From Pelagibacterales bacterium SAG-MED48 (GTDB taxonomy: Bacteria; Pseudomonadota; Alphaproteobacteria; Pelagibacterales; Pelagibacteraceae): DNA of 64,000 bases. This document shows positions 1 through 64,000 of this stretch, in pieces. Position 1 is the stretch's first letter. The number at the start of each line of letters is the position of its first letter. A program made the translations under genes and the position numbers. Where the stretch lies: the NCBI GenBank assembly GCA_014653375.1, contig JACWEP010000004.1, positions 1 to 64,000 of the forward strand, read 5' to 3'. The notes under the pieces are model-generated. The model saw only the letters and a program-made list of their open reading frames with translations, did not search any database and was not told the DNA's origin.

Positions 1-1136
1 ATTTTGTTCGATTTAAATCTTTTAAACTTTTACACTGTGTTTTAGTTTTAGAAAAAAAATTAGTTTTAACTTCCTGGGTCATCATATTATCCATTTCAAC
101 ATTTACATTAAGTATGTGTGGAACATTTTTAGTAAGATCTGGAATACTTAACTCTGTTCATACTTTTGCAAATGATCCAGAGAGAGGTTTATTTATTTTA
201 ATTTTTTTATTTTCTTTAATTTTTATTTCACTATTCATCTTTTTCTTTTTTCACAAACCCAATCAAAGTAACTTAAATAATTTTTTTTGGTTAAGTAAGG
301 AAACATCAATAATAATTAATAATTGGTTTATGATGTATTTTTTATCTGTAGTGTTAGTTGGGACCGTTTATCCTATATTCCTTGATGTTTTAACTTCTGA
401 AAAAATATCCGTGGGACCACCATTTTATCATAAATTAATAATTCCATTTTTAATTCCTTTTTTATTGATCATGGCAATTGGACCTAAATTAAAATGGATA
501 AAGTTTAATTTAGAGGATAAAGTTTATCTAATCTCTTTGCTATTCATTTCTTTTTTATTATCGTTTTTAATTGTTAAAAATTTTAATTCAAATTTTCTTA
601 TTAATACAATCTTAATTTCAAGTGCTTTATATTTATTCTTTGTAACTTTGAGAGACTTTTTTATTATGAAAAAAAATAACATTTCTCAAAATATTGCTCA
701 TTTGGGATTTAGTTTATTAATTTTAAGTATTTTATTTAATAGTTTGTTTTCAACAGAAATAATCACCAATTTAAAAGTTGGTGAAACTTTTGAGACTTCA
801 ACGACCAAAATAATTTTTAAGAATATAAACCAAAAAAAAGAAAAAAATTATAAATCTGTTGTAGGAAATTTTAGTATTCAAAATTCAAATGGAAAAATAG
901 ATAATTTGTCACCTGAATTAAGAATATATAATCAACCAAATATTGTGACTAGTGAAGCTGATATTAAAACAACCTTATTGTCTGATAAATTTTTAGTAAT
1001 TAATTTAGTTCAAAATCAAGATTATTTTAATGTTCGATATCAAGTTAAACCCTTTATGCTATGGATTTGGTTATCAGTGCTATTAATTAGTTTAGGTGCT
1101 CTAATTAGTTTATTTAAAAAAGAATATGAAAAATAA
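1..1136 (+). CDS. ccmF: Cytochrome c maturation heme lyase CcmF, C-terminal part (5' truncated by window edge)
   Basis: The frame is open from the first bases of the window (first full codon at position 3), so this is the 3' part of a longer gene. The first ATG at 114 is internal. The visible protein carries the CcmF hallmark GTFLVRSGILNSVHTFA followed by DPERGLF, then several hydrophobic segments, a periplasmic-looking region and a last membrane helix near the C-terminus. CcmF is known as the membrane subunit of the system I cytochrome c synthetase, which attaches heme to CXXCH sites of apocytochromes c in the periplasm together with CcmH. It overlaps ccmG by 11 bp, as expected for a ccm operon. 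Identification is firm; the N-terminal half, including the WWD region, lies outside the window. Confidence 0.95.
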   Translation, partial: FVRFKSFKLLHCVLVLEKKLVLTSWVIILSISTFTLSMCGTFLVRSGILNSVHTFANDPERGLFILIFLFSLIFISLFIFFFFHKPNQSNLNNFFWLSKETSIIINNWFMMYFLSVVLVGTVYPIFLDVLTSEKISVGPPFYHKLIIPFLIPFLLIMAIGPKLKWIKFNLEDKVYLISLLFISFLLSFLIVKNFNSNFLINTILISSALYLFFVTLRDFFIMKKNNISQNIAHLGFSLLILSILFNSLFSTEIITNLKVGETFETSTTKIIFKNINQKKEKNYKSVVGNFSIQNSNGKIDNLSPELRIYNQPNIVTSEADIKTTLLSDKFLVINLVQNQDYFNVRYQVKPFMLWIWLSVLLISLGALISLFKKEYEK

Positions 1137-1644
1137 ATTATTATTATTATTTATAATTTCTATTTTTACAATTATTTTTATAATTTTCTACAAAGGGTTA
1201 AAGAATACCAATGTCTATACTCCAGATATAAAAATTAATAAAGAAGTGCCCTCTTTTACTTCAGAGTTATTTTATTCAAACGAAGTTGTAAAATCAAAGG
1301 AGATTTTTGATTTAGATAAATTTTATTTATTAAATATTTGGTCATCATGGTGCGCACCATGTAGACAAGAGCATTCTTTATTAATGGATTTAATGGAGAC
1401 TAAAAAAATTAAAATTATTGGTGTTAATTATAAAGATACCAAAAAAAATGCTGAAAGTTTTTTAAGTGAACTTGGAAACCCTTTTTATCAAATAATTTTT
1501 GATAAAGAAGGTGTTACCGCAATAGAGTGGGGGGCTTATGGTGTACCCGAGTCTTTTTTAATTTATGATAGAAAAATTTTAAAAAAATATATTGGACCAC
1601 TTGATGAACAATCAATCAAAGAAATTAAATTTTTAATAAAATGA
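1126..1644 (+). CDS. ccmG: Cytochrome c biogenesis thiol:disulfide oxidoreductase (CcmG/DsbE)
   Basis: A 172-residue protein with an N-terminal membrane anchor (residues 4-22) and a periplasmic thioredoxin-like domain. The redox motif is W-CAPC (Cys76 and Cys79), and a cis-proline element (GVPESF) follows near residue 145. CcmG is known to reduce the disulfide of apocytochrome c, or of CcmH, so heme can be ligated. The start overlaps the end of ccmF by 11 bp, and the stop region overlaps the ccmH start by 4 bp, so the three genes are translationally linked. The length is typical of the family. Confidence 0.95.
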   Translation: MKNKLLLLFIISIFTIIFIIFYKGLKNTNVYTPDIKINKEVPSFTSELFYSNEVVKSKEIFDLDKFYLLNIWSSWCAPCRQEHSLLMDLMETKKIKIIGVNYKDTKKNAESFLSELGNPFYQIIFDKEGVTAIEWGAYGVPESFLIYDRKILKKYIGPLDEQSIKEIKFLIK

Positions 1645-2003
1645 AAATATTAAAATTATTCTTAATTATCTTTTTTATTTTTTCATTTAATCATTTGAAT
1701 GCAAACAATGAGGAGATGAAAATAAAAATTACAAAAAATTTACGATGTTTGGTCTGTCAAGGTCAATCAGTCTATGACTCAGATTCAGAGTTTGCCAACA
1801 GTTTGAAAGTTTTAGTAGATAAAAAATTAGAAAAAGGTTTTTCAGAAACTCAAATTTATGACTATTTTAAAGATAAATATGGAGAATGGATATTGTATGA
1901 TCCTGAGCTTAATAAAAATACTTATTTACTTTGGTTATTACCAATATTGATATTTTTAATTGGGGGTGCAATAATCTTTAAAAGTTTTATATTTAAAAAA
2001 TAA
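1641..2003 (+). CDS. ccmH: Cytochrome c biogenesis protein CcmH (CcmH/CycL/Ccl2 N-terminal type)
   Basis: A 120-residue protein with an N-terminal signal/anchor (residues 3-20), the family motif LRCLVCQGQS (redox Cys36 and Cys39), and a C-terminal transmembrane helix near residues 95-115. This is the short form that handles apocytochrome thiols in the periplasm; the TPR domain (CcmI) is not fused to it and is not present downstream. It is the last ccm gene of the operon. An unrelated outer-membrane protein gene begins 10 bp after its stop. Confidence 0.93.
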   Translation: MKILKLFLIIFFIFSFNHLNANNEEMKIKITKNLRCLVCQGQSVYDSDSEFANSLKVLVDKKLEKGFSETQIYDYFKDKYGEWILYDPELNKNTYLLWLLPILIFLIGGAIIFKSFIFKK

Positions 2004-2013
2004 CTGTCAAATT

Positions 2014-2526
2014 ATGAATCTTAAAAAATTTTATTTTAGTCTTTTATTTGTATTTTTTGCTTTTTCAATAAACGCAGAGGAATTAAAAAATAATAATTCA
2101 AGCAATGCATTTAATGTTTATACAGGCATGTTTGATTTTAGTGATGATGGTAAAAGTTCAACACTAATTGGTTTTCAACATCAAAACGAAAACCTTAATC
2201 GAGATACTTTTTTAGGAAATCTTTCACCTATAACGGGTGGATTATTTACAGCTGATAATGCTGGCTATATTTATACAGGAGTACAAGCCCAATATAAAGT
2301 TGGTGCCTTAAATATTACACCGAGTTTTACTCCAGGATTATATCATGAAGGTGATGGTAAAGATCTTGGACATATGATTGAATTTAAAAGTGAGGTTCAA
2401 TTATCACTTAATCTATCACAAAATAGTGAATTAGGTTTTTCTTATAATCATATATCAAATGCCAGTATTGGAGATAAAAATCCTGGGGCAAATAGTTATA
2501 TGTTTAATTTCATTAAAAACTTTTAA
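2014..2526 (+). CDS. PagL-like acyloxyacyl hydrolase family outer-membrane protein
   Basis: A 170-residue protein with a Sec signal peptide (residues 1-21, cleavage near INA-EE), followed by alternating hydrophobic strands typical of an eight-stranded outer-membrane beta-barrel. It ends in Phe after an aromatic last strand. The C-terminal block contains HISN (His146, Ser148), matching the catalytic His/Ser of PagL lipid A 3-O-deacylases, followed by NPG. By spacing from His146, the residue in the position of the PagL catalytic Glu is Asn160, so activity is uncertain. The known family removes the 3-O acyl chain of lipid A. The gene lies 10 bp after ccmH and 8 bp before the next gene, so it is probably co-transcribed. 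Family membership is fairly sure; enzymatic function is not. Confidence 0.7.
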   Translation: MNLKKFYFSLLFVFFAFSINAEELKNNNSSNAFNVYTGMFDFSDDGKSSTLIGFQHQNENLNRDTFLGNLSPITGGLFTADNAGYIYTGVQAQYKVGALNITPSFTPGLYHEGDGKDLGHMIEFKSEVQLSLNLSQNSELGFSYNHISNASIGDKNPGANSYMFNFIKNF

Positions 2527-2534
2527 TAACAGTT

Positions 2535-3686
2535 ATGAACTTGAAGGATTGTTATAATTTTAATGATTTTAGAAAACTTGCAAAAAAAAGATTACCCTCA
2601 CCAATATTTCACTACATTGATGGTGGATCAGATGATGAGGCTACACTAAAAAGAAATACTGATGCTTTTAATGATTGTGATTTAATTCCAAATGTACTTG
2701 CAAGTGTAGGCAAACCAGATTTATCAACAACAGTGTTTGGTAAAAAAATTGATATGCCAATTTTTTTATCACCAACAGCAATGCAAAGACTTTACCATCA
2801 CGATGGAGACAAAGCTTCTGCTAGAGCTGCTGAAAAATTTGGTACTTTTTATAGCATGTCCACAATGGCAAACAATACTATTGAGGAAATTGCTGAAATT
2901 TCTAATGGACCAAAATTATTTCAACTGTACGTTCATAAAGATCAATCCATAACTGATGATTTAATAGAAAGATGTAGAACATCTGGTTATGACGGAATGT
3001 GTCTTACAGTTGATACATTGGTTGCAGGAAATCGAGAGAGAGATCACAGAACTGGTTTTACAACACCACCAAAACTTACTCTTCAAAGCTTAATGAGTTT
3101 TGCAATGAGACCTGAATGGGTTTTTAACTATTTTACAAATAAAAAATTTGAATTATCTAATGTTTCAAAAAAAACAGATAAAGGAACTAATATTGCAAAG
3201 TCAGTAATTGAATATATCAACGAACAATACGATCCAGCGATGAATTGGAAGGATGCAGAGTATTGTGTAAAAAAATGGAATAAACCATTTGCATTAAAAG
3301 GCGTTATGTCCGTTGAGGATGCAAAAAGAGCAATAGATATAGGTTGTACTGCTATAATGGTTTCAAATCATGGAGGTAGACAATTAGATGGATCAAGGTC
3401 TCCATTTGACCAGGTTAAAGAACTTTCAGATGCGGTAGGAGATCAACTAGAAATTATTTTAGATGGAGGAATAAGGAGAGGAACTCATGTCTTAAAAGCA
3501 CTGGCTGCAGGTGCTACAGCATGTAGTTTTGGTAAAATGTTCTTATTTTCCTTGGGTGCTGGAGGTCAAGCTGGTGTGGAACACCTGTTACAAAATATGC
3601 ACGATGAAATTAACAGAAATATGGTACTGATGGGGTGTAAAAGTTTAAAAGATTTAAATCGAACAAAATTAATATATAGAAAATAA
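2535..3686 (+). CDS. FMN-dependent alpha-hydroxy-acid dehydrogenase (L-lactate dehydrogenase/glycolate oxidase family)
   Basis: A 383-residue single-domain TIM-barrel flavoenzyme. The N-terminal block FHYIDGGSDDE, the DHRTGF block after the long loop, and the active-site SNHGGRQLDG (base His near residue 279) are all present. The LDGGIRRGTHVLKAL block follows. Known members oxidise L-2-hydroxyacids such as L-lactate, glycolate or mandelate to 2-oxoacids. The canonical FMN-phosphate motif GRP reads GKM here, a conservative Arg-to-Lys change. It lies just upstream of an aminotransferase and glcDEF, which suggests a role in 2-hydroxyacid use. The exact substrate cannot be read from sequence; lldD would be the nearest name. 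Confidence 0.88.
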   Translation: MNLKDCYNFNDFRKLAKKRLPSPIFHYIDGGSDDEATLKRNTDAFNDCDLIPNVLASVGKPDLSTTVFGKKIDMPIFLSPTAMQRLYHHDGDKASARAAEKFGTFYSMSTMANNTIEEIAEISNGPKLFQLYVHKDQSITDDLIERCRTSGYDGMCLTVDTLVAGNRERDHRTGFTTPPKLTLQSLMSFAMRPEWVFNYFTNKKFELSNVSKKTDKGTNIAKSVIEYINEQYDPAMNWKDAEYCVKKWNKPFALKGVMSVEDAKRAIDIGCTAIMVSNHGGRQLDGSRSPFDQVKELSDAVGDQLEIILDGGIRRGTHVLKALAAGATACSFGKMFLFSLGAGGQAGVEHLLQNMHDEINRNMVLMGCKSLKDLNRTKLIYRK

Positions 3687-3705
3687 GATAGGAGAAAAGA
3701 TTACA

Positions 3706-4869
3706 ATGAAATTAGCTTCAAATTTAGAACGTTTAGGGACAGAATCAGCTTTTAGTGTATTGGCTGAGGCAAAAAAATTAGAAGCTCAAGGAAATCCGAT
3801 GATTCACTTGGGTTTAGGTCAACCTGATTTTAAAACTCCTCCACATGTCGTAGAGGCTGCCAAAAAAGCTTTGGATGATGGCCATCATGGTTACGTTATG
3901 TCAAATGGTATTCCAGAATGTAGACAAGCGGTCACAAGATGGATTAAAAAACGTTACGATGTAGATGTTGATTTTGAAAGAATTTTAATTATGCCGGGTG
4001 GAAAGCCTACAATGAGTTACGCAATTCAATGTTTTGGTGAACCAGGAGCTGAAATTATTCATCCAACACCAGCTTTTCCAATTTATGAATCTATGATTAA
4101 TTATACAGGATCAACAGCAGTTCCTTATGATTTAACAGAAGATAAAGATTTAAAATTTAATGCAGATAAAATTTTATCTTTAATAACTGATAAAACAAGA
4201 TTGTTAATTTTGATTAATCCAAATAATCCTACAGGAAGTTTTGTTGAAAAACCTGAGATTGATAAATTAGCTGAAGGATTAAAAAAACATCCTCATGTTA
4301 CTATTTTAAGTGATGAAATTTATAGTAGACAAATTTTTGATGGAAAAGAAATGCCTACTTTTTTTAATTATCCAGAACTTAGGGATAGATTAATTGTTCT
4401 AGAAGGATGGAGCAAAGCTTATTCAATGACTGGATGGAGATTAGGTTGGAGTTTTTGGCCGGAAACTTTAGTTCCACATGTAAATAAACTTTTAATAAAT
4501 AGTGTCTCATGTGTAAATGCTGCTGCGCAGTTTGCAGGTATAGCAGCACTTGATGGACCAGACGAATCAATTCATCTTATGATGGAAAAGTTTACTCAAA
4601 GAAGAAAATTAATTCATGAAGGATTAAATAGTTTACCTGGTGTTGAATGTAGTTTGCCTGGTGGTGCGTTTTATGCATTTCCAAAAGTAATTGGAACTGG
4701 AATGAATGGTTCTGAATTTTGTAAAAAAGCTATGCATGAAGCTGGAGTAGCTATTGTTCCAGGAACTGCATTTGGTAAAACTTGTAATGATTACGTAAGA
4801 TTTAGCTTTGCCGCTTCTCAAGATAATATATCTAATGCATTGGAAAATATTAAAAAAATGCTAGGCTAA
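3706..4869 (+). CDS. PLP-dependent class I/II aminotransferase (aspartate aminotransferase fold)
   Basis: A 387-residue fold-type I aminotransferase. Visible landmarks are the N-terminal GLGQPDFKTP, the NPNNPTG substrate/cofactor block, SDEIYSR, the PLP lysine in GWSKAYSMTGWRLGW (Lys237) and the C-terminal YVRFSFA with the carboxylate-binding Arg. It would move an amino group between an amino acid and a 2-oxoacid; the preferred pair is not evident. It sits between an FMN hydroxyacid dehydrogenase and glcD (5 bp gap), so a 2-oxoacid produced by a neighbour may be its partner (inference). A GGAGA Shine-Dalgarno-like stretch lies about 10 bp upstream of the ATG. Confidence 0.88.
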   Translation: MKLASNLERLGTESAFSVLAEAKKLEAQGNPMIHLGLGQPDFKTPPHVVEAAKKALDDGHHGYVMSNGIPECRQAVTRWIKKRYDVDVDFERILIMPGGKPTMSYAIQCFGEPGAEIIHPTPAFPIYESMINYTGSTAVPYDLTEDKDLKFNADKILSLITDKTRLLILINPNNPTGSFVEKPEIDKLAEGLKKHPHVTILSDEIYSRQIFDGKEMPTFFNYPELRDRLIVLEGWSKAYSMTGWRLGWSFWPETLVPHVNKLLINSVSCVNAAAQFAGIAALDGPDESIHLMMEKFTQRRKLIHEGLNSLPGVECSLPGGAFYAFPKVIGTGMNGSEFCKKAMHEAGVAIVPGTAFGKTCNDYVRFSFAASQDNISNALENIKKMLG

Positions 4870-4874
4870 GACTA

Positions 4875-6371
4875 ATGACCGAATTAGCTTTACCGAAAAT
4901 AGATAAAAAAACTTTAGACAAAAAAGATTATATCTTTAAATCGTTAGCTAAACTTATAAATCCTGAGCATGTTTTAAGTCATAAGGATGAAATTAAACCC
5001 TATGAAACAGATGGTTTGTCTGCTTATAAACAAACTCCATTAGCAGTAGTGATGCCTGAAAACACTAAAGAAGTCAGTAGTATTTTAAAGTTTTGTTATG
5101 AGGAAAATATAAAAGTAGTTCCAAGAGGAGCGGGAACAGGACTTTCAGGTGGTGCTCTACCTTTACAAGATGCAGTATTATTAAGTCTTGGTAAATTTAA
5201 TAAAATTCTAGAAATTGATTTTGAAAATAAGTGTGTTGTGACACAGCCAGGAGTTACTAATTTAGGATTAACTCATGCTGTTCAGCATAAAGACTTTTAT
5301 TATGCACCAGATCCTTCAAGTCAACTTGCTTGTTCTATAGGAGGAAACGTTGCAGAAAATTCTGGTGGTGTTCATTCGTTAAAATATGGGACAACTACAA
5401 ATAATATTTTAGGTGTTGAAATGGTTATGATGGATGGAACTATTTGTAGAATTGGTGGAAAAACTCTTGATCAAGAAGGATATGATCTAATGGGTTTGAT
5501 ATGTGGCTCTGAAGGATTGCTAGGAGTGATCACTGAAGTTACTGCTAAAATTTTAAAAAAACCGCAAGTTGTCAAAGCTGCTTTAATTGGATTTCCAACT
5601 ATTGAAGAGGGAGCAAATGCAACCTCAGAAATTATTTCAAATGGTATTATCCCTGCTGGTATGGAGATAATGGACAAAGCTTTAATAGAGGCAACAGATA
5701 ATTTTAGTAAAGCCGGATACCCTCGTGATGCTGAACTTTTACTAATAGTTGAAGTTGATGGAACTGAGTCAGAAGTAGATGTATTATTAAAAGATGTAAG
5801 TAGCATCTGTAAGAAAAATAATTGTTCAAGTTTAAAATTAAGCCAAAGTGAAAAAGAGAGATTATCATTTTGGTCAGGAAGAAAATCAGCGTTTCCTGCT
5901 TGTGGTGCCATGGCCCCAGACTATTATTGTATGGATGGTGTTATTCCAAGAGGAAAGTTAGCTGAGGCTTTATTAGAGATTAGAAGATTATCTGAAAAAT
6001 ACAATTTACCTGTTGCCAATTGTTTTCATGCAGGTGATGGAAATTTACACCCTTTAATTATGTACGATGGGGCTGATAAAGAACAATTTAGAAAAACAGA
6101 AGAGTTTGGAGCAGAAATACTAAAAGCATGTGTAAGACTAGGAGGTGTTATAACTGGTGAGCATGGAGTTGGGGTTGAAAAAAGAGAACTAATGTGTGAG
6201 ATGTTCAATGACAATGACATCCAACAACAGCTTGATATAAAAACTTCTTTAGATGAAAAAAATCTATTAAATCCAGGTAAAGTCTATCCAATACTTAGAA
6301 AATGTGCTGAAGAAGGGAGGGTTCATGTCCACAGAGGTGAGGAAAAATTCCCAGATCTTCCAAGATTCTAA
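4875..6371 (+). CDS. glcD: Glycolate oxidase FAD subunit GlcD
   Basis: A 498-residue FAD-linked oxidase. The PCMH-type FAD-binding domain (about residues 50-230) contains the pyrophosphate-binding PRGAGTGLSGGALP and SIGGNVAENSGG blocks. The C-terminal cap domain has HAGDGNLHP near residues 383-391 and TGEHGVGVEKRE. GlcD oxidises glycolate (some relatives D-lactate) to glyoxylate and passes electrons through GlcE/GlcF to the respiratory chain. The operon glcD-glcE-glcF is intact here: glcE begins 46 bp before the glcD stop. Glycolate is an abundant algal exudate, and SAR11 is known to use it in place of glycine precursors. Confidence 0.93.
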   Translation: MTELALPKIDKKTLDKKDYIFKSLAKLINPEHVLSHKDEIKPYETDGLSAYKQTPLAVVMPENTKEVSSILKFCYEENIKVVPRGAGTGLSGGALPLQDAVLLSLGKFNKILEIDFENKCVVTQPGVTNLGLTHAVQHKDFYYAPDPSSQLACSIGGNVAENSGGVHSLKYGTTTNNILGVEMVMMDGTICRIGGKTLDQEGYDLMGLICGSEGLLGVITEVTAKILKKPQVVKAALIGFPTIEEGANATSEIISNGIIPAGMEIMDKALIEATDNFSKAGYPRDAELLLIVEVDGTESEVDVLLKDVSSICKKNNCSSLKLSQSEKERLSFWSGRKSAFPACGAMAPDYYCMDGVIPRGKLAEALLEIRRLSEKYNLPVANCFHAGDGNLHPLIMYDGADKEQFRKTEEFGAEILKACVRLGGVITGEHGVGVEKRELMCEMFNDNDIQQQLDIKTSLDEKNLLNPGKVYPILRKCAEEGRVHVHRGEEKFPDLPRF

Positions 6372-7605
6372 CAACACATATTTTCCTGAGGATGAAACCC
6401 AAATTTCCAGTGTAGTTAAAGAATTATTTAAAAAAAATCAACCCGCAGAAGTAATTGGCTTGGGTTCTAAAAGTTTTATAGGTAATAAAATTCAGTCAGC
6501 AAAAAAATTATCTCTTTCAAAATTATCAGGAATTATTGAATATTTACCTGAAGAACTTTACATCAAGGTAAAAGCAAATACTCCAGTTGAACTTATTGAA
6601 AAAGAGTTAGAAAAAAATAATCAAGAACTTGCTTTTGAACCAATTGATTTTGGGTTTGTTGAAAATGGAAAATCAAATAAAGGAACAATAGCAGGGTGTT
6701 TATCTTGTAATTTTGCTGGATCTAGAAGATTTAAAGTTGGTAGTGTGAGAGATCATATTTTAGGTTTTAGAGGAGTAAATGGCAAAGGAGATATTATAAA
6801 ATCTGGAGGTACAGTTGTAAAGAATGTTACTGGATATGATCTGTCAAAACTTGTTTCTGGATCTTTTGGAACACTCGTTGCTTTATCTGAAATAACCCTC
6901 AAAGTTTTACCAAAAAAAAAATCATCTAATACAATAACTATTCACACGGAAGACAAAAAATTAGTCAATGAACTTTTTGAAAAAATTTCTAGTTCTAGTA
7001 GCGAAGTTTCGGGTGCTGTTTATGTTCCGGAAGAGCCTAAAGATGATAGCTACAATCAAAATAAAGAAATGTTATTTAAATTTAATGATCTTAAATTTCA
7101 AGGTTCTTTTTTAGCATTAAGAATTGAAGGTGATAAATTATCAATTGAAGAAAGAATAAAAGTATTAACTATGGAATTAGAGCTTCAAAATCTTAATACC
7201 TCAATATTAGATGTTCATCAGTCAGTCCCTCTTTGGAAAAAAATAAATAGTCTTGAGTTGTTTGAAAATACAAAAAATAACTTATTAAGAGCTGTTATTC
7301 CTCCATCAAAAGGTAATGAGCTCATTCAAAAAATAGGAAATAAATTTAAATATTATATTGATTGGTGTGGATCCTTGTATTGGATTGAAGTGAAATCTAA
7401 TAAAAATTCAAAAATTATAGAAATAAAAAGATTAATTATAGAACTTGGTGGATATCTAACTATTGTTAAAAAATCTAACGAATTTGATTATGAGGAAACA
7501 ATATTTACAATTGATGAGACAAGACTTTTAATTTCTGAAAAAATAAAAAAAAGTTTTGATCCAAAAAGAATTTTTAATCCTGGAAAGATGTATAGAGGAA
7601 TTTAA
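6325..7605 (+). CDS. glcE: Glycolate oxidase FAD-binding subunit GlcE
   Basis: A 426-residue protein starting at ATG 6325, chosen because a strong AGGGAGG sequence (6314-6320) lies 4 bases upstream. An in-frame GTG at 6304 would place that site inside the gene. The protein has a partial PCMH FAD domain, with GTIAGCLSCNFAGSRR and the GlcE-type segment SGGTVVKNVTGYDLSKL, and ends FNPGKMYRGI. It is the shorter FAD-containing partner of GlcD, required for glycolate dehydrogenase activity in the known E. coli system. It overlaps glcD by 47 bp, and its stop shares one base with the glcF start (TAATG), so the three subunits are likely translated in a coupled way. Confidence 0.92.
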   Translation: MSTEVRKNSQIFQDSNNTYFPEDETQISSVVKELFKKNQPAEVIGLGSKSFIGNKIQSAKKLSLSKLSGIIEYLPEELYIKVKANTPVELIEKELEKNNQELAFEPIDFGFVENGKSNKGTIAGCLSCNFAGSRRFKVGSVRDHILGFRGVNGKGDIIKSGGTVVKNVTGYDLSKLVSGSFGTLVALSEITLKVLPKKKSSNTITIHTEDKKLVNELFEKISSSSSEVSGAVYVPEEPKDDSYNQNKEMLFKFNDLKFQGSFLALRIEGDKLSIEERIKVLTMELELQNLNTSILDVHQSVPLWKKINSLELFENTKNNLLRAVIPPSKGNELIQKIGNKFKYYIDWCGSLYWIEVKSNKNSKIIEIKRLIIELGGYLTIVKKSNEFDYEETIFTIDETRLLISEKIKKSFDPKRIFNPGKMYRGI

Positions 7606-8900
7606 TGCAAACAAACTTTAATGAAAAACAATTACAAAACAAAGATAATCAATCCACAGAAAAAATATTTAAAAAATGTGTTCACTGCGGAATGTGTAAT
7701 GCAACATGCCCCACCCATCAATTATTGGGAGATGAGCTAGATGGACCAAGGGGTAGAATTTATCTTATTCAAGACATGTTAGAAAATGATAAAAAACCGA
7801 CCGCTAAAGTTGTAAAACATATTGATAGATGTTTGTCTTGTTATAGCTGTATGACCACATGCCCCGCTGGAGTGAATTATATGCATGTCATTGACCATGG
7901 AAAAAAATACATTGAAAAAAATTATGAAAGGCCGTTTTTTGATAGATTAATAAGAAATTTTTTGTCCGTTACTCTTCCAAATATTAAATACTTTAAATTA
8001 GCAAGCTTCATGGTTAAATTAGGCAAACCTTTTCAATTTTTAATGCCCTCAAAAATTAAAGATATGATGAGTTTAATGCCATCAAATTTTCCAAAAAAAA
8101 CTCTTAAAGAAAAAGAAATTTACTCTATTCCGAATCAAAAACGAGTTGCTAGAGTTGCACTTTTAACTGGATGTGTTCAAAAAGAAATTTCACCTCAGAT
8201 TAATGAGTCAACCATAAGACTTTTAAACAGACATGGGGTAGAGGTGGTTGTTCCAAAAAAAATTAGATGCTGTGGTTCTTTAAATCATCATTTAGGCAAA
8301 GAAGATGATGCTCATCAAGACTTTATAAACAACATTAATACTTGGTATGAAGAACATCAAAAAGGTAATTTAGATGCAATTTTGTCAAATACGTCAGGCT
8401 GTGGAACCACCATGAAAGACTATGGTTTTATTTTTAAGAATGATGAAAAAATGAAAAAAAAAGCAAAAGTAATTTCTGATCTAACAAAAGATGTAACAGA
8501 ATATTTAAATGAAAGTCTAAAATTAGATTTTAAATCAAAAGATAAAAAATATAAAATTGCTTATCACTCAGCATGTTCCATGCAACATGGACAAAAAGTA
8601 CACAGTCAGCCTATTGAATTACTATTAAAAACAAATAATGAGATCATGGAAATTCCTGAAGGACATATTTGTTGTGGATCAGCTGGGACTTATAATATTT
8701 TGCAGACGAAAATTGCTAAAGAATTATTAAAGAAAAAGGTAAATAACATAGAAAGCTTGAAACCAGACTTTATTTCTACAGGAAATATTGGATGTATTAC
8801 TCAAATTTCTAACGGGACTCAGACTCCAATTTTACATACCATTGAGGTTCTAGATTGGTATACTGGAGGACCAAAACCAAAAATATTACAAAAAAATTAA
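7605..8900 (+). CDS. glcF: Glycolate oxidase iron-sulfur subunit GlcF
   Basis: A 431-residue protein. Two ferredoxin-type [4Fe-4S] motifs lie in the first 90 residues (CVHCGMCNATCP and CLSCYSCMTTCP). Two CCG domains follow with RCCGSLNHH and ICCGSAGTY, plus the linked single cysteines, the pattern of heterodisulfide-reductase/GlcF-type electron-transfer subunits. It is expected to carry electrons from GlcD/GlcE to the quinone pool at the inner membrane. The start codon overlaps the glcE stop by one base. The length is near that of E. coli GlcF, and all cluster ligands appear intact. Confidence 0.93.
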   Translation: MQTNFNEKQLQNKDNQSTEKIFKKCVHCGMCNATCPTHQLLGDELDGPRGRIYLIQDMLENDKKPTAKVVKHIDRCLSCYSCMTTCPAGVNYMHVIDHGKKYIEKNYERPFFDRLIRNFLSVTLPNIKYFKLASFMVKLGKPFQFLMPSKIKDMMSLMPSNFPKKTLKEKEIYSIPNQKRVARVALLTGCVQKEISPQINESTIRLLNRHGVEVVVPKKIRCCGSLNHHLGKEDDAHQDFINNINTWYEEHQKGNLDAILSNTSGCGTTMKDYGFIFKNDEKMKKKAKVISDLTKDVTEYLNESLKLDFKSKDKKYKIAYHSACSMQHGQKVHSQPIELLLKTNNEIMEIPEGHICCGSAGTYNILQTKIAKELLKKKVNNIESLKPDFISTGNIGCITQISNGTQTPILHTIEVLDWYTGGPKPKILQKN

Positions 8901-8902
8901 TT

Positions 8903-9856
8903 ATGAAAAAAATACTAGTGACTAGAAGACTACTCAAAGATTGCGAAGATAAAGCAACGAAAACTTTTGAAGCAAAATTAAATTCTAATGATGAACTTTA
9001 TTCTCAATCAAAATTAATAGAATTAAGCCAAGGATGTGATGCAGTGCTAACATCTTTAACAGAAAAAATGGATGAAGAAACAATCAATAAATTACCTGAA
9101 ACTGTAAAAATTATTTCAAATTTTGCAGTTGGATTTGGAAATATAGATTTAGAAGCAGCAAAAAAAAGAGGAATTGCAGTTACCAATACTCCAGAAGTTT
9201 TGTCAGATGCTACAGCTGAAATTGGTATTCTTTTAATTTTAGGTGCATGTAGAAGAGCAGCTGAAGGAATTGAATCTGCAAAAGAAAGTAATTGGAAATG
9301 GTCTGCAGATTATCTAATTGGAAAGCAGTTAACTGGCACTAGACTAGGGATCCTAGGCATGGGTAGAATTGGACAAAAAATTGCAAAAATTGCAAAATCA
9401 CTTGGTATGATTATACATTATCATAATCGTTCAAAACTAAGTGAAGAGAAAGAACAGGGTGCAGTATATCATGATAATCTCAAAAGTTTATTTTCAGTTT
9501 CTGATGTTTTATCAATTTGTTGTCCTGCAACTAAAGAAACAATAAATTTAATTAATAAAGAAACAGTAGAATACTTTCCAACAGGTGCAGTAATTACTAA
9601 TGTTGCTAGAGGTGATATAGTAGATGATGAAGCTTTAATTGATGCTTTAAATAGAAGAAAAATTTATGCAGCTGGTTTAGACGTTTATAAAGGAGAGCCA
9701 AATTTAAACCCTGGGTATTTAAAGATTAAAACTGCTTTTATTTTACCACACCTTGGAAGTGCAACTAAAGACACAAGAACTGCAATGGCTAACTTAGCAA
9801 TAGATAATATTGATGAGTTTTTCAAAACAGGTAATTGCAAAAATAAAGTAAATTAA
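8903..9856 (+). CDS. NAD(P)-dependent D-2-hydroxyacid dehydrogenase, probable glyoxylate/hydroxypyruvate reductase
   Basis: A 317-residue enzyme starting at ATG 8903 (MKKILVTRRL), two bases after the glcF stop. A longer in-frame start at 8855 would sit inside glcF and add a non-homologous N-terminus. The Rossmann motif LGMGRIGQKIA is present, as is the Arg/Glu/His catalytic set (NVARGDIVDD, GEP, LPHLGSAT). Known relatives reduce glyoxylate or hydroxypyruvate. Being at the end of the glc operon, it may return glyoxylate to glycolate or work on hydroxypyruvate made by transamination of serine (inference). The exact substrate is not decidable from the sequence. Confidence 0.88.
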   Translation: MKKILVTRRLLKDCEDKATKTFEAKLNSNDELYSQSKLIELSQGCDAVLTSLTEKMDEETINKLPETVKIISNFAVGFGNIDLEAAKKRGIAVTNTPEVLSDATAEIGILLILGACRRAAEGIESAKESNWKWSADYLIGKQLTGTRLGILGMGRIGQKIAKIAKSLGMIIHYHNRSKLSEEKEQGAVYHDNLKSLFSVSDVLSICCPATKETINLINKETVEYFPTGAVITNVARGDIVDDEALIDALNRRKIYAAGLDVYKGEPNLNPGYLKIKTAFILPHLGSATKDTRTAMANLAIDNIDEFFKTGNCKNKVN

Positions 9857-9984
9857 TTCAATTTAGATCAAATTTTTCTACCTGTGATTGTACTAAAGTT
9901 AGTATGGGTCACTTTCTCTATAGACTCTAAAGTTTAATTATAATTAAAATGCCAAAGTTAATTAACTAAATGAGGAGAGAACAA
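9857..9984 (+). promoter_or_regulatory. Leader/promoter region of the TRAP binding-protein gene
   Basis: A 128-bp gap holding a perfect TATAAT (9939-9944) 40 bases before the dctP start, but no good -35 box at the right distance. The octamer CTAAAGTT occurs twice in direct orientation (9893-9900 and 9927-9934), flanking the expected -35 area, which might mark an activator or repressor site. An AGGAGAG Shine-Dalgarno (9973-9979) precedes the ATG at 9985. I see no riboswitch or tRNA here. The -10 box is visible; the rest is inference. Confidence 0.4.
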
Positions 9985-11142
9985 ATGGTTAAAAGTAAAA
10001 AATCATTGAAGGGTACAAAAACACCTTCAAGACGTAAGTTCTTCAAAGCAGCAGCAGCAACAGGTGCAGCAGCAGCAACAGCTGTAGCAATGCCCAATGT
10101 AGCTTTTGGTGCTCCATTAACTTTAAAGATGCAAGCAGCTTGGCCGTCAGGCGCTAATATCTTTTTTGAAATGGCAGGAGATTATGCAAAAATGGTTAGC
10201 GACATGTCTGGAGGAGAATTAAAAATTGATCTTCAGCCAGTTGGCGCAATTGTAAAAACTTCAGAAATTGGACAAGCAGTAAGTTCAGGTGTAGTTGATA
10301 TGGGTCACTGGGTGACTGCATATTGGTATGGTAAAAATGCTGCAGCTTCACTTTTTGGAACTGGTCCTTCATACGGAATGTCATCTCAAGAAGTTATGGG
10401 ATGGATGGAGTATGGTGGAGGAAGAGCATTATACGAGGAAGCAGTAAAAAGTGTAGGATTTAACTATACTGGTTTCTTCCATATGCCTATGCCAGCTCAA
10501 CCATTTGGTTGGTTTAAAAAGAATGTAACTAAAGTATCTGATGTTAAAGGTATGAAGTATAGAACAGTTGGTCTAGCGACTAACGTTTTAACTGCTATGG
10601 GAATGGTCGTAAGACAATTACCAGGTGGTGAAATTCAACCAGCTATGAAAACTGGTTTGATTGATGCTGCAGAGTTTAACAACCCTACATCAGACTCACA
10701 GTTTGGAATGCAAGACGTCTCTAAACACTATCACTTAGGAAGTTTCCACCAATCTCAGGAAATGTTCGAAATTCCTATGAACACTAAGAGACTAAATAGC
10801 CTTTCACCAGCTCATCAAGCTATCTTGAAGAATGCTGCTTATGCTGCAAACTCAGATAACTACTTCAAGGCACTAGTTAGATATTCTGCTGACTTAGCTA
10901 AATTGATGAACGAGCATAAGGTTAATGTTTACCAAACATCTGATGCTATCCTAGCAGAACAGTTAAAAGGTTGGGATAAAATCGTTGCTGAGTTCTCAGG
11001 AAAAGATGCTTTCTTTAAGAAAGTTATCGACTCACAAAAAGCATATGCTAAGAGAACAATGAAGTATCTGTTGATGAATCAACCGAACTACAAATTAGCT
11101 TATGAAAATGAGTTTGGTCCAATCGGAAAAGTTAAAATTTAA
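9985..11142 (+). CDS. dctP: TRAP transporter substrate-binding protein DctP (TakP-like), Tat-exported
   Basis: A 385-residue periplasmic binding protein starting at ATG 9985, set by the AGGAGAG site 5-6 bases upstream; the ATG at 9970 overlaps that site. Residues 15-20 (SRRKFF) form a twin-arginine motif followed by an Ala-rich hydrophobic stretch and a cleavage site near AFG-AP, so export is through Tat. The body has the DctP signatures MKYRTVG and the PGGEIQPAMKTGLIDAAEF segment. That segment resembles the TakP subgroup, known to bind 2-oxoacids. Its codon use is richer in TTC, AAC, TAC and ATC than neighbours, suggesting very high expression. A terminator follows, before the two membrane subunits. 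Ligand is inferred only: possibly 2-oxo- or hydroxy-acids given the neighbouring oxidases. Confidence 0.9.
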   Translation: MVKSKKSLKGTKTPSRRKFFKAAAATGAAAATAVAMPNVAFGAPLTLKMQAAWPSGANIFFEMAGDYAKMVSDMSGGELKIDLQPVGAIVKTSEIGQAVSSGVVDMGHWVTAYWYGKNAAASLFGTGPSYGMSSQEVMGWMEYGGGRALYEEAVKSVGFNYTGFFHMPMPAQPFGWFKKNVTKVSDVKGMKYRTVGLATNVLTAMGMVVRQLPGGEIQPAMKTGLIDAAEFNNPTSDSQFGMQDVSKHYHLGSFHQSQEMFEIPMNTKRLNSLSPAHQAILKNAAYAANSDNYFKALVRYSADLAKLMNEHKVNVYQTSDAILAEQLKGWDKIVAEFSGKDAFFKKVIDSQKAYAKRTMKYLLMNQPNYKLAYENEFGPIGKVKI

Positions 11143-11160
11143 TTAACTTTAGATAAATTT

Positions 11161-11193
11161 AAAAAGAGGGGGTTGAAAAACCCCCTTTTTTTT
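11161..11193 (+). terminator. Rho-independent terminator after dctP
   Basis: A G5/C5 stem (11168-11172 with 11181-11185) and an 8-base loop, preceded by A5 and followed by T8. The A and T tracts extend the stem. It lies 19 bp past the dctP stop and ahead of dctQ. It should reduce read-through, giving more binding protein than membrane subunits. Confidence 0.9.
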
Positions 11194-11216
11194 GTTTCAA
11201 TTTAATATAATTCTTT

Positions 11217-11804
11217 ATGATGAAATCATTCATTAAATTTGCAGATACCCTAAGTACTTCTATGGGAAAAGCTTTTTCTTGGTGTATCGTTATTTTAATG
11301 GGTGGAACTGTTTATGAAGTTGTAATGGCTTATGCTTTTAATAAGCCAACATTATGGAATTTTGATTTTAGTATGCAGATGTATGGTGCAATACTTATGA
11401 TGTCAGGTGCTTATTGTTTAGCAACAGAAGCTCATGTAAGAGGTGATGTTATTTACAGATTATTTAAACCTAGAACACAAGCATGGTTAGATTTAGTGCT
11501 TTATTTTATTTTCTTTTTTCCTGGCGTTGTAGCTTTAGCATTTTATGGATATGAGTACGCAGCTCTTGCATGGAAAATAAAGGAAACTAGCTGGAGTAGT
11601 CCAGCTCAAATACAAATTTACATGGTTAAATCTATGATACCAGCTGCAGGAGTTTTATTAATTATTCAAGGGATCAGTGAAGTCTTTAGATCTATTATAT
11701 GTATTAAAGAAGGTGAGTGGCCTGCTAGAATGGTTGTTGCAGAAGAGACAGAAAAAATTTTAATGAAAAAAGCTGAGAGTGAGGATCAAAAAGATGCTGT
11801 TTAG
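11217..11804 (+). CDS. dctQ: TRAP transporter small permease subunit DctQ
   Basis: A 195-residue inner-membrane protein with four predicted hydrophobic helices (around residues 18-35, 55-75, 95-115 and 140-160). It contains the EAHVRGDVIY segment typical of DctQ, where the HVRVD-type motif follows the second helix. Known DctQ subunits pair with DctM to form the sodium-driven translocator that accepts substrate from DctP. It is separated from dctP by a terminator and overlaps dctM by 11 bp. ATG codons at 11217 and 11220 are both possible starts. Confidence 0.9.
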   Translation: MMKSFIKFADTLSTSMGKAFSWCIVILMGGTVYEVVMAYAFNKPTLWNFDFSMQMYGAILMMSGAYCLATEAHVRGDVIYRLFKPRTQAWLDLVLYFIFFFPGVVALAFYGYEYAALAWKIKETSWSSPAQIQIYMVKSMIPAAGVLLIIQGISEVFRSIICIKEGEWPARMVVAEETEKILMKKAESEDQKDAV

Positions 11805-13155
11805 TCTTACAAACCCTGAAGTAGCCATTTTAATGATGGGCCTATTTTTATTTGCAGTGCTTTTAGGATTCCCAATTGCATTCACTTTGATGGCAATGGG
11901 AATAGCTTTCGGTTACTACGCTTACTACGATCCTACAATGATGGAACACCTATTTGATAATAGGATATTTCAATTGTTTGTTCAAAATACATACACAGTT
12001 ATGGACAATAATGTCCTCACGGCAGTGCCCTTATTTTTATTTATGGGTTACCTTGTTGAAAGAGCTGGGATAGTTGCAAAATTATTTTTTGCTATAAGAT
12101 TAGCAGCACATAGACTTCCAGCATCGATGGCAGTCGCTGCCTTGATTACTTGTACTTTATTTTCAACAGCAACTGGGATTATAGGTGCAGTTGTAACTTT
12201 GATGGGATTACTTGCTTGGCCGGCAATGGTTAAAGCTGGTTATGATAAAAAATTTGCATCAGGTGTAATTTGTGCAGGTGGATGTTTAGGAATTTTGATA
12301 CCACCGAGCATTATGTTAATTGTGTATTCAGTTATCGCACAATTATCACCATTAAGATTATTTGCTGCAGCAATTTTTCCAGGTTTATTGCTAGCTGGTT
12401 TGTATATTGGTTATGCAGTTTTTAGAGCTTGGATGGATCCATCAATTGCTCCCAGACCTAAAGCAGAAGATGTGCCTCCACGCTCAGAGATTCTAAAAGA
12501 AGTATTAGTTTCATTTGTACCACTTTTTGGATTGATAATGTTAGTGCTTGGAACAATTTTAGCAGGAATAGCAACTCCAGCAGAGGCAGCAGCAGCAGGT
12601 GCCTTTGGAGCAATACTTTTATCTTGGTTTTATAAAACTCTTAAATGGCAAAGTTTTAAAGAGTCCGTTTTTTTAACAGCAAAAACTACAGCTATGATTA
12701 TGTGGTTGTTCATTGGTTCTTGGACTTTTTCATCTGTATTTTCATATTTAGGTGGTCACGAGGTATTTGAGCATTTCTTTACATCAATAAATATAACTAC
12801 TTGGCAATTTTTAATAATTACACAAATAATAATTTTTCTTTTAGGATGGCCTTTGGAATGGACTGAAATTTTAATTATTTTTGTTCCAATATTTTTACCA
12901 TTATTAGAAGTATTTGATGTTAACCCATATTTCTTTGCAATGCTGATTGCTCTGAATTTACAAACATCTTTTTTAACACCACCCATGGCAATGTCCGCTT
13001 ATTATCTAAAAGGTGTTCAAAAAAATAATGTTGAATTAATGCAGATATTTGCAGGCATAATGCCATTTTTAGGCATCGTGATTTTTGCAATGTTTTTAAT
13101 GTACATGTTCCCAGGAATTGCATTATGGTTACCTGATACATTATTTGCAGATTAA
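11794..13155 (+). CDS. dctM: TRAP transporter large permease subunit DctM
   Basis: A 453-residue protein with about 12 hydrophobic segments and DctM features such as the LLGFPIAFTLM start, the ATGIIGAVVTLMG segment, the GCLGILIPPSIMLIVY block and the second inverted-repeat loop LNLQTSFLTPPMAMSAYYLKG. It is the ion-coupled transport channel of the TRAP system. The start is taken as ATG 11794 with an AGTGAGGA site 8 bases upstream; an in-frame GTG at 11779 would add five residues. It overlaps dctQ by 11 bp. The amidase gene follows after 9 bp and may belong to the same transcript. Confidence 0.92.
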   Translation: MLFSLTNPEVAILMMGLFLFAVLLGFPIAFTLMAMGIAFGYYAYYDPTMMEHLFDNRIFQLFVQNTYTVMDNNVLTAVPLFLFMGYLVERAGIVAKLFFAIRLAAHRLPASMAVAALITCTLFSTATGIIGAVVTLMGLLAWPAMVKAGYDKKFASGVICAGGCLGILIPPSIMLIVYSVIAQLSPLRLFAAAIFPGLLLAGLYIGYAVFRAWMDPSIAPRPKAEDVPPRSEILKEVLVSFVPLFGLIMLVLGTILAGIATPAEAAAAGAFGAILLSWFYKTLKWQSFKESVFLTAKTTAMIMWLFIGSWTFSSVFSYLGGHEVFEHFFTSINITTWQFLIITQIIIFLLGWPLEWTEILIIFVPIFLPLLEVFDVNPYFFAMLIALNLQTSFLTPPMAMSAYYLKGVQKNNVELMQIFAGIMPFLGIVIFAMFLMYMFPGIALWLPDTLFAD

Positions 13156-13164
13156 ACAAAAAAA

Positions 13165-14493
13165 ATGACAGATATATTTTTGTTAAAAGTTGAAGAGATA
13201 GTATCTAAGATAAAAGATGCTCAGCTTACATCGGTTGAAGTTTGTCAAAAATATATAGAAAGAATAATTAAGTTTGAAAAAGAGGTAAAAGCCTGGGCAC
13301 ACTTTGATAAAAAACTTTTGTTAGAAAAAGCAAAAGAAGCAGATGAATATAGGAGATCTGGAAAACCAACAGGTCCACTGCATGGAATTCCAATAGCTCT
13401 TAAAGATATTATAGGTACAGTTGACATGCCGACTGAATGCGGAACACCAATTAGAAAAGGTAAATCTTATTCTCAAAATGCTGAAATAGTAGATTTACTT
13501 TTATCTGCAGGAGCAATTGTAATGGGTAAAACAGCAACCTCAGAGCTTGCCTATTTAGGCCCATCAAAAACTAAAAATCCTCATGATCAAGCAAGAACCC
13601 CAGGAGGTTCATCTAGTGGTTCAGCAGCATCTGTTGGATCTTTTATGGCACCGCTATCAATTGGTTCTCAAACGGGGGGATCAGTAATAAGACCAGCATC
13701 TTATTGTGGAGTTGTTGGATATAAACCAACATATGGATTAATTTCTCGTAATGGTGTTTTAAAAACTTCTGAAAAATTAGATCACATAGGAGTATTTGGT
13801 AGATCGGTAGAAGATGTTGCTTTATTAGCCAAGGTTTTGATTAGAAAAGATAATTATGATTTAGCAACAGTACATTATTCAACAGAGGATATGTTAAATG
13901 AAACAAAAAAAGGACCTTTGTTTGAACCTAAATTCATTTTTTATAAAACTGATCATTGGAAAATAATTGATAAAAAATCTAGAGATGCTTTTGAATATTT
14001 TATTAAATCATTTAAAAAAAATATTGAAATTTTTGATACCCCTTCATACTTCAAAGATATTCATAAATATCATCAAATAATTCATGAAACTGATTTAGCT
14101 AATAATTTTGGTATCTATTACAAAAAATATAAAAAGAAATTATCTAAATTTATGCAAGATGCTATCATAAAAGGTAACAAGCATTCAGCCAAAGATTATG
14201 CAGAAGCCATAGATTTCATGAAGAGAAGTTATGATTCATATGAAGAAGTATTTGAAGATTACCATGGTGTTTTGACACCTTCTAGCCCGGGTGTTGCCCC
14301 AAAAGGTTTAAAAAGCACAGGTACTGCAGAATTTAATAAAGTTTGGTCATATCTTGGAACTCCCTGCATTTCACTTCCTCTTTTACAGGGTGAAAATAAC
14401 ATGCCTTTAGGCGTTCAATTAATTGGTGCTCGTTATGATGACCATAGATTTTTAGGTGTTGCCAATTGGCTAGAAAAGGAATGTAATAAATAA
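13165..14493 (+). CDS. Amidase-signature family hydrolase
   Basis: A 442-residue amidase-signature enzyme. The Ser-cisSer-Lys triad can be read as Lys80 (IALKDIIGT), Ser149 (PGGSSSGS) and Ser173 (QTGGSVIRPA). The family hydrolyses amides, or acts as GatA in the tRNA amidotransferase. Isolation from gatB/gatC and the C-terminal sequence argue against GatA. It is placed directly after dctM with a 9-bp gap, which suggests that it acts on a compound imported by the TRAP transporter, for example an amide whose acid product is catabolised (inference). No signal peptide is seen, so it is cytoplasmic. Its substrate is unknown. Confidence 0.85.
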   Translation: MTDIFLLKVEEIVSKIKDAQLTSVEVCQKYIERIIKFEKEVKAWAHFDKKLLLEKAKEADEYRRSGKPTGPLHGIPIALKDIIGTVDMPTECGTPIRKGKSYSQNAEIVDLLLSAGAIVMGKTATSELAYLGPSKTKNPHDQARTPGGSSSGSAASVGSFMAPLSIGSQTGGSVIRPASYCGVVGYKPTYGLISRNGVLKTSEKLDHIGVFGRSVEDVALLAKVLIRKDNYDLATVHYSTEDMLNETKKGPLFEPKFIFYKTDHWKIIDKKSRDAFEYFIKSFKKNIEIFDTPSYFKDIHKYHQIIHETDLANNFGIYYKKYKKKLSKFMQDAIIKGNKHSAKDYAEAIDFMKRSYDSYEEVFEDYHGVLTPSSPGVAPKGLKSTGTAEFNKVWSYLGTPCISLPLLQGENNMPLGVQLIGARYDDHRFLGVANWLEKECNK

Positions 14494-14494
14494 A

Positions 14495-14674
14495 ATGAAA
14501 ATATTTACAACTTTACTTGGGTCAATACTCGCAGCCTCTTTTTTAATTGGTTTAGCAACTACCTTAACAAGATCATCAATGATAGGTTTTTTTGATGTAT
14601 TGCCGGTTTATATTTTAATGGCTATTGCAATTTTTATGATGGTCTATGAAGCCTTCTTTGATAAAAAAAAATAG
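14495..14674 (+). CDS. Small membrane protein of unknown function (59 residues)
   Basis: An ORF of 59 codons starting at ATG 14495 (MKIFTTLLGS), one base after the amidase stop, and ending in a Lys-rich tail (FFDKKK). Two hydrophobic segments (residues 4-21 and 37-52) separated by a short polar turn with Arg26 predict a two-helix inner-membrane hairpin. I do not recognise a family. Tight packing between the amidase and the EamA gene, an ordinary codon pattern and a clean ATG make it likely to be a real gene. It could be an accessory subunit of a neighbouring transporter, but nothing in the sequence proves this. Confidence 0.65.
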   Translation: MKIFTTLLGSILAASFLIGLATTLTRSSMIGFFDVLPVYILMAIAIFMMVYEAFFDKKK

Positions 14675-14691
14675 TTTTTAATTAAAAAAAG

Positions 14692-15582
14692 TTGCCCAAT
14701 AAAAAGAATAATTTTCTAGCTTTTTCACTTTTATTTATCCAGCCAATTTTTATGGCATCTAATTTAGTAGTTGCTAGGGGTGGAGTTGAGTTTGTTCCTC
14801 CTATTGCATTAGCATTTTGGAGATGGACAGTAGTATTTATAATTCTATTACCATTTATATATTTTTCTTTAAAAAAAAATTCTAAAATCATTAAAAACGA
14901 ATATAAGAAATTATTTTTTCTAGGAGCAATGGGATGTGGCGTCTGTGGAGCATTTCCATTTTTAGCTGGTCAAACCACTACAGTCGCTAATATGGGAATT
15001 ATTTATACATCTTCACCTATATTTATAATCTTAATTTCAAGTATTTTTTTTAGAGAAAAAATTAATTTTATCAAAATAATTGGTTTGACTTCTTGTCTAA
15101 TAGGAGTGTTTTCAATTATTATAAAGGGTGATTTAAATCTATTAATTAGTTTAAAATTTACAATTGGTGATTTATGGATGTTGGCATCAGCGATTGGCTG
15201 GGCCCTGTACTCTATATATTTATTTTATTGGAAAACTAAACTCCCAATAATTCAAAGATTTGCTTTGATTGCTTTTTTTGGAGCAGTAAGTTTGTTTCCT
15301 TTTTATATTATTGAAGAATTTATGTTTCAAAAAACTACGTTTTCGTCAGAATTTTTTTCATGGGTAATTTTTGCAGCTGTATCTCCAGGTATTATTGCAT
15401 TTCTTCTCTATGCTAAAACTCAAGAAAAACTTGGTGCTTCTTTAACGGGCTTTACTCTATATATATTTACAGTTTACGCCGCAATTTATGGGTTTTTGTT
15501 ATTTGATGAGAAATTAGAAATTTATCATTACATTGGAACAATATTAGTATTTTTTGGCGTATATTTAGCTAAAAAAAAATGA
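14692..15582 (+). CDS. EamA/DMT-superfamily permease
   Basis: A 296-residue membrane protein with about ten hydrophobic helices arranged as two EamA repeats (residues 1-140 and 150-296). The first repeat contains the ARGGVEFVPPIALAFWRW segment typical of drug/metabolite transporters. The start is probably TTG 14692 (MPNKKNNF), because the first helix begins right after it and the next ATG (14752) lies within that helix. Known relatives export amino acids or other metabolites, or take up solutes; the substrate is not predictable. It overlaps the following hydrolase gene by 4 bp. Confidence 0.85.
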   Translation: MPNKKNNFLAFSLLFIQPIFMASNLVVARGGVEFVPPIALAFWRWTVVFIILLPFIYFSLKKNSKIIKNEYKKLFFLGAMGCGVCGAFPFLAGQTTTVANMGIIYTSSPIFIILISSIFFREKINFIKIIGLTSCLIGVFSIIIKGDLNLLISLKFTIGDLWMLASAIGWALYSIYLFYWKTKLPIIQRFALIAFFGAVSLFPFYIIEEFMFQKTTFSSEFFSWVIFAAVSPGIIAFLLYAKTQEKLGASLTGFTLYIFTVYAAIYGFLLFDEKLEIYHYIGTILVFFGVYLAKKK

Positions 15583-16397
15583 AAATAAAACGTAGGAATT
15601 TTTTTTTGGAAATTATTATTGGAATATTAGTCGTTTATACTTCAGTATTAATTATATTATTTATATTTCAGCGAAATTTAATGTATCACCCTCAAGAAAA
15701 CAATTATTTTGGTGATAAATTAGAAGTAAAAGTTCAAAAAGTTCAAATCAAAACATCTGATAATCTAAATCTATTAGGTTGGTTCCATAAGAAAGATCTA
15801 AAAAAATTTAAAACAATTGTTTATTTTCATGGAAATGCAGGAAATCTTGAAAATAGAATTCATAAATTAAATCATTTTAAAGAAATGGATGTAAATTTTT
15901 TAATTATTTCTTGGAGGGGTTTTAGTGGAAACTCTGGTAAACCCTCTGAACAAGGGCTCTATAAAGATGGCAAAAGTGCAATTGATTGGTTAAAAAAAAT
16001 GGGCTTAGTTGAGAAAGATATTATTCTTTATGGAGAGTCGCTTGGTACAGGTATTGCAACAGAGATATCTCAAAATAATAATTTTGCGGGGTTAGTGCTT
16101 GAAACACCTTTTACGTCAATGATAGAAGCTGCAAAAAATTTTTATCCATATATTCCTGTATCATTGTTGCTCAAGGATAAATACGACAATCATAATAAGA
16201 TTAAGAATATTAATATACCAGTGTTGGTTATGCATGGTGAGGTTGATCAGATCGTTCCTTTTTGGATGGGTCAAAAAATTTACGAAATGGCTAATCAACC
16301 TAAGTATTCTTATTTTACAAAATCTGACGATCATATGATGGTATATGATGAAAAGCTTGTATTGGCGTTGAAGAAATTCATTGAAAGTTTAAATTAA
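15579..16397 (+). CDS. Membrane-anchored alpha/beta hydrolase (BEM46/YfhR-like)
   Basis: A 272-residue protein with an N-terminal transmembrane helix (residues 9-30) and an alpha/beta-hydrolase domain. FHGNAGN forms the oxyanion-hole region. The nucleophile elbow is GESLG (Ser154), and the acid and base are Asp223 (GEVDQIVP) and His252 (SDDHMMV). This arrangement matches the BEM46/YfhR group of eukaryotic and bacterial hydrolases, whose substrates are mostly undefined. The start overlaps the permease stop by 4 bp, so the pair is likely co-expressed. The catalytic domain faces either the periplasm or the cytoplasm; topology is not clear from the flanking charges. Confidence 0.8.
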   Translation: MKIKRRNFFLEIIIGILVVYTSVLIILFIFQRNLMYHPQENNYFGDKLEVKVQKVQIKTSDNLNLLGWFHKKDLKKFKTIVYFHGNAGNLENRIHKLNHFKEMDVNFLIISWRGFSGNSGKPSEQGLYKDGKSAIDWLKKMGLVEKDIILYGESLGTGIATEISQNNNFAGLVLETPFTSMIEAAKNFYPYIPVSLLLKDKYDNHNKIKNINIPVLVMHGEVDQIVPFWMGQKIYEMANQPKYSYFTKSDDHMMVYDEKLVLALKKFIESLN

Positions 16398-16446
16398 GCC
16401 ACATTCTAAACAAATATAGTACAAAGTTTTTTAGGATTAATTAGAG

Positions 16447-17010
16447 GTGAAAAAAATACTTCTTTTAATTATTATATTGTTATCCTTTGAAAATTTTGTA
16501 TTTGCTCAAGATAATAAGTCTTTGGTTGATAATTTATTTCACATTGATCAAATGAATTCACATAATAAAAATTTTGCTCTCTATTTTAAGACAAGAGATA
16601 AAGCAATCTTAGCAAGAGGTGAAAATAGTAATTATATTAATGATTTTCCAAAAGATCTTTATATATATAACTATAAAACAAAAAACTCTTCTCCTTTAAT
16701 TTCTTATGAATGGTTTCCAACTAGAGCAAAATATTTTCTTGAAGAATATGACTTTCCAGTTTTTCCTGATGACTTTGCTTATTATCTTTTAAGGGATAAT
16801 AAAACATTAGTTATGATAAGTGCTGTTAAAAGTTTAAATGCTAACTTTAAATTTGATATTGATAAAAAAAAATTAGAACTTTATCCAAAAAATGGAAAAT
16901 TTGATTTTATAATCTCTTCAATAGCTAAAAATTGTGGGCATGATGCTTTTAAAGAGAATTATAAATGTACTTTCTATAAGCCTTTAATATCAAGCACTTT
17001 AATCAATTAA
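16447..17010 (+). CDS. Secreted protein of unknown function
   Basis: A 187-residue protein starting with GTG 16447 after a TTAGAG sequence. The start is supported by a clear signal peptide (residues 1-20, MKKILLLIIILLSF, cleavage near VFA-QD); the next Met is at residue 36. The mature part is polar, rich in Asn, Lys, Tyr and Phe, with two Cys near the C-terminus (CGHDAFKENYKC) that could form a disulfide in the periplasm. I do not recognise a domain. It converges on ftsY, and its last 8 coding bases overlap the ftsY 3' end. It may be a SAR11-specific periplasmic protein. Confidence 0.7.
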   Translation: MKKILLLIIILLSFENFVFAQDNKSLVDNLFHIDQMNSHNKNFALYFKTRDKAILARGENSNYINDFPKDLYIYNYKTKNSSPLISYEWFPTRAKYFLEEYDFPVFPDDFAYYLLRDNKTLVMISAVKSLNANFKFDIDKKKLELYPKNGKFDFIISSIAKNCGHDAFKENYKCTFYKPLISSTLIN

Positions 17011-17920
17011 TTTGGGTAAAAGCTTCAGCAAATTTTTTTGCTTCAAAAATTTGAAGATCATCTTCTTTTTCTCCTAAACCTAAAGCAATGATTGGAAGTT
17101 TATATTTTTTAGCAACAGCTAAGAGAATTCCTCCTTTAGCTGTTCCATCTAGTTTTGTCATTACAAGACCAGTAATTGGGATTATTTTATTAAATTCCTC
17201 AACTTGATTAATTACATTTTGACCCGAAGTAGCATCTAAAACCAATATAACATCATGAGGTGCTTCAGGATCTATTTTTTTTGTTACATTTGCAATTTTT
17301 TTATATTCTTCCATTAAATTTTTCTTATTTTGTAATCTTCCAGCAGTATCAATTAAAACTTGATTAAAGTTATTATTAATTGCTTCCTCAATTGCCTTAT
17401 AAGCAACTGATGCAGGATCTGCACCTTGTGAAGATTTTGTTATATCAACTTCAACTTTATTTGCCCAATTTTCTAATTGTTCAATAGCTGCTGCTCGAAA
17501 AGTATCTGATGCAGCAAGCATAACTTTATTACCATTTGCTTTTAATATTTTACTAATTTTTCCAATAGTAGTTGTTTTTCCAACACCATTAACACCTGAA
17601 ACTAAAGTAGCATTAATTTTATCTTTCTTTTTAAAGAAATTATCATTTTCAAGTGGCTTCATTAGAGAAACTATATATTCTTTTAAAATAGTATTTATTT
17701 CTTCAGCAATATCTTTCTTTGGATCGATTTTACTGTCAGAAATTATTTCTTTAATTTCAGCTGCAGCAATAATTCCAACATCAGACTGGATTAGGTATTC
17801 CTCAATTTTATCTAAAGTTTTGTCATCAATTTCTTTTTTTATAACTATATCTCTTAAACCTGATGTAAAAGCAGATGCACTCTTTTTAAATCCAGATTTA
17901 AATTTATCGAAAATTCCCAT
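17003..17920 (-). CDS. ftsY: Signal recognition particle receptor FtsY
   Basis: A 305-residue protein made of the N and G domains only; the acidic A domain of E. coli FtsY is absent. GTPase motifs are the P-loop GVNGVGKTTT (residues 109-118), DTFRAAAIEQL, DTAGR and TKLDGTAKGG. FtsY binds Ffh with the signal recognition particle and docks ribosomes to the SecYEG translocon. The start shares one base with the dapF stop (TAATG), so dapF and ftsY form an operon on the minus strand. The ffh gene lies on the other side of dapF, in the opposite orientation. Confidence 0.96.
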   Translation of the reverse strand: MGIFDKFKSGFKKSASAFTSGLRDIVIKKEIDDKTLDKIEEYLIQSDVGIIAAAEIKEIISDSKIDPKKDIAEEINTILKEYIVSLMKPLENDNFFKKKDKINATLVSGVNGVGKTTTIGKISKILKANGNKVMLAASDTFRAAAIEQLENWANKVEVDITKSSQGADPASVAYKAIEEAINNNFNQVLIDTAGRLQNKKNLMEEYKKIANVTKKIDPEAPHDVILVLDATSGQNVINQVEEFNKIIPITGLVMTKLDGTAKGGILLAVAKKYKLPIIALGLGEKEDDLQIFEAKKFAEAFTQIN

Positions 17921-18744
17921 TAAATATTAATCTCAATATTTTTGACATCTGAGACAGGCCCTTTCATATGGACACTATTATTTTCATCAATTGATATTGA
18001 TAGCTTGCCTAGTGCAAACTCAATATCAGTTTTTTTATCAGTTAATCCATTAATATTTCCAGCTACAGCAGTAGCACATGCTGCTGTTCCACAAGCTTTT
18101 GTTAGTCCAGCTCCTCTCTCCCATACCTTAACTTTAATTAAGTTTTTATTAATAACTTTTGCAAGAGTAACATTACATTTCTCAGGAAAATATTTATGAT
18201 TTTCTATTTCAGGGCCAATTTTTTCTAAATCATAATCTTCAATATTCTCAACAAAAAATATAACATGAGGATTCCCAACGTTCACTGAAGTCCCACCAAT
18301 ATGCTCAACTCCATTTTTGTTAATAATTGGAATATTCAAGTTTTTTGTATCTAACTCTTTATTTAAGGGAATTTTACTCCATTCAGTTTTAGCAACACCA
18401 ATTTCTGTTTCCACTAAATTACCATCTAAAATTTTTGACTTTAAAGATCCGGAAGATGTCCAAAGTATAATTTCTTTATCATTGTTTTCTTTTGATAGTA
18501 AATCAGCAACGCATCTTGTTCCATTTCCACAGGCACCCGAAATACTACCATCTGAATTATAAAATTCTAAGGCTGCATCTTTCTTTTCAATTTTTTGAAT
18601 TAAAATTAACTGATCACATCCAATAAAATTTCGGTCACATATCTTAACAATCTGGTCTTTTTTTAGATTAAAATTTTGACTTCTCTGGTCAATGATTACA
18701 AAATCATTTCCCAAACCATCCATTTTAAAAGCTTTAATATACAT
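17920..18744 (-). CDS. dapF: Diaminopimelate epimerase
   Basis: A 274-residue enzyme with both catalytic cysteines in their family contexts: Cys72 in GACGNGTRC and Cys218 in KACGTAAC. The start MYIKAFKMDGLGNDF matches the family N-terminus. It converts LL-diaminopimelate to meso-diaminopimelate for lysine and peptidoglycan synthesis in the cytoplasm. It is upstream of ftsY and overlaps it by one base. The 5' side faces the ffh leader, so the two operons diverge from the 18745-18905 gap. Confidence 0.96.
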   Translation of the reverse strand: MYIKAFKMDGLGNDFVIIDQRSQNFNLKKDQIVKICDRNFIGCDQLILIQKIEKKDAALEFYNSDGSISGACGNGTRCVADLLSKENNDKEIILWTSSGSLKSKILDGNLVETEIGVAKTEWSKIPLNKELDTKNLNIPIINKNGVEHIGGTSVNVGNPHVIFFVENIEDYDLEKIGPEIENHKYFPEKCNVTLAKVINKNLIKVKVWERGAGLTKACGTAACATAVAGNINGLTDKKTDIEFALGKLSISIDENNSVHMKGPVSDVKNIEINI

Positions 18745-18791
18745 ATATAGATATTTAACTTATTTATTGACTTTTTGAACCTCTATTATAG

Positions 18792-18901
18792 GTTGTCCTC
18801 GTTTCCGCAAAAACATTAACTTTGCGGTGTCTTTGGAAACAAAGAGATCGACACTAGTCAGCGAGGCTTCGCCCACTAGTGCGATTACTGCTGTGTGTAA
18901 T
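18792..18901 (+). ncRNA. Candidate structured RNA leader upstream of ffh
   Basis: The 161-bp gap between dapF and ffh is GC-richer than its surroundings and folds by eye into a row of hairpins. H1 pairs 18805-18811 with 18821-18827 (CCGCAAA/TTTGCGG). H2 pairs 18830-18835 with 18840-18845 and is capped by a GAAA tetraloop. H3 pairs 18848-18858 with 18875-18884 around an inner GCGA/TCGC stem (18861-18872). H4 pairs 18884-18888 with 18897-18901, ending 4 bases before the ffh ATG. An alternative helix, 18801-18806 with 18835-18840 (GTTTCC/GGAAAC), would exclude H1 and H2. A TATTAT box (18784-18789) could be its -10. It is either a cis-regulatory ffh leader or a small RNA. The conserved SRP RNA tetraloop region is not seen. 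Confidence 0.6.
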
Positions 18902-18905
18902 AATT

Positions 18906-20264
18906 ATGTTTGAAAATTTAACAAATAAATTCGAAGAAATTTTTTCTTCTTTAAAAAAAGCTCCTTCACTTGATGAAACTCAAGTGGATGAGGGTTTAAG
19001 AGGAATTAGACAAGCTTTATTAGAAGCCGATGTCTCCCTGGATGTTGCTAAAGATTTTATTGAAAAAGTTAAACCAAAGGTTCTAGGTCAAGAAATTATC
19101 CGATCAACTTCTCCTGGAGATATGGTTGTAAAAATTGTCTATGATGAATTAGTTAATTTATTAGGTGAAACTAATAATGAGATAAATCTTAGTGCTGTAC
19201 CACCAGTTCCAATGATGCTTGTAGGGCTTCAAGGTTCAGGAAAAACTACGACAACTGCAAAATTAGCCAAGTATTTAGAAACCAATAAAAAGAAAAAAGT
19301 AATGATGGTTAGTCTTGATATTTATAGACCAGCTGCTCAGGAACAACTTCGGTCTCTTGGAGAACAAAATAATATATTAACGCTTCCTATAATAGAGGGT
19401 CAACAACCAACAGATATTTGCCAAAGAGCAATTAGTGCAGCAAATCTTAATGGAGCAGAAATTATTTTATTTGATACTGCTGGAAGAACTCAAATTGATT
19501 TACAAATGATGAGTGAAATTAAGCAAATTGAAAGCGTAATCAATCCTACTGAAACATTTTTAGTAGCAGACTCATTAACAGGGCAAGTTGCAGCATCAGT
19601 TGCAAAAGAATTTAAAAATACTGTAAATCTTTCTGGAATCATTTTAACTAGAGCAGATGGTGATGCTAGAGGTGGGGCAGCAGTTAGTATGAAATATATT
19701 TCAAATGTTCCAATTAAATTTTTAGGGGTTGGTGAAAAAGTTGATAACCTTGAGGTATTTCACCCAGATAGAATAGCAAACAGAATTCTTGGAATGGGAG
19801 ACATTGTTTCTTTGGTAGAAAAAGCTGCACAAGATTTAGGTGAAGATAATATTAAAAAAGCAGAAGAGAATTTAAAAAAAGGGCAATTCTCTATGCAGGA
19901 TTATTTAACGCAGTTGAGACAAATGAAAAAAATGGGTGGTATTGAGGGCATAATGTCTTTTATGCCAGGAGTTTCAAAAATGAAATCTCAAATGGACTCA
20001 GCTGGAATTGATGAAAGTATCATCACTAAAAATGAAGCTATCATTTTGTCAATGACCAAAAGAGAAAGAGAGAACCCGAAACTTATTGATGGTTCTAGAA
20101 AAAAAAGAATTGCTAATGGCTCTGGCACAGATCCAGCCACTATCAATAAATTGCTTAAGCAATTTAAAATGATGTCTGAAATGATGAAGAAGATGTCAAA
20201 AGGAAATCTGAAAGGTATGTCTGATAAAGGAATACCGCCAGAGCTATTTAATCAATTAAAATAA
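18906..20264 (+). CDS. ffh: Signal recognition particle protein Ffh
   Basis: A 452-residue GTPase with an N domain (1-90), a G domain with P-loop GLQGSGKTTT (about 107-116), DIYRPAAQEQL, DTAGRTQ and TRADGDARGG, and a Met-rich M domain (about 310-452) that binds the SRP RNA and signal peptides. The start is ATG 18906 (MFENLTNKF); an in-frame GTG at 18879 lies inside a strong hairpin and would add an unrelated leader. No Shine-Dalgarno is visible. It begins a plus-strand run that continues to atpC. rpsP follows 15 bp later with its own AAGGAG site. Confidence 0.96.
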   Translation: MFENLTNKFEEIFSSLKKAPSLDETQVDEGLRGIRQALLEADVSLDVAKDFIEKVKPKVLGQEIIRSTSPGDMVVKIVYDELVNLLGETNNEINLSAVPPVPMMLVGLQGSGKTTTTAKLAKYLETNKKKKVMMVSLDIYRPAAQEQLRSLGEQNNILTLPIIEGQQPTDICQRAISAANLNGAEIILFDTAGRTQIDLQMMSEIKQIESVINPTETFLVADSLTGQVAASVAKEFKNTVNLSGIILTRADGDARGGAAVSMKYISNVPIKFLGVGEKVDNLEVFHPDRIANRILGMGDIVSLVEKAAQDLGEDNIKKAEENLKKGQFSMQDYLTQLRQMKKMGGIEGIMSFMPGVSKMKSQMDSAGIDESIITKNEAIILSMTKRERENPKLIDGSRKKRIANGSGTDPATINKLLKQFKMMSEMMKKMSKGNLKGMSDKGIPPELFNQLK

Positions 20265-20279
20265 TAAAAAGGAGAACGA

Positions 20280-20804
20280 ATGTTAAAGCTAAGATTATCA
20301 AGAGGTGGAACAAAGAAACGTCCTGTTTACAAAGTTGTTGTAGCAGATAGCCGTTTTGCAAGAGATGGTAGATTTATTGAGAAAGTGGGATTTTTTAACC
20401 CTCTTTTACCTAAAGATAAAAAAGAAAGAGTTGGTCTTGAGGCCGAGAGAATTAAGTATTGGTTAGGTCAAGGTGCTCAACCAACAAGTAGGGTTGCAAG
20501 AATTTTAGGAGAAAATGAATTAATGCCAATGCCTGCAAATGGAAATAATCCCCAAAAAGCTGTCCCTAAAAAAGAAAGAAAAAAAGGAGGTGAAGAAGCT
20601 CCAGCAGCAGCTCCTAAAGCAGCAGAAGCGGCACCAGCAGCACCAGCAGCAGAAGCTCCTAAAGAAGAAGCTCCAGCGGCAGAAGCGGCACCAGCAGCAG
20701 AAGCTCCTAAAGCAGCAGAAGCTCCTAAAGAAGAAGCTCCAGCAGCAGAAGCTCCTAAAGAAGAAGCTCCAGCAGCAGAAGCTCCTAAAGAAGAACAAAA
20801 ATAA
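20280..20804 (+). CDS. rpsP: 30S ribosomal protein S16 with long Ala/Glu/Pro/Lys repeat tail
   Basis: The first 84 residues are a standard S16 ([20 protein letters not shown] start, [14 protein letters not shown]). They are followed by a Lys-rich linker (residues 92-103) and a 70-residue tail made of APA and EAPKEE units, giving 174 residues where the family usually has 80-100. S16 is an assembly protein of the small subunit. The tail is encoded partly by perfect 30-bp tandem repeats. Similar low-complexity tails on S16 occur in some alphaproteobacteria, and I regard the tail as genuine and in frame. A good AAGGAG site lies about 6-10 bases upstream of the ATG. Confidence 0.95.
20649..20795 (+). 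repeat. 30-bp tandem repeats encoding the S16 tail
   Basis: Two perfect tandem copies of a 30-bp unit (20715-20744 and 20745-20774) are followed by a 21-base partial copy (20775-20795). Another copy with a single mismatch lies at 20649-20678. Each unit encodes [11 protein letters not shown] 29/30 match to the same unit occurs in rplS at 21945-21974, in direct orientation. Confidence 0.9.
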
Positions 20805-20818
20805 TTTAAAAATTATTT

Positions 20819-21505
20819 ATGTGGCAAGCTCAAGTGTTTACACTTTATCCCGAAGTTTTTCCTGGACCTTTATCTAAAGGTTTGTATGGAAAAGCTTTAT
20901 CCAAAGAGTTATGGAATTTAAAGGTTGTAAACATTAGAGATGCAGCTGAGGATAAACATAAAACAGTTGATGATACTCCTTATGGTGGCGGTTCAGGAAT
21001 GTTATTAAAAGCAGATACTTTAGCAAAATCTTTAGATAAAAATAAAATAGAGGGTGATAGAATTATTTATTTATCTCCTAAAGGCAAAAAATTTGATCAA
21101 TTGTATGCTCAAGAATTATCAAAAGAAAAATCTGTATCTTTTATTTGTGGTCATTTTGAAGGAGTTGATGAAAGAGTTTTATCTACAAGAAACATAGAAG
21201 AAGTTAGCATTGGAGATTATGTTTTATCAGGTGGAGAAACAGCAGCATTTGTTGTTATAGATAGTATTTTAAGACTTCTTCCGGGAGTTCTAGGTAATGA
21301 AAATTCAAAAATGGACGAAAGTTTTGAAAATGGTCTTTTGGAGTATCCACAGTATACAAAACCTCAAATTTGGGAGGAAAAAGCTGTTCCAGACGTCTTA
21401 TTATCAGGGGATCACAACAAAATTAAAGACTGGCGTTTATCTCAATCTGAGGCTATAACACGCGTCCGAAGACCAGATTTATGGCAAAAATATAAGAAAA
21501 ATTAA
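20819..21505 (+). CDS. trmD: tRNA (guanine37-N1)-methyltransferase TrmD
   Basis: A 228-residue SPOUT methyltransferase. Landmarks are [12 protein letters not shown] at the start, the [16 protein letters not shown] block, [12 protein letters not shown] and the SAM-knot segment [13 protein letters not shown]. The C-terminal [13 protein letters not shown] is also present. It makes m1G37 in tRNAs reading CNN codons, preventing +1 frameshifting. The order rpsP-trmD-rplS is the widely conserved bacterial operon; the usual rimM between rpsP and trmD is absent here. The length is near the family norm of 240. Confidence 0.95.
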
Positions 21506-21521
21506 TTTGATAAATATAAAC

Positions 21522-22061
21522 ATGAAAACAATTGAAGAAATAAACTTACATAACGTAAAAAAAATACTTGCAGAGAAAAAAATCCCAGAATTTTATCCTG
21601 GTGATGTGGTTAAAGTTGGAGTTAGAATTACTGAAGGTAAAAAAGAAAGAATTCAATATTTTGAAGGTGTTTGTATTGCAAAAAAAAGTAGGGATTTAAA
21701 CTCATCTTTTACTGTAAGAAAAATTTCTTTTGGTGAAGGTGTTGAAAGAACTTTTCCCCTGTATGGAACGTTAATTGATTCAATTAAAGTAATTAGATCA
21801 GGTAAAGTTAGAAGAGCAAAATTATATTACCTAAGAGATAGAACTGGTAAATCAGCAAGAATTGCAGAAAAGATAAGAAAAAAAATTGGTATAGATGTTG
21901 ATGTTAAACCTGAAACTGTTACAGAGGAAAATGTAGCACCAGTAGCAGAGGCTCCTAAAGAAGAAGCTCCAGCAGTAGAAGCGGCACCAACAACAGAAGC
22001 TCCGGTAACTGAAGCACCAAAAGACGAACAAAAATCAGAAGGTTCTTCAGAAAAAAAATAA
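21522..22061 (+). CDS. rplS: 50S ribosomal protein L19 with acidic repeat tail
   Basis: 179 residues from ATG 21522 ([16 protein letters not shown]); an upstream in-frame TTG at 21507 is less likely. The L19 core (about residues 1-122) shows [13 protein letters not shown], the [13 protein letters not shown] segment, and the [14 protein letters not shown] end. A tail of about 55 residues follows, rich in Ala, Glu, Pro and Thr ([10 protein letters not shown] and similar). Its DNA is nearly the same as the rpsP tail repeat. L19 lies at the 30S-50S interface in the large subunit. Typical L19 proteins end soon after the core. Confidence 0.94.
21945..22004 (+). repeat. Copy of the rpsP tail repeat inside rplS
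   Basis: These 60 bases match rpsP 20649-20708 at 54 positions by direct reading, in the same reading frame and orientation, about 1.3 kb downstream. The first 30 bases match the rpsP tandem unit at 29 of 30. trmD lies between the two copies. Confidence 0.85.
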
Positions 22062-22071
22062 TTTTTTTTCA

Positions 22072-23475
22072 ATGTCCACAACTCTTTACGATAAAATTTG
22101 GAATGATCATCTAGTTGATCAACAAGATGATGGAACAGCGTTACTTTTTGTTGATAGACATTTAGTTCATGAAGTAACTAGTCCACAAGCTTTTGAGGGT
22201 TTAAGAAATTCAAATAGAAAAGTAAGACATCCTAATTTAACTTTAGCGGTTGCTGATCACAATGTTCCTACAACTGATAGAACTAAAGGAATAGCTGATC
22301 AAGAGTCAAAAATACAAGTAGACACCTTAGAGGCTAACTGTAAAGAATTTGGTGTTCAACTTTTTGGAATGGATGATAAGAGACAAGGAATTGTTCACAT
22401 AATTGGACCAGAACAAGGCTTTACTCAACCTGGAACAGTAATTGTATGTGGAGATAGTCATACAGCAACACACGGTGCATTTGGTTCATTAGCATTTGGA
22501 ATTGGTACATCAGAAGTAGAGCATGTTTTGGCAACACAAACGTTAGTTCAGAAAAAAGCAAAAAATTTTAGAATAAATGTTAATGGTCAACTTCCTCTTG
22601 GAGTTACATCTAAAGATGTAATACTTCAAATTATAGGAAAAATTGGTACAGCAGGAGGAACAGGTTCTGTTATAGAATATGCAGGTGATTTAATCAGATC
22701 TTTAAGTGTTGAACAAAGAATGACAATTTGCAACATGACAATTGAAGGTGGGGCAAGAGCAGGATTAATTGCACCAGATGAAAAAATATTTAATTATTTA
22801 AAAGGAAAACCAATGTCACCTAAGGGAGATAATTGGGAAAAAGCTTTAAACTATTGGAACAGTCTCAAAACAGATGATGATGCAAGTTTTGATCAAGAGC
22901 TTAATTTAAATGCTGGTGAAATTTTACCAATGATTACTTGGGGAACATCTCCGCAAGATGTAATTACAATTGATGAAAAAGTACCAAATCCACAAAGTGA
23001 AAGTGATGAAGATAAAAAAAATTCAATCGAAAGAGCTCTAAAATATATGGGTTTAAAGCCAGATATGGCTGCAAAGGACATTAAAATTGACAAGGTGTTT
23101 ATTGGAAGCTGTACTAATGGCAGAATAGAAGACTTAAGAGAAGCAGCCAAAATTTTAAAAGATAAGAAAATATCATCACATGTAAGTGCTATGGTAGTTC
23201 CAGGTTCAGGATTGGTAAAAGAGCAAGCAGAGCAAGAAGGATTAGATCAAATATTTGTAAACTCTGGTTTTGAATGGAGAGAACCAGGTTGTTCAATGTG
23301 TTTAGCAATGAATGCAGATAAATTAAAACCAGAAGAAAGATGTGCTTCTACATCAAATAGAAATTTTGAAGGTCGACAGGGTAGAGGTGGAAGAACACAC
23401 TTGGTAAGTCCTGGAATGGCAGCTGCGGCAGCAATATCTGGAACCTTAGACGATGTTAGAAAGTATCAAAATTAA
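22072..23475 (+). CDS. leuC: 3-isopropylmalate dehydratase large subunit
   Basis: A 467-residue aconitase-family protein with the [4Fe-4S] ligands in FIGSCTNGR (about residue 346) and [11 protein letters not shown] (about residues 406-409). It starts [10 protein letters not shown] as LeuC usually does. With LeuD it isomerises 2-isopropylmalate to 3-isopropylmalate in leucine synthesis. It is 10 bp after rplS and ends directly against leuD (stop codon next to the leuD ATG). The leuC-leuD-leuB order is a complete tail of the leucine pathway; leuA is not in the window. Confidence 0.97.
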
Positions 23476-24081
23476 ATGCAAAAATTTAATAAATTAAATA
23501 GTGTCCCAGCATATCTACCAATAGTTAACATTGATACCGATATGATTATTCCAAAGCAATTTTTGAAAACTATTAAAAGAACAGGTCTAGGAAAAAATTT
23601 ATTTTTTGAAATGAGATACGATGAACAAGGTAAAGAAGTCAATGATTTTACATTAAATCAAAGCCCTTTTAATAATTCAAAAATTTTAATTGCTGGTAAA
23701 AATTTTGGATGTGGATCTTCAAGAGAACATGCGCCATGGGCACTTCTAGATTTTGGAATAACTTGTGTAATTAGTTCAAGTTATGCTGATATTTTTTATA
23801 GTAACTGTTTTAAGAATGGAATTTTACCTATAATTCTTGAAGAAGAAAAAATTAAAGAATTATCAGAGTATGCTAATAGAAAAGAAGAAATATCTGTAGA
23901 TTTAGAGGAAGAAAAAATTATTTATGGAAATAATGAAATTACATTCCAAGTAGATCCATTTAAGAAAAAATGTCTACTCGAGGGACTTGACGATATTGCT
24001 TTGTCTCTTAAAAAAACTGATAAAATTGAAAATTTTGAAAAAGATTTGATAAATAAAAAACCCTGGATTTTTAATGATTAA
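23476..24081 (+). CDS. leuD: 3-isopropylmalate dehydratase small subunit
   Basis: A 201-residue swivelling-domain protein with the typical N-terminal [14 protein letters not shown] and the [14 protein letters not shown] substrate-binding block. It forms a heterodimer with LeuC. Its ATG directly follows the leuC stop, and its 3' end overlaps leuB by 8 bp, consistent with coupled translation. The length is normal for the family. Confidence 0.97.
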
Positions 24082-25180
24082 AGTAAAAAAAAGAAAAATA
24101 CTTTTATTACCTGGGGATGGTATAGGCCCAGAAGTTATAGGTGAGGTTAAAAAAATTATTAAGTGGTTTAATGACAATAAATCATTGGATTTTGAAATAG
24201 AGGAAGGTCTTGCAGGGGGTTGTTCATATGACAAACACGGAACACCGATCACAGATGAAGTATTCTATAAAGCTCTAGAATGCGAAGTCGTTATGCTTGG
24301 TGCTGTTGGTGGACCTAAATGGGATAACTTAGAATTTTCTAAGAAACCTGAAAGAGCACTTTTAAAACTTAGAAAAGAACTTAAATTATTTGCAAATTTA
24401 AGACCTGCCATATGTTTTGAACAATTAGTAGACGCATCAACACTAAAGCCAGAAATAGTATCAGGCTTAGATATTATGATAGTAAGAGAATTAACAGGTG
24501 GAATTTATTTCGGTGAACCAAGAGGAATTAAACCAATTGAAAATGGTGAAAGAAAAGGAATTAACACCCATACTTATACAACTAGTGAAATAACTAGAGT
24601 TGCTAGGATAGCTTTTGATTTAGCAAAAAAACGATCAAACAAAGTAACTTCATGTGAAAAATCAAATGTAATGGAGGCCGGACAGCTTTGGAAAGAAGAA
24701 GTTCAAGAGCTTCATGATAAAGAATACAAAGACGTGGAACTAAGCCACATGCTTGCAGATAACTGTGCTATGCAGCTTTTAAGAAACCCAAAACAGTTTG
24801 ATGTAATAGTAACTGATAATTTATTTGGTGATATGCTTTCAGATCAAGCTTCAATGCTAACAGGATCTTTAGGACTTCTTCCATCTGCATCCTTAGGGGC
24901 AAAAAATAAAGATGGTGAGATGAGAGCGATGTACGAGCCTATTCATGGATCTGCACCAGATATTGCAGGAAAAGGAATTGCTAATCCGATTGCATCAATA
25001 TTAAGCTTTGCAATGGCATTAAGATATTCATTAGATCTAGATAACGAAGCTGATGCTCTAGAAAAAGCTGTTCAAGAGGTGCTTAATGATGGTCTTAGAA
25101 CTAAAGATATACTATCCAAAGGGATGAAAGAGACTTCAACACCTGAAATGGGTGATGCGATAATTTCAAAATTGCAATAA
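24074..25180 (+). CDS. leuB: 3-isopropylmalate dehydrogenase
   Basis: A 368-residue NAD-dependent beta-decarboxylating dehydrogenase. It shows [11 protein letters not shown], the [14 protein letters not shown] loop specific to LeuB, the metal-binding [11 protein letters not shown] and the NAD-binding [14 protein letters not shown]. It oxidises and decarboxylates 3-isopropylmalate to 4-methyl-2-oxopentanoate. The start ATG 24074 lies within the end of leuD (8-bp overlap). A perfect 18-bp palindrome covers its stop codon. Confidence 0.97.
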
Positions 25181-25193
25181 TTCTAGAATTATT
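25176..25193. promoter_or_regulatory. Perfect 18-bp palindrome at the leuB/dmdC junction
   Basis: AATAATTCTAGAATTATT reads the same on both strands and spans the leuB stop codon, 13 bp before the dmdC ATG. It has no loop and no T-tract, so it resembles a dimeric-regulator operator more than a terminator. An AAGG site follows at 25196-25199. Function is inferred only. Confidence 0.4.
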
Positions 25194-25206
25194 CTAAGGT
25201 CGCGGA

Positions 25207-26970
25207 ATGCCAAATTATACTGCACCAGTAGAAGATATGTTATTTCTCTTTGAAAAATTAAGAGACAATAAAAATTACAATGAACTAGAAAAATATAATG
25301 AAGTTAGTTCAGATTTAGTAAAAGATATTTTAGAGGAAGCTGCAAAAATAAATCAAAACCTTATATTACCATTAGCAATTGCTGGAGATGAAAATCCTGC
25401 TAAATTAGAAAATGGCGTTGTTAGAACCCCACCGGGTTATAAAGAAGCATACAGTAAATATATTGAAGATGGATGGGTTTCGTTATCTTGTGATCCAAAA
25501 TATGGGGGTCAAGGTATGCCCAAAACAGTCAGTGCATTTTTTGATGAAATGTTATCTGCAACTTCACTTTCATTTAAACTTTATAGTGAATTAACTATAG
25601 GCGCCTATAATTGTATTTTACGGCATGCAACTGACGAAATGAAAGATAAGTATCTTCCAAAAATGGTTGAAGGTAAATGGAGTGGAACAATGTGCTTAAC
25701 AGAGCCAGTTTGTGGAACTGATTTAGGAATGTTAAAAACAAAAGCTGTAGAACAATCTGATGGAACCCATAAGATTAGTGGACAAAAAATATTTATAACA
25801 TCTGGTGATCAAGATCTTACAGAAAATATTATTCATCTTGTTATTGCAAGAGCATCAGACTCACCTCCTGGAACTAAAGGGATAAGTTTATTTCTTGTGC
25901 CTAAATTTGTAGTCAAAGATGATGGATCGATTGGTACCAGAAATGGAGTATCTACTGGTTCAGTAGAGCACAAGATGGGAATTAAAGGTTCCGCAACATG
26001 TGTATTAAATTTTGATGATGCAGTTGGGTATATGATTGGGCCAAAAAATAAAGGTCTAAGTCAAATGTTTACCATGATGAATTTAGAAAGAATAATAGTT
26101 GGAGTTCAAGGTTTAGGAATTTCTGAAATTGCGTACCAAAATTCACTTAGCTATGCCAAAGAGAGAAAACAAGGAAAAACAAATAACTCAAAATCCACAA
26201 ATGGAGCTGATTTTATTATTGAACACGCTGATATTAGAAAATCACTACTAAACATGAAATCTATTATTGAAAGTGAAAGAGCTTTATGTTTTTGGCTTTC
26301 TCAACAAACAGAAGTTAGTCTAAATCATCCAGACGAAAAAATTAAACAAGAGGCTTCAGATTATGTGTCGTTAATGACACCAGTAGTAAAATCATTATTT
26401 ACAGATTTAGCAATGGAAATCACTAGTGATGCAATGCAAATTCATGGAGGATATGGCTTTACAAAAGACCAGGGTATTGAACAATTGTACCGTGATAATA
26501 GAATTACCCCAATTTATGAAGGTACAAATTCAGTTCAAGCTGCAGATTTAGTTTTTAGAAAACTATCGAATAAAAACGGAAATATAATTGGTAATTTTTT
26601 AGATATGATTAAAGCTGAGTGTGAAACTAACAATGAAAAAGTAAAAAGTTTTGCTAAGGAATTAAATTATTATATAGAGATTTTATCAAAGTTCACTGAT
26701 TGGATAAATGATAAAAGCAAAGAAGAAAAAGATGATGTCAGTGCTGCAGCAAACGACTATTTAAAAACACTAGGATTTGTATCTTTAGCTTATTCCTGGA
26801 TTAAAATCTTAAAGGTAAGCTTTAATGATTATGATACTAATAAAGATTTCTATGATGATAAAATTAATACAGCAAAATTCTTTTTTGATAAAGTATTACC
26901 TAGAGCTGAATATCATTATAAATCAGCACTATCTGGAAGTTCAAATATAATGAACTTTAAATTCAATTAG
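25207..26970 (+). CDS. dmdC: Acyl-CoA dehydrogenase, probable 3-methylmercaptopropionyl-CoA dehydrogenase DmdC
   Basis: A 587-residue flavin acyl-CoA dehydrogenase of the long type, which has an N-terminal extension and an extra C-terminal helical domain. Visible are the CLTEPVCGTDLG substrate block, IFITSGD, the MQIHGGYGFTKDQG segment and the catalytic YEGTN (Glu438). Known DmdC enzymes belong to this long group and oxidise methylmercaptopropionyl-CoA to methylthioacryloyl-CoA in DMSP demethylation. The assignment rests on the neighbours: DmdB-like ligase 2 bp downstream and DmdA three genes on. By itself it could be a general acyl-CoA dehydrogenase. Confidence 0.85.
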   Translation: MPNYTAPVEDMLFLFEKLRDNKNYNELEKYNEVSSDLVKDILEEAAKINQNLILPLAIAGDENPAKLENGVVRTPPGYKEAYSKYIEDGWVSLSCDPKYGGQGMPKTVSAFFDEMLSATSLSFKLYSELTIGAYNCILRHATDEMKDKYLPKMVEGKWSGTMCLTEPVCGTDLGMLKTKAVEQSDGTHKISGQKIFITSGDQDLTENIIHLVIARASDSPPGTKGISLFLVPKFVVKDDGSIGTRNGVSTGSVEHKMGIKGSATCVLNFDDAVGYMIGPKNKGLSQMFTMMNLERIIVGVQGLGISEIAYQNSLSYAKERKQGKTNNSKSTNGADFIIEHADIRKSLLNMKSIIESERALCFWLSQQTEVSLNHPDEKIKQEASDYVSLMTPVVKSLFTDLAMEITSDAMQIHGGYGFTKDQGIEQLYRDNRITPIYEGTNSVQAADLVFRKLSNKNGNIIGNFLDMIKAECETNNEKVKSFAKELNYYIEILSKFTDWINDKSKEEKDDVSAAANDYLKTLGFVSLAYSWIKILKVSFNDYDTNKDFYDDKINTAKFFFDKVLPRAEYHYKSALSGSSNIMNFKFN

Positions 26971-26972
26971 TT

Positions 26973-28589
26973 ATGAGCAGTTACGATACGAATTTAGATA
27001 AAAATTCAGCAAATTATGTTCCTCTTACACCGTTAACTTTTTTAGAGAGAGCCAAAGATATATATCCTAACTATGAGGCCATAGTTTATGAGGATAGAAG
27101 CTATACTTGGAGCAAAGTTTATAAAAGAGCTATAAAATTTGCTAGTGCACTAGAAAAAATTGGTATCAAAAAAGGAGATACAGTTTCGTTTTTAGCTTTT
27201 AATACACCAGAAATTTTTGAAGCTCATTACTCAGTTCCAATGACGGGTGGTGTTTTAAATACGATAAACATCAGATTGGATGCTAATACAATTGCATATA
27301 TTTTAGAACATAGCGAAGCAAAAGTTCTTGTTGTAGATAGACAATTGCACACTGAAGTAAAAAAGGCTTTAAAAATTTTAGATAAAAAAATTATTGTTAT
27401 CGACATAAATGATAAACATGCAGATCAGTCAAAATTAGAAAAAATTGGTGATCTAGAATATGAAAGTTTTTTAAATACAGGTGATGAAAATTATATTTAT
27501 AAAATGCCTAATGATGAATGGCAGGCAATATCATTAAGTTATACGTCAGGTACTACTGGGAATCCAAAAGGAGTTGTTTACCATCATAGAGGCTCATATT
27601 TAATGTCAACGGGTAGTGCAGTTGCATGGAATATGCCAAATAGACTAAATTTTCTAACAATTGTACCCATGTTTCATTGTAATGGATGGTGCTATCCATG
27701 GACTATTGCAATGTTAAATGGAAGAACTATTTGTCTGAGAAATATTGATGTCAAAAAGATTTTTGAATTAATTGATAAATATAATGTAACTCACTTTGGT
27801 GGAGCACCAATTATATTAAATATGATTACAGGAGCACCAGAGAGTGATCGAAAAGAATTAAAACAAAAAGTTCATGTATTAACAGCAGGAGCTCCTCCAC
27901 CAAGTATAATTTTTAAAAAAATGAAAAATCTTGGTTTTGAGGTGATGCATGTTTATGGTTTAACAGAAACTTATGGTCATGTTACTCAATGTGCATGGAA
28001 TGATGAATGGAATGAATTTGATGAAGATAAACAGAATGAAATTAAAGCAAGACAAGGTGTAAGATATCCTAACACTGAAGGTGTGACGGTTATGGACCCC
28101 GAAACAATGAAGGAAGTTCCTTATGATGGTAAAACTATCGGTGAAATAATGATAAGAGGCAATGTTGTAATGAAAGGATATTTTAAAGATAAAGGTGCAA
28201 CTGACAAGGCCATGGCGGGTGGCTGGTTTCATTCAGGAGATTTAGCAGTTATGCATCCAGACGGATATGTCAAAATACAAGATAGATCTAAAGATATAAT
28301 TATTTCAGGAGGCGAAAACATATCATCAATAGAAATAGAGAATACTCTTTCTAAACATCCTTCAGTCTCTATTGCTGCAGTAGTAGCTAAACCAGATGAA
28401 AAATGGGGAGAAGTACCTTGTGCTTTTATTGAAATGGTTAGCGATAAGCCCACTACTGAAAAAGAGCTAATTGATTTTTGTAAGGAAACGTTAGCTGGTT
28501 TTAAAGTTCCAAAACAAGTAATTTTTTGTGAGTTGCCAAAAACATCTACAGGAAAAATTCAAAAATTTGAATTAAGAAAACAATTCTAG
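26973..28589 (+). CDS. dmdB: AMP-forming acyl-CoA ligase, probable 3-methylmercaptopropionate:CoA ligase DmdB
   Basis: A 538-residue adenylate-forming enzyme. The P-loop-like SYTSGTTGNPKGV lies near residues 189-201. MHVYGLTETYG, the GWFHSGDLAV hinge region with DRSKDIIISGGENIS, and the C-terminal catalytic Lys in KTSTGKIQKFELRK are all present. Known DmdB ligates CoA to methylmercaptopropionate, the product of DmdA. The gene lies 2 bp after the dmdC-like gene. The ligase family is certain; the DMSP role comes from the cluster. It may also accept other short- or medium-chain acids. Confidence 0.87.
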   Translation: MSSYDTNLDKNSANYVPLTPLTFLERAKDIYPNYEAIVYEDRSYTWSKVYKRAIKFASALEKIGIKKGDTVSFLAFNTPEIFEAHYSVPMTGGVLNTINIRLDANTIAYILEHSEAKVLVVDRQLHTEVKKALKILDKKIIVIDINDKHADQSKLEKIGDLEYESFLNTGDENYIYKMPNDEWQAISLSYTSGTTGNPKGVVYHHRGSYLMSTGSAVAWNMPNRLNFLTIVPMFHCNGWCYPWTIAMLNGRTICLRNIDVKKIFELIDKYNVTHFGGAPIILNMITGAPESDRKELKQKVHVLTAGAPPPSIIFKKMKNLGFEVMHVYGLTETYGHVTQCAWNDEWNEFDEDKQNEIKARQGVRYPNTEGVTVMDPETMKEVPYDGKTIGEIMIRGNVVMKGYFKDKGATDKAMAGGWFHSGDLAVMHPDGYVKIQDRSKDIIISGGENISSIEIENTLSKHPSVSIAAVVAKPDEKWGEVPCAFIEMVSDKPTTEKELIDFCKETLAGFKVPKQVIFCELPKTSTGKIQKFELRKQF

Positions 28590-28597
28590 GTAATTAC

Positions 28598-29374
28598 TTG
28601 ATATTTCAGATAGAAAATAAAAATGTTCATGCATCAGATTCTGGGCAAGGTATTGATAGCAAGAAGGATACTATAATATTTCTTCATGGAAGTGGTCTTT
28701 CACATGTTGTCTGGTCTTTAGCTGAACAATTTTTTTCAAATAAAAATTTTAATGTTTTATCACTTGATTTACCTGGTCATGGTAATTCAGATGGCCCTTG
28801 TTTGGATACAATTGAAAAAATTGCTGATTGGCTAGAAAGTGTACTAGTAGAACTAGATTTAAAAACGGTAACACTTATTGGCCACTCTCAAGGGTGTTTA
28901 GAAATATTAGAGTATGCTCATAAATACAAAAATAGGCTTAAAAAGTTAGTTTTTATCGGAGGGTCATATCGGATGCCAGTTAATCAAGATCTTATAGATC
29001 TTGCAAAAAATGGCGATTCTGATGCTGTTAAACTAATGATGAAATGGGGATTTAAAGACCCAAAAAGATTCATAGGAGGTAATCCAGTTGAAAAAATTAT
29101 CCAATCTCCAAGAGATATAAGTGAAATATTAGCGGTCGATCTCGTTGCATGCAATAATTACGTCAACGGTTCAAATGCAGCAAAGGAATTAGATTGTCCG
29201 ACGATGTTTGTTTTGGGATCAGACGACAAGATGTGTAATTTAGAATTTGGAAAAAAATTTGCAAATTTGGTTAATAATTCAATCACTCATGTGATAGATG
29301 ATTGTGGGCATATGATTATGATTGAAAAAGCCTTTGAAATGAGAGAGAAAGTCCTAGAATTTTTAAAAAAATGA
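28598..29374 (+). CDS. Alpha/beta hydrolase within the DMSP demethylation cluster
   Basis: A 258-residue cytosolic alpha/beta hydrolase. It starts at TTG 28598 ([13 protein letters not shown]), since no suitable ATG exists before the first conserved strand. [11 protein letters not shown] forms the oxyanion region, GHSQG holds the nucleophile Ser97, and Asp209 or Asp210 (LGSDD) and His238 (DCGHM) complete the triad. It overlaps dmdA by 4 bp (ATGA). No DmdD (crotonase-type methylthioacryloyl-CoA hydratase) is in the cluster, so this hydrolase might act on a thioester of the pathway. That is inference; the fold also covers esterases and C-C hydrolases. Confidence 0.8.
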
Positions 29375-30480
29375 AAAACTTTCCAATAGCTAAATCAAGA
29401 AGACTAAGAAGCACCCCTTATACTGATAGAATTGAAAGACAAGGAGTAAGCTCATACACCGTCTATAATCACATGCTGCTACCAGCATCATTTGTTTCAG
29501 TAGAGGCAGATTATCATCATTTAAAAGAATTTGTTCAAGTTTGGGATGTTGCAGCTGAAAGACAAGTTGAGATTTCGGGAAAACATTCTGCTAAATTAGT
29601 TCAGTTAATGACATGTAGAGATTTATCAAAATCTAAAGTTGGAAAATGTTATTATGCACCAATAATTGATGGACATGGAAATTTAGTTAATGACCCTATT
29701 ATCAATAAATTAGCTGAAGATAGATGGTGGCTGTCTATTGCAGACTCTGATGTTATTTTTTTTGCAAAAGGTCTTGCTTCAGGTAATAAATTTGATGTTA
29801 AAATAAAAGAACCAAACGTAAATATTTTAGCTGTTCAAGGTCCTCTTTCAGACAAATTGATGTCAAAAGTATTTGGGGAAAAAATCTGTCAGTTAAAATT
29901 TTTCAATTTTGATTATTTTGAGTTTAGAGGTGTAAAGCATTTTATAGCCAGATCAGGCTGGTCAAAACAAGGTGGTTTTGAAATTTATGTTGAAGACTCT
30001 GAGGCAGGAAAAGATCTTTATGATTTTTTATTTGAAGCAGGTTCAGAATTTAATGTTAAACCTGGTTGTCCAAACTTAATTGAAAGAATTGAAAGTGCGC
30101 TTCTTTCTTATGGAAATGATTTTGATAATAGAGACAATCCTTTTGAGGCGAATTTTGAAAAATATACCAATTTAGATAGTGACGTAGAATTTTTAGGCAA
30201 AGAAAGATTAAAAAAAATTAGAGAAGAAGGAACAACAAGAAAATTAATGGGAGTTAAAATTGATCACGATCAAATTGATATGTATTGTGAAAAAACTCTG
30301 TTTGACGATAATAATAATATTATCGGTTTTGTAAGATCTGCCACTTATTCACCAACCTTTAAAAAGGTGATTGGTATAGCAATGATTAACAAACCTTATT
30401 GGAATTCAACTAATTCATTTAAAATTGAGATAAATGAAAAGATTCATTTAGGAACTATTTGCGAATTACCCTTCATTTAG
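29371..30480 (+). CDS. dmdA: Dimethylsulfoniopropionate demethylase DmdA
   Basis: A 369-residue GcvT-fold methyltransferase. The N-terminus ([18 protein letters not shown]), the [15 protein letters not shown] block, the [16 protein letters not shown] block and [17 protein letters not shown] agree closely with the SAR11 DmdA that I remember, which has the same length. DmdA moves a methyl group from DMSP to tetrahydrofolate, giving methylmercaptopropionate and 5-methyl-THF. Ordinary glycine-cleavage T proteins lack these blocks. It ends the dmdC-dmdB-hydrolase-dmdA cluster; asd follows after 19 bp. This is the first step of the demethylation pathway, although its gene is last. Confidence 0.95.
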
Positions 30481-30499
30481 TATAAGTTTTAACATAATC

Positions 30500-31507
30500 A
30501 TGAATATAGCTATTGTTGGAGCCACTGGAAATGTAGGCAGAAAAATACTGGAAGTTCTTGAAAAAAAGAAGTTAGTCATTGATAATTTATATTTATTAGC
30601 TTCATCAAGAAGTGCTGGATCTAAAATTAATTTTAATAGTCAAGAACATGAAGTTTTAGCCCTCGAAACTTTTGATTTTTCTAAAGTAAAAATAACTTTT
30701 TTTGCAGCTGGAGGAAAAATTTCAGAAAATTTTGCAGAAAAAGCAGCTAAGCACTCATTAGTTATTGATAATTCAAGTTTCTATAGAATGGACCCAGATG
30801 TTCCTTTGATAGTGCCTCAGGTTAATTCAGATCACTTAAATAATATAAAAAAAAATATTATTGCTAATCCAAATTGTTCAACAGCCCAACTTGTTATTGC
30901 ATTAAAGCCTTTACATGATTTATTTAAGATTAAAAGAATAGTAGTTTCAACATATCAATCAGTTTCAGGAGGAGGTAAGGCACCTATGGATGAATTGATT
31001 GAGCAGACAAAGCAAGTTTTACAAAATAATAAAGTTGAGTCTAAAAATTTTACAAAACAAATTGCATTTAATGCAATTCCTCACATAGATGTGTTTGCAG
31101 ATGATGGTTACACAAAAGAAGAACTTAAAATGACAAATGAAACAAAAAAAATTTTAGATGACAAGATAGATTTAACTGCCACTTGTGTAAGATTACCTGT
31201 GCTAGTATCTCATTCTGAGTCAGTTAATATAGAATTTGAAAACCCTTTTTCATTAGAAAAAGTCAGAGATGCACTTGAAAATTTTGAAGGCTGTAAAGTA
31301 ATAGATGATCGATTTGATGGAGGTTATACCACGCCTTTAGAGGCAGAAGGAAGAGATGAAACTTTTATCTCAAGAATTAGAGAAGACAAAACTATTAAAA
31401 ATGGATTAAATATGTGGATTGTTTCAGATAATCTTTTACGAGGTGCAGCATTAAATGCAGTTGAGATTGCCGAGACTTTAATTAAAAATAATTTTTATGG
31501 AAAATAG
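30500..31507 (+). CDS. asd: Aspartate-semialdehyde dehydrogenase
   Basis: A 335-residue enzyme with the NADP-binding VGATGNVGRKIL and the catalytic cysteine in NPNCSTAQLV (Cys126). Other family blocks are STYQSVSGGGKAPMDEL, FNAIPHID and RLPVLVSHSESVN. It reduces aspartyl phosphate to the semialdehyde for lysine/DAP, threonine and methionine synthesis in the cytoplasm. The gene overlaps sdhC by 11 bp, an unusual link between amino-acid synthesis and the TCA cycle that probably results from genome packing. Confidence 0.96.
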   Translation: MNIAIVGATGNVGRKILEVLEKKKLVIDNLYLLASSRSAGSKINFNSQEHEVLALETFDFSKVKITFFAAGGKISENFAEKAAKHSLVIDNSSFYRMDPDVPLIVPQVNSDHLNNIKKNIIANPNCSTAQLVIALKPLHDLFKIKRIVVSTYQSVSGGGKAPMDELIEQTKQVLQNNKVESKNFTKQIAFNAIPHIDVFADDGYTKEELKMTNETKKILDDKIDLTATCVRLPVLVSHSESVNIEFENPFSLEKVRDALENFEGCKVIDDRFDGGYTTPLEAEGRDETFISRIREDKTIKNGLNMWIVSDNLLRGAALNAVEIAETLIKNNFYGK

Positions 31508-31880
31508 AAACCCTTTATCACCACACATTCAAATTTATAGATGGCATATTTCATCTTTAGTCTCTATTTCCCATAGGATAACCGGAATAATTAATATTGT
31601 TGCAATAACTCTAATTTGTATTTGGACTGCATCATTAATTCTTGGTGATACAAACTATGATTTTATAAATTTATTTTTAACTTCAATTTTTGGAAAATTT
31701 ATTGTTATTGGTTTAGTTTGGTCATTTAGTTTTCAAATATTAAGTGAAATTAGGCATTTGTTAATGGATATGGGTTATGGTTTTGAATTACAAACAACTC
31801 GTATCACAGGATTAGTTGTTATTTTTGGATCGATTTTTCTAACTATTTTAATTTATTTAATAGCCAGGAATTTTATTTAA
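31497..31880 (+). CDS. sdhC: Succinate dehydrogenase cytochrome b556 subunit
   Basis: 127 residues with the family start NPLSPHIQIYRWHISSLVSISHRITG and three transmembrane helices. The axial heme histidine is likely in EIRHLLMDMG after the second helix. SdhC and SdhD anchor the complex in the inner membrane and form the quinone site. The start lies in the end of asd (11-bp overlap); sdhD begins one base after its stop. The order sdhCDAB is standard. Confidence 0.95.
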   Translation: MENRNPLSPHIQIYRWHISSLVSISHRITGIINIVAITLICIWTASLILGDTNYDFINLFLTSIFGKFIVIGLVWSFSFQILSEIRHLLMDMGYGFELQTTRITGLVVIFGSIFLTILIYLIARNFI

Positions 31881-31881
31881 T

Positions 31882-32208
31882 ATGAATTTAGCAACTAAAA
31901 AATGGATTTTTTTAAAAATCTCATCAATAATTTTATTACCTCTAATGATTTGGTTTATTTTTAATTTTATTGCAATTTATGATCAAAGTTACGAGGAGGT
32001 TTTAAAATTTTTTAGTAACTCAACCACTAAATTTTTATTTAGTTTGTTTATTGTATTTGCATATTTTTTTTCATTTTTAAGTATTAGTGAGGTTTTTGAA
32101 GACTATATTGGTAATGATAAAATCAAAAATGTCGCAAACAGACTATTATTTTTATCTGCTATAATAATTCCATTATTAACAATTATATCTTTATTTAATC
32201 TAAATTAA
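31882..32208 (+). CDS. sdhD: Succinate dehydrogenase membrane anchor subunit
   Basis: A 108-residue protein with three hydrophobic helices (around 12-32, 50-68 and 85-104) and a [12 protein letters not shown] loop. The helix count, size, and position between sdhC and sdhA identify it; sequence conservation in this family is low. A His ligand for heme is not obvious: no His residue is present in the whole protein, so heme ligation here would differ from E. coli SdhD. The stop shares a base with the sdhA start (TAATG). Confidence 0.88.
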
Positions 32209-33983
32209 TGAGTGCTTATAAAATTATAGACCATGAATATGACGTTGTAGTCCTAGGTGCTGGGGGATCAGGTCTTAGAGCTGCCGTAGGGTTAAGTGAA
32301 GCTGGATTAAAAACTGCATGTATTTCAAAAGTTTTTCCAACAAGAAGTCATACCTCTGCTGCTCAAGGTGGAATTTCAGCTGCGTTAGGTAATATGGGAG
32401 AAGATGATTGGCGATGGCACATGTACGATACAGTAAAAGGTGCTGATTGGTTAGGAGATCAAGATAGTATTGAGTATTTATGTAAAGAAGCACCTAAAGC
32501 AGTAATTGAGCTAGAAAAGTATGGTGTTCCATTTAGTCGAACAGACGAAGGAAAAATTTATCAAAGACCCTTTGGGGGAATGACAAAAAATTATGGAAAT
32601 GGAATAGTTCAAAGAACTTGTGCAGCAGCTGATAGAACTGGTCATGCAATATTGCACACTCTTTATGGACAGGCTTTAAAACATAATACAGAATTTTTTA
32701 TTGAATATTTTGCTTTAGATTTATTGATGAAAGACGGTGAGTGTAAAGGATTAATTGCTTGGAATTTAAATGATGGAACAATTCATAGATTTAGAGCACA
32801 TACAGTTATTATAGCAACAGGTGGATATGGAAAAGTATATTATTCAGCAACATCAGCTCATACATGCACAGGTGATGGTAATGCAATGGTTTTAAGAGCT
32901 GGACTTCCATTACAAGATATGGAATTTGTTCAATTTCACCCAACAGGAATATATGGTCATGGTACTTTAATAACAGAAGGAGCTAGAGGTGAAGGTGGAT
33001 ACCTTACAAATTCAAAAGGTGAGAGATTTATGGAAAGATATGCTCCTAACGCAAAAGATCTAGCATCAAGAGACGTAGTAAGTAGGTCGATGTCAATTGA
33101 AATTAATGAGGGAAGAGGAGTTGGAAAAGATCAAGATCATGTTCATCTAAACTTAAGTCATTTAGATAAAGAAATAATCGAGAGTAGATTGCCAGGTATT
33201 ACTGATGCAGCCAGATTATTTGCAAATGTTGATGTTACCAAAGAACCAATTCCGGTAGTGCCGACTGTTCACTATAATATGGGAGGTATTCCAACAAATT
33301 ATAAAGGAGAAGTTCTAACAGTAAATGGTTCTGAAAAAACTGTTACTGGATTAATGGCAATTGGAGAGGCAGCATGCGTTTCAGTTCACGGTGCAAATAG
33401 ACTTGGATCAAATTCTTTAATTGATTTAGTTGTTTTTGGAAGAGCGGCTGCAAAAAGAGCTGCCGAACTTGTTAAACCAGGAACACCTCATGAAGAAATC
33501 GGAGAGTTTGAAACTCAAAAATGTTTGGATAGGTTTGATAAACTTAGAAATGCCCAAGGTGAAAATAGCACAGCTGAGTTAAGACTTGCGATGCAAAAAA
33601 CAATGCAATCAAAATGTGCTGTATTTAGAACTGAAAAAACCCTTAAAGAAGGAGTTGATGAGATTAGAAAGACATATGATGGGATGGAGTCTATTTCAGT
33701 CAAAGATAGATCTTTAGTGTTTAACACTGATTTAGTTGAAACATTAGAGTTTGATAACCTGATAAGACAAGCAGTAACTACAGTAGACTCTGCGTATCAT
33801 AGAAAAGAAAGTAGAGGAGCTCATGCGAGAGACGATTATCCAAAAAGAGACGATGAAAAATTTATGCAACATACACTAGCTTGGTGTGATGGTAAAAATA
33901 CTAAAATAAGTTATAGAGAAGTACACAAATCTACTTTAACTAACGAAGTACAATACTTCCCACCACAAGAAAGAGTTTATTAA
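32208..33983 (+). CDS. sdhA: Succinate dehydrogenase flavoprotein subunit
   Basis: A 591-residue flavoprotein. The FAD-binding [16 protein letters not shown] is at the N-terminus, with the covalent flavin His in [17 protein letters not shown]. The active-site blocks [21 protein letters not shown] and [21 protein letters not shown] are present, and the C-terminus ends HTLAWCDG...[11 protein letters not shown]. It oxidises succinate to fumarate at the cytoplasmic face. The gene overlaps sdhD and sdhB by one base each. Confidence 0.98.
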
Positions 33984-34762
33984 TGGTTCAAATAAATTTA
34001 CCTAAAAATTCTGAAGTAACTAAAGGTAAATACTATCAAGATAAAACTGGTTCAAAAAATATAAGAAAAGTTAATGTCTATAGATGGGATCCTTCTACGG
34101 AGGAAAATCCAAGATTAGATACTTATGAAGTAGATATGGATAATTGTCCCTCAAAAGTTTTAGATATTTTAAATAAAATTAAAAATGAAATTGATCCAAC
34201 GTTAGCTTACCGAAGATCATGCGCACATGGAGTTTGTGGATCTTGTGCTATGAATATGGGAGGAAAAAATGGCCTTGCTTGTACTACACCTCATGCAGAA
34301 ATTGATGGTGATATAGATATTTATCCTTTGCCACACCTGAGGGTTAAGAGAGATTTAATTGGAGATTTAGATGGTCTTTACAAACAATATCAATCAATTG
34401 AACCATGGTTAAAAACTAATTCAAAAACAGAAACAACAGAAATTGTTCAATCTAAAGAAGATCGGGCAAAGCTAGATGGCGCATATGAATGCATAATGTG
34501 TGCTTGTTGTTCAACCTCGTGCCCAAGTTATTGGTGGAATGGTGATAAATACTTAGGTCCAGCAGTTTTGCTTCAAGCATATAGATGGATTGTTGATAGT
34601 AGAGATGATGAAAGAAAAGCTAGATTAAAGAAGGTTGCTGATGAATTAAAACTTTATAGATGTCATACTATCCTCAACTGTACAAGTGCTTGTCCAAAAG
34701 GCTTGAATCCAGCAAAAGCAATTGCAGAAATTAAAAAAATGATTGCTGTAGCCAATGTTTAA
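33983..34762 (+). CDS. sdhB: Succinate dehydrogenase iron-sulfur subunit
   Basis: 259 residues carrying the [2Fe-2S] ligands ([18 protein letters not shown]), the [4Fe-4S] motif [12 protein letters not shown] and the [3Fe-4S] motif with [17 protein letters not shown]. It relays electrons from SdhA to ubiquinone. The usual Cys residues are all in place. It ends the sdhCDAB operon; mmsA begins 39 bp later without a visible terminator. Confidence 0.98.
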
Positions 34763-34801
34763 ATAGACTAACAAGTATTTTTGATTTAAAAGACCGTATT
34801 C

Positions 34802-37268
<2,467 letters not shown>

Positions 37269-37269
<1 letters not shown>

Positions 37270-38429
37270 TGAACATACACGAGCATCAAGCTAAACAAAT
37301 TTTGAAAAAATATGGTGCAGTTGTGCCAGAGGGTGTGTTTGCACTTACTGTTGAAGATTTAGTTGAAAAAGCAAAATCATTAAATACAAAAAAATATGTT
37401 TTAAAAGCCCAAATCCATGCTGGTGGAAGAGGCAAAGCAGGAGGTGTAAAAATTTTAGACACTATTGAAGAATTAAGTGAGGCAGCAAAAGAGCTGATGG
37501 GAAAAACTTTAGTAACTCATCAAACAGGTCCTGAGGGTAGAGAAGTTAAAAGATTATATGTAGAAGAGTCATCAAATATAGACAAAGAATTTTACCTATC
37601 TTGCTTAGTAGATAGAGCTAGTTCAAAAATAGCCTTTATATCTAGTGATCAAGGTGGAATGGATATTGAGGAAGTAGCAAGCAATACTCCAGAAAAAATT
37701 ATAACAACTAAAGTTGATATAAATAATCAAATTTCAAATCAAAATTGTGAAGAGATTATTAAGATCTTTAATTTAAAAGACAGTGCAAAAATACAAGCAA
37801 AATCGCTAATAAAATCAATTTATCAAATGTTTATAAGCACAGATGCAAATATGGTTGAAGTTAATCCATTGATTTTAACTAAAGAAGAAAAAATAATTTG
37901 TTTAGATGCAAAAGTAAATTTTGATTCTAATGCTTTATTTAGGCACCCTGAAATTGTTGAACTAAGAGATTTAAACGAAGAGAATCCAACAGAAATAGAA
38001 GCAAGCAAACATGATCTAGCTTATATTAAATTAGATGGAAGTATTGGCTGTATGGTTAATGGAGCAGGATTAGCTATGGCAACTATGGATATAATTAAAT
38101 TATATGGAAAAGAGCCAGCTAATTTTTTAGATGTTGGTGGCGGAGCTTCAAAAGAAAAAGTTTCTGCTGCTCTAAAGATAATTCTATCAGATAAAAATGT
38201 TAAAGGAATTTTGGTTAATATTTTTGGTGGAATTATGAGATGTGATGTTCTTGCTCAAGGAATAGTGGATGCTGCTAAAGAAATAAATATTAGTGTTCCA
38301 TTAGTTGTTAGACTTGCAGGTACAAATTTCAAAGAAGGAAAAGAAATATTAGATAATTCAGGATTAAAATTAATTTCTGCTGAAAATTTGGATGATGCAG
38401 CTAAAAAAATTGTAGAAGCAATAAAATAA
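37269..38429 (+). CDS. sucC: Succinyl-CoA ligase (ADP/GDP-forming) beta subunit
   Basis: A 386-residue ATP-grasp protein. It starts [16 protein letters not shown], has the nucleotide-binding [23 protein letters not shown], and the C-terminal [17 protein letters not shown] block. With SucD it converts succinyl-CoA to succinate with substrate-level phosphorylation. One-base overlap with mdh; sucD starts one base after its stop. Confidence 0.98.
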
Positions 38430-38430
38430 A

Positions 38431-39306
38431 ATGTCTGTATTAGTAAACAAAAATACAAAAGTAATTTGTCAGGGGTTTACGGGTGCGCAGGGTACTTTTC
38501 ATTCTGAACAAGCAATAAAATATGGTACCAATTTAGTTGGCGGGGTGACACCAAAAAAAGGTGGTCAAAAACATTTAGATAGACCTGTTTTTAATAGTGT
38601 ACTTGAAGCTAAAAATGAAGTTGGTGCAGATGCAACAATGATTTATGTGCCAGCAAAATTTGCAGCTGCAGCTATTATAGAAGCAATTGATGCACATGTT
38701 GAATTAATAGTATGCATCACTGAAGGCATCCCAGTTCAAGACATGCTTAAAGTAAGACAAAAATTAAATGGATCTAAAAGCAGATTAATTGGACCAAATT
38801 GCCCTGGAATAATTACACCAGATGAATGTAAAATTGGAATTATGCCAGGAAACATCCATAAAAGAGGATCAGTTGGAATTGTATCAAGATCTGGAACGCT
38901 TACTTACGAGGCGGTTGCGCAAACAACTGAGAATGGTTTAGGCCAATCAACTTGTATTGGTATCGGAGGCGATCCGATTAATGGAACAAACTTTATTGAT
39001 TGTTTAGATTTATTTTTAAATGATGAAGAGACAGAATCTATTTTAATGATAGGAGAAATTGGGGGCACAGCAGAAGAGGAAGCTTCAGAATTTGTTAAAA
39101 ACCACAAAATTAAAAAACCTATTGTTGGATTTATTGCTGGAATTACAGCTCCTCCAGGAAGAAGAATGGGGCATGCAGGAGCTATAATCTCAGGAGGTAA
39201 AGGTGGTGCAGAAGATAAAATTAAGAAAATGGAAGAATCTGGTATTACAGTCGCAAAATCGCCTTCAATAATTGGAAAAACTTTATTTAATAAATTGTCA
39301 AATTGA
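38431..39306 (+). CDS. sucD: Succinyl-CoA ligase alpha subunit
   Basis: A 291-residue protein with the CoA-binding fold ([16 protein letters not shown]), [20 protein letters not shown] and the phosphohistidine loop near [18 protein letters not shown]. It pairs with SucC. The gene is followed after 34 bp by sucA. No terminator is visible between them, so one transcript is likely. Confidence 0.98.
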
Positions 39307-39340
39307 AAAATAATATTAGAGGATTATATTAAATAAATAG

Positions 39341-42250
39341 ATGTCATCATCAAAAAATCTTGAATACGAAAAAACTTCATTTTTAAACAAATCTAATAGT
39401 GCATTTATTGAGCAAATGTATCTTAAGTTTATTAATAAGGATACAGATTTACCAGATAGCTGGAAAGATTATTTTGAAGGAATTGGAGATGAATTAAATA
39501 CTATTGCAAATGAGATTAAAGGACCTTCGTGGGGGCCTAAAAAAAATAAAGTAAATATAGATGAGCTTCAAAAAAAAATTGATCGAGAAGATGTAGATTC
39601 TATTAGTAATAATTTAAGCATCAAAACAATTCATGTAAATTCATCTAGATCAAATGAAGACTCAATAAAAGCTGTCTCGATGATTAGATCTTACAGACAA
39701 AGAGGACATCTTATTGCTAAACTTGATCCATTAGAATTAATTAAATCAGACTATTTAGACGAACTTCATCCTGAGTCTTTTGGATTCAAAAAAGAAGACT
39801 ATGACAAAAATATCTATTTAGGTGGAGTTATTAATAGAGAAAATTCAAATATTAGAGAAATATTGGGATTTTTAAAAAAAACTTATTGTGGACCAGTTGG
39901 ATATGAATACATGCACATTTCAAACCCAACAGAAAGAAAATGGTTTAGAGATAGAATAGAAAAATCTAAAGATAATATGAATTTTACCAAAAATGGTAAG
40001 GAAGCAATTTTAAATAAATTAATTCAAGCAGAGGGTTTTGAAAAGTTCCTTCACACAAAATATGTTGGAACTAAAAGATTTGGATTAGATGGAGGTGAAA
40101 GCTTAATACCTGCACTAGAACAAATAATTAAGATTAGTGGTCAAGCTCAAGTTTTAGAAGTTAAGATTGGTATGTCTCATAGAGGAAGATTAAATGTCTT
40201 AGCTAATGTTTTGCAAAAATCTTACAAAAGAATATTTAATGAATTTGCTGGGGAATTTGGTACATCAACAGATGATATTGCGGATGATGTTAAATATCAT
40301 TTAGGCGCTTCTTCTAATAGAGAATTTGATGGAAATTCAGTACATGTCAGTTTGACAGATAACCCCTCTCATTTAGAAGCAGTTAATCCAGTTGTTCTTG
40401 GTCAAACTAGAGCAAAACAATTTTTTCATAAAGATAAAGAAAGAAATAAAGTGATACCAATTTTGATTCATGGTGATGCTGCATTCGCAGGTCAAGGAGT
40501 AGTTGCTGAGTGTTTTGCAATGTCTGGATTGCCAGGCCATAATACTGGAGGTACAATCCACATAATAGTTAACAACCAGATAGGATTTACTACCAGCCCA
40601 AGATTTGCTAGATCCTCTCCCTATCCTTCTGACGTTGCAAAAATGGTTGATGCTCCAATTATTCATGCAAACGGAGATGATCCAGAAGCAGTTGTTTATG
40701 CGGCTAGAATAGCAACTGAATTTAGATTGAAGTTTAATAGAGATGTAGTTGTAGATTTAATTTGCTATAGACGGTTTGGTCACAATGAAGGAGATGAGCC
40801 GTCATTTACTCAACCTTTGATGTATGAAAAGATTAGATCACATCCTTCAACAATAAAAGTTTATGGAAAGAAACTTGTAGATGAAAATATTATTTCTAAC
40901 GAAAATTTAGATAATTCGATTAAAACATTTAAAAATTTACTTGATGAACAATTCAAAAGTGCAAAAGATTATAAACCTAAAATTGCATGGTTTGAAGGCA
41001 CATGGTCTGCATATAAACCTGAAAAAGGAAAAGATAAAAGAGGAGTAACTGGAGCAGATACTAATAAACTTTTAAAAATTTCAGAAAAAATTAATTCTTC
41101 ATCTGATGAATTAAACTTACATAAAACAATTGTTAAAATATTAAATAATAGAAAAGAGGCTGTTAAAAATGGATTAAATATAGATTGGTCAACAGCGGAA
41201 GCGTTGGCTTTTGGATCTTTATTGGAAGAAGGTTATCCAGTAAGGTTGGTTGGACAGGACTCAGGAAGAGGAACATTTAGTCAAAGACACTCAGTATTAA
41301 GAAATCAAAAAGACAATAGTCGATATGTTCCATTAAATAATATTTCAAGTAACCAAAAACAATTTGAGGTGGTTGATAGCTTCTTATCTGAGCTTGCTGT
41401 TTTAGGATTTGAGTATGGTTATAGTTTGGTTGAACCAAATACTCTTACACTTTGGGAGGCACAGTTTGGTGATTTTGCAAACGGCGCACAAGTTGTCATC
41501 GATCAATTTATTGCATCAGGAGAAAGAAAATGGAGAAGGGCCTCTGGATTAGTAATGCTATTACCCCATGGTTATGAAGGTCAAGGACCAGAACATTCAT
41601 CAGCTAGATTAGAGAGATTTTTGCAAATGTGTTCAAACGATAACATGCAAGTAATGAATTGCACAACACCTGCAAACTATTTTCATGCTCTTAGAAGACA
41701 AATGCTTAGGGATTTTAGGAAGCCACTAATTATGATGACACCAAAATCTTTGTTAAGAAACAAGTATTGTGTTTCTAAGATAGAGGACTTTAATAAAAAG
41801 AATTCGTTTCATAGAATTTTATGGGATCATGCTATAGATCCAAAATCAAAGGGTTTTATTAAGTTAAAAGAGAGCTCTAATATTAAAAAAGTTATATTAT
41901 GCTCTGGTAAAGTTTATTTTGATTTATTGGAAGCTAGAGAAAAATTAAAAAAAGATGGTGTAGTATTGTTTAGAATAGAACAGCTTTATCCTTTTCCGGC
42001 AAAAACTCTTGTTAAAGAGCTTAAACCATATGCAAAAAATTCAAAATTTTTTTGGTGTCAGGAAGAGCCAAAAAACATGGGTGCATGGTTTTCTGTTAGA
42101 GATTATATCCAATGGACATTGGATACTATTAAGGCTAATAATAAAGAAATTTCTTATATAGGAAGAAGCCCAGATGCATCTCCTGCTACAGGATATGCAA
42201 AAAGGCATATTTCTCAACAACAAGAAATAATTAGTAAGGTATTTGAATAA
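39341..42250 (+). CDS. sucA: 2-oxoglutarate dehydrogenase E1 component
   Basis: A 969-residue thiamine diphosphate enzyme. The N-terminal E2-binding segment (SAFIEQMYLKFINKD), the active-site MSHRGRLNVLANVLQK, the ThDP-binding HGDAAFAGQGVVAE with NNQIGFTTSP, and the C-terminal domain with GQDSGRGTFSQRHS and LLPHGYEGQGPEHSSARLE are present. It decarboxylates 2-oxoglutarate and transfers the succinyl group to the E2 lipoyl arm. The length matches other alphaproteobacteria. sucB follows after 6 bp. Confidence 0.98.
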   Translation: MSSSKNLEYEKTSFLNKSNSAFIEQMYLKFINKDTDLPDSWKDYFEGIGDELNTIANEIKGPSWGPKKNKVNIDELQKKIDREDVDSISNNLSIKTIHVNSSRSNEDSIKAVSMIRSYRQRGHLIAKLDPLELIKSDYLDELHPESFGFKKEDYDKNIYLGGVINRENSNIREILGFLKKTYCGPVGYEYMHISNPTERKWFRDRIEKSKDNMNFTKNGKEAILNKLIQAEGFEKFLHTKYVGTKRFGLDGGESLIPALEQIIKISGQAQVLEVKIGMSHRGRLNVLANVLQKSYKRIFNEFAGEFGTSTDDIADDVKYHLGASSNREFDGNSVHVSLTDNPSHLEAVNPVVLGQTRAKQFFHKDKERNKVIPILIHGDAAFAGQGVVAECFAMSGLPGHNTGGTIHIIVNNQIGFTTSPRFARSSPYPSDVAKMVDAPIIHANGDDPEAVVYAARIATEFRLKFNRDVVVDLICYRRFGHNEGDEPSFTQPLMYEKIRSHPSTIKVYGKKLVDENIISNENLDNSIKTFKNLLDEQFKSAKDYKPKIAWFEGTWSAYKPEKGKDKRGVTGADTNKLLKISEKINSSSDELNLHKTIVKILNNRKEAVKNGLNIDWSTAEALAFGSLLEEGYPVRLVGQDSGRGTFSQRHSVLRNQKDNSRYVPLNNISSNQKQFEVVDSFLSELAVLGFEYGYSLVEPNTLTLWEAQFGDFANGAQVVIDQFIASGERKWRRASGLVMLLPHGYEGQGPEHSSARLERFLQMCSNDNMQVMNCTTPANYFHALRRQMLRDFRKPLIMMTPKSLLRNKYCVSKIEDFNKKNSFHRILWDHAIDPKSKGFIKLKESSNIKKVILCSGKVYFDLLEAREKLKKDGVVLFRIEQLYPFPAKTLVKELKPYAKNSKFFWCQEEPKNMGAWFSVRDYIQWTLDTIKANNKEISYIGRSPDASPATGYAKRHISQQQEIISKVFE

Positions 42251-42256
42251 TTTGAG

Positions 42257-43594
42257 ATGAGTGAAAAAATTTTAGTCCCAGTTCTTGGAGAAAGTATTAC
42301 TGAAGCAACAGTTGCAAAATGGTTAAAAAACACTGGTGATGCAGTTGAAGCAGATGAGCCAATTGTAGAGCTTGAAACAGATAAGGTTAACCTAGAAGTG
42401 CCGTCTCCAGTAAAAGGTATTTTAACAGAAATTAATTCAGAAGATGGCTCTACAGTGGAAGTAGGGGCTCTTTTAGGTTTAGTTTCGGAAAATGGAGCCG
42501 CCACATCTTCTGTAAAAGAAAAAGAAGAAGAGATAAAAAAAATAGAACCTACTTCAAAAGAAAACAACGTAATTAAATTAGATGCGTCAAAAAAAGAACC
42601 AAAAATTTTTGAGGAAAAAAATGAAGTTAAAAAAGAAACGGTGGAAGAAAAACCATTAATTTTAACAGATGAAGTTGTAGAGAAAAAAACATCAAATGAA
42701 AAATTAGAAAATACAACCCCTAAACCTAATTTAGAAAACCAAATACTCTCACCAGCTGTAAGGAAAATAGTAGCTGAGAAAAAAATAGATATTAACTCTG
42801 TAAAAGGATCTGGAAAAGATGGAAGAGTTTTAAAAGGGGATCTTATTAGTTTGATGGGGGTTAACCCACAACCGTCTGATAGAAAAGTCCAATATGGTCA
42901 AGAGGAAAGAATCAAAATGACCAGACTAAGACAGACTATTGCTAAAAGATTAAAACAGGCTCAAGAAAATGCAGCACTGTTAACTACTTTTAATGAAGTC
43001 GATATGTCAAGTATCATGAAAATGAGGAAAGAGAATCAACAAGATTTTCAAAGTCGATATGGGATAAAATTAGGCTTGATGTCTTTTTTTGTAAAAGCAT
43101 GTGTGGTTGCTTTAAAAAATTACCCTGCAGTAAATGCTGAAATTGACGGAGATGAAATAATTTATAAAAATTATTATAATCTAAGTTTTGCGGTTGGAAC
43201 TGATAAAGGTTTGGTGGTACCAGTTTTAAGAAATGCTGACGAATTATCATTTGCAGATATTGAAAAAAATATTAAAGATATTTCGGAAAAAGCAAGAGAC
43301 GGAAAATTAACAATTGAAGATCTTCAGGGTGGAACATTTACTATAAGCAATGGTGGAGTGTATGGATCGATGTTGTCAACTCCAATATTAAATCTTCCTC
43401 AGTCTGGTGTTCTTGGAATGCACAATATTCTTGAAAGAGCTGTTGTGGTAGATGGAGAAATTAAAATTAGACCAATAATGTATTTGGCTTTGTCATATGA
43501 TCATAGAATAATAGATGGCAAAGAGTCTGTTTCTTTTTTAAAAATGGTTAAAGAAAATTTAGAGGACCCTAGAAGGTTGTTTTTGGATATTTAA
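42257..43594 (+). CDS. sucB: 2-oxoglutarate dehydrogenase E2 (dihydrolipoyl succinyltransferase)
   Basis: 445 residues: a lipoyl domain (1-76) with the lipoylated Lys43 in [13 protein letters not shown], a long Glu/Lys-rich linker (80-165), a peripheral subunit-binding domain (about 168-203, [15 protein letters not shown]), and a catalytic domain ending with the active-site YDHRIIDG (His416, Asp420). It transfers succinyl to CoA. One lipoyl domain is normal for SucB. lpd starts directly after the stop codon, so the full complex E1-E2-E3 is encoded together. Confidence 0.98.
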
Positions 43595-44995
43595 ATGTCA
43601 GAAAAATTTCAAGCTGTTGTAATTGGTGGTGGTCCAGGTGGTTATGTTTGTGCAATCAGACTTGCTCAGCTTGGTCTCAAAACTGCTTGTATCGAATCAA
43701 GAGGGTCTCTTGGAGGAACCTGCTTGAATGTTGGATGTATACCCTCAAAAAGCTTATTAAATCTATCTGAAGAATTTCATAAAGTTCAAAATTTATCCAG
43801 CAAAGGAATTGAAGTTGGAGAAGTTAAGCTCAATCTTGAGAAAATGATGAAAAACAAGGACAAAGCGGTAACTATACTTACCAAAGGTGTTGAATTTTTA
43901 TTAAAAAAAAACAAGGTTACTTATTTTAAAGGATTAGGAAGTTTGAGGTCTAAAAATGAAATTTTGATTAAAGATGATCAAAATAAAGAAATCATAATAG
44001 AGGCTGAAAAAACAGTTATTGCAACTGGTTCTGTGCCAGTATCTTTACCAGGAATTGAAATTGATGAAAAAATTATTGTTTCATCAACAGGTGCACTAAA
44101 ATTAGACAAGGTTCCAAAAAAAATGGTTGTTGTGGGTGGTGGCTATATTGGATTGGAGATGGGCTCTGTTTGGTCAAGATTAGGAGCTGAAGTTCAAGTT
44201 GTTGAATTTTTAGATCATATCACACCAGGAATGGATAAAGAAATTTCTTCAGAATTTATGAAGATTTTAAAAAAACAAGGTATTAAATTTAATATGCAGA
44301 ATAAAGTTGAAACTATTAAAAAATCTAATTCTGGAGCAGTTGTTTCTACAGTAGATAAAGATGGAAATAAAAATAATTTTGATTGTGATGTTGTTTTAAT
44401 TTCAGTTGGTAGAAAACCAAATACAGAGGGTTTAAATTTAGAGTCCGCTGGGGTTGAATTGGATGAAAAAAAAAGAATTAAAACTGACAAAACATTTAAA
44501 ACAAATGTACACAATATCTTTGCAATAGGTGATGTTATTGATGGACCTATGCTTGCACATAAAGCTGAAGATGAAGGGATCGCAGTTGCAGAAAATATTG
44601 CTGGGCAATCTGGTCATGTTAATTACGATACTATTCCTGGAGTAGTTTATACTTCACCGGAAGTTGCATCTATTGGAAAAACTGAGGAACAATTAAAACA
44701 AGCAAACACAAATTACAAAATTGGTAAATTTTCTTTTATGGCAAATTCAAGAGCAAAAGCAATTGATGATGCCGAAGGATTTGTAAAAATTTTAGCAGAT
44801 GAAAAGTCAGATAAAGTATTAGGAGCTCATATAATTGGAGCGCATGCTGGTGAATTAATAGCAGAAATTGGTATAGCAATGGAATTTGGTGCAAGCTCAG
44901 AAGATATTGCAAGAACCTGTCATGCTCATCCAACTTTTTCAGAAGCTGTTAAAGAAGCAGCTTTATCAGTAGATAAAAGAGCAATACACTCTTAA
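43595..44995 (+). CDS. lpd: Dihydrolipoamide dehydrogenase (E3)
   Basis: A 466-residue flavoprotein disulfide reductase with the FAD-binding VVIGGGPGGYVCA, the redox pair in GGTCLNVGCIPSK (Cys43, Cys48), the NAD-binding VVVGGGYIGLEMGS, the FAIGDVIDGPMLAHKAEDEG block and the interface base His445/Glu450 (HPTFSE). It reoxidises the lipoyl arms of the 2-oxoacid dehydrogenase complexes. Its position after sucB assigns it to 2-oxoglutarate dehydrogenase, although other complexes may share it. Confidence 0.98.
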   Translation: MSEKFQAVVIGGGPGGYVCAIRLAQLGLKTACIESRGSLGGTCLNVGCIPSKSLLNLSEEFHKVQNLSSKGIEVGEVKLNLEKMMKNKDKAVTILTKGVEFLLKKNKVTYFKGLGSLRSKNEILIKDDQNKEIIIEAEKTVIATGSVPVSLPGIEIDEKIIVSSTGALKLDKVPKKMVVVGGGYIGLEMGSVWSRLGAEVQVVEFLDHITPGMDKEISSEFMKILKKQGIKFNMQNKVETIKKSNSGAVVSTVDKDGNKNNFDCDVVLISVGRKPNTEGLNLESAGVELDEKKRIKTDKTFKTNVHNIFAIGDVIDGPMLAHKAEDEGIAVAENIAGQSGHVNYDTIPGVVYTSPEVASIGKTEEQLKQANTNYKIGKFSFMANSRAKAIDDAEGFVKILADEKSDKVLGAHIIGAHAGELIAEIGIAMEFGASSEDIARTCHAHPTFSEAVKEAALSVDKRAIHS

Positions 44996-45000
44996 TATAT

Positions 45001-45023
45001 TTTCATATTATCAAAATATGAAA
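45001..45023 (+). promoter_or_regulatory. 9-bp hairpin containing the priA start codon
   Basis: TTTCATATT (45001-45009) and AATATGAAA (45015-45023) form a perfect 9-bp stem with a 5-base loop. The priA ATG (45018-45020) lies in the 3' arm, so the structure could hide the start codon. It is AT-only apart from one pair, so stability is low. There is no T-tract to make it a terminator. Confidence 0.4.
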
Positions 45024-46973
45024 GTTCCGATTCTTTTACCAAATATATTTAACCATCCTTTTACCTATGAAAGTAATCTTAATTTAAAAGTAGGTGATTA
45101 TGTGGTTGTCCCTTTTGGTAAATCTAAAATTACTGGAGTTGTTTGGGATGAATTTGAAAAAAAAAATAATAGAAATTTTAAAGTAAAAAATGTTTTAAAA
45201 AAATTAGATGTTACACCGTTAAAAAAAACTACTATAAAATTTCTTAATTGGTTTTCTGAATATAATATTATTCCAAAAGGAATGTCATTAAAGCTAGTTC
45301 TGTTAAGTAGTAATGCTATAGAAAAATTATCAAAAGACACATATAAAAATTTTGATTTTACTATTAAAGATAATTCAATAAAACTCTCAGAAGAACAAAA
45401 GAAATCTTTAAAGAAGATGAATATTTCTAATCAAAAGTTTCGAGTTCATGTTCTCCAGGGAACTACTGGGTCAGGAAAAACGATGGTATACTTCGAGGCG
45501 CTAAAAGAGATTATAAACAAAGGTTTACAAGGCTTAATTCTACTTCCTGAAATAGGTTTAACAGGGCAATTTGAAAAAAAATTTTTAGAATTTTTTGGTT
45601 TTACCCCAGCTGTTTGGCACTCAGGTATTTCAAAAAAAAAGAAAGAGATAATTTGGAGCGGGTTAGCAAACGGAGAAATTAAAGTTGTTATTGGTGCAAG
45701 ATCATCATTATTTTTACCTTTTAAAAAATTAGGCTTAATTATAGTTGATGAAGAGCACGATCAATCATTTAAACAAGACGAAGGTGTTACATACAATGCA
45801 AGAGACATGGCTATTTCAAGAGCCTCATTTGAAAATATTCCTATCAATTTAGTAACAGCAGTTCCATCAATTGAAACATATGAAAATGTTAAAAAAGGAA
45901 AATATACTATTTCAAGATTACGACAACGTTATCAAAATGCATCTCTACCAAAGTATGAAATAATTAATTTAAATGAAACTAAATTAGAAAAACAATCTTG
46001 GCTTTCAAAAAAGATAATTGAGAAAGTAAACTTTCATCTTGATAAAAATGATCAAGTATTATTTTTCTTGAATAGACGTGGATTTTCTCCACATGTTTTA
46101 TGCAACAAATGTTTTAATAGTTTTTCGTGTCCAAACTGTTCAATTAATTTAGTTTATCATAAAAGTAAGAATAATTTATTATGTCATTATTGTGGGTTTA
46201 AAACTTCACTAAAGAGAGATTGTGTAAAAGAAGGAGATTGTGAATTTATCTTCAGTGGTCCTGGTGTTGAAAGAATATCAGAAGAAGTAAAAAAAAATTT
46301 TCCTTCAAAAAAAATTGAAATTTTTTCTAGTGATACAATGAATAAAAAAGACTCGAGTGTAAAGTTAGAAAAAATAATAAATAATGAAATTCAAATTTTG
46401 GTTGGAACACAATTAATTTCTAAAGGTTTTCATTTCCCAAGCTTAAATTGTATTGTGGTTGTAGACATAGACCTATCAACACAAGGTCACGATTTAAGAG
46501 GTGCAGAAAAAAATTTACAATTATATCATCAACTTTCAGGAAGAGCTGGAAGAACAGGTAAACCAGCAACAGTTTATTTTCAGACATATAATAAAAATAC
46601 TAAAATGATTTCAGATCTTACTAATAGTAACCCAGATATTTTCTTAGATAGAGAATTAGATATTAGAAGACAAAACAAGCTACCTCCATTTCAAAGATTT
46701 ATTTCATTAATTTTGACTGGTGATAATGAAAGTAAATTAGAAAAAGAAGCATTTGATTTTAAGAACTTTATTGAAAAAAAAGTGGAGGGTAGAGTTTTGG
46801 GGCCAGTTATTGCACCAATATTCAGATTAAAGAAAAAATATAGAGTTCGATTATTAATTAGGGGTCCTAAGTCACTCAAACTACAAGGCTCAATAGCAAA
46901 AATTATCCCCAGTTATAAGTTTTCTTCAGGAATAAAACTTTCAGTTGATGTTGACCCTATAAACTTCAATTAA
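45018..46973 (+). CDS. priA: Primosomal replication restart helicase PriA
   Basis: A 651-residue superfamily 2 helicase. Walker A is GTTGSGKTMVYFEA and Walker B DEEHDQSFKQDEG, followed by a Zn-binding insert (CNKC, CPNC, CHYC, then C-x5-C) and the C-terminal motifs VGTQLISKGFHFP and QLSGRAGRTGK. PriA reloads the replisome at stalled forks. Helicase motif III reads TAVPS (residues 280-284) where most homologues have SATPS, and the last Cys pair is spaced C-x5-C rather than CxxC. Other motifs look intact. It precedes the ATP synthase genes, a common alphaproteobacterial arrangement. Confidence 0.95.
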   Translation: MKVPILLPNIFNHPFTYESNLNLKVGDYVVVPFGKSKITGVVWDEFEKKNNRNFKVKNVLKKLDVTPLKKTTIKFLNWFSEYNIIPKGMSLKLVLLSSNAIEKLSKDTYKNFDFTIKDNSIKLSEEQKKSLKKMNISNQKFRVHVLQGTTGSGKTMVYFEALKEIINKGLQGLILLPEIGLTGQFEKKFLEFFGFTPAVWHSGISKKKKEIIWSGLANGEIKVVIGARSSLFLPFKKLGLIIVDEEHDQSFKQDEGVTYNARDMAISRASFENIPINLVTAVPSIETYENVKKGKYTISRLRQRYQNASLPKYEIINLNETKLEKQSWLSKKIIEKVNFHLDKNDQVLFFLNRRGFSPHVLCNKCFNSFSCPNCSINLVYHKSKNNLLCHYCGFKTSLKRDCVKEGDCEFIFSGPGVERISEEVKKNFPSKKIEIFSSDTMNKKDSSVKLEKIINNEIQILVGTQLISKGFHFPSLNCIVVVDIDLSTQGHDLRGAEKNLQLYHQLSGRAGRTGKPATVYFQTYNKNTKMISDLTNSNPDIFLDRELDIRRQNKLPPFQRFISLILTGDNESKLEKEAFDFKNFIEKKVEGRVLGPVIAPIFRLKKKYRVRLLIRGPKSLKLQGSIAKIIPSYKFSSGIKLSVDVDPINFN

Positions 46974-47083
46974 TCAGTAAAAAAGACCATTTTTTATAAA
47001 TGTGCCACTTGAAGAGATAATGGTCATATGTTAATTAAAACGGAATTTTAATAAATCTTCAATTATTTATAAGGAACAAAAAA
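46974..47083 (+). promoter_or_regulatory. Leader and probable promoter of the atpHAGDC operon
   Basis: A 110-bp gap. TTGAAG (47009-47014) and TTAATT (47031-47036) with 16 bases between them could be a promoter. An inverted repeat GACCATT (46985-46991) / AATGGTC (47019-47025) brackets the -35 region and may be an operator or a weak stem with a 27-base loop. AAGGA (47071-47075) is a Shine-Dalgarno for the TTG start of atpH at 47084. No tRNA or terminator is seen. Confidence 0.45.
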
Positions 47084-47641
47084 TTGAGCAAAAGCAAAGG
47101 TTTTTCCGATACAGCAGCTGGACGATATTCATTAGCTCTTTATGAATTGGCATCAGAAGCAAATGTACTAAGCGATGTTGAAGATCATTCTTTATCATTT
47201 ATTAATTTAATTGCGTCAAGTGAAGATTTTAAATCTTTAATAAAAAACCCTACAAATAGTAAAGATGATCAGTTTAATGCATTAAGAAAAATTTCAGAAC
47301 AATACAAATTAAATGACTTATTAACAAAATTTTTAAGCTTTCTAGTTTCTAAAAGAAGATTTTTTTATGTAGATAATATTTTAAAAAGTTTTGTTGAAAC
47401 ATGTTCAGCTAAAAGAGGTGAGCTAAAAGCAGAATTGACTTCTGCAAAAGATCTCACTGAAGATGAAGTAAACAGTATAAAAGAAGAATTGACTGAAAAT
47501 TTTAGCTCAAAAATAAAATTAAACTACAAATATGATAAAAGTTTAATTGGAGGTTTAATCGTGCAAGTTGGAAGCACAATGGTAGATACTTCCATTAAAA
47601 ATAAATTACAACAAATCGAAAATAGGATGATAGAGGCATAA
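47084..47641 (+). CDS. atpH: ATP synthase F1 delta subunit
   Basis: A 185-residue protein starting at TTG 47084 (MSKSKGFSDTAAGRYSLALYELA), with AAGGA 8 bases upstream. The N-terminal AGRYSLALYELASE and C-terminal KIKLNYKYDKSLIGGLIVQVGSTMVD are the OSCP/delta signatures. It links F1 to the b subunits of the stator. The gene order atpH-A-G-D-C, apart from the F0 genes, is usual in alphaproteobacteria; F0 genes are not in the window. Confidence 0.95.
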   Translation: MSKSKGFSDTAAGRYSLALYELASEANVLSDVEDHSLSFINLIASSEDFKSLIKNPTNSKDDQFNALRKISEQYKLNDLLTKFLSFLVSKRRFFYVDNILKSFVETCSAKRGELKAELTSAKDLTEDEVNSIKEELTENFSSKIKLNYKYDKSLIGGLIVQVGSTMVDTSIKNKLQQIENRMIEA

Positions 47642-49171
47642 ATGGATATAAACCCATCAGAAGTAACAAAGATATTAAAAGAGCAAATTAAAAAATTTGG
47701 TGATGAAGCCGAAGTAACTGAGGTTGGACAAGTTCTATCAGTTGGAGACGGTATTGCCAGAGTATATGGGTTAGATAATGTTCAGGCTGGAGAAATGGTA
47801 GAATTTTCTGATGGATCAAAGGGAATGGCTCTAAACTTAGAAAGTGAAAATGTTGGGGTTGTAATCTTTGGAGACGATAGAAAAATTAAAGAAGGTGATG
47901 TTGTTAAGAGAACAGGAAGTATTGTTGACACACCTGTTGGAAAAGAATTATTGGGAAGAGTTGTAGATGGCTTAGGAAATCCAATTGATGGCAAAGGTGC
48001 TTTAGACAAAGGAATAACAAGAAGCAGAGTTGAAGTAAAAGCTCCTGGAATTATTCCAAGACAATCAGTTAGCGAACCTATGCAAACAGGTTTAAAGTCA
48101 ATTGATAGTCTAGTGCCAGTTGGAAGAGGACAACGTGAATTAATTATTGGAGATAGACAAACTGGAAAAACTGCAGTTGCAATTGATGCTATTATTAACC
48201 AAAAAAAAATAAATGAATCTGGAGATGAAAAACAAAAACTTTATTGTATTTATGTGGCTATAGGTCAAAAAAGATCTACTGTTAGACAAATCCAAAAAAC
48301 TTTAGAAGAAGCTGGTGCAATGGAATATACAACAATTGTAGCCGCTACTGCGTCAGATGCAGCCCCACTTCAATTTTTGGCTCCATACACAGGATGTGCT
48401 ATGGGTGAATATTTTAGAGATAATGGTATGCATGGATTAATTATTTATGATGATTTATCTAAGCAGGCTGTAGCTTATAGACAAATGTCACTTTTATTGA
48501 GAAGACCCCCAGGAAGAGAAGCTTACCCAGGTGATGTATTTTATCTTCATAGTAGATTACTTGAAAGAGCTGCAAAGCTAAGTGACGAACATGGTGGAGG
48601 TTCATTAACAGCTCTTCCAATTATTGAAACACAGGGTGGAGACGTATCTGCGTTTATTCCAACGAACGTTATATCAATTACTGATGGACAGATATTTCTT
48701 GAAACAGAATTATTTAACCAAGGTATTAGACCTGCGATCAATGTAGGTTTGTCAGTTTCTAGAGTTGGTTCAGCAGCGCAAACAAAAGCAATGAAAAAAG
48801 TCTCAGGTTCAATGAAACTTGAACTCGCTCAATATAGAGAAATGGCTGCCTTTGCACAATTTGGATCTGACTTAGATGCCTCAACACAAAAACTTCTAAA
48901 TAGAGGCTCAAAATTAACTGAGCTTTTAAAACAAAAACAGTACTCACCTTTAACAGTTGCTGAACAAGTAATTTCTGTTTTTTGTGGAGTGAAGGGACAT
49001 TTGGACGATATAGAGCTTAAAGATATTGCTGTATTTGAGTCTAAAATTATTGAAAAATGTAAATCTGAAAAACCAGAAATTTTAGAATCTATTTTAAGCT
49101 CAGGTAAACTTGAAGATGATACCGAAAAACTTCTAGTTGAAGTAATAGCAGATTTAAGAAAAAATTTTTAA
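47642..49171 (+). CDS. atpA: ATP synthase F1 alpha subunit
   Basis: A 509-residue protein with the start [19 protein letters not shown], Walker [34 protein letters not shown], and the [17 protein letters not shown] signature. It forms the non-catalytic sites of the F1 hexamer. The ATG follows the atpH stop directly. No anomaly seen. Confidence 0.99.
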
Positions 49172-49181
49172 TTCTTAAAAT

Positions 49182-51477
<2,296 letters not shown>

Positions 51478-51478
<1 letters not shown>

Positions 51479-51870
51479 TGAGTGAAGAGTTTAAAGTTGA
51501 AATATTAAATCCAGAAAGATCTTTTTTGGTTAAAGAAGATGTTTCTGAAGTAGTTGTTCCTGCATTTGAAGGAGAAATGGGAATACTTAAAGACCATATT
51601 TCTATAATTTTATTTTTAAAGCCAGGTATAATTAAAATTTTATCAAAATCAGGGGATGAAAATTTTTATGTAGAAGATGGAATTGTTGAATTTAAAAATA
51701 ACAATCTTTCAATTCTAACAAGCTCTATATTTAATCTTAATGATTTTGATAAGACTAAACAACAAGAGTTACTTAAACAAGCGGAAGAAGAAGCAAGTAA
51801 GCCAGAAATTAATGATCAATCTAAATATTTAGTAGATCAAAAAATTGATGTATTAAAATCTATTAATTAA
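51478..51870 (+). CDS. atpC: ATP synthase F1 epsilon subunit
   Basis: A 130-residue protein with the beta-sandwich N-terminal domain (FKVEILNPERSFL, VPAFEGEMGILKDH) and a helical C-terminal part that may be shorter than in E. coli. Epsilon couples rotation to the c ring and inhibits ATP hydrolysis. The last 8 coding bases overlap the 3' end of rppH on the other strand, leaving no room for a terminator between the two genes. Confidence 0.94.
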
Positions 51871-52339
51871 TAATTTTTTTAACTTTTTCTTTGAGCTCTT
51901 TGTAAACATGTAGCTTAAAGTCAACAACAACTTCAGTTATTTGATCAAGTTCAATCCATTTCCAATCTAAAAACTCTGGATTTTTTGTTTCAACATTTAT
52001 CTCTTGCTCTTGACCTGTAAATCTCATTAAGAACCATTTTTGTTTTTGACCCCTATATTTACCTTTCCAAATAATTCCCAACAGGCGATCAGGAAGTTCA
52101 TAGGTTATGGTTCCTTCTAATTCTTTTATTAATTCTACATTTTTAATACTAGTTTCCTCTTCTAATTCTCTATAGGCAGCTTTCAAAAAATCTTCGCCTT
52201 CATCAACACCACCCTGAGGCATCTGCCAAAAATTTTTCGGATTGTCTATTCGTTTTGCAACAAACACTTTATTGCTATCGTTTAACAGAACTATCCCCAC
52301 ACCACTTCTAAGTGGTAATTCACTTAAATTTTTTTTCAT
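51863..52339 (-). CDS. rppH: RNA pyrophosphohydrolase RppH (NudH)
   Basis: A 158-residue Nudix hydrolase. The Nudix box runs from GGVDEGE to RELEEET (about residues 43-63), with PKNFWQMPQGG before it and a W-GKYRGQKQKWFLMRF segment, both typical of RppH. The enzyme removes pyrophosphate from mRNA 5' ends to start decay, and relatives hydrolyse diadenosine polyphosphates. It is the last gene of the long rplU operon, one base after ctpA, and its 3' end overlaps atpC by 8 bp. Confidence 0.93.
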   Translation of the reverse strand: MKKNLSELPLRSGVGIVLLNDSNKVFVAKRIDNPKNFWQMPQGGVDEGEDFLKAAYRELEEETSIKNVELIKELEGTITYELPDRLLGIIWKGKYRGQKQKWFLMRFTGQEQEINVETKNPEFLDWKWIELDQITEVVVDFKLHVYKELKEKVKKIIN

Positions 52340-52340
52340 T

Positions 52341-53480
52341 TTATCCGTTGAGTAGCTTAATAGCGTAATTTAGTTGATTGTCAGTATCAGTTTTGATTCT
52401 AAAATCATCTCCTTCTTCGTTAACTTCAATATCTGGTCTAACTCCAACTTCTGATATAGATTTTCCAGAAGGAAGATAATATTTAGCAACTGTTAATCGT
52501 ATTGCACCCCTATTTTTTAGTGGAATTATAGATTGAACAGATCCTTTACCATAACTATTTTCTCCTACTAAAATTGCTCTTTTATGATCTTTAAGAGCAC
52601 CAGCAACAATTTCAGATGCAGATGCTGAACCATAGTTGATTAAAACTAATAAAGTTTTACCGTCCAGAATATCTCCTTTTTTTGCAAACCATTTTCTATT
52701 CTCAGATTTTTTTCTACTTTTTGTTGATACAATCTCACCATTTTCTAAAAAGAAATCAGAAATTTTAATTGCCTGTGATAACAATCCCCCAGGATTATTT
52801 CTTAAATCTAAAATGTAAGAATTTAAATTCTTATTCTTTTTTAATTTTTTAATTTGTTTTTTAATTTGTTGACTACTGTTGTCATTAAAGGAAGTTAATC
52901 TAAGATACCCAATATCATTTTCTAATAGCTCAGATTTAACAGATTGAACTTCAATTATTTCTCTAACCACATTAAACGTCAAAGCTTTTTTTGCTCCTCT
53001 TCTTCTAACAGTTAATTCTATTTCTGATCCAACAGGACCTCTCATTAAATCAACAGCTTCACTTAAGGATTTGCCCTGAACCTGAATATCATTTATTTTA
53101 ACAATGTAATCTCCAGCTTTTATACCTGCTTTTGATGCAGGTGTATCATCAATCGGGGTAATTACTTTTACAACACCAGCTTCCATACTTACCTCAATTC
53201 CAAGACCTCCAAATTCACCACTTGTCTCAGTTTGCATCTCTTCAAAAATTTCAGGGGACATGTAAGATGAATAAGGGTCAAGTGACTGAAGAAGGCCATT
53301 AATAGCCGAGTCCATACTTTCTGATTGATTAATTTCATCAACGTATTCTTTATTTATTTTTTCGAGAACTTCTCCAAAAAGATCGATTTTTTTATAAATA
53401 TCAATCTCTGCTGAATTTACTTTTTCCAAAAAAAGAAATTGGGTACAAAAAATTATTAAGTAAACTTGAATTTTTTTCAT
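52341..53480 (-). CDS. ctpA: C-terminal processing peptidase (S41 family, CtpA-type)
   Basis: 379 residues from ATG 53480. This start gives a signal peptide (residues 1-24, MKKIQVYLII..., cleavage near NSA-EI) and a 4-bp ATGA overlap with rsfS; an ATG 12 codons earlier would spoil the signal. A PDZ domain (about 90-170) precedes the S41 protease domain. The Ser/Lys dyad is read as Ser287 (NYGSASASE) and Lys312 (SYGKGSVQ). Known members trim C-termini of periplasmic proteins and peptidoglycan hydrolase regulators. Its place behind rsfS is common in alphaproteobacteria. Confidence 0.94.
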   Translation of the reverse strand: MKKIQVYLIIFCTQFLFLEKVNSAEIDIYKKIDLFGEVLEKINKEYVDEINQSESMDSAINGLLQSLDPYSSYMSPEIFEEMQTETSGEFGGLGIEVSMEAGVVKVITPIDDTPASKAGIKAGDYIVKINDIQVQGKSLSEAVDLMRGPVGSEIELTVRRRGAKKALTFNVVREIIEVQSVKSELLENDIGYLRLTSFNDNSSQQIKKQIKKLKKNKNLNSYILDLRNNPGGLLSQAIKISDFFLENGEIVSTKSRKKSENRKWFAKKGDILDGKTLLVLINYGSASASEIVAGALKDHKRAILVGENSYGKGSVQSIIPLKNRGAIRLTVAKYYLPSGKSISEVGVRPDIEVNEEGDDFRIKTDTDNQLNYAIKLLNG

Positions 53481-53827
53481 ATGATAACTTTCTCTTTTGG
53501 AATTAATTCTGACCAAATTTTTTCAAGCTCATAAAATTTTCTTTTTTCAGGATGAAAGATATGTACAATTAAATCAATTCCATCAACTAGTTTCCATTCA
53601 CTACTTTCTTTACCTTCTATTTTTGAGTTTTTTACACCATTATCTTTTAGCTTTTCTAGAACTTGTTCTGATAAAGATTGAATGTGTCTTGAGGAGGTTC
53701 CGCTTGCAATAATCATAAAGTCAGCCATTGAGCTTTTATCTTTAAGATCAATAGCTACAATGTCTTCTGCTTTATTAGTATCCAATGTATTGATTACAAT
53801 GTTTTTTAGATCTGAAATTTTATCCAT
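53477..53827 (-). CDS. rsfS: Ribosome silencing factor RsfS
   Basis: A 116-residue protein with the DUF143 core: DIVAIDLKDKSSMADFMIIASG, then HIQSLSEQVLEKLK and the WKLVDGIDLIVHIFHPEKRKFYELEKIW end. RsfS binds L14 and blocks subunit joining during starvation. It lies between nadD and ctpA, the usual neighbours, and overlaps ctpA by 4 bp. Confidence 0.95.
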   Translation of the reverse strand: MDKISDLKNIVINTLDTNKAEDIVAIDLKDKSSMADFMIIASGTSSRHIQSLSEQVLEKLKDNGVKNSKIEGKESSEWKLVDGIDLIVHIFHPEKRKFYELEKIWSELIPKEKVII

Positions 53828-53844
53828 TAATTGAATCTAGACTA

Positions 53845-54366
53845 TCAAATTTTTCTTAATTGAGAAGATGAAATGTTGACTTTTTCAAACTCAACGAATG
53901 TAAGAATACTTTTGTTAAGTTCTTTAAATGTCTTTGATTTTAAAGAACTTTTTTTGTAACCATGACGATCAAAAACTAAAATATTACATTTTTGTGAAAT
54001 TGATTTTGATTTATGCCATTTATGAAAGTTAATTAAGTTATCTGCACCCATTAAAAAGTAAATTTCTATATTATTATTTTTTTTAATATGGTTAATTAAA
54101 TCAATAGTTTTGTTTGATTTAATAACATTTTCATAAAACCTTACTTTTATAAAAGAGTTTGTTCCGATTATTTCTTTACAATCTTTAATTCTTTTAGATA
54201 GTAACGTTTCACTTTCTGCTTTAAATGGATTTTTTTTAGTTATTGCCCAAATTATTCTTTCTAGATTAAATCGTTTTTTTGCTTCTTTTGAAATTGCTAA
54301 ATGACCTTTGTGAGCTGGGTCAAATGATCCGCCTAATATTCCAACTTTAATTTTTTTATTAATCAA
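53845..54366 (-). CDS. nadD: Nicotinate-nucleotide adenylyltransferase NadD
   Basis: A 173-residue nucleotidyltransferase with the GGSFDPAHKGHLAIS nucleotide-binding block, FLMGADNLINFHKWHKS, and the ISSSQLRKI motif equivalent to ISSTxIR. It makes nicotinate adenine dinucleotide in NAD synthesis. The protein ends immediately after the ISSS motif, without the 20-30 residues that usually follow; the catalytic parts are present. One base separates it from proA. The short end looks natural rather than a frameshift, since no continuation is found downstream. Confidence 0.92.
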   Translation of the reverse strand: MINKKIKVGILGGSFDPAHKGHLAISKEAKKRFNLERIIWAITKKNPFKAESETLLSKRIKDCKEIIGTNSFIKVRFYENVIKSNKTIDLINHIKKNNNIEIYFLMGADNLINFHKWHKSKSISQKCNILVFDRHGYKKSSLKSKTFKELNKSILTFVEFEKVNISSSQLRKI

Positions 54367-54367
54367 A

Positions 54368-55618
54368 TTAGTCTCTTATTTTTCCTTTACTTGAAATTTC
54401 ATATTTATATGAAACTAATTGTTCTAAACCAACAGGACCTCTTGGTGGAAGAGTATTTGTTGAAATACCTACTTCTCCTCCAAAACCAAATTCACCACCA
54501 TCAGCAAATTGAGTTGAAGTATTATGCATAGCAATAGAACTTTTTACATTTTTTAAAAATTGTTGTGCAGTTTTTTTATTTTTAGTAATAATTGCATCCG
54601 TATGCATAGTTCCATATTTATTTATATGATTAATAGCTGCTTTACAGTTTTTTACAATTTTTACAGAAACAGTTGATGTTAAATATTCTGTCGACCAATC
54701 TTTCTCTTTAGCTGGATACAGTTTACCTTTGTAATATCTTTTTAAAATATTATCGCCATATATCTTGCAATTTTCATCTTCAAGTTTTTTTAAAATTGGA
54801 TTACAAAATTTTTTAACTATTTTTTCATGTATTAGAATTGTTTCTGTTGCACCACAAATACTAGTATTTCTTAACTTGGCATTGTAAACAATATTTAATG
54901 CCATTTTCAATTCTGCATCTTTATCTATGAATGTGTGGCAAAGCCCTTCCAAGTGTCCAATGATGGGTACTTTTGAAAATTCTTGAACTCTTTTTACTAA
55001 ATTTTTTCCTCCACGTGGTATTATTACATCAATATATTTTTTCATTTTTGAAAGCATTGTGTCGACCATTTTTCTTTCTTTAGAGTCAACAAATTGAATG
55101 AAGTTCTCATCAACTTTATTTCTTTTTAAAGCTTTTTGAAATAATTTTGCTAAAATTCTATTGGTATTTATTGCCTCTGATCCACCTTTTAAAATTACAG
55201 CATTTCCAGATTTAAAACATAGAGCCGCTACATCTGATGTAACGTTGGGCCTACTTTCATAAATTACCCCAATAACACCTATTGGTATTGATACTCTTTT
55301 AATATTTAATCCATTAGGTCTACTCCATTTTTCTAATACAATATTTACAGGATCTTTCAGTTTTGATATTTTTTTAATAGAGCTTACAATACCTTTTAAT
55401 TTCACCTCATTCACAATTAGTCTATTAATAAGATTTTCTTTTAATCCTTTGTTTTCAGCAAATTTAATATCTTTTTTATTTTCTCTTAGAATAGATCTTT
55501 TTTCTTTATTAATTAATAAGGCGTAGTTATTTAAAACTTTATTTTTTATTTTAGTATTTATTTTTATCTCAGAAGCTTTTCTAGCTTTAATACCAATTAA
55601 ATTCATAAATTTATTCAT
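54368..55618 (-). CDS. proA: Gamma-glutamyl phosphate reductase ProA
   Basis: A 416-residue aldehyde-dehydrogenase-like enzyme. Landmarks are PIGVIGVIYESRPNVTSD, ILKGGSEAINTN, the nucleophile Cys in NTSICGATETIL and the C-terminal GPVGLEQLVSYKYEI. It reduces glutamyl-5-phosphate to the semialdehyde in proline synthesis. It follows proB at a 1-bp distance and shares the operon with rplU-rpmA-obgE. Confidence 0.97.
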   Translation of the reverse strand: MNKFMNLIGIKARKASEIKINTKIKNKVLNNYALLINKEKRSILRENKKDIKFAENKGLKENLINRLIVNEVKLKGIVSSIKKISKLKDPVNIVLEKWSRPNGLNIKRVSIPIGVIGVIYESRPNVTSDVAALCFKSGNAVILKGGSEAINTNRILAKLFQKALKRNKVDENFIQFVDSKERKMVDTMLSKMKKYIDVIIPRGGKNLVKRVQEFSKVPIIGHLEGLCHTFIDKDAELKMALNIVYNAKLRNTSICGATETILIHEKIVKKFCNPILKKLEDENCKIYGDNILKRYYKGKLYPAKEKDWSTEYLTSTVSVKIVKNCKAAINHINKYGTMHTDAIITKNKKTAQQFLKNVKSSIAMHNTSTQFADGGEFGFGGEVGISTNTLPPRGPVGLEQLVSYKYEISSKGKIRD

Positions 55619-55619
55619 T

Positions 55620-57723
<2,104 letters not shown>

Positions 57724-57726
57724 CTA

Positions 57727-57981
57727 TTAATTGGGTTTTACTGAAACGAAAGTTCTATCTGCTTTAGATTTTTTGAACACAACTTTACCCTTAACAACTG
57801 AGAAAATTGAATGATCTTTACCCATTCCTACATTTTCTCCAGGAAAAATTTTAGTTCCTCTTTGTCTTACAATTATATTTCCAGGTATTACTGTTTCACC
57901 ACCGTATTTTTTAACACCAAGTCTTCGCCCAGCACTGTCTCGTCCGTTTCTCGATGATCCACCTGCTTTTTTTGTTGCCAT
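57727..57981 (-). CDS. rpmA: 50S ribosomal protein L27
   Basis: An 84-residue protein with the L27 start [20 protein letters not shown] and the [21 protein letters not shown] block. The N-terminus reaches the peptidyl-transferase centre. It begins at MATKKAGG directly, so no N-terminal cleavage as in Firmicutes is needed. It lies 12 bp after rplU. Confidence 0.98.
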
Positions 57982-57993
57982 AACTTACCTAAT

Positions 57994-58407
57994 TTATTTG
58001 CTTGCTACTTCTGTTTTTACTTTAACTTCGGTCTCAACTTTTTTAGTTGGTTTAGTCATTTTTTCTGCTTCTGCTAAAACTTTACCATCTTTAGAAAAAA
58101 TTTTATTAATTCTAATCATTGTATGTTCTTGTCTATGACCATTTTTTCTTCTTGAATTGTGTCTTCTTCTTTTTTTGAAGATTAAAATTGTTCTATCTTT
58201 GCCATTTTTAATTAAATCAGCTTCTACTTTTGCACCATCGACATATGGAGAGCCTATTTCTATAGATTTATCATCACCGTATGCAAGTATTTCGTTAAAT
58301 TCTATTTTAGACTCAGGTTTTGAGTCTAGTAATTTTTCAATTTTTAGGATTTCACCAGCTTTAACTTTATACTGTTTTCCACCTGTTTTTATTACTGCGT
58401 ATGACAT
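57994..58407 (-). CDS. rplU: 50S ribosomal protein L21 with charged C-terminal extension
   Basis: 137 residues. The L21 core (1-102; MSYAVIKTGGKQYKV, KKRRRHNSRRKNGHRQEHT) is followed by a tail of about 35 residues rich in Lys, Glu and Val (EAEKMTKPTKKVETEVKVK). L21 binds 23S rRNA and L20. It is the first gene of a nine-gene minus-strand operon with a good promoter about 30 bp upstream. Confidence 0.97.
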   Translation of the reverse strand: MSYAVIKTGGKQYKVKAGEILKIEKLLDSKPESKIEFNEILAYGDDKSIEIGSPYVDGAKVEADLIKNGKDRTILIFKKRRRHNSRRKNGHRQEHTMIRINKIFSKDGKVLAEAEKMTKPTKKVETEVKVKTEVASK

Positions 58408-58434
58408 AGTATGAATTTAAATTTAAGTTACCGC

Positions 58435-58462
58435 AATATAGTTGTAGCAAGGTTTTAGTCAA
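58435..58462 (-). promoter_or_regulatory. Sigma70-type promoter for the rplU operon
   Basis: On the minus strand TTGACT (58462-58457) and TATATT (58440-58435) are separated by 16 bases, and the rplU ATG is 27 bases downstream of the -10. The promoter sits in the 65-bp gap after gloB, and the -35 box is only 10 bp from the gloB stop. Confidence 0.75.
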
Positions 58463-58472
58463 GTCGAATTAA

Positions 58473-59192
58473 CTAGAAATTATCCTTTAAATCTCTCAAT
58501 TTTGAAAAAGATTCGATGTTATTTGCTCTTAAAAATATATTGCATTCTATCTCATCTTTTAGAGTAGATGGAATTGAAGGGGTATTATTTACAAGTTTTT
58601 TTTTAATATCTATTATCTTCTTTTGAAGATCTAAATTTGCTGGATCATGTTTAATACAAAATTTAGAATTCTGAAGTGTATATTCGTGCCCACAATAAAT
58701 CTTAGTATCTTCTGGTAGACTTTTTATTTTATTTAAAGAAGTAAACATTTCTTCATAAGTGCCCTCAAAAATTTTACCACAACCAAGTGAAAATAATGTG
58801 TCTCCAGTAAAGATTAATTTCTCCTTAAAAAAATAAAAACTAATATGGCCAGTAGTATGTCCAGGAATATGCATAATTTTTGCTTCAAAATTCTCAGCTT
58901 TCCATAGTTGATTGTCTTCTACCAAAATATCAATCTCTGGAATTCTATTCGCATCATCCTTATAGCCAACTACAATAGAATTATATTTTTTCTTTAAATC
59001 TATATTGCCTCCAATATGATCAAAATGGTGATGTGTATTTAGAATATATTTTAAATTAATATTATTTTTTTCTATAAATTTTATAATTGGTTCTGCTTCA
59101 CTAGGATCAATAACACATGCATTATTATTAATTTCATCAACTATCAAATAACTATAATTATCTTGTAAGCATGGAATTATTTCGATTCTCAT
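58473..59192 (-). CDS. gloB: Hydroxyacylglutathione hydrolase (glyoxalase II)
   Basis: 239 residues from ATG 59192 (MRIEIIPCLQDNYSYLI), one base after the metW stop; a TTG four codons upstream is less likely. The metallo-beta-lactamase metal motif THHHFDHIGG, the GHTTGHISFYF block, FTGDTLFSLGCGKIFEG and YCGHEYT are all present. It hydrolyses S-D-lactoylglutathione in methylglyoxal detoxification. It follows metX-metW, as in several alphaproteobacteria. Confidence 0.94.
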   Translation of the reverse strand: MRIEIIPCLQDNYSYLIVDEINNNACVIDPSEAEPIIKFIEKNNINLKYILNTHHHFDHIGGNIDLKKKYNSIVVGYKDDANRIPEIDILVEDNQLWKAENFEAKIMHIPGHTTGHISFYFFKEKLIFTGDTLFSLGCGKIFEGTYEEMFTSLNKIKSLPEDTKIYCGHEYTLQNSKFCIKHDPANLDLQKKIIDIKKKLVNNTPSIPSTLKDEIECNIFLRANNIESFSKLRDLKDNF

Positions 59193-59193
59193 A

Positions 59194-59790
59194 TTATTTT
59201 TCAATTAAAAAAATCCCCAGATCAGCGAATAAGTTTTTAATTCCTAAATTAGAATTGTTAATTAGCGAAACATCTTCATTATTTAGTGCAAGTGATTTAA
59301 AAATTTTAAAATTTCTAGATTTTACAAAATGAACAAAATCTTTAATTGTACACATGTGTAGATTAGGAGTATTATACCATTCATCTGGTAACGTTTTAGT
59401 TATAGGCATTGTACCTTTGGTTAATAAATGAAGTCTAATTTTCCAGTAACCAAAATTAGGAATTGTAACTATTGCTTTATTTCCAACTCTTAATAATTCA
59501 TTAATTACTAGTTCAGGATTTAAAAATGCTTGAAGTGTTTGACTCAAAACAACATAATCGAAAGATTTGTCAGGAAATTGACTTAAATCTTTTTCAGCAT
59601 TTCCTTCGATAACAGTCAAACCTTTTGCTATACATTTTTGAACTTTGTCTTTTGAAATTTCTAAACCTCTAATATCAATATTTTTGTTATCTTTCAAAAA
59701 CTTCATTAAGGTGCCATCTGCGCACCCAACATCTAAAACTCTTTTATCTTTTTCAATTAAATCAGCAATTACTTTAAATTCATTTTTCAT
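59194..59790 (-). CDS. metW: Methionine biosynthesis protein MetW
   Basis: A 198-residue SAM-dependent methyltransferase-fold protein. VLDVGCADGTLMKFL is the SAM motif; LSQTLQAF, IPNFGYWKIR and LPDEWYNTPNLHMCTI are MetW-specific blocks. MetW is known to be needed with MetX for homoserine acylation in many proteobacteria that use the MetX/MetW pair, though its exact role is debated. It lies 2 bp after metX and shares the SAM-II-controlled transcript. Confidence 0.95.
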   Translation of the reverse strand: MKNEFKVIADLIEKDKRVLDVGCADGTLMKFLKDNKNIDIRGLEISKDKVQKCIAKGLTVIEGNAEKDLSQFPDKSFDYVVLSQTLQAFLNPELVINELLRVGNKAIVTIPNFGYWKIRLHLLTKGTMPITKTLPDEWYNTPNLHMCTIKDFVHFVKSRNFKIFKSLALNNEDVSLINNSNLGIKNLFADLGIFLIEK

Positions 59791-59792
59791 AG

Positions 59793-60923
59793 TTAATTTT
59801 CTGTATAAGATTTATCTAAAAAATTTTTAAGTGAATTTAAAAAATTTGGAACATCAAGTAAGAATGAGTCATGTCCTTTGTCTGACTCAATTTCAACAAA
59901 ACCTACATCAGCACCAATAGCGTTTAAAGCAATTACGATATCTTTATTTTCCTGAGTTGGGTAAAGCCAATCTGAAGTGAAAGATATTATAAAAAATTTA
60001 GCTTCAGTTTCTTTAAAAGCATCTGATAAATTTCCTTTAAATTGCTTTCCTAAATCAAAGTAATCCATAGCTCTAGTAATATAAAGGTAGCTGTTAGCAT
60101 CAAATCTATCCACAAAAACTGATCCTTGATATCTAAGATAGCTTTCAATTTGAAAATCTGCATCAAAACTAAATTTAATTTCCTCTCTCTCTTGTAGTTT
60201 TCTTCCAAATTTTTCCTGAAGACTTTTTTTTGAAAGATATGTTATATGGGCAGCCATTCTTGCAACAGCCAAACCTCTATTTGGAACAGTTTCTTTAGTA
60301 TTGTAGTTTCCTTCGTTCCAATTGTTGTCCGCAGTAATTGCTTGTCTACCAAGTTCATTGAATGCAATATTTTGAGCTGAATGACTAGAGGTGCATGCAA
60401 TAGGAATTACAGTTTTAGCTTTATCTGGAAAATTGCTAATAAATTGAAGAACTTGCATGCCTCCCATGGATCCACCAACAACAGAAAAAAGTTTTTCTAT
60501 TCCAAAGTGATCAAGTAAATTATTCTGTGCATTGACCATATCATTGATAGTGATTACTGGAAAATTAGTACCTAAAATTTTTTGTGTATTAGGATCTTTA
60601 TGACTTGGTCCAAATGAACCCATACATCCACCAATTACATTTGAACAAATTATAAAATACTTATTAGTATCAATTGCTTTATCTGGACCTACCGCATAGG
60701 ACCACCAACCATCTTTATTTGTAATTGGATTTAGACCAGTTACAAATTGATCACCCGTTAGTGCATGAAAGATTAAAATAGCATTATCTTTGTTTTTATT
60801 TAATGACCCATAAGTTTCATAAGCAATTGGAAAATTATTAATTGTTTTTCCACAATCTAGTTTTAGTGGTTTTTTAACTATTAGAGTTTTTAAATTTATC
60901 TCTGTATTCATAATAAAAGTCAT
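59793..60923 (-). CDS. metX: Homoserine O-acyltransferase MetX
   Basis: A 376-residue alpha/beta-hydrolase-fold acyltransferase. FHALTGDQF is the oxyanion region, [11 protein letters not shown] holds the nucleophile Ser, and [12 protein letters not shown] and [11 protein letters not shown] supply Asp and His. It activates homoserine by acyl transfer (acetyl or succinyl) for methionine synthesis. ATG 60923 and ATG 60911 (MNTEINLK) are both possible starts; no Shine-Dalgarno separates them. A SAM-II riboswitch and a promoter lie directly upstream. Forms an operon with metW and gloB. Confidence 0.96.
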
Positions 60924-60938
60924 TAATTGAATTGAGAG

Positions 60939-60945
60939 AAAAAAA
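60939..60945 (-). other. U7 tract just after the SAM-II aptamer
   Basis: On the minus strand seven consecutive T residues follow the aptamer's GCUAAAAUUG. There is no Shine-Dalgarno downstream as in textbook SAM-II leaders. The tract could help transcription termination or could simply reflect base composition. Confidence 0.35.
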
Positions 60946-60948
60946 CAA

Positions 60949-60996
60949 TTTTAGCGGTTTTTTTTAAGCGCTCGCAATTCAGTTAAATCAGCGCAT
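60949..60996 (-). promoter_or_regulatory. SAM-II riboswitch
   Basis: On the minus strand the sequence GCGCUGAUUUAAC, AAUUGC and AGCGC, an A-rich linker, then GCUAAAA follows the SAM-II consensus closely. P1 pairs 60994-60990 with 60972-60968 (GCGCU/AGCGC), and the 3' GCUAAAA (60955-60949) supplies the pseudoknot strand. SAM-II binds S-adenosylmethionine and commonly sits before metX/metA in alphaproteobacteria. It is 25 bases before the metX ATG at 60923, so high SAM should lower metX-metW-gloB expression. Confidence 0.93.
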
Positions 60997-61000
60997 AAAT

Positions 61001-61029
61001 TTTGTACAAGAAGTTATTTATTATGTCAA
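61001..61029 (-). promoter_or_regulatory. Promoter for the SAM-II/metX transcript
   Basis: Minus strand TTGACA (61029-61024), 17-base spacer, TACAAA (61006-61001). The expected start falls near 60994, the first base of the riboswitch P1 helix, which supports both calls. Confidence 0.7.
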
Positions 61030-61041
61030 TTATTTTAAAAA

Positions 61042-61070
61042 TTGTCTTATTCTATGTAAAAATTTTTAAT
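61042..61070 (+). promoter_or_regulatory. Possible hisC-tyrA promoter
   Basis: Plus strand TTGTCT (61042-61047), 17 bases, TTTAAT (61065-61070); the hisC ATG is 31 bases downstream. It is divergent from the metX promoter, with the two -35 boxes about 12 bp apart, so they may compete. Moderate match only in an AT-rich background. Confidence 0.45.
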
Positions 61071-61101
61071 TTTATCTATAAAGAACCCATAAATTAAAAA
61101 T

Positions 61102-62184
61102 ATGATTACACCAAAATTTAAAAAATTTAATATTGAGGCTTATAAACCTGGTAAATCTAAGATTAAAAAACTAAAAAAAATTATTAAATTATCAGCTAAT
61201 GAATCAGCTTTAGGAATGAGTCCTAAAGCAACCAAGATATTATCCAATAAAAAATTTAATTTAGAGAGATATCCTGACGGCAAATCTCAAAATTTAAGAG
61301 CAGAAATATCAAAAAAATTTGATTGTAATCGTGATAAAATCATATGTGGAGCAGGTTCGGATGAGGTTATTCAAATGATATGTCAATTATTTTTAAAACC
61401 TAAAGATGAAGTCGTAGTTCCACAATATAGTTTTCTGATGTACAGAATTTATGCAAATATTGTTGGTGCTAAGGTTGTGTTTGCAAAAGAAGTTAATTTT
61501 AAAATTTCAAGTAATGAAATTCTTAAAAAGATAAACAAAAATACAAAAATTGTTTTTATAGCCAATCCAAATAATCCAACAGGAACTTATTTAACAAAAA
61601 ATGAAATATTAGATCTTAGAAAAAAATTAAATAAAAATATTTTACTAGTGGTAGATGATGCTTATGCTGAATATATGAAAAATAAAGATTATAAATCAGG
61701 ATTAGATTTGTTTAAAAATAAAGATAATGTTTTTGTACTAAGAACATTTTCTAAAATATTCGGACTAGCTTCTTTAAGAGTTGGATGGGGATATGGATCT
61801 AAAAAAATAATAACTGCACTAAATGTTATAAAACCTCCATTTAATGTTGGTCACCTTGGGCAATTAGCAGCAACAGAGTCGCTTAAAGATAAAAAATTTA
61901 TAGAACGCTCAATAAAACATAATTTGTATTATGCTAAGAAGATAAAATCTTATCTTGAGCAACATAATATTTTTTCTAATGCAATTTCTGCAAATTTCCT
62001 ATTTTTAGATTTTGAAAAATGCAAATATACAGCCAAGTATTTTTATGAGAGATTAAAAAAAAAAGGAATTATTGTAAGATCTACAGAAGATGGTTATCAC
62101 ATTAAAAATAAATTAAGATTAACTATTGGGTCTAAAAGTGAAAATTTAGCATTTATGAATGCTGTAAAAAAAATATTAAGTTAA
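61102..62184 (+). CDS. hisC: Histidinol-phosphate/aromatic aminotransferase HisC
   Basis: A 360-residue PLP enzyme. KLSANESALGMSPKA, GAGSDEVIQMI, IANPNNPTGTY, DDAYAEYM and the PLP lysine in RTFSKIFGLASLRVGWGYG (Lys218) fit HisC. The family makes histidinol phosphate, and several members also transaminate prephenate or phenylpyruvate. Being next to tyrA and not in a his operon, it probably serves tyrosine/phenylalanine synthesis too (inference). One base separates it from tyrA. Confidence 0.93.
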   Translation: MITPKFKKFNIEAYKPGKSKIKKLKKIIKLSANESALGMSPKATKILSNKKFNLERYPDGKSQNLRAEISKKFDCNRDKIICGAGSDEVIQMICQLFLKPKDEVVVPQYSFLMYRIYANIVGAKVVFAKEVNFKISSNEILKKINKNTKIVFIANPNNPTGTYLTKNEILDLRKKLNKNILLVVDDAYAEYMKNKDYKSGLDLFKNKDNVFVLRTFSKIFGLASLRVGWGYGSKKIITALNVIKPPFNVGHLGQLAATESLKDKKFIERSIKHNLYYAKKIKSYLEQHNIFSNAISANFLFLDFEKCKYTAKYFYERLKKKGIIVRSTEDGYHIKNKLRLTIGSKSENLAFMNAVKKILS

Positions 62185-62185
62185 T

Positions 62186-63082
62186 ATGAAAAATATTTTA
62201 ATTATCGGATGTGGTTTATTGGGATCATCTTTATTGAGAAGAATTCAAAAAAAAAAGATTGCCAAAAAAATTTATATTTATGAAAAATCAAAATCTAATA
62301 TCGCTAAAATAAAAAAATTAAAACTTCCTGGAATAATTATAAAAAATTTAGAGGATGGTATTATAAAATCAGATTTAATAATTCTATGCACACCAATGAG
62401 TGAATATAAGAATCTTATTCTTAAGATGAATAAATTTTTATCACCCAGGACTATTATGACAGATATAGGTTCATCAAAAATAGAGTCTTCAAAAATTATT
62501 AAAAAATTTCTAAGAAAAGATATTTTTTGGACACAAAGTCATCCCATTGCAGGATCTGAAGTAAGTGGACCAGAGCATGGTAAACAAGATATATTTGAGA
62601 ATAAATGGTGTGTTTTAATAAAAGAGAAAAATACTAAAAAAATTCATTTGAATGTATTAAATAAGTTTTGGAAAAAAATTGGTTCAAAAGTGGTTATTAT
62701 GAGCCCTGAAAAACATGATAAAATTTTTTCTATAACCAGTCATCTCCCCCACTTAATTGCATACAATCTAGTCAAGTCAGCGCAAGATTTTGAAAAAATA
62801 CAAAATTATGACTTGATTAAATATAGCGCAGGCGGTTTGAGAGATTTTTCAAGAATAGCAGCTTCAAATGAAATTATGTGGAGGGATATATTTTTTAATA
62901 ATAAGAAAAATATTTCAAAAGCTATTGATTTATTCATCAAAAACCTAAATTCATTCAAAAAAGATATTAATTCAAAAAATAATAAATCAATTTTAAGAAA
63001 ATTAATTCAAACAAAAAAAGTAAGAACAAAAATTATTAAATTAAAACAAGATATAGATAAACCAGATTTTGGAAGAAGCTAA
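62186..63082 (+). CDS. tyrA: Prephenate/arogenate dehydrogenase TyrA
   Basis: A 298-residue NAD(P)-dependent enzyme. IIGCGLLGSSL is the dinucleotide fold; LCTPMSEY, DIGSSK, THPIAGSE-type block (SHPIAGSEVSGPEHG) and SHLPHLIAYNLV are family blocks. It converts prephenate or arogenate towards tyrosine. It lacks a chorismate mutase domain and an ACT domain. The last 4 coding bases overlap the end of the NlpC/P60 gene on the other strand. The hisC-tyrA next to metX-metW order is seen in other alphaproteobacteria. Confidence 0.95.
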   Translation: MKNILIIGCGLLGSSLLRRIQKKKIAKKIYIYEKSKSNIAKIKKLKLPGIIIKNLEDGIIKSDLIILCTPMSEYKNLILKMNKFLSPRTIMTDIGSSKIESSKIIKKFLRKDIFWTQSHPIAGSEVSGPEHGKQDIFENKWCVLIKEKNTKKIHLNVLNKFWKKIGSKVVIMSPEKHDKIFSITSHLPHLIAYNLVKSAQDFEKIQNYDLIKYSAGGLRDFSRIAASNEIMWRDIFFNNKKNISKAIDLFIKNLNSFKKDINSKNNKSILRKLIQTKKVRTKIIKLKQDIDKPDFGRS

Positions 63083-63837
63083 TAATTTTTTATATTACAA
63101 ATTTTTTTAACCTCAAGTTTTGCTGTTTTTTTAATTAATTTTATCGTGTTTTCTGTTTTCATTATTAAGACTTTTTTTCTAGGACCATAGGCGTGAATGA
63201 AAGCATTATTTTTTAAACAAATTCCAACATGACCTCTCCAAAAAATTATATTTCCAGGTTTATAATTTTTTTTTTTTTTTTTCTCTCTACAATACTTTAT
63301 TTGATCTTTTGTATCTCTTGGAAAAAATAAATTATTATAATAGTAATACATTTGGATAAGTGCAGAGCAGTCAATGCCATCACAGCTTTTTCCTCCCCAA
63401 AAATATTTAGTCCCAAGAAATAATTTAAATATTTTCACAAAATCTTTTTCAACATGATTAATTTTTTTTATATCTTTTTTTTTAACCCATTGATTTTTGT
63501 CAAATTCAATAAAATTAACACTCTGATTTTGAAGTACTATTCTTGATGCAAAGTATATAAATTGGTTTGTGGGAACAAATTTATTATTTAATTTTTTAAA
63601 TACCTGAGATTTTAATCTAAATATTTTATGCGTAAGTTTTAAATTTTTTATGAATTTATCATTTTTTAAGTAGCCAATATATCTATCATAGCTTGTTTTA
63701 ATTTTGACCCATTTTTCATTTTTTGAAATAATAGAAAATTTTTCACCATATAAAATTTGCGAACTAATTTCTGACTTAACAGATGGCTTTATGTAAATAT
63801 TACCTAAACTACGATTAAAATAATAATTATTTTTCAC
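63079..63837 (-). CDS. NlpC/P60 family cysteine peptidase with SH3-like domains
   Basis: A 252-residue protein starting at GTG 63837. Two SH3-like segments (about 10-60 and 65-115) are followed by an NlpC/P60 domain with the catalytic Cys157 (CDGIDCSALIQ), His203 (WRGHVGICL) and His215 (FIHAYGP). The layout resembles YkfC-type gamma-D-glutamyl-L-diamino acid endopeptidases, which act on murein peptides. There is no signal peptide, so it is likely cytosolic and working in murein recycling, consistent with the ampG-like gene just upstream (11-bp overlap). A 17-base A run encodes Lys186-Lys190 between the Cys and the two His. Confidence 0.85.
   Translation of the reverse strand: MKNNYYFNRSLGNIYIKPSVKSEISSQILYGEKFSIISKNEKWVKIKTSYDRYIGYLKNDKFIKNLKLTHKIFRLKSQVFKKLNNKFVPTNQFIYFASRIVLQNQSVNFIEFDKNQWVKKKDIKKINHVEKDFVKIFKLFLGTKYFWGGKSCDGIDCSALIQMYYYYNNLFFPRDTKDQIKYCREKKKKKNYKPGNIIFWRGHVGICLKNNAFIHAYGPRKKVLIMKTENTIKLIKKTAKLEVKKICNIKNY
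63266..63282 (-). repeat. 17-base homopolymer in the NlpC/P60 gene
   Basis: T17 on the plus strand, A17 in the coding strand, giving five Lys codons plus part of Asn. By eye it is well beyond the other coding-strand runs in the window (around 10-11 bases). Slippage would shift the frame before the catalytic histidines. Confidence 0.9.
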
Positions 63838-64000
63838 TTAATTTAAGCTTGTTTCTCATGAACCATAATAAAATTAATGATGGTATTACCATTATAGCTG
63901 TTAGAATAAAAAATGTACCCCAATCGCCATTTAACCAATCCACTAATGCACCCGATGATGATGCTAAAGTTGTTCTGCCAGCTGTTCCAATTGAGGCTAA
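63827..64000 (-). CDS. AmpG-like MFS permease, C-terminal end (truncated by window edge)
   Basis: The minus strand is open from the window edge to a TAA at 63829-63827, encoding the last 57 residues of a membrane protein. It reads LASIGTAGRTTLASSSGALVD, then WGTFFILTAIMVIPSLILLWFM and a short Lys-rich tail. The GRTTLASSSG-type segment before the last helix is typical of AmpG muropeptide permeases. It overlaps the NlpC/P60 gene start by 11 bp, supporting a murein-recycling operon. Only the C-terminus is visible, so another MFS transporter is possible. Confidence 0.7.
   Translation of the reverse strand, partial: LASIGTAGRTTLASSSGALVDWLNGDWGTFFILTAIMVIPSLILLWFMRNKLKLSEK

Follow-up and report, generated by a model that had tools for sequence, protein, structure and literature searches.

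The closest described system is the Ruegeria pomeroyi-type pathway DmdA-DmdB-DmdC-DmdD for DMSP, an algal sulfur compound whose breakdown in SAR11 is started by DmdA. SAR11 bacteria, which rank with the most abundant kinds of cell in the sea, have no assimilatory sulfate reduction and thus live on reduced sulfur such as DMSP. DmdD is described as carrying out both a hydration, after which methanethiol is lost spontaneously, and the hydrolysis of the CoA ester (PMC3660561). In the section of a 2016 paper cited here, Ca. Pelagibacter ubique is reported to lack DmdD orthologs, and the methanethiol-releasing enzyme of SAR11 is left unassigned (PMC5069961). In the literature, the place of DmdD is taken by further crotonases (PMC5395565, PMC12262181), among them AcuH, which acts on methylthioacryloyl-CoA (PMC5395565). 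An arrangement of dmdA with a hydrolase has already been published, without a function: a figure legend lists SAR11 dmdA, the α/β hydrolase mhpC, fadD and mmgC together, and this legend is the single mention of mhpC in the excerpted text, with no role given (PMC3160333).

Gene order and identity of the dmd cluster

The window, that is, the whole stretch of 64,000 nucleotides that we analyzed, comes from Pelagibacterales bacterium SAG-MED48. ORF coordinates confirm what a sequence-only reading had described, four packed genes in the order dmdC-dmdB-HYD-dmdA, all on the forward strand. A dmdC-like acyl-CoA dehydrogenase gene (25207..26970, 587 aa) is followed after 2 bp by one for a dmdB-like acyl-CoA ligase (26973..28589, 538 aa) and, after a further 8 bp, by one for an α/β hydrolase that we call HYD (28598..29374, 258 aa, TTG start). 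The latter runs into dmdA, encoding the DMSP demethylase (29371..30480, 369 aa), through a 4-bp ATGA overlap that had also been read correctly. The cluster is part of a longer same-strand run, absent from the sequence-only reading, with leuCDB upstream and asd, sdhCDAB and mmsA downstream. The mmsA gene (34802..36295, forward strand), for a CoA-acylating (methyl)malonate-semialdehyde dehydrogenase (TIGR01722, 712.8 bits, cut-off 448.5), lies 3' of dmdA-asd-sdh in most g1 loci with enough flank read.

DmdA, which had been called clear from the letters alone, indeed scores 554.9 bits against NCBIfam PRK12486 (cut-off 410) and matches PDB 3tfh with an E value of 4.9e-181. The DmdB-like ligase exceeds the cut-off of the acyl-CoA synthetase model PRK08162 (861.8 bits, cut-off 677) and falls below that of the MMPA-CoA ligase equivalog PRK07008 (338, cut-off 822); it matches PDB 6ihk (E 1.1e-75) and 6ijb (E 7.5e-75), both of which we take to be DmdB, with 1ult nearer. 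The DmdC-like protein displays Pfam acyl-CoA dehydrogenase domains, including the extra C-terminal domain PF12806, and aligns over residues 1-582 with PDB 6ijc (E 3e-144), presumably a characterized DmdC, which by a sequence criterion places it among DmdC proteins. The PDB entry closest to it is 8png (E 4.5e-164). The names dmdB and dmdC are used here on the strength of homology and SAR11 synteny.

With DmdA over its curated cut-off and DmdB and DmdC homologs in one operon, the locus resembles the R. pomeroyi-type pathway. However, the window's cluster contains a serine hydrolase and no crotonase, and in deeper SAR11 genera a FadB-type crotonase heads the same operon. The four gene kinds are those of the published legend, although metY and FadB, which belong to the present picture, are not part of that passage (PMC3160333).

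Family and predicted structure of HYD

HYD carries the Pfam domain PF00561 with Ser97, Asp210 and His238; the Ser97 and His238 picked out earlier are thus completed to a triad, which is kept in 148/148 aligned rows (the window protein counted twice). The start codon is TTG in 100/113 SAR11 operon rows. Whereas DmdD and AcuH have a crotonase fold, with two catalytic Glu residues in DmdD, HYD is an α/β hydrolase with Ser-Asp-His, and hence at most analogous to them rather than a member of their family. MetX, BphD and PcaD are like HYD in fold and triad, but HYD reaches none of their cut-offs, nor any other in NCBIfam among the best 25 of its 29 matches: it scores 61.1 bits against the equivalog of BphD, an MhpC-like C-C hydrolase (cut-off 462.15), and, within the same best 25 of 29, 24.1 bits against the MetX model PRK08775 (cut-off 296).

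We rejected HYD as the missing MetX. It has 258 aa against 351 MetX model positions, and the window holds a separate metX-like homoserine O-acetyltransferase gene (59817..60875, reverse strand), which argues against this identity. This gene scores 460.6 bits against TIGR01392, whose cut-off of 500 bits is reached by 0/197 family genomes and 0/14 control genomes. Matches to the MetX model occur in 177/197 family genomes (E 0.001 or better), mostly around 440-467 bits, with a few weak ones (e.g., G154 and G102).

The structure model of HYD (pLDDT 95.3) predicts a generic α/β hydrolase, a fold that gives no clue to what the enzyme acts on. Among the matches listed, the closest folds are esterases, haloperoxidases and an enol-lactonase, the last of these (2xua) with a Z score of 33.6 and an rmsd of 2.0 over 252 aligned positions; no thioesterase is among these matches (50 rows, two programs). 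A literature search in which subscription journals were thinly covered found no function for HYD.

FadB and other crotonases

FadB lies directly 5' of dmdC in 28/28 SAR11 loci outside g1 in which the two genes were observed. Both catalytic Glu residues are kept in 46 of 47 FadB rows (two rows being the same gene), and the remaining row has an X at one site. With both glutamates in place, FadB is the best candidate for the hydratase here; the window genome encodes it at G000:C56:18391-20610. The stand-alone ECH of the window genome, encoded on G000:C23, lacks the second catalytic Glu, and stand-alone ECHs are also found in most g1 genomes. In four genomes that are 95-98% complete (G088, G105, G156 and G180), ECH is represented by one weak match, and FadB is present in all of them. 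FadB also occurs without DmdC, in G178. The operon crotonase of g2/g4 SAR11 was tried as DmdD and rejected as a canonical hydratase, both catalytic Glu residues being replaced; it is of the PRK08139 type (381.8 bits, cut-off 313).

Distribution of HYD

In the SAR11 genus, 35/51 genomes have HYD in the dmd operon, and since it adjoins dmdA in 35/35 of these, the arrangement is not due to chance; one copy (G168) is a pseudogene. The co-occurrence with dmdA that the sequence-only reading had proposed to check holds for these genomes but fails in 14/51, which have dmdA, no HYD at the locus, and a HYD relative (HYD_B) behind a distinct metY (metY-B), always with a 4-bp overlap (14/14). The genus has 15 dmdA loci without HYD, and operon HYD and the metY-linked relative occur together in 0/51 genomes. 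No other metY lies beside metY-B in 8/14 HYD_B stretches, and no HYD was found behind a metY other than metY-B in the 15 loci read, the window genome included. Ahead of these other metY genes lies a SAM-V riboswitch (3/3 loci searched), whereas a search of three metY-B loci turned up none. For the HYD_A/HYD_B exclusion, well-supported branches supply four independent pairs, whose members differ in almost all pairings, with a median p of 0.125 in a test that cannot reach 0.05 with four pairs. Fisher p values take no account of kinship, and we give them no weight.

Among 34 chosen genomes, HYD is present in 10/11 with DmdC and 0/23 without it, and its presence agrees with that of DmdC in 33/34 and of DmdA in 31/34. 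HYD therefore tracks DmdC slightly better than DmdA, a preference that rests on G001, G054 (76% complete) and three loci from genomes 66-75% complete. G001 has DmdA and neither DmdC nor HYD. G054 has DmdC and HYD and no DmdA, in a FadB-dmdC-dmdB-HYD locus with no metY beside it. G121, G046 and G130 keep dmdB-HYD, with a different gene at the expected dmdA position and no close DmdA found elsewhere in these genomes. Discordance of this kind favors the CoA branch. In G172, DmdC is present while both forms of HYD are absent, and the G182 locus, the part of that genome that was read, has HYD-dmdA with neither dmdB nor dmdC.

Across Alphaproteobacteria, the HYD family is present in 89/337 sampled genomes, with one copy per genome. 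Membership is defined by a match to the A1 profile, the triad and a single copy; window HYD shows all three, its profile match being by construction since it is a row of that profile. No DmdA over the cut-off was found in 68/89 of the HYD-bearing genomes (scored on DmdA only), the wide occurrence without dmdA that the sequence-only reading had itself named as evidence against its proposal; conversely, 8/29 DmdA genomes are without HYD. In the 27/27 non-SAR11 loci read, metY lies directly 5' of HYD; G413 has the order FadB-dmdB-metY-HYD, and 10/20 metY-HYD loci read with wide flanks have neither FadB nor a DmdB-like ligase (at least 50% identity). The window departs from this adjacency, HYD lying between dmdB and dmdA and metY at G000:C26. 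MetY can capture methanethiol, and the coupling of HYD relatives to metY suggests that HYD finishes one step of the DMSP sulfur route.

Discussion

Because DmdD carries two activities, both need a carrier where it is absent. From the observed gene order, family, triad, co-occurrence and FadB glutamates, we propose, at a probability of roughly 35%, that HYD is the serine hydrolase of a methanethiol-assimilation module and performs the CoA-ester hydrolysis of DmdD after hydration by FadB. DmdA would yield MMPA, and DmdB with DmdC methylthioacryloyl-CoA. Hydration of the latter would fall to a crotonase, for which the ECH domain of FadB is the likeliest choice. Methanethiol would then leave spontaneously, and HYD would cleave the CoA thioester of the remaining malonate-semialdehyde-CoA, the other of DmdD's two activities (PMC3660561). 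Malonate semialdehyde would be passed on, perhaps via MmsA to acetyl-CoA, and MetY would convert methanethiol to methionine. That SAR11 and many other Alphaproteobacteria have a DmdD split in this way, between FadB for methanethiol release and the α/β hydrolase for CoA removal, with capture by MetY, is a tentative proposal.

In favor of this reading we counted the dual role and absence of DmdD, the tracking of DmdC by HYD, the discordant genomes, the position and glutamates of FadB, the weak lone ECH of four genomes, the ECHs lacking Glu, metY-HYD in 27/27 loci, and G413. Against it we counted the generic fold, with esterase, haloperoxidase and enol-lactonase neighbors and no pointer to a substrate; G172, G182, G178 and the G168 pseudogene; the 68/89 genomes without DmdA and 8/29 DmdA genomes without HYD; the 10/20 metY-HYD loci without FadB or the ligase; the small number of discordant genomes; and the stand-alone ECH of most g1 genomes, as another crotonase could act there, as AcuH reportedly does.

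The sequence-only reading had HYD replace DmdD and release methanethiol from methylthioacryloyl-CoA. DmdD is indeed reportedly absent from Ca. P. ubique (PMC5069961), and HYD adjoins dmdA, but an enzyme that did no more than split the CoA ester would yield methylthioacrylate and no methanethiol, whose release follows hydration (PMC3660561). Moreover, a crotonase with both Glu residues, FadB, is present, published substitutes such as AcuH are crotonases (PMC5395565, PMC12262181), and 15 dmdA loci do without HYD, all of which makes this replacement very improbable. Its broader suggestion, that the hydrolase acts on a pathway thioester, fares better, HYD following DmdC in the few discordant genomes and sharing an operon with FadB-DmdC-DmdB. 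Our main rival, which we consider rather doubtful, is that HYD serves MetY directly, removing a side product or preparing a sulfhydrylation substrate (e.g., an acyl-homoserine derivative or homocysteine thiolactone). HYD would then have come to lie among the dmd genes through descent from an older FadB-dmdB-metY-HYD operon minus metY. Such a role would fit metY as the constant neighbor in non-SAR11 loci (27/27) and, with its 4-bp overlap, of HYD_B (14/14), the gene order of G413, the 10/20 widely read metY-HYD loci without FadB or DmdB-like ligase, and an enol-lactonase as the closest structure among the matches listed. It sits poorly with the 35 SAR11-genus genomes whose HYD is in the dmd operon and not beside metY, with the FadB-dmdC-dmdB-HYD locus of G054, and with the other metY genes, which have no HYD behind them in 15 loci and are preceded by a SAM-V riboswitch (3/3 searched) not found before metY-B (three).

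HYD might also have an editing role, as a thioesterase that frees CoA held up in MMPA-CoA or methylthioacryloyl-CoA whenever flow through the pathway stalls. Its coupling to dmdB and dmdA, a TTG start (100/113 rows) that could mean low expression, and the tolerated losses in G172 and G168 would agree with this, but the constant metY link would be left unexplained and hydrolyzing these esters directly would squander ATP spent in the pathway, so we regard editing as unlikely. We give as little credence to HYD being a passenger with an unrelated substrate in a convenient operon: the generic fold and patchy loss are what one would expect of it, yet a single copy per genome in 89 Alphaproteobacteria, a metY partner that stays the same across the loci read and the recurrent exchange between two sites within a single sulfur route (four independent pairs, p 0.125) are not.

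Returning to the division of DmdD's activities, two candidates can now be named for steps that DmdD would carry out, FadB for the hydration and HYD for the CoA-ester cleavage, and the present evidence links HYD to MetY across the Alphaproteobacteria. If the split is true, genes of the HYD family would mark a module leading from methanethiol to methionine that predates DMSP demethylation and does not depend on it.

Results

The four-gene cluster ending in DmdA that the sequence-only reading had described holds up and, as an observation, is not novel: four same-strand (+) ORFs occupy positions 25207-30480, and the product of the last, dmdA (29371-30480), scores 554.9 bits against a curated DMSP demethylase cut-off of 410, its nearest PDB structure being 3tfh. 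It is preceded by a dmdC-like ORF (25207-26970), a dmdB-like ORF (26973-28589) and, with a TTG start, an alpha/beta hydrolase gene (HYD; 28598-29374; PF00561), for which we confirmed the 4-bp overlap with dmdA (29371-29374) and the catalytic Ser97 and His238, and found Asp210 in addition. The dmdB label is looser than the dmdA label, since the ligase scores above the NCBIfam cut-off of PRK08162 and below that of PRK07008; HYD reaches no NCBIfam cut-off among the matches listed (25 of 29). The window corresponds to contig C34 in a genome of 1.07 Mb that is 75.6% complete and is placed in the Pelagibacteraceae from named relatives. On contig C56 of this genome lies a second DmdA-like gene (32254-33384; stretch L088), 48% identical, whose product also exceeds the demethylase cut-off (520.2 vs 410 bits). 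Elsewhere in the window, the rpsP (20280-20804) and rplS (21507-22061) products carry long C-terminal repeats rich in Ala, Pro, Glu and Lys, and a weak Rfam match at 36707-36753 to a plant-virus exoribonuclease-resistant RNA (32.2 vs a cut-off of 31 bits, E 0.015) is probably due to chance.

We searched separately for the hydrolase and DmdA across 197 genomes of the family, 51 of them from the window's genus (g1). HYD occupies the dmd locus (HYD_A) in 35 of these 51 (the G168 copy is a pseudogene), a relative with 42-45% identity lies elsewhere (HYD_B) in 14, none has both, and two (G172 and G178) have neither. HYD_A adjoins dmdA in all 35, and dmdB and dmdA are separated by 10-106 bp in the 15 g1 dmdA loci lacking it (the 14 HYD_B genomes and G172). 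Outside g1, of the 26 loci retrieved that hold both genes, 22 have nothing between HYD and dmdA and four have one oxidoreductase gene there; in four genomes of genus g2 (L053, L054, L055, L090) the intervening gene encodes 308 aa, and is Gfo/Idh-like in L053. Three genomes 66-75% complete (G121, G046, G130) have a gene other than dmdA behind HYD, and the family-genome DmdA search found no close DmdA elsewhere in them. Loci L073, L075 and L076 keep dmdB and the hydrolase with no dmdA right behind. With starts chosen by script as nearest to the profile start, and some genomes counted twice, TTG is the HYD_A start codon in 100 of 113 rows from SAR11 operons (GTG 7, ATG 6), and ATG that of HYD_B in 7/7.

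DmdC was searched in 34 hand-chosen genomes, namely 27 family genomes outside g1 (at least 90% complete, at most 5% contaminated) plus G054, G172, G178, G043, G413, G283 and G510; the HYD profile was run on these and three more. HYD is present in 10 of the 11 genomes with DmdC (the exception is G172) and in none of the 23 without, a distribution that follows the CoA branch. Across the 34, DmdC agrees with HYD in 33 and DmdA in 31, when DmdA is counted from 52% identity upward (G178 holds only a 49% relative); this difference rests on G001, which has DmdA and neither DmdC nor HYD, and G054 (76% complete), which has DmdC and HYD and no DmdA. The locus of G182 (L314) runs counter to this: HYD-dmdA is kept, and upstream of it autotransporter-domain genes and two small genes take the place expected of dmdB and dmdC, with a pilin-like, a regulator-like and autotransporter genes at the dmdB position.

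A profile of 17 HYD_A/HYD_B proteins, run on 337 Alphaproteobacteria, matched 89 at E 1e-45 or better, once per genome. The sequence-only reading had proposed checking co-occurrence with dmdA: HYD is found in 21 of the 29 genomes with DmdA over the curated cut-off (eight lack it) and in 68 of the 308 without (counts uncorrected for kinship), and is therefore commoner with DmdA, yet not tied to it. DNA context was taken for the best 30 of the 89 matches (three SAR11, 27 others), and in all 27 non-SAR11 loci HYD is the gene immediately following a same-strand metY. Wider flanks, covering 20 of the 27, revealed FadB homologs (36-39%) adjoining the metY-HYD pair in G553, G369, G464, G473 and G361, with DmdA over the cut-off alongside in G473 and G369, and DmdB-like ligases (52-54%) close by in G516, G354, G320 and G420; ten of the 20 had neither homolog nor ligase. 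The gene order in G413 is FadB-dmdB-metY-HYD. In a HYD tree of 61 rows, HYD_A forms one fully supported clade and HYD_B groups with G413.

Within g1, a metY-type gene (metY-B) directly precedes HYD_B with a 4-bp overlap in 14/14 genomes; the one product scanned against NCBIfam passes PRK08134 (655 vs 636 bits). In a second, partly overlapping g1 sample, metY-B occurs in 15 of 61 genomes, HYD_B being right behind in 15/15, and none of the 15 loci read for another metY had HYD behind it. Many HYD_B copies are followed by a gene for a 369-aa protein (L082:6325-7434) that matched neither Pfam nor NCBIfam at the thresholds applied. In an SdhA tree covering 34 genomes, HYD_A presence requires five changes, at least four forced by supported branches, and the four independent pairs place HYD_B on the side lacking HYD_A (p = 0.125 with four pairs). 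Counted by genomes, the HYD_A/HYD_B exclusion is clear; treated as a set of independent events, it is suggestive without reaching significance.

We infer that the best hydratase candidate is FadB (3-hydroxyacyl-CoA dehydrogenase plus ECH domain) because of its operon position, its conserved Glu pair, the lack of one or both Glu in two other crotonases, and its presence in genomes with a single weak ECH. FadB lies directly upstream of dmdC in all 28 SAR11 loci outside g1 in which the two genes were observed, and away from the operon in g1 (C56:18391-20610 in the window's genome). Both catalytic Glu are present in 46 of 47 FadB rows (the same G413 gene appears twice; the remaining row reads X). 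Both are missing from the crotonase in the g2/g4 operon of L033, and the second from the stand-alone ECH of the window's genome. G088, G105, G156 and G180 (95-98% complete) each have one weak ECH match and FadB. Counting against FadB, G178 has FadB without DmdC, and most g1 genomes hold a further ECH. In several g2/g4 operons, dmdB and the hydrolase gene flank an OsmC-like gene and a PRK08139-type crotonase gene (L033:6293-7555 and equivalents), and several g3-type operons also contain a MetF-like gene whose score falls short of the model's cut-off.

Discussion

DmdD hydrates methylthioacryloyl-CoA, whereupon methanethiol leaves spontaneously, and also hydrolyses the CoA ester (PMC3660561); AcuH, another crotonase, can act on methylthioacryloyl-CoA (PMC5395565, PMC12262181). 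Ca. Pelagibacter ubique lacks DmdD orthologs, the methanethiol step is hypothesised to fall to alternate enzymes, and methanethiol is joined to O-acetylhomoserine by MetY or MetC (PMC5069961). Among SAR11 Ia genes, a figure legend in PMC3160333 names dmdA, mhpC (alpha/beta hydrolase), fadD and mmgC; this is the single mention of mhpC in the text consulted, with no role given. The literature searched, seen in part, yielded no account of metY-HYD coupling, HYD_A/HYD_B exclusion or FadB as operon hydratase.

The proposal that the hydrolase replaces DmdD is weakened by those 68 HYD genomes lacking DmdA over the cut-off and by FadB, the better hydratase candidate. The main rival has HYD acting at MetY itself, the neighbor in the metY-HYD pairs, and we rate it as somewhat less probable than the mechanism proposed below. 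The confidently predicted HYD structure (pLDDT 95.3) has enol-lactonase, haloperoxidase and esterase folds as nearest structures, which do not decide between a thioester and a MetY role. The enzyme family of MmsA, encoded a few genes downstream of the dmd cluster, converts malonate semialdehyde to acetyl-CoA. Our best guess is a thioester role, within a tentative mechanism (probability about 0.35) in which FadB would hydrate methylthioacryloyl-CoA, methanethiol would leave and be taken up by MetY, and HYD would hydrolyse the remaining malonate-semialdehyde-CoA, the malonate semialdehyde perhaps passing to acetyl-CoA through MmsA.
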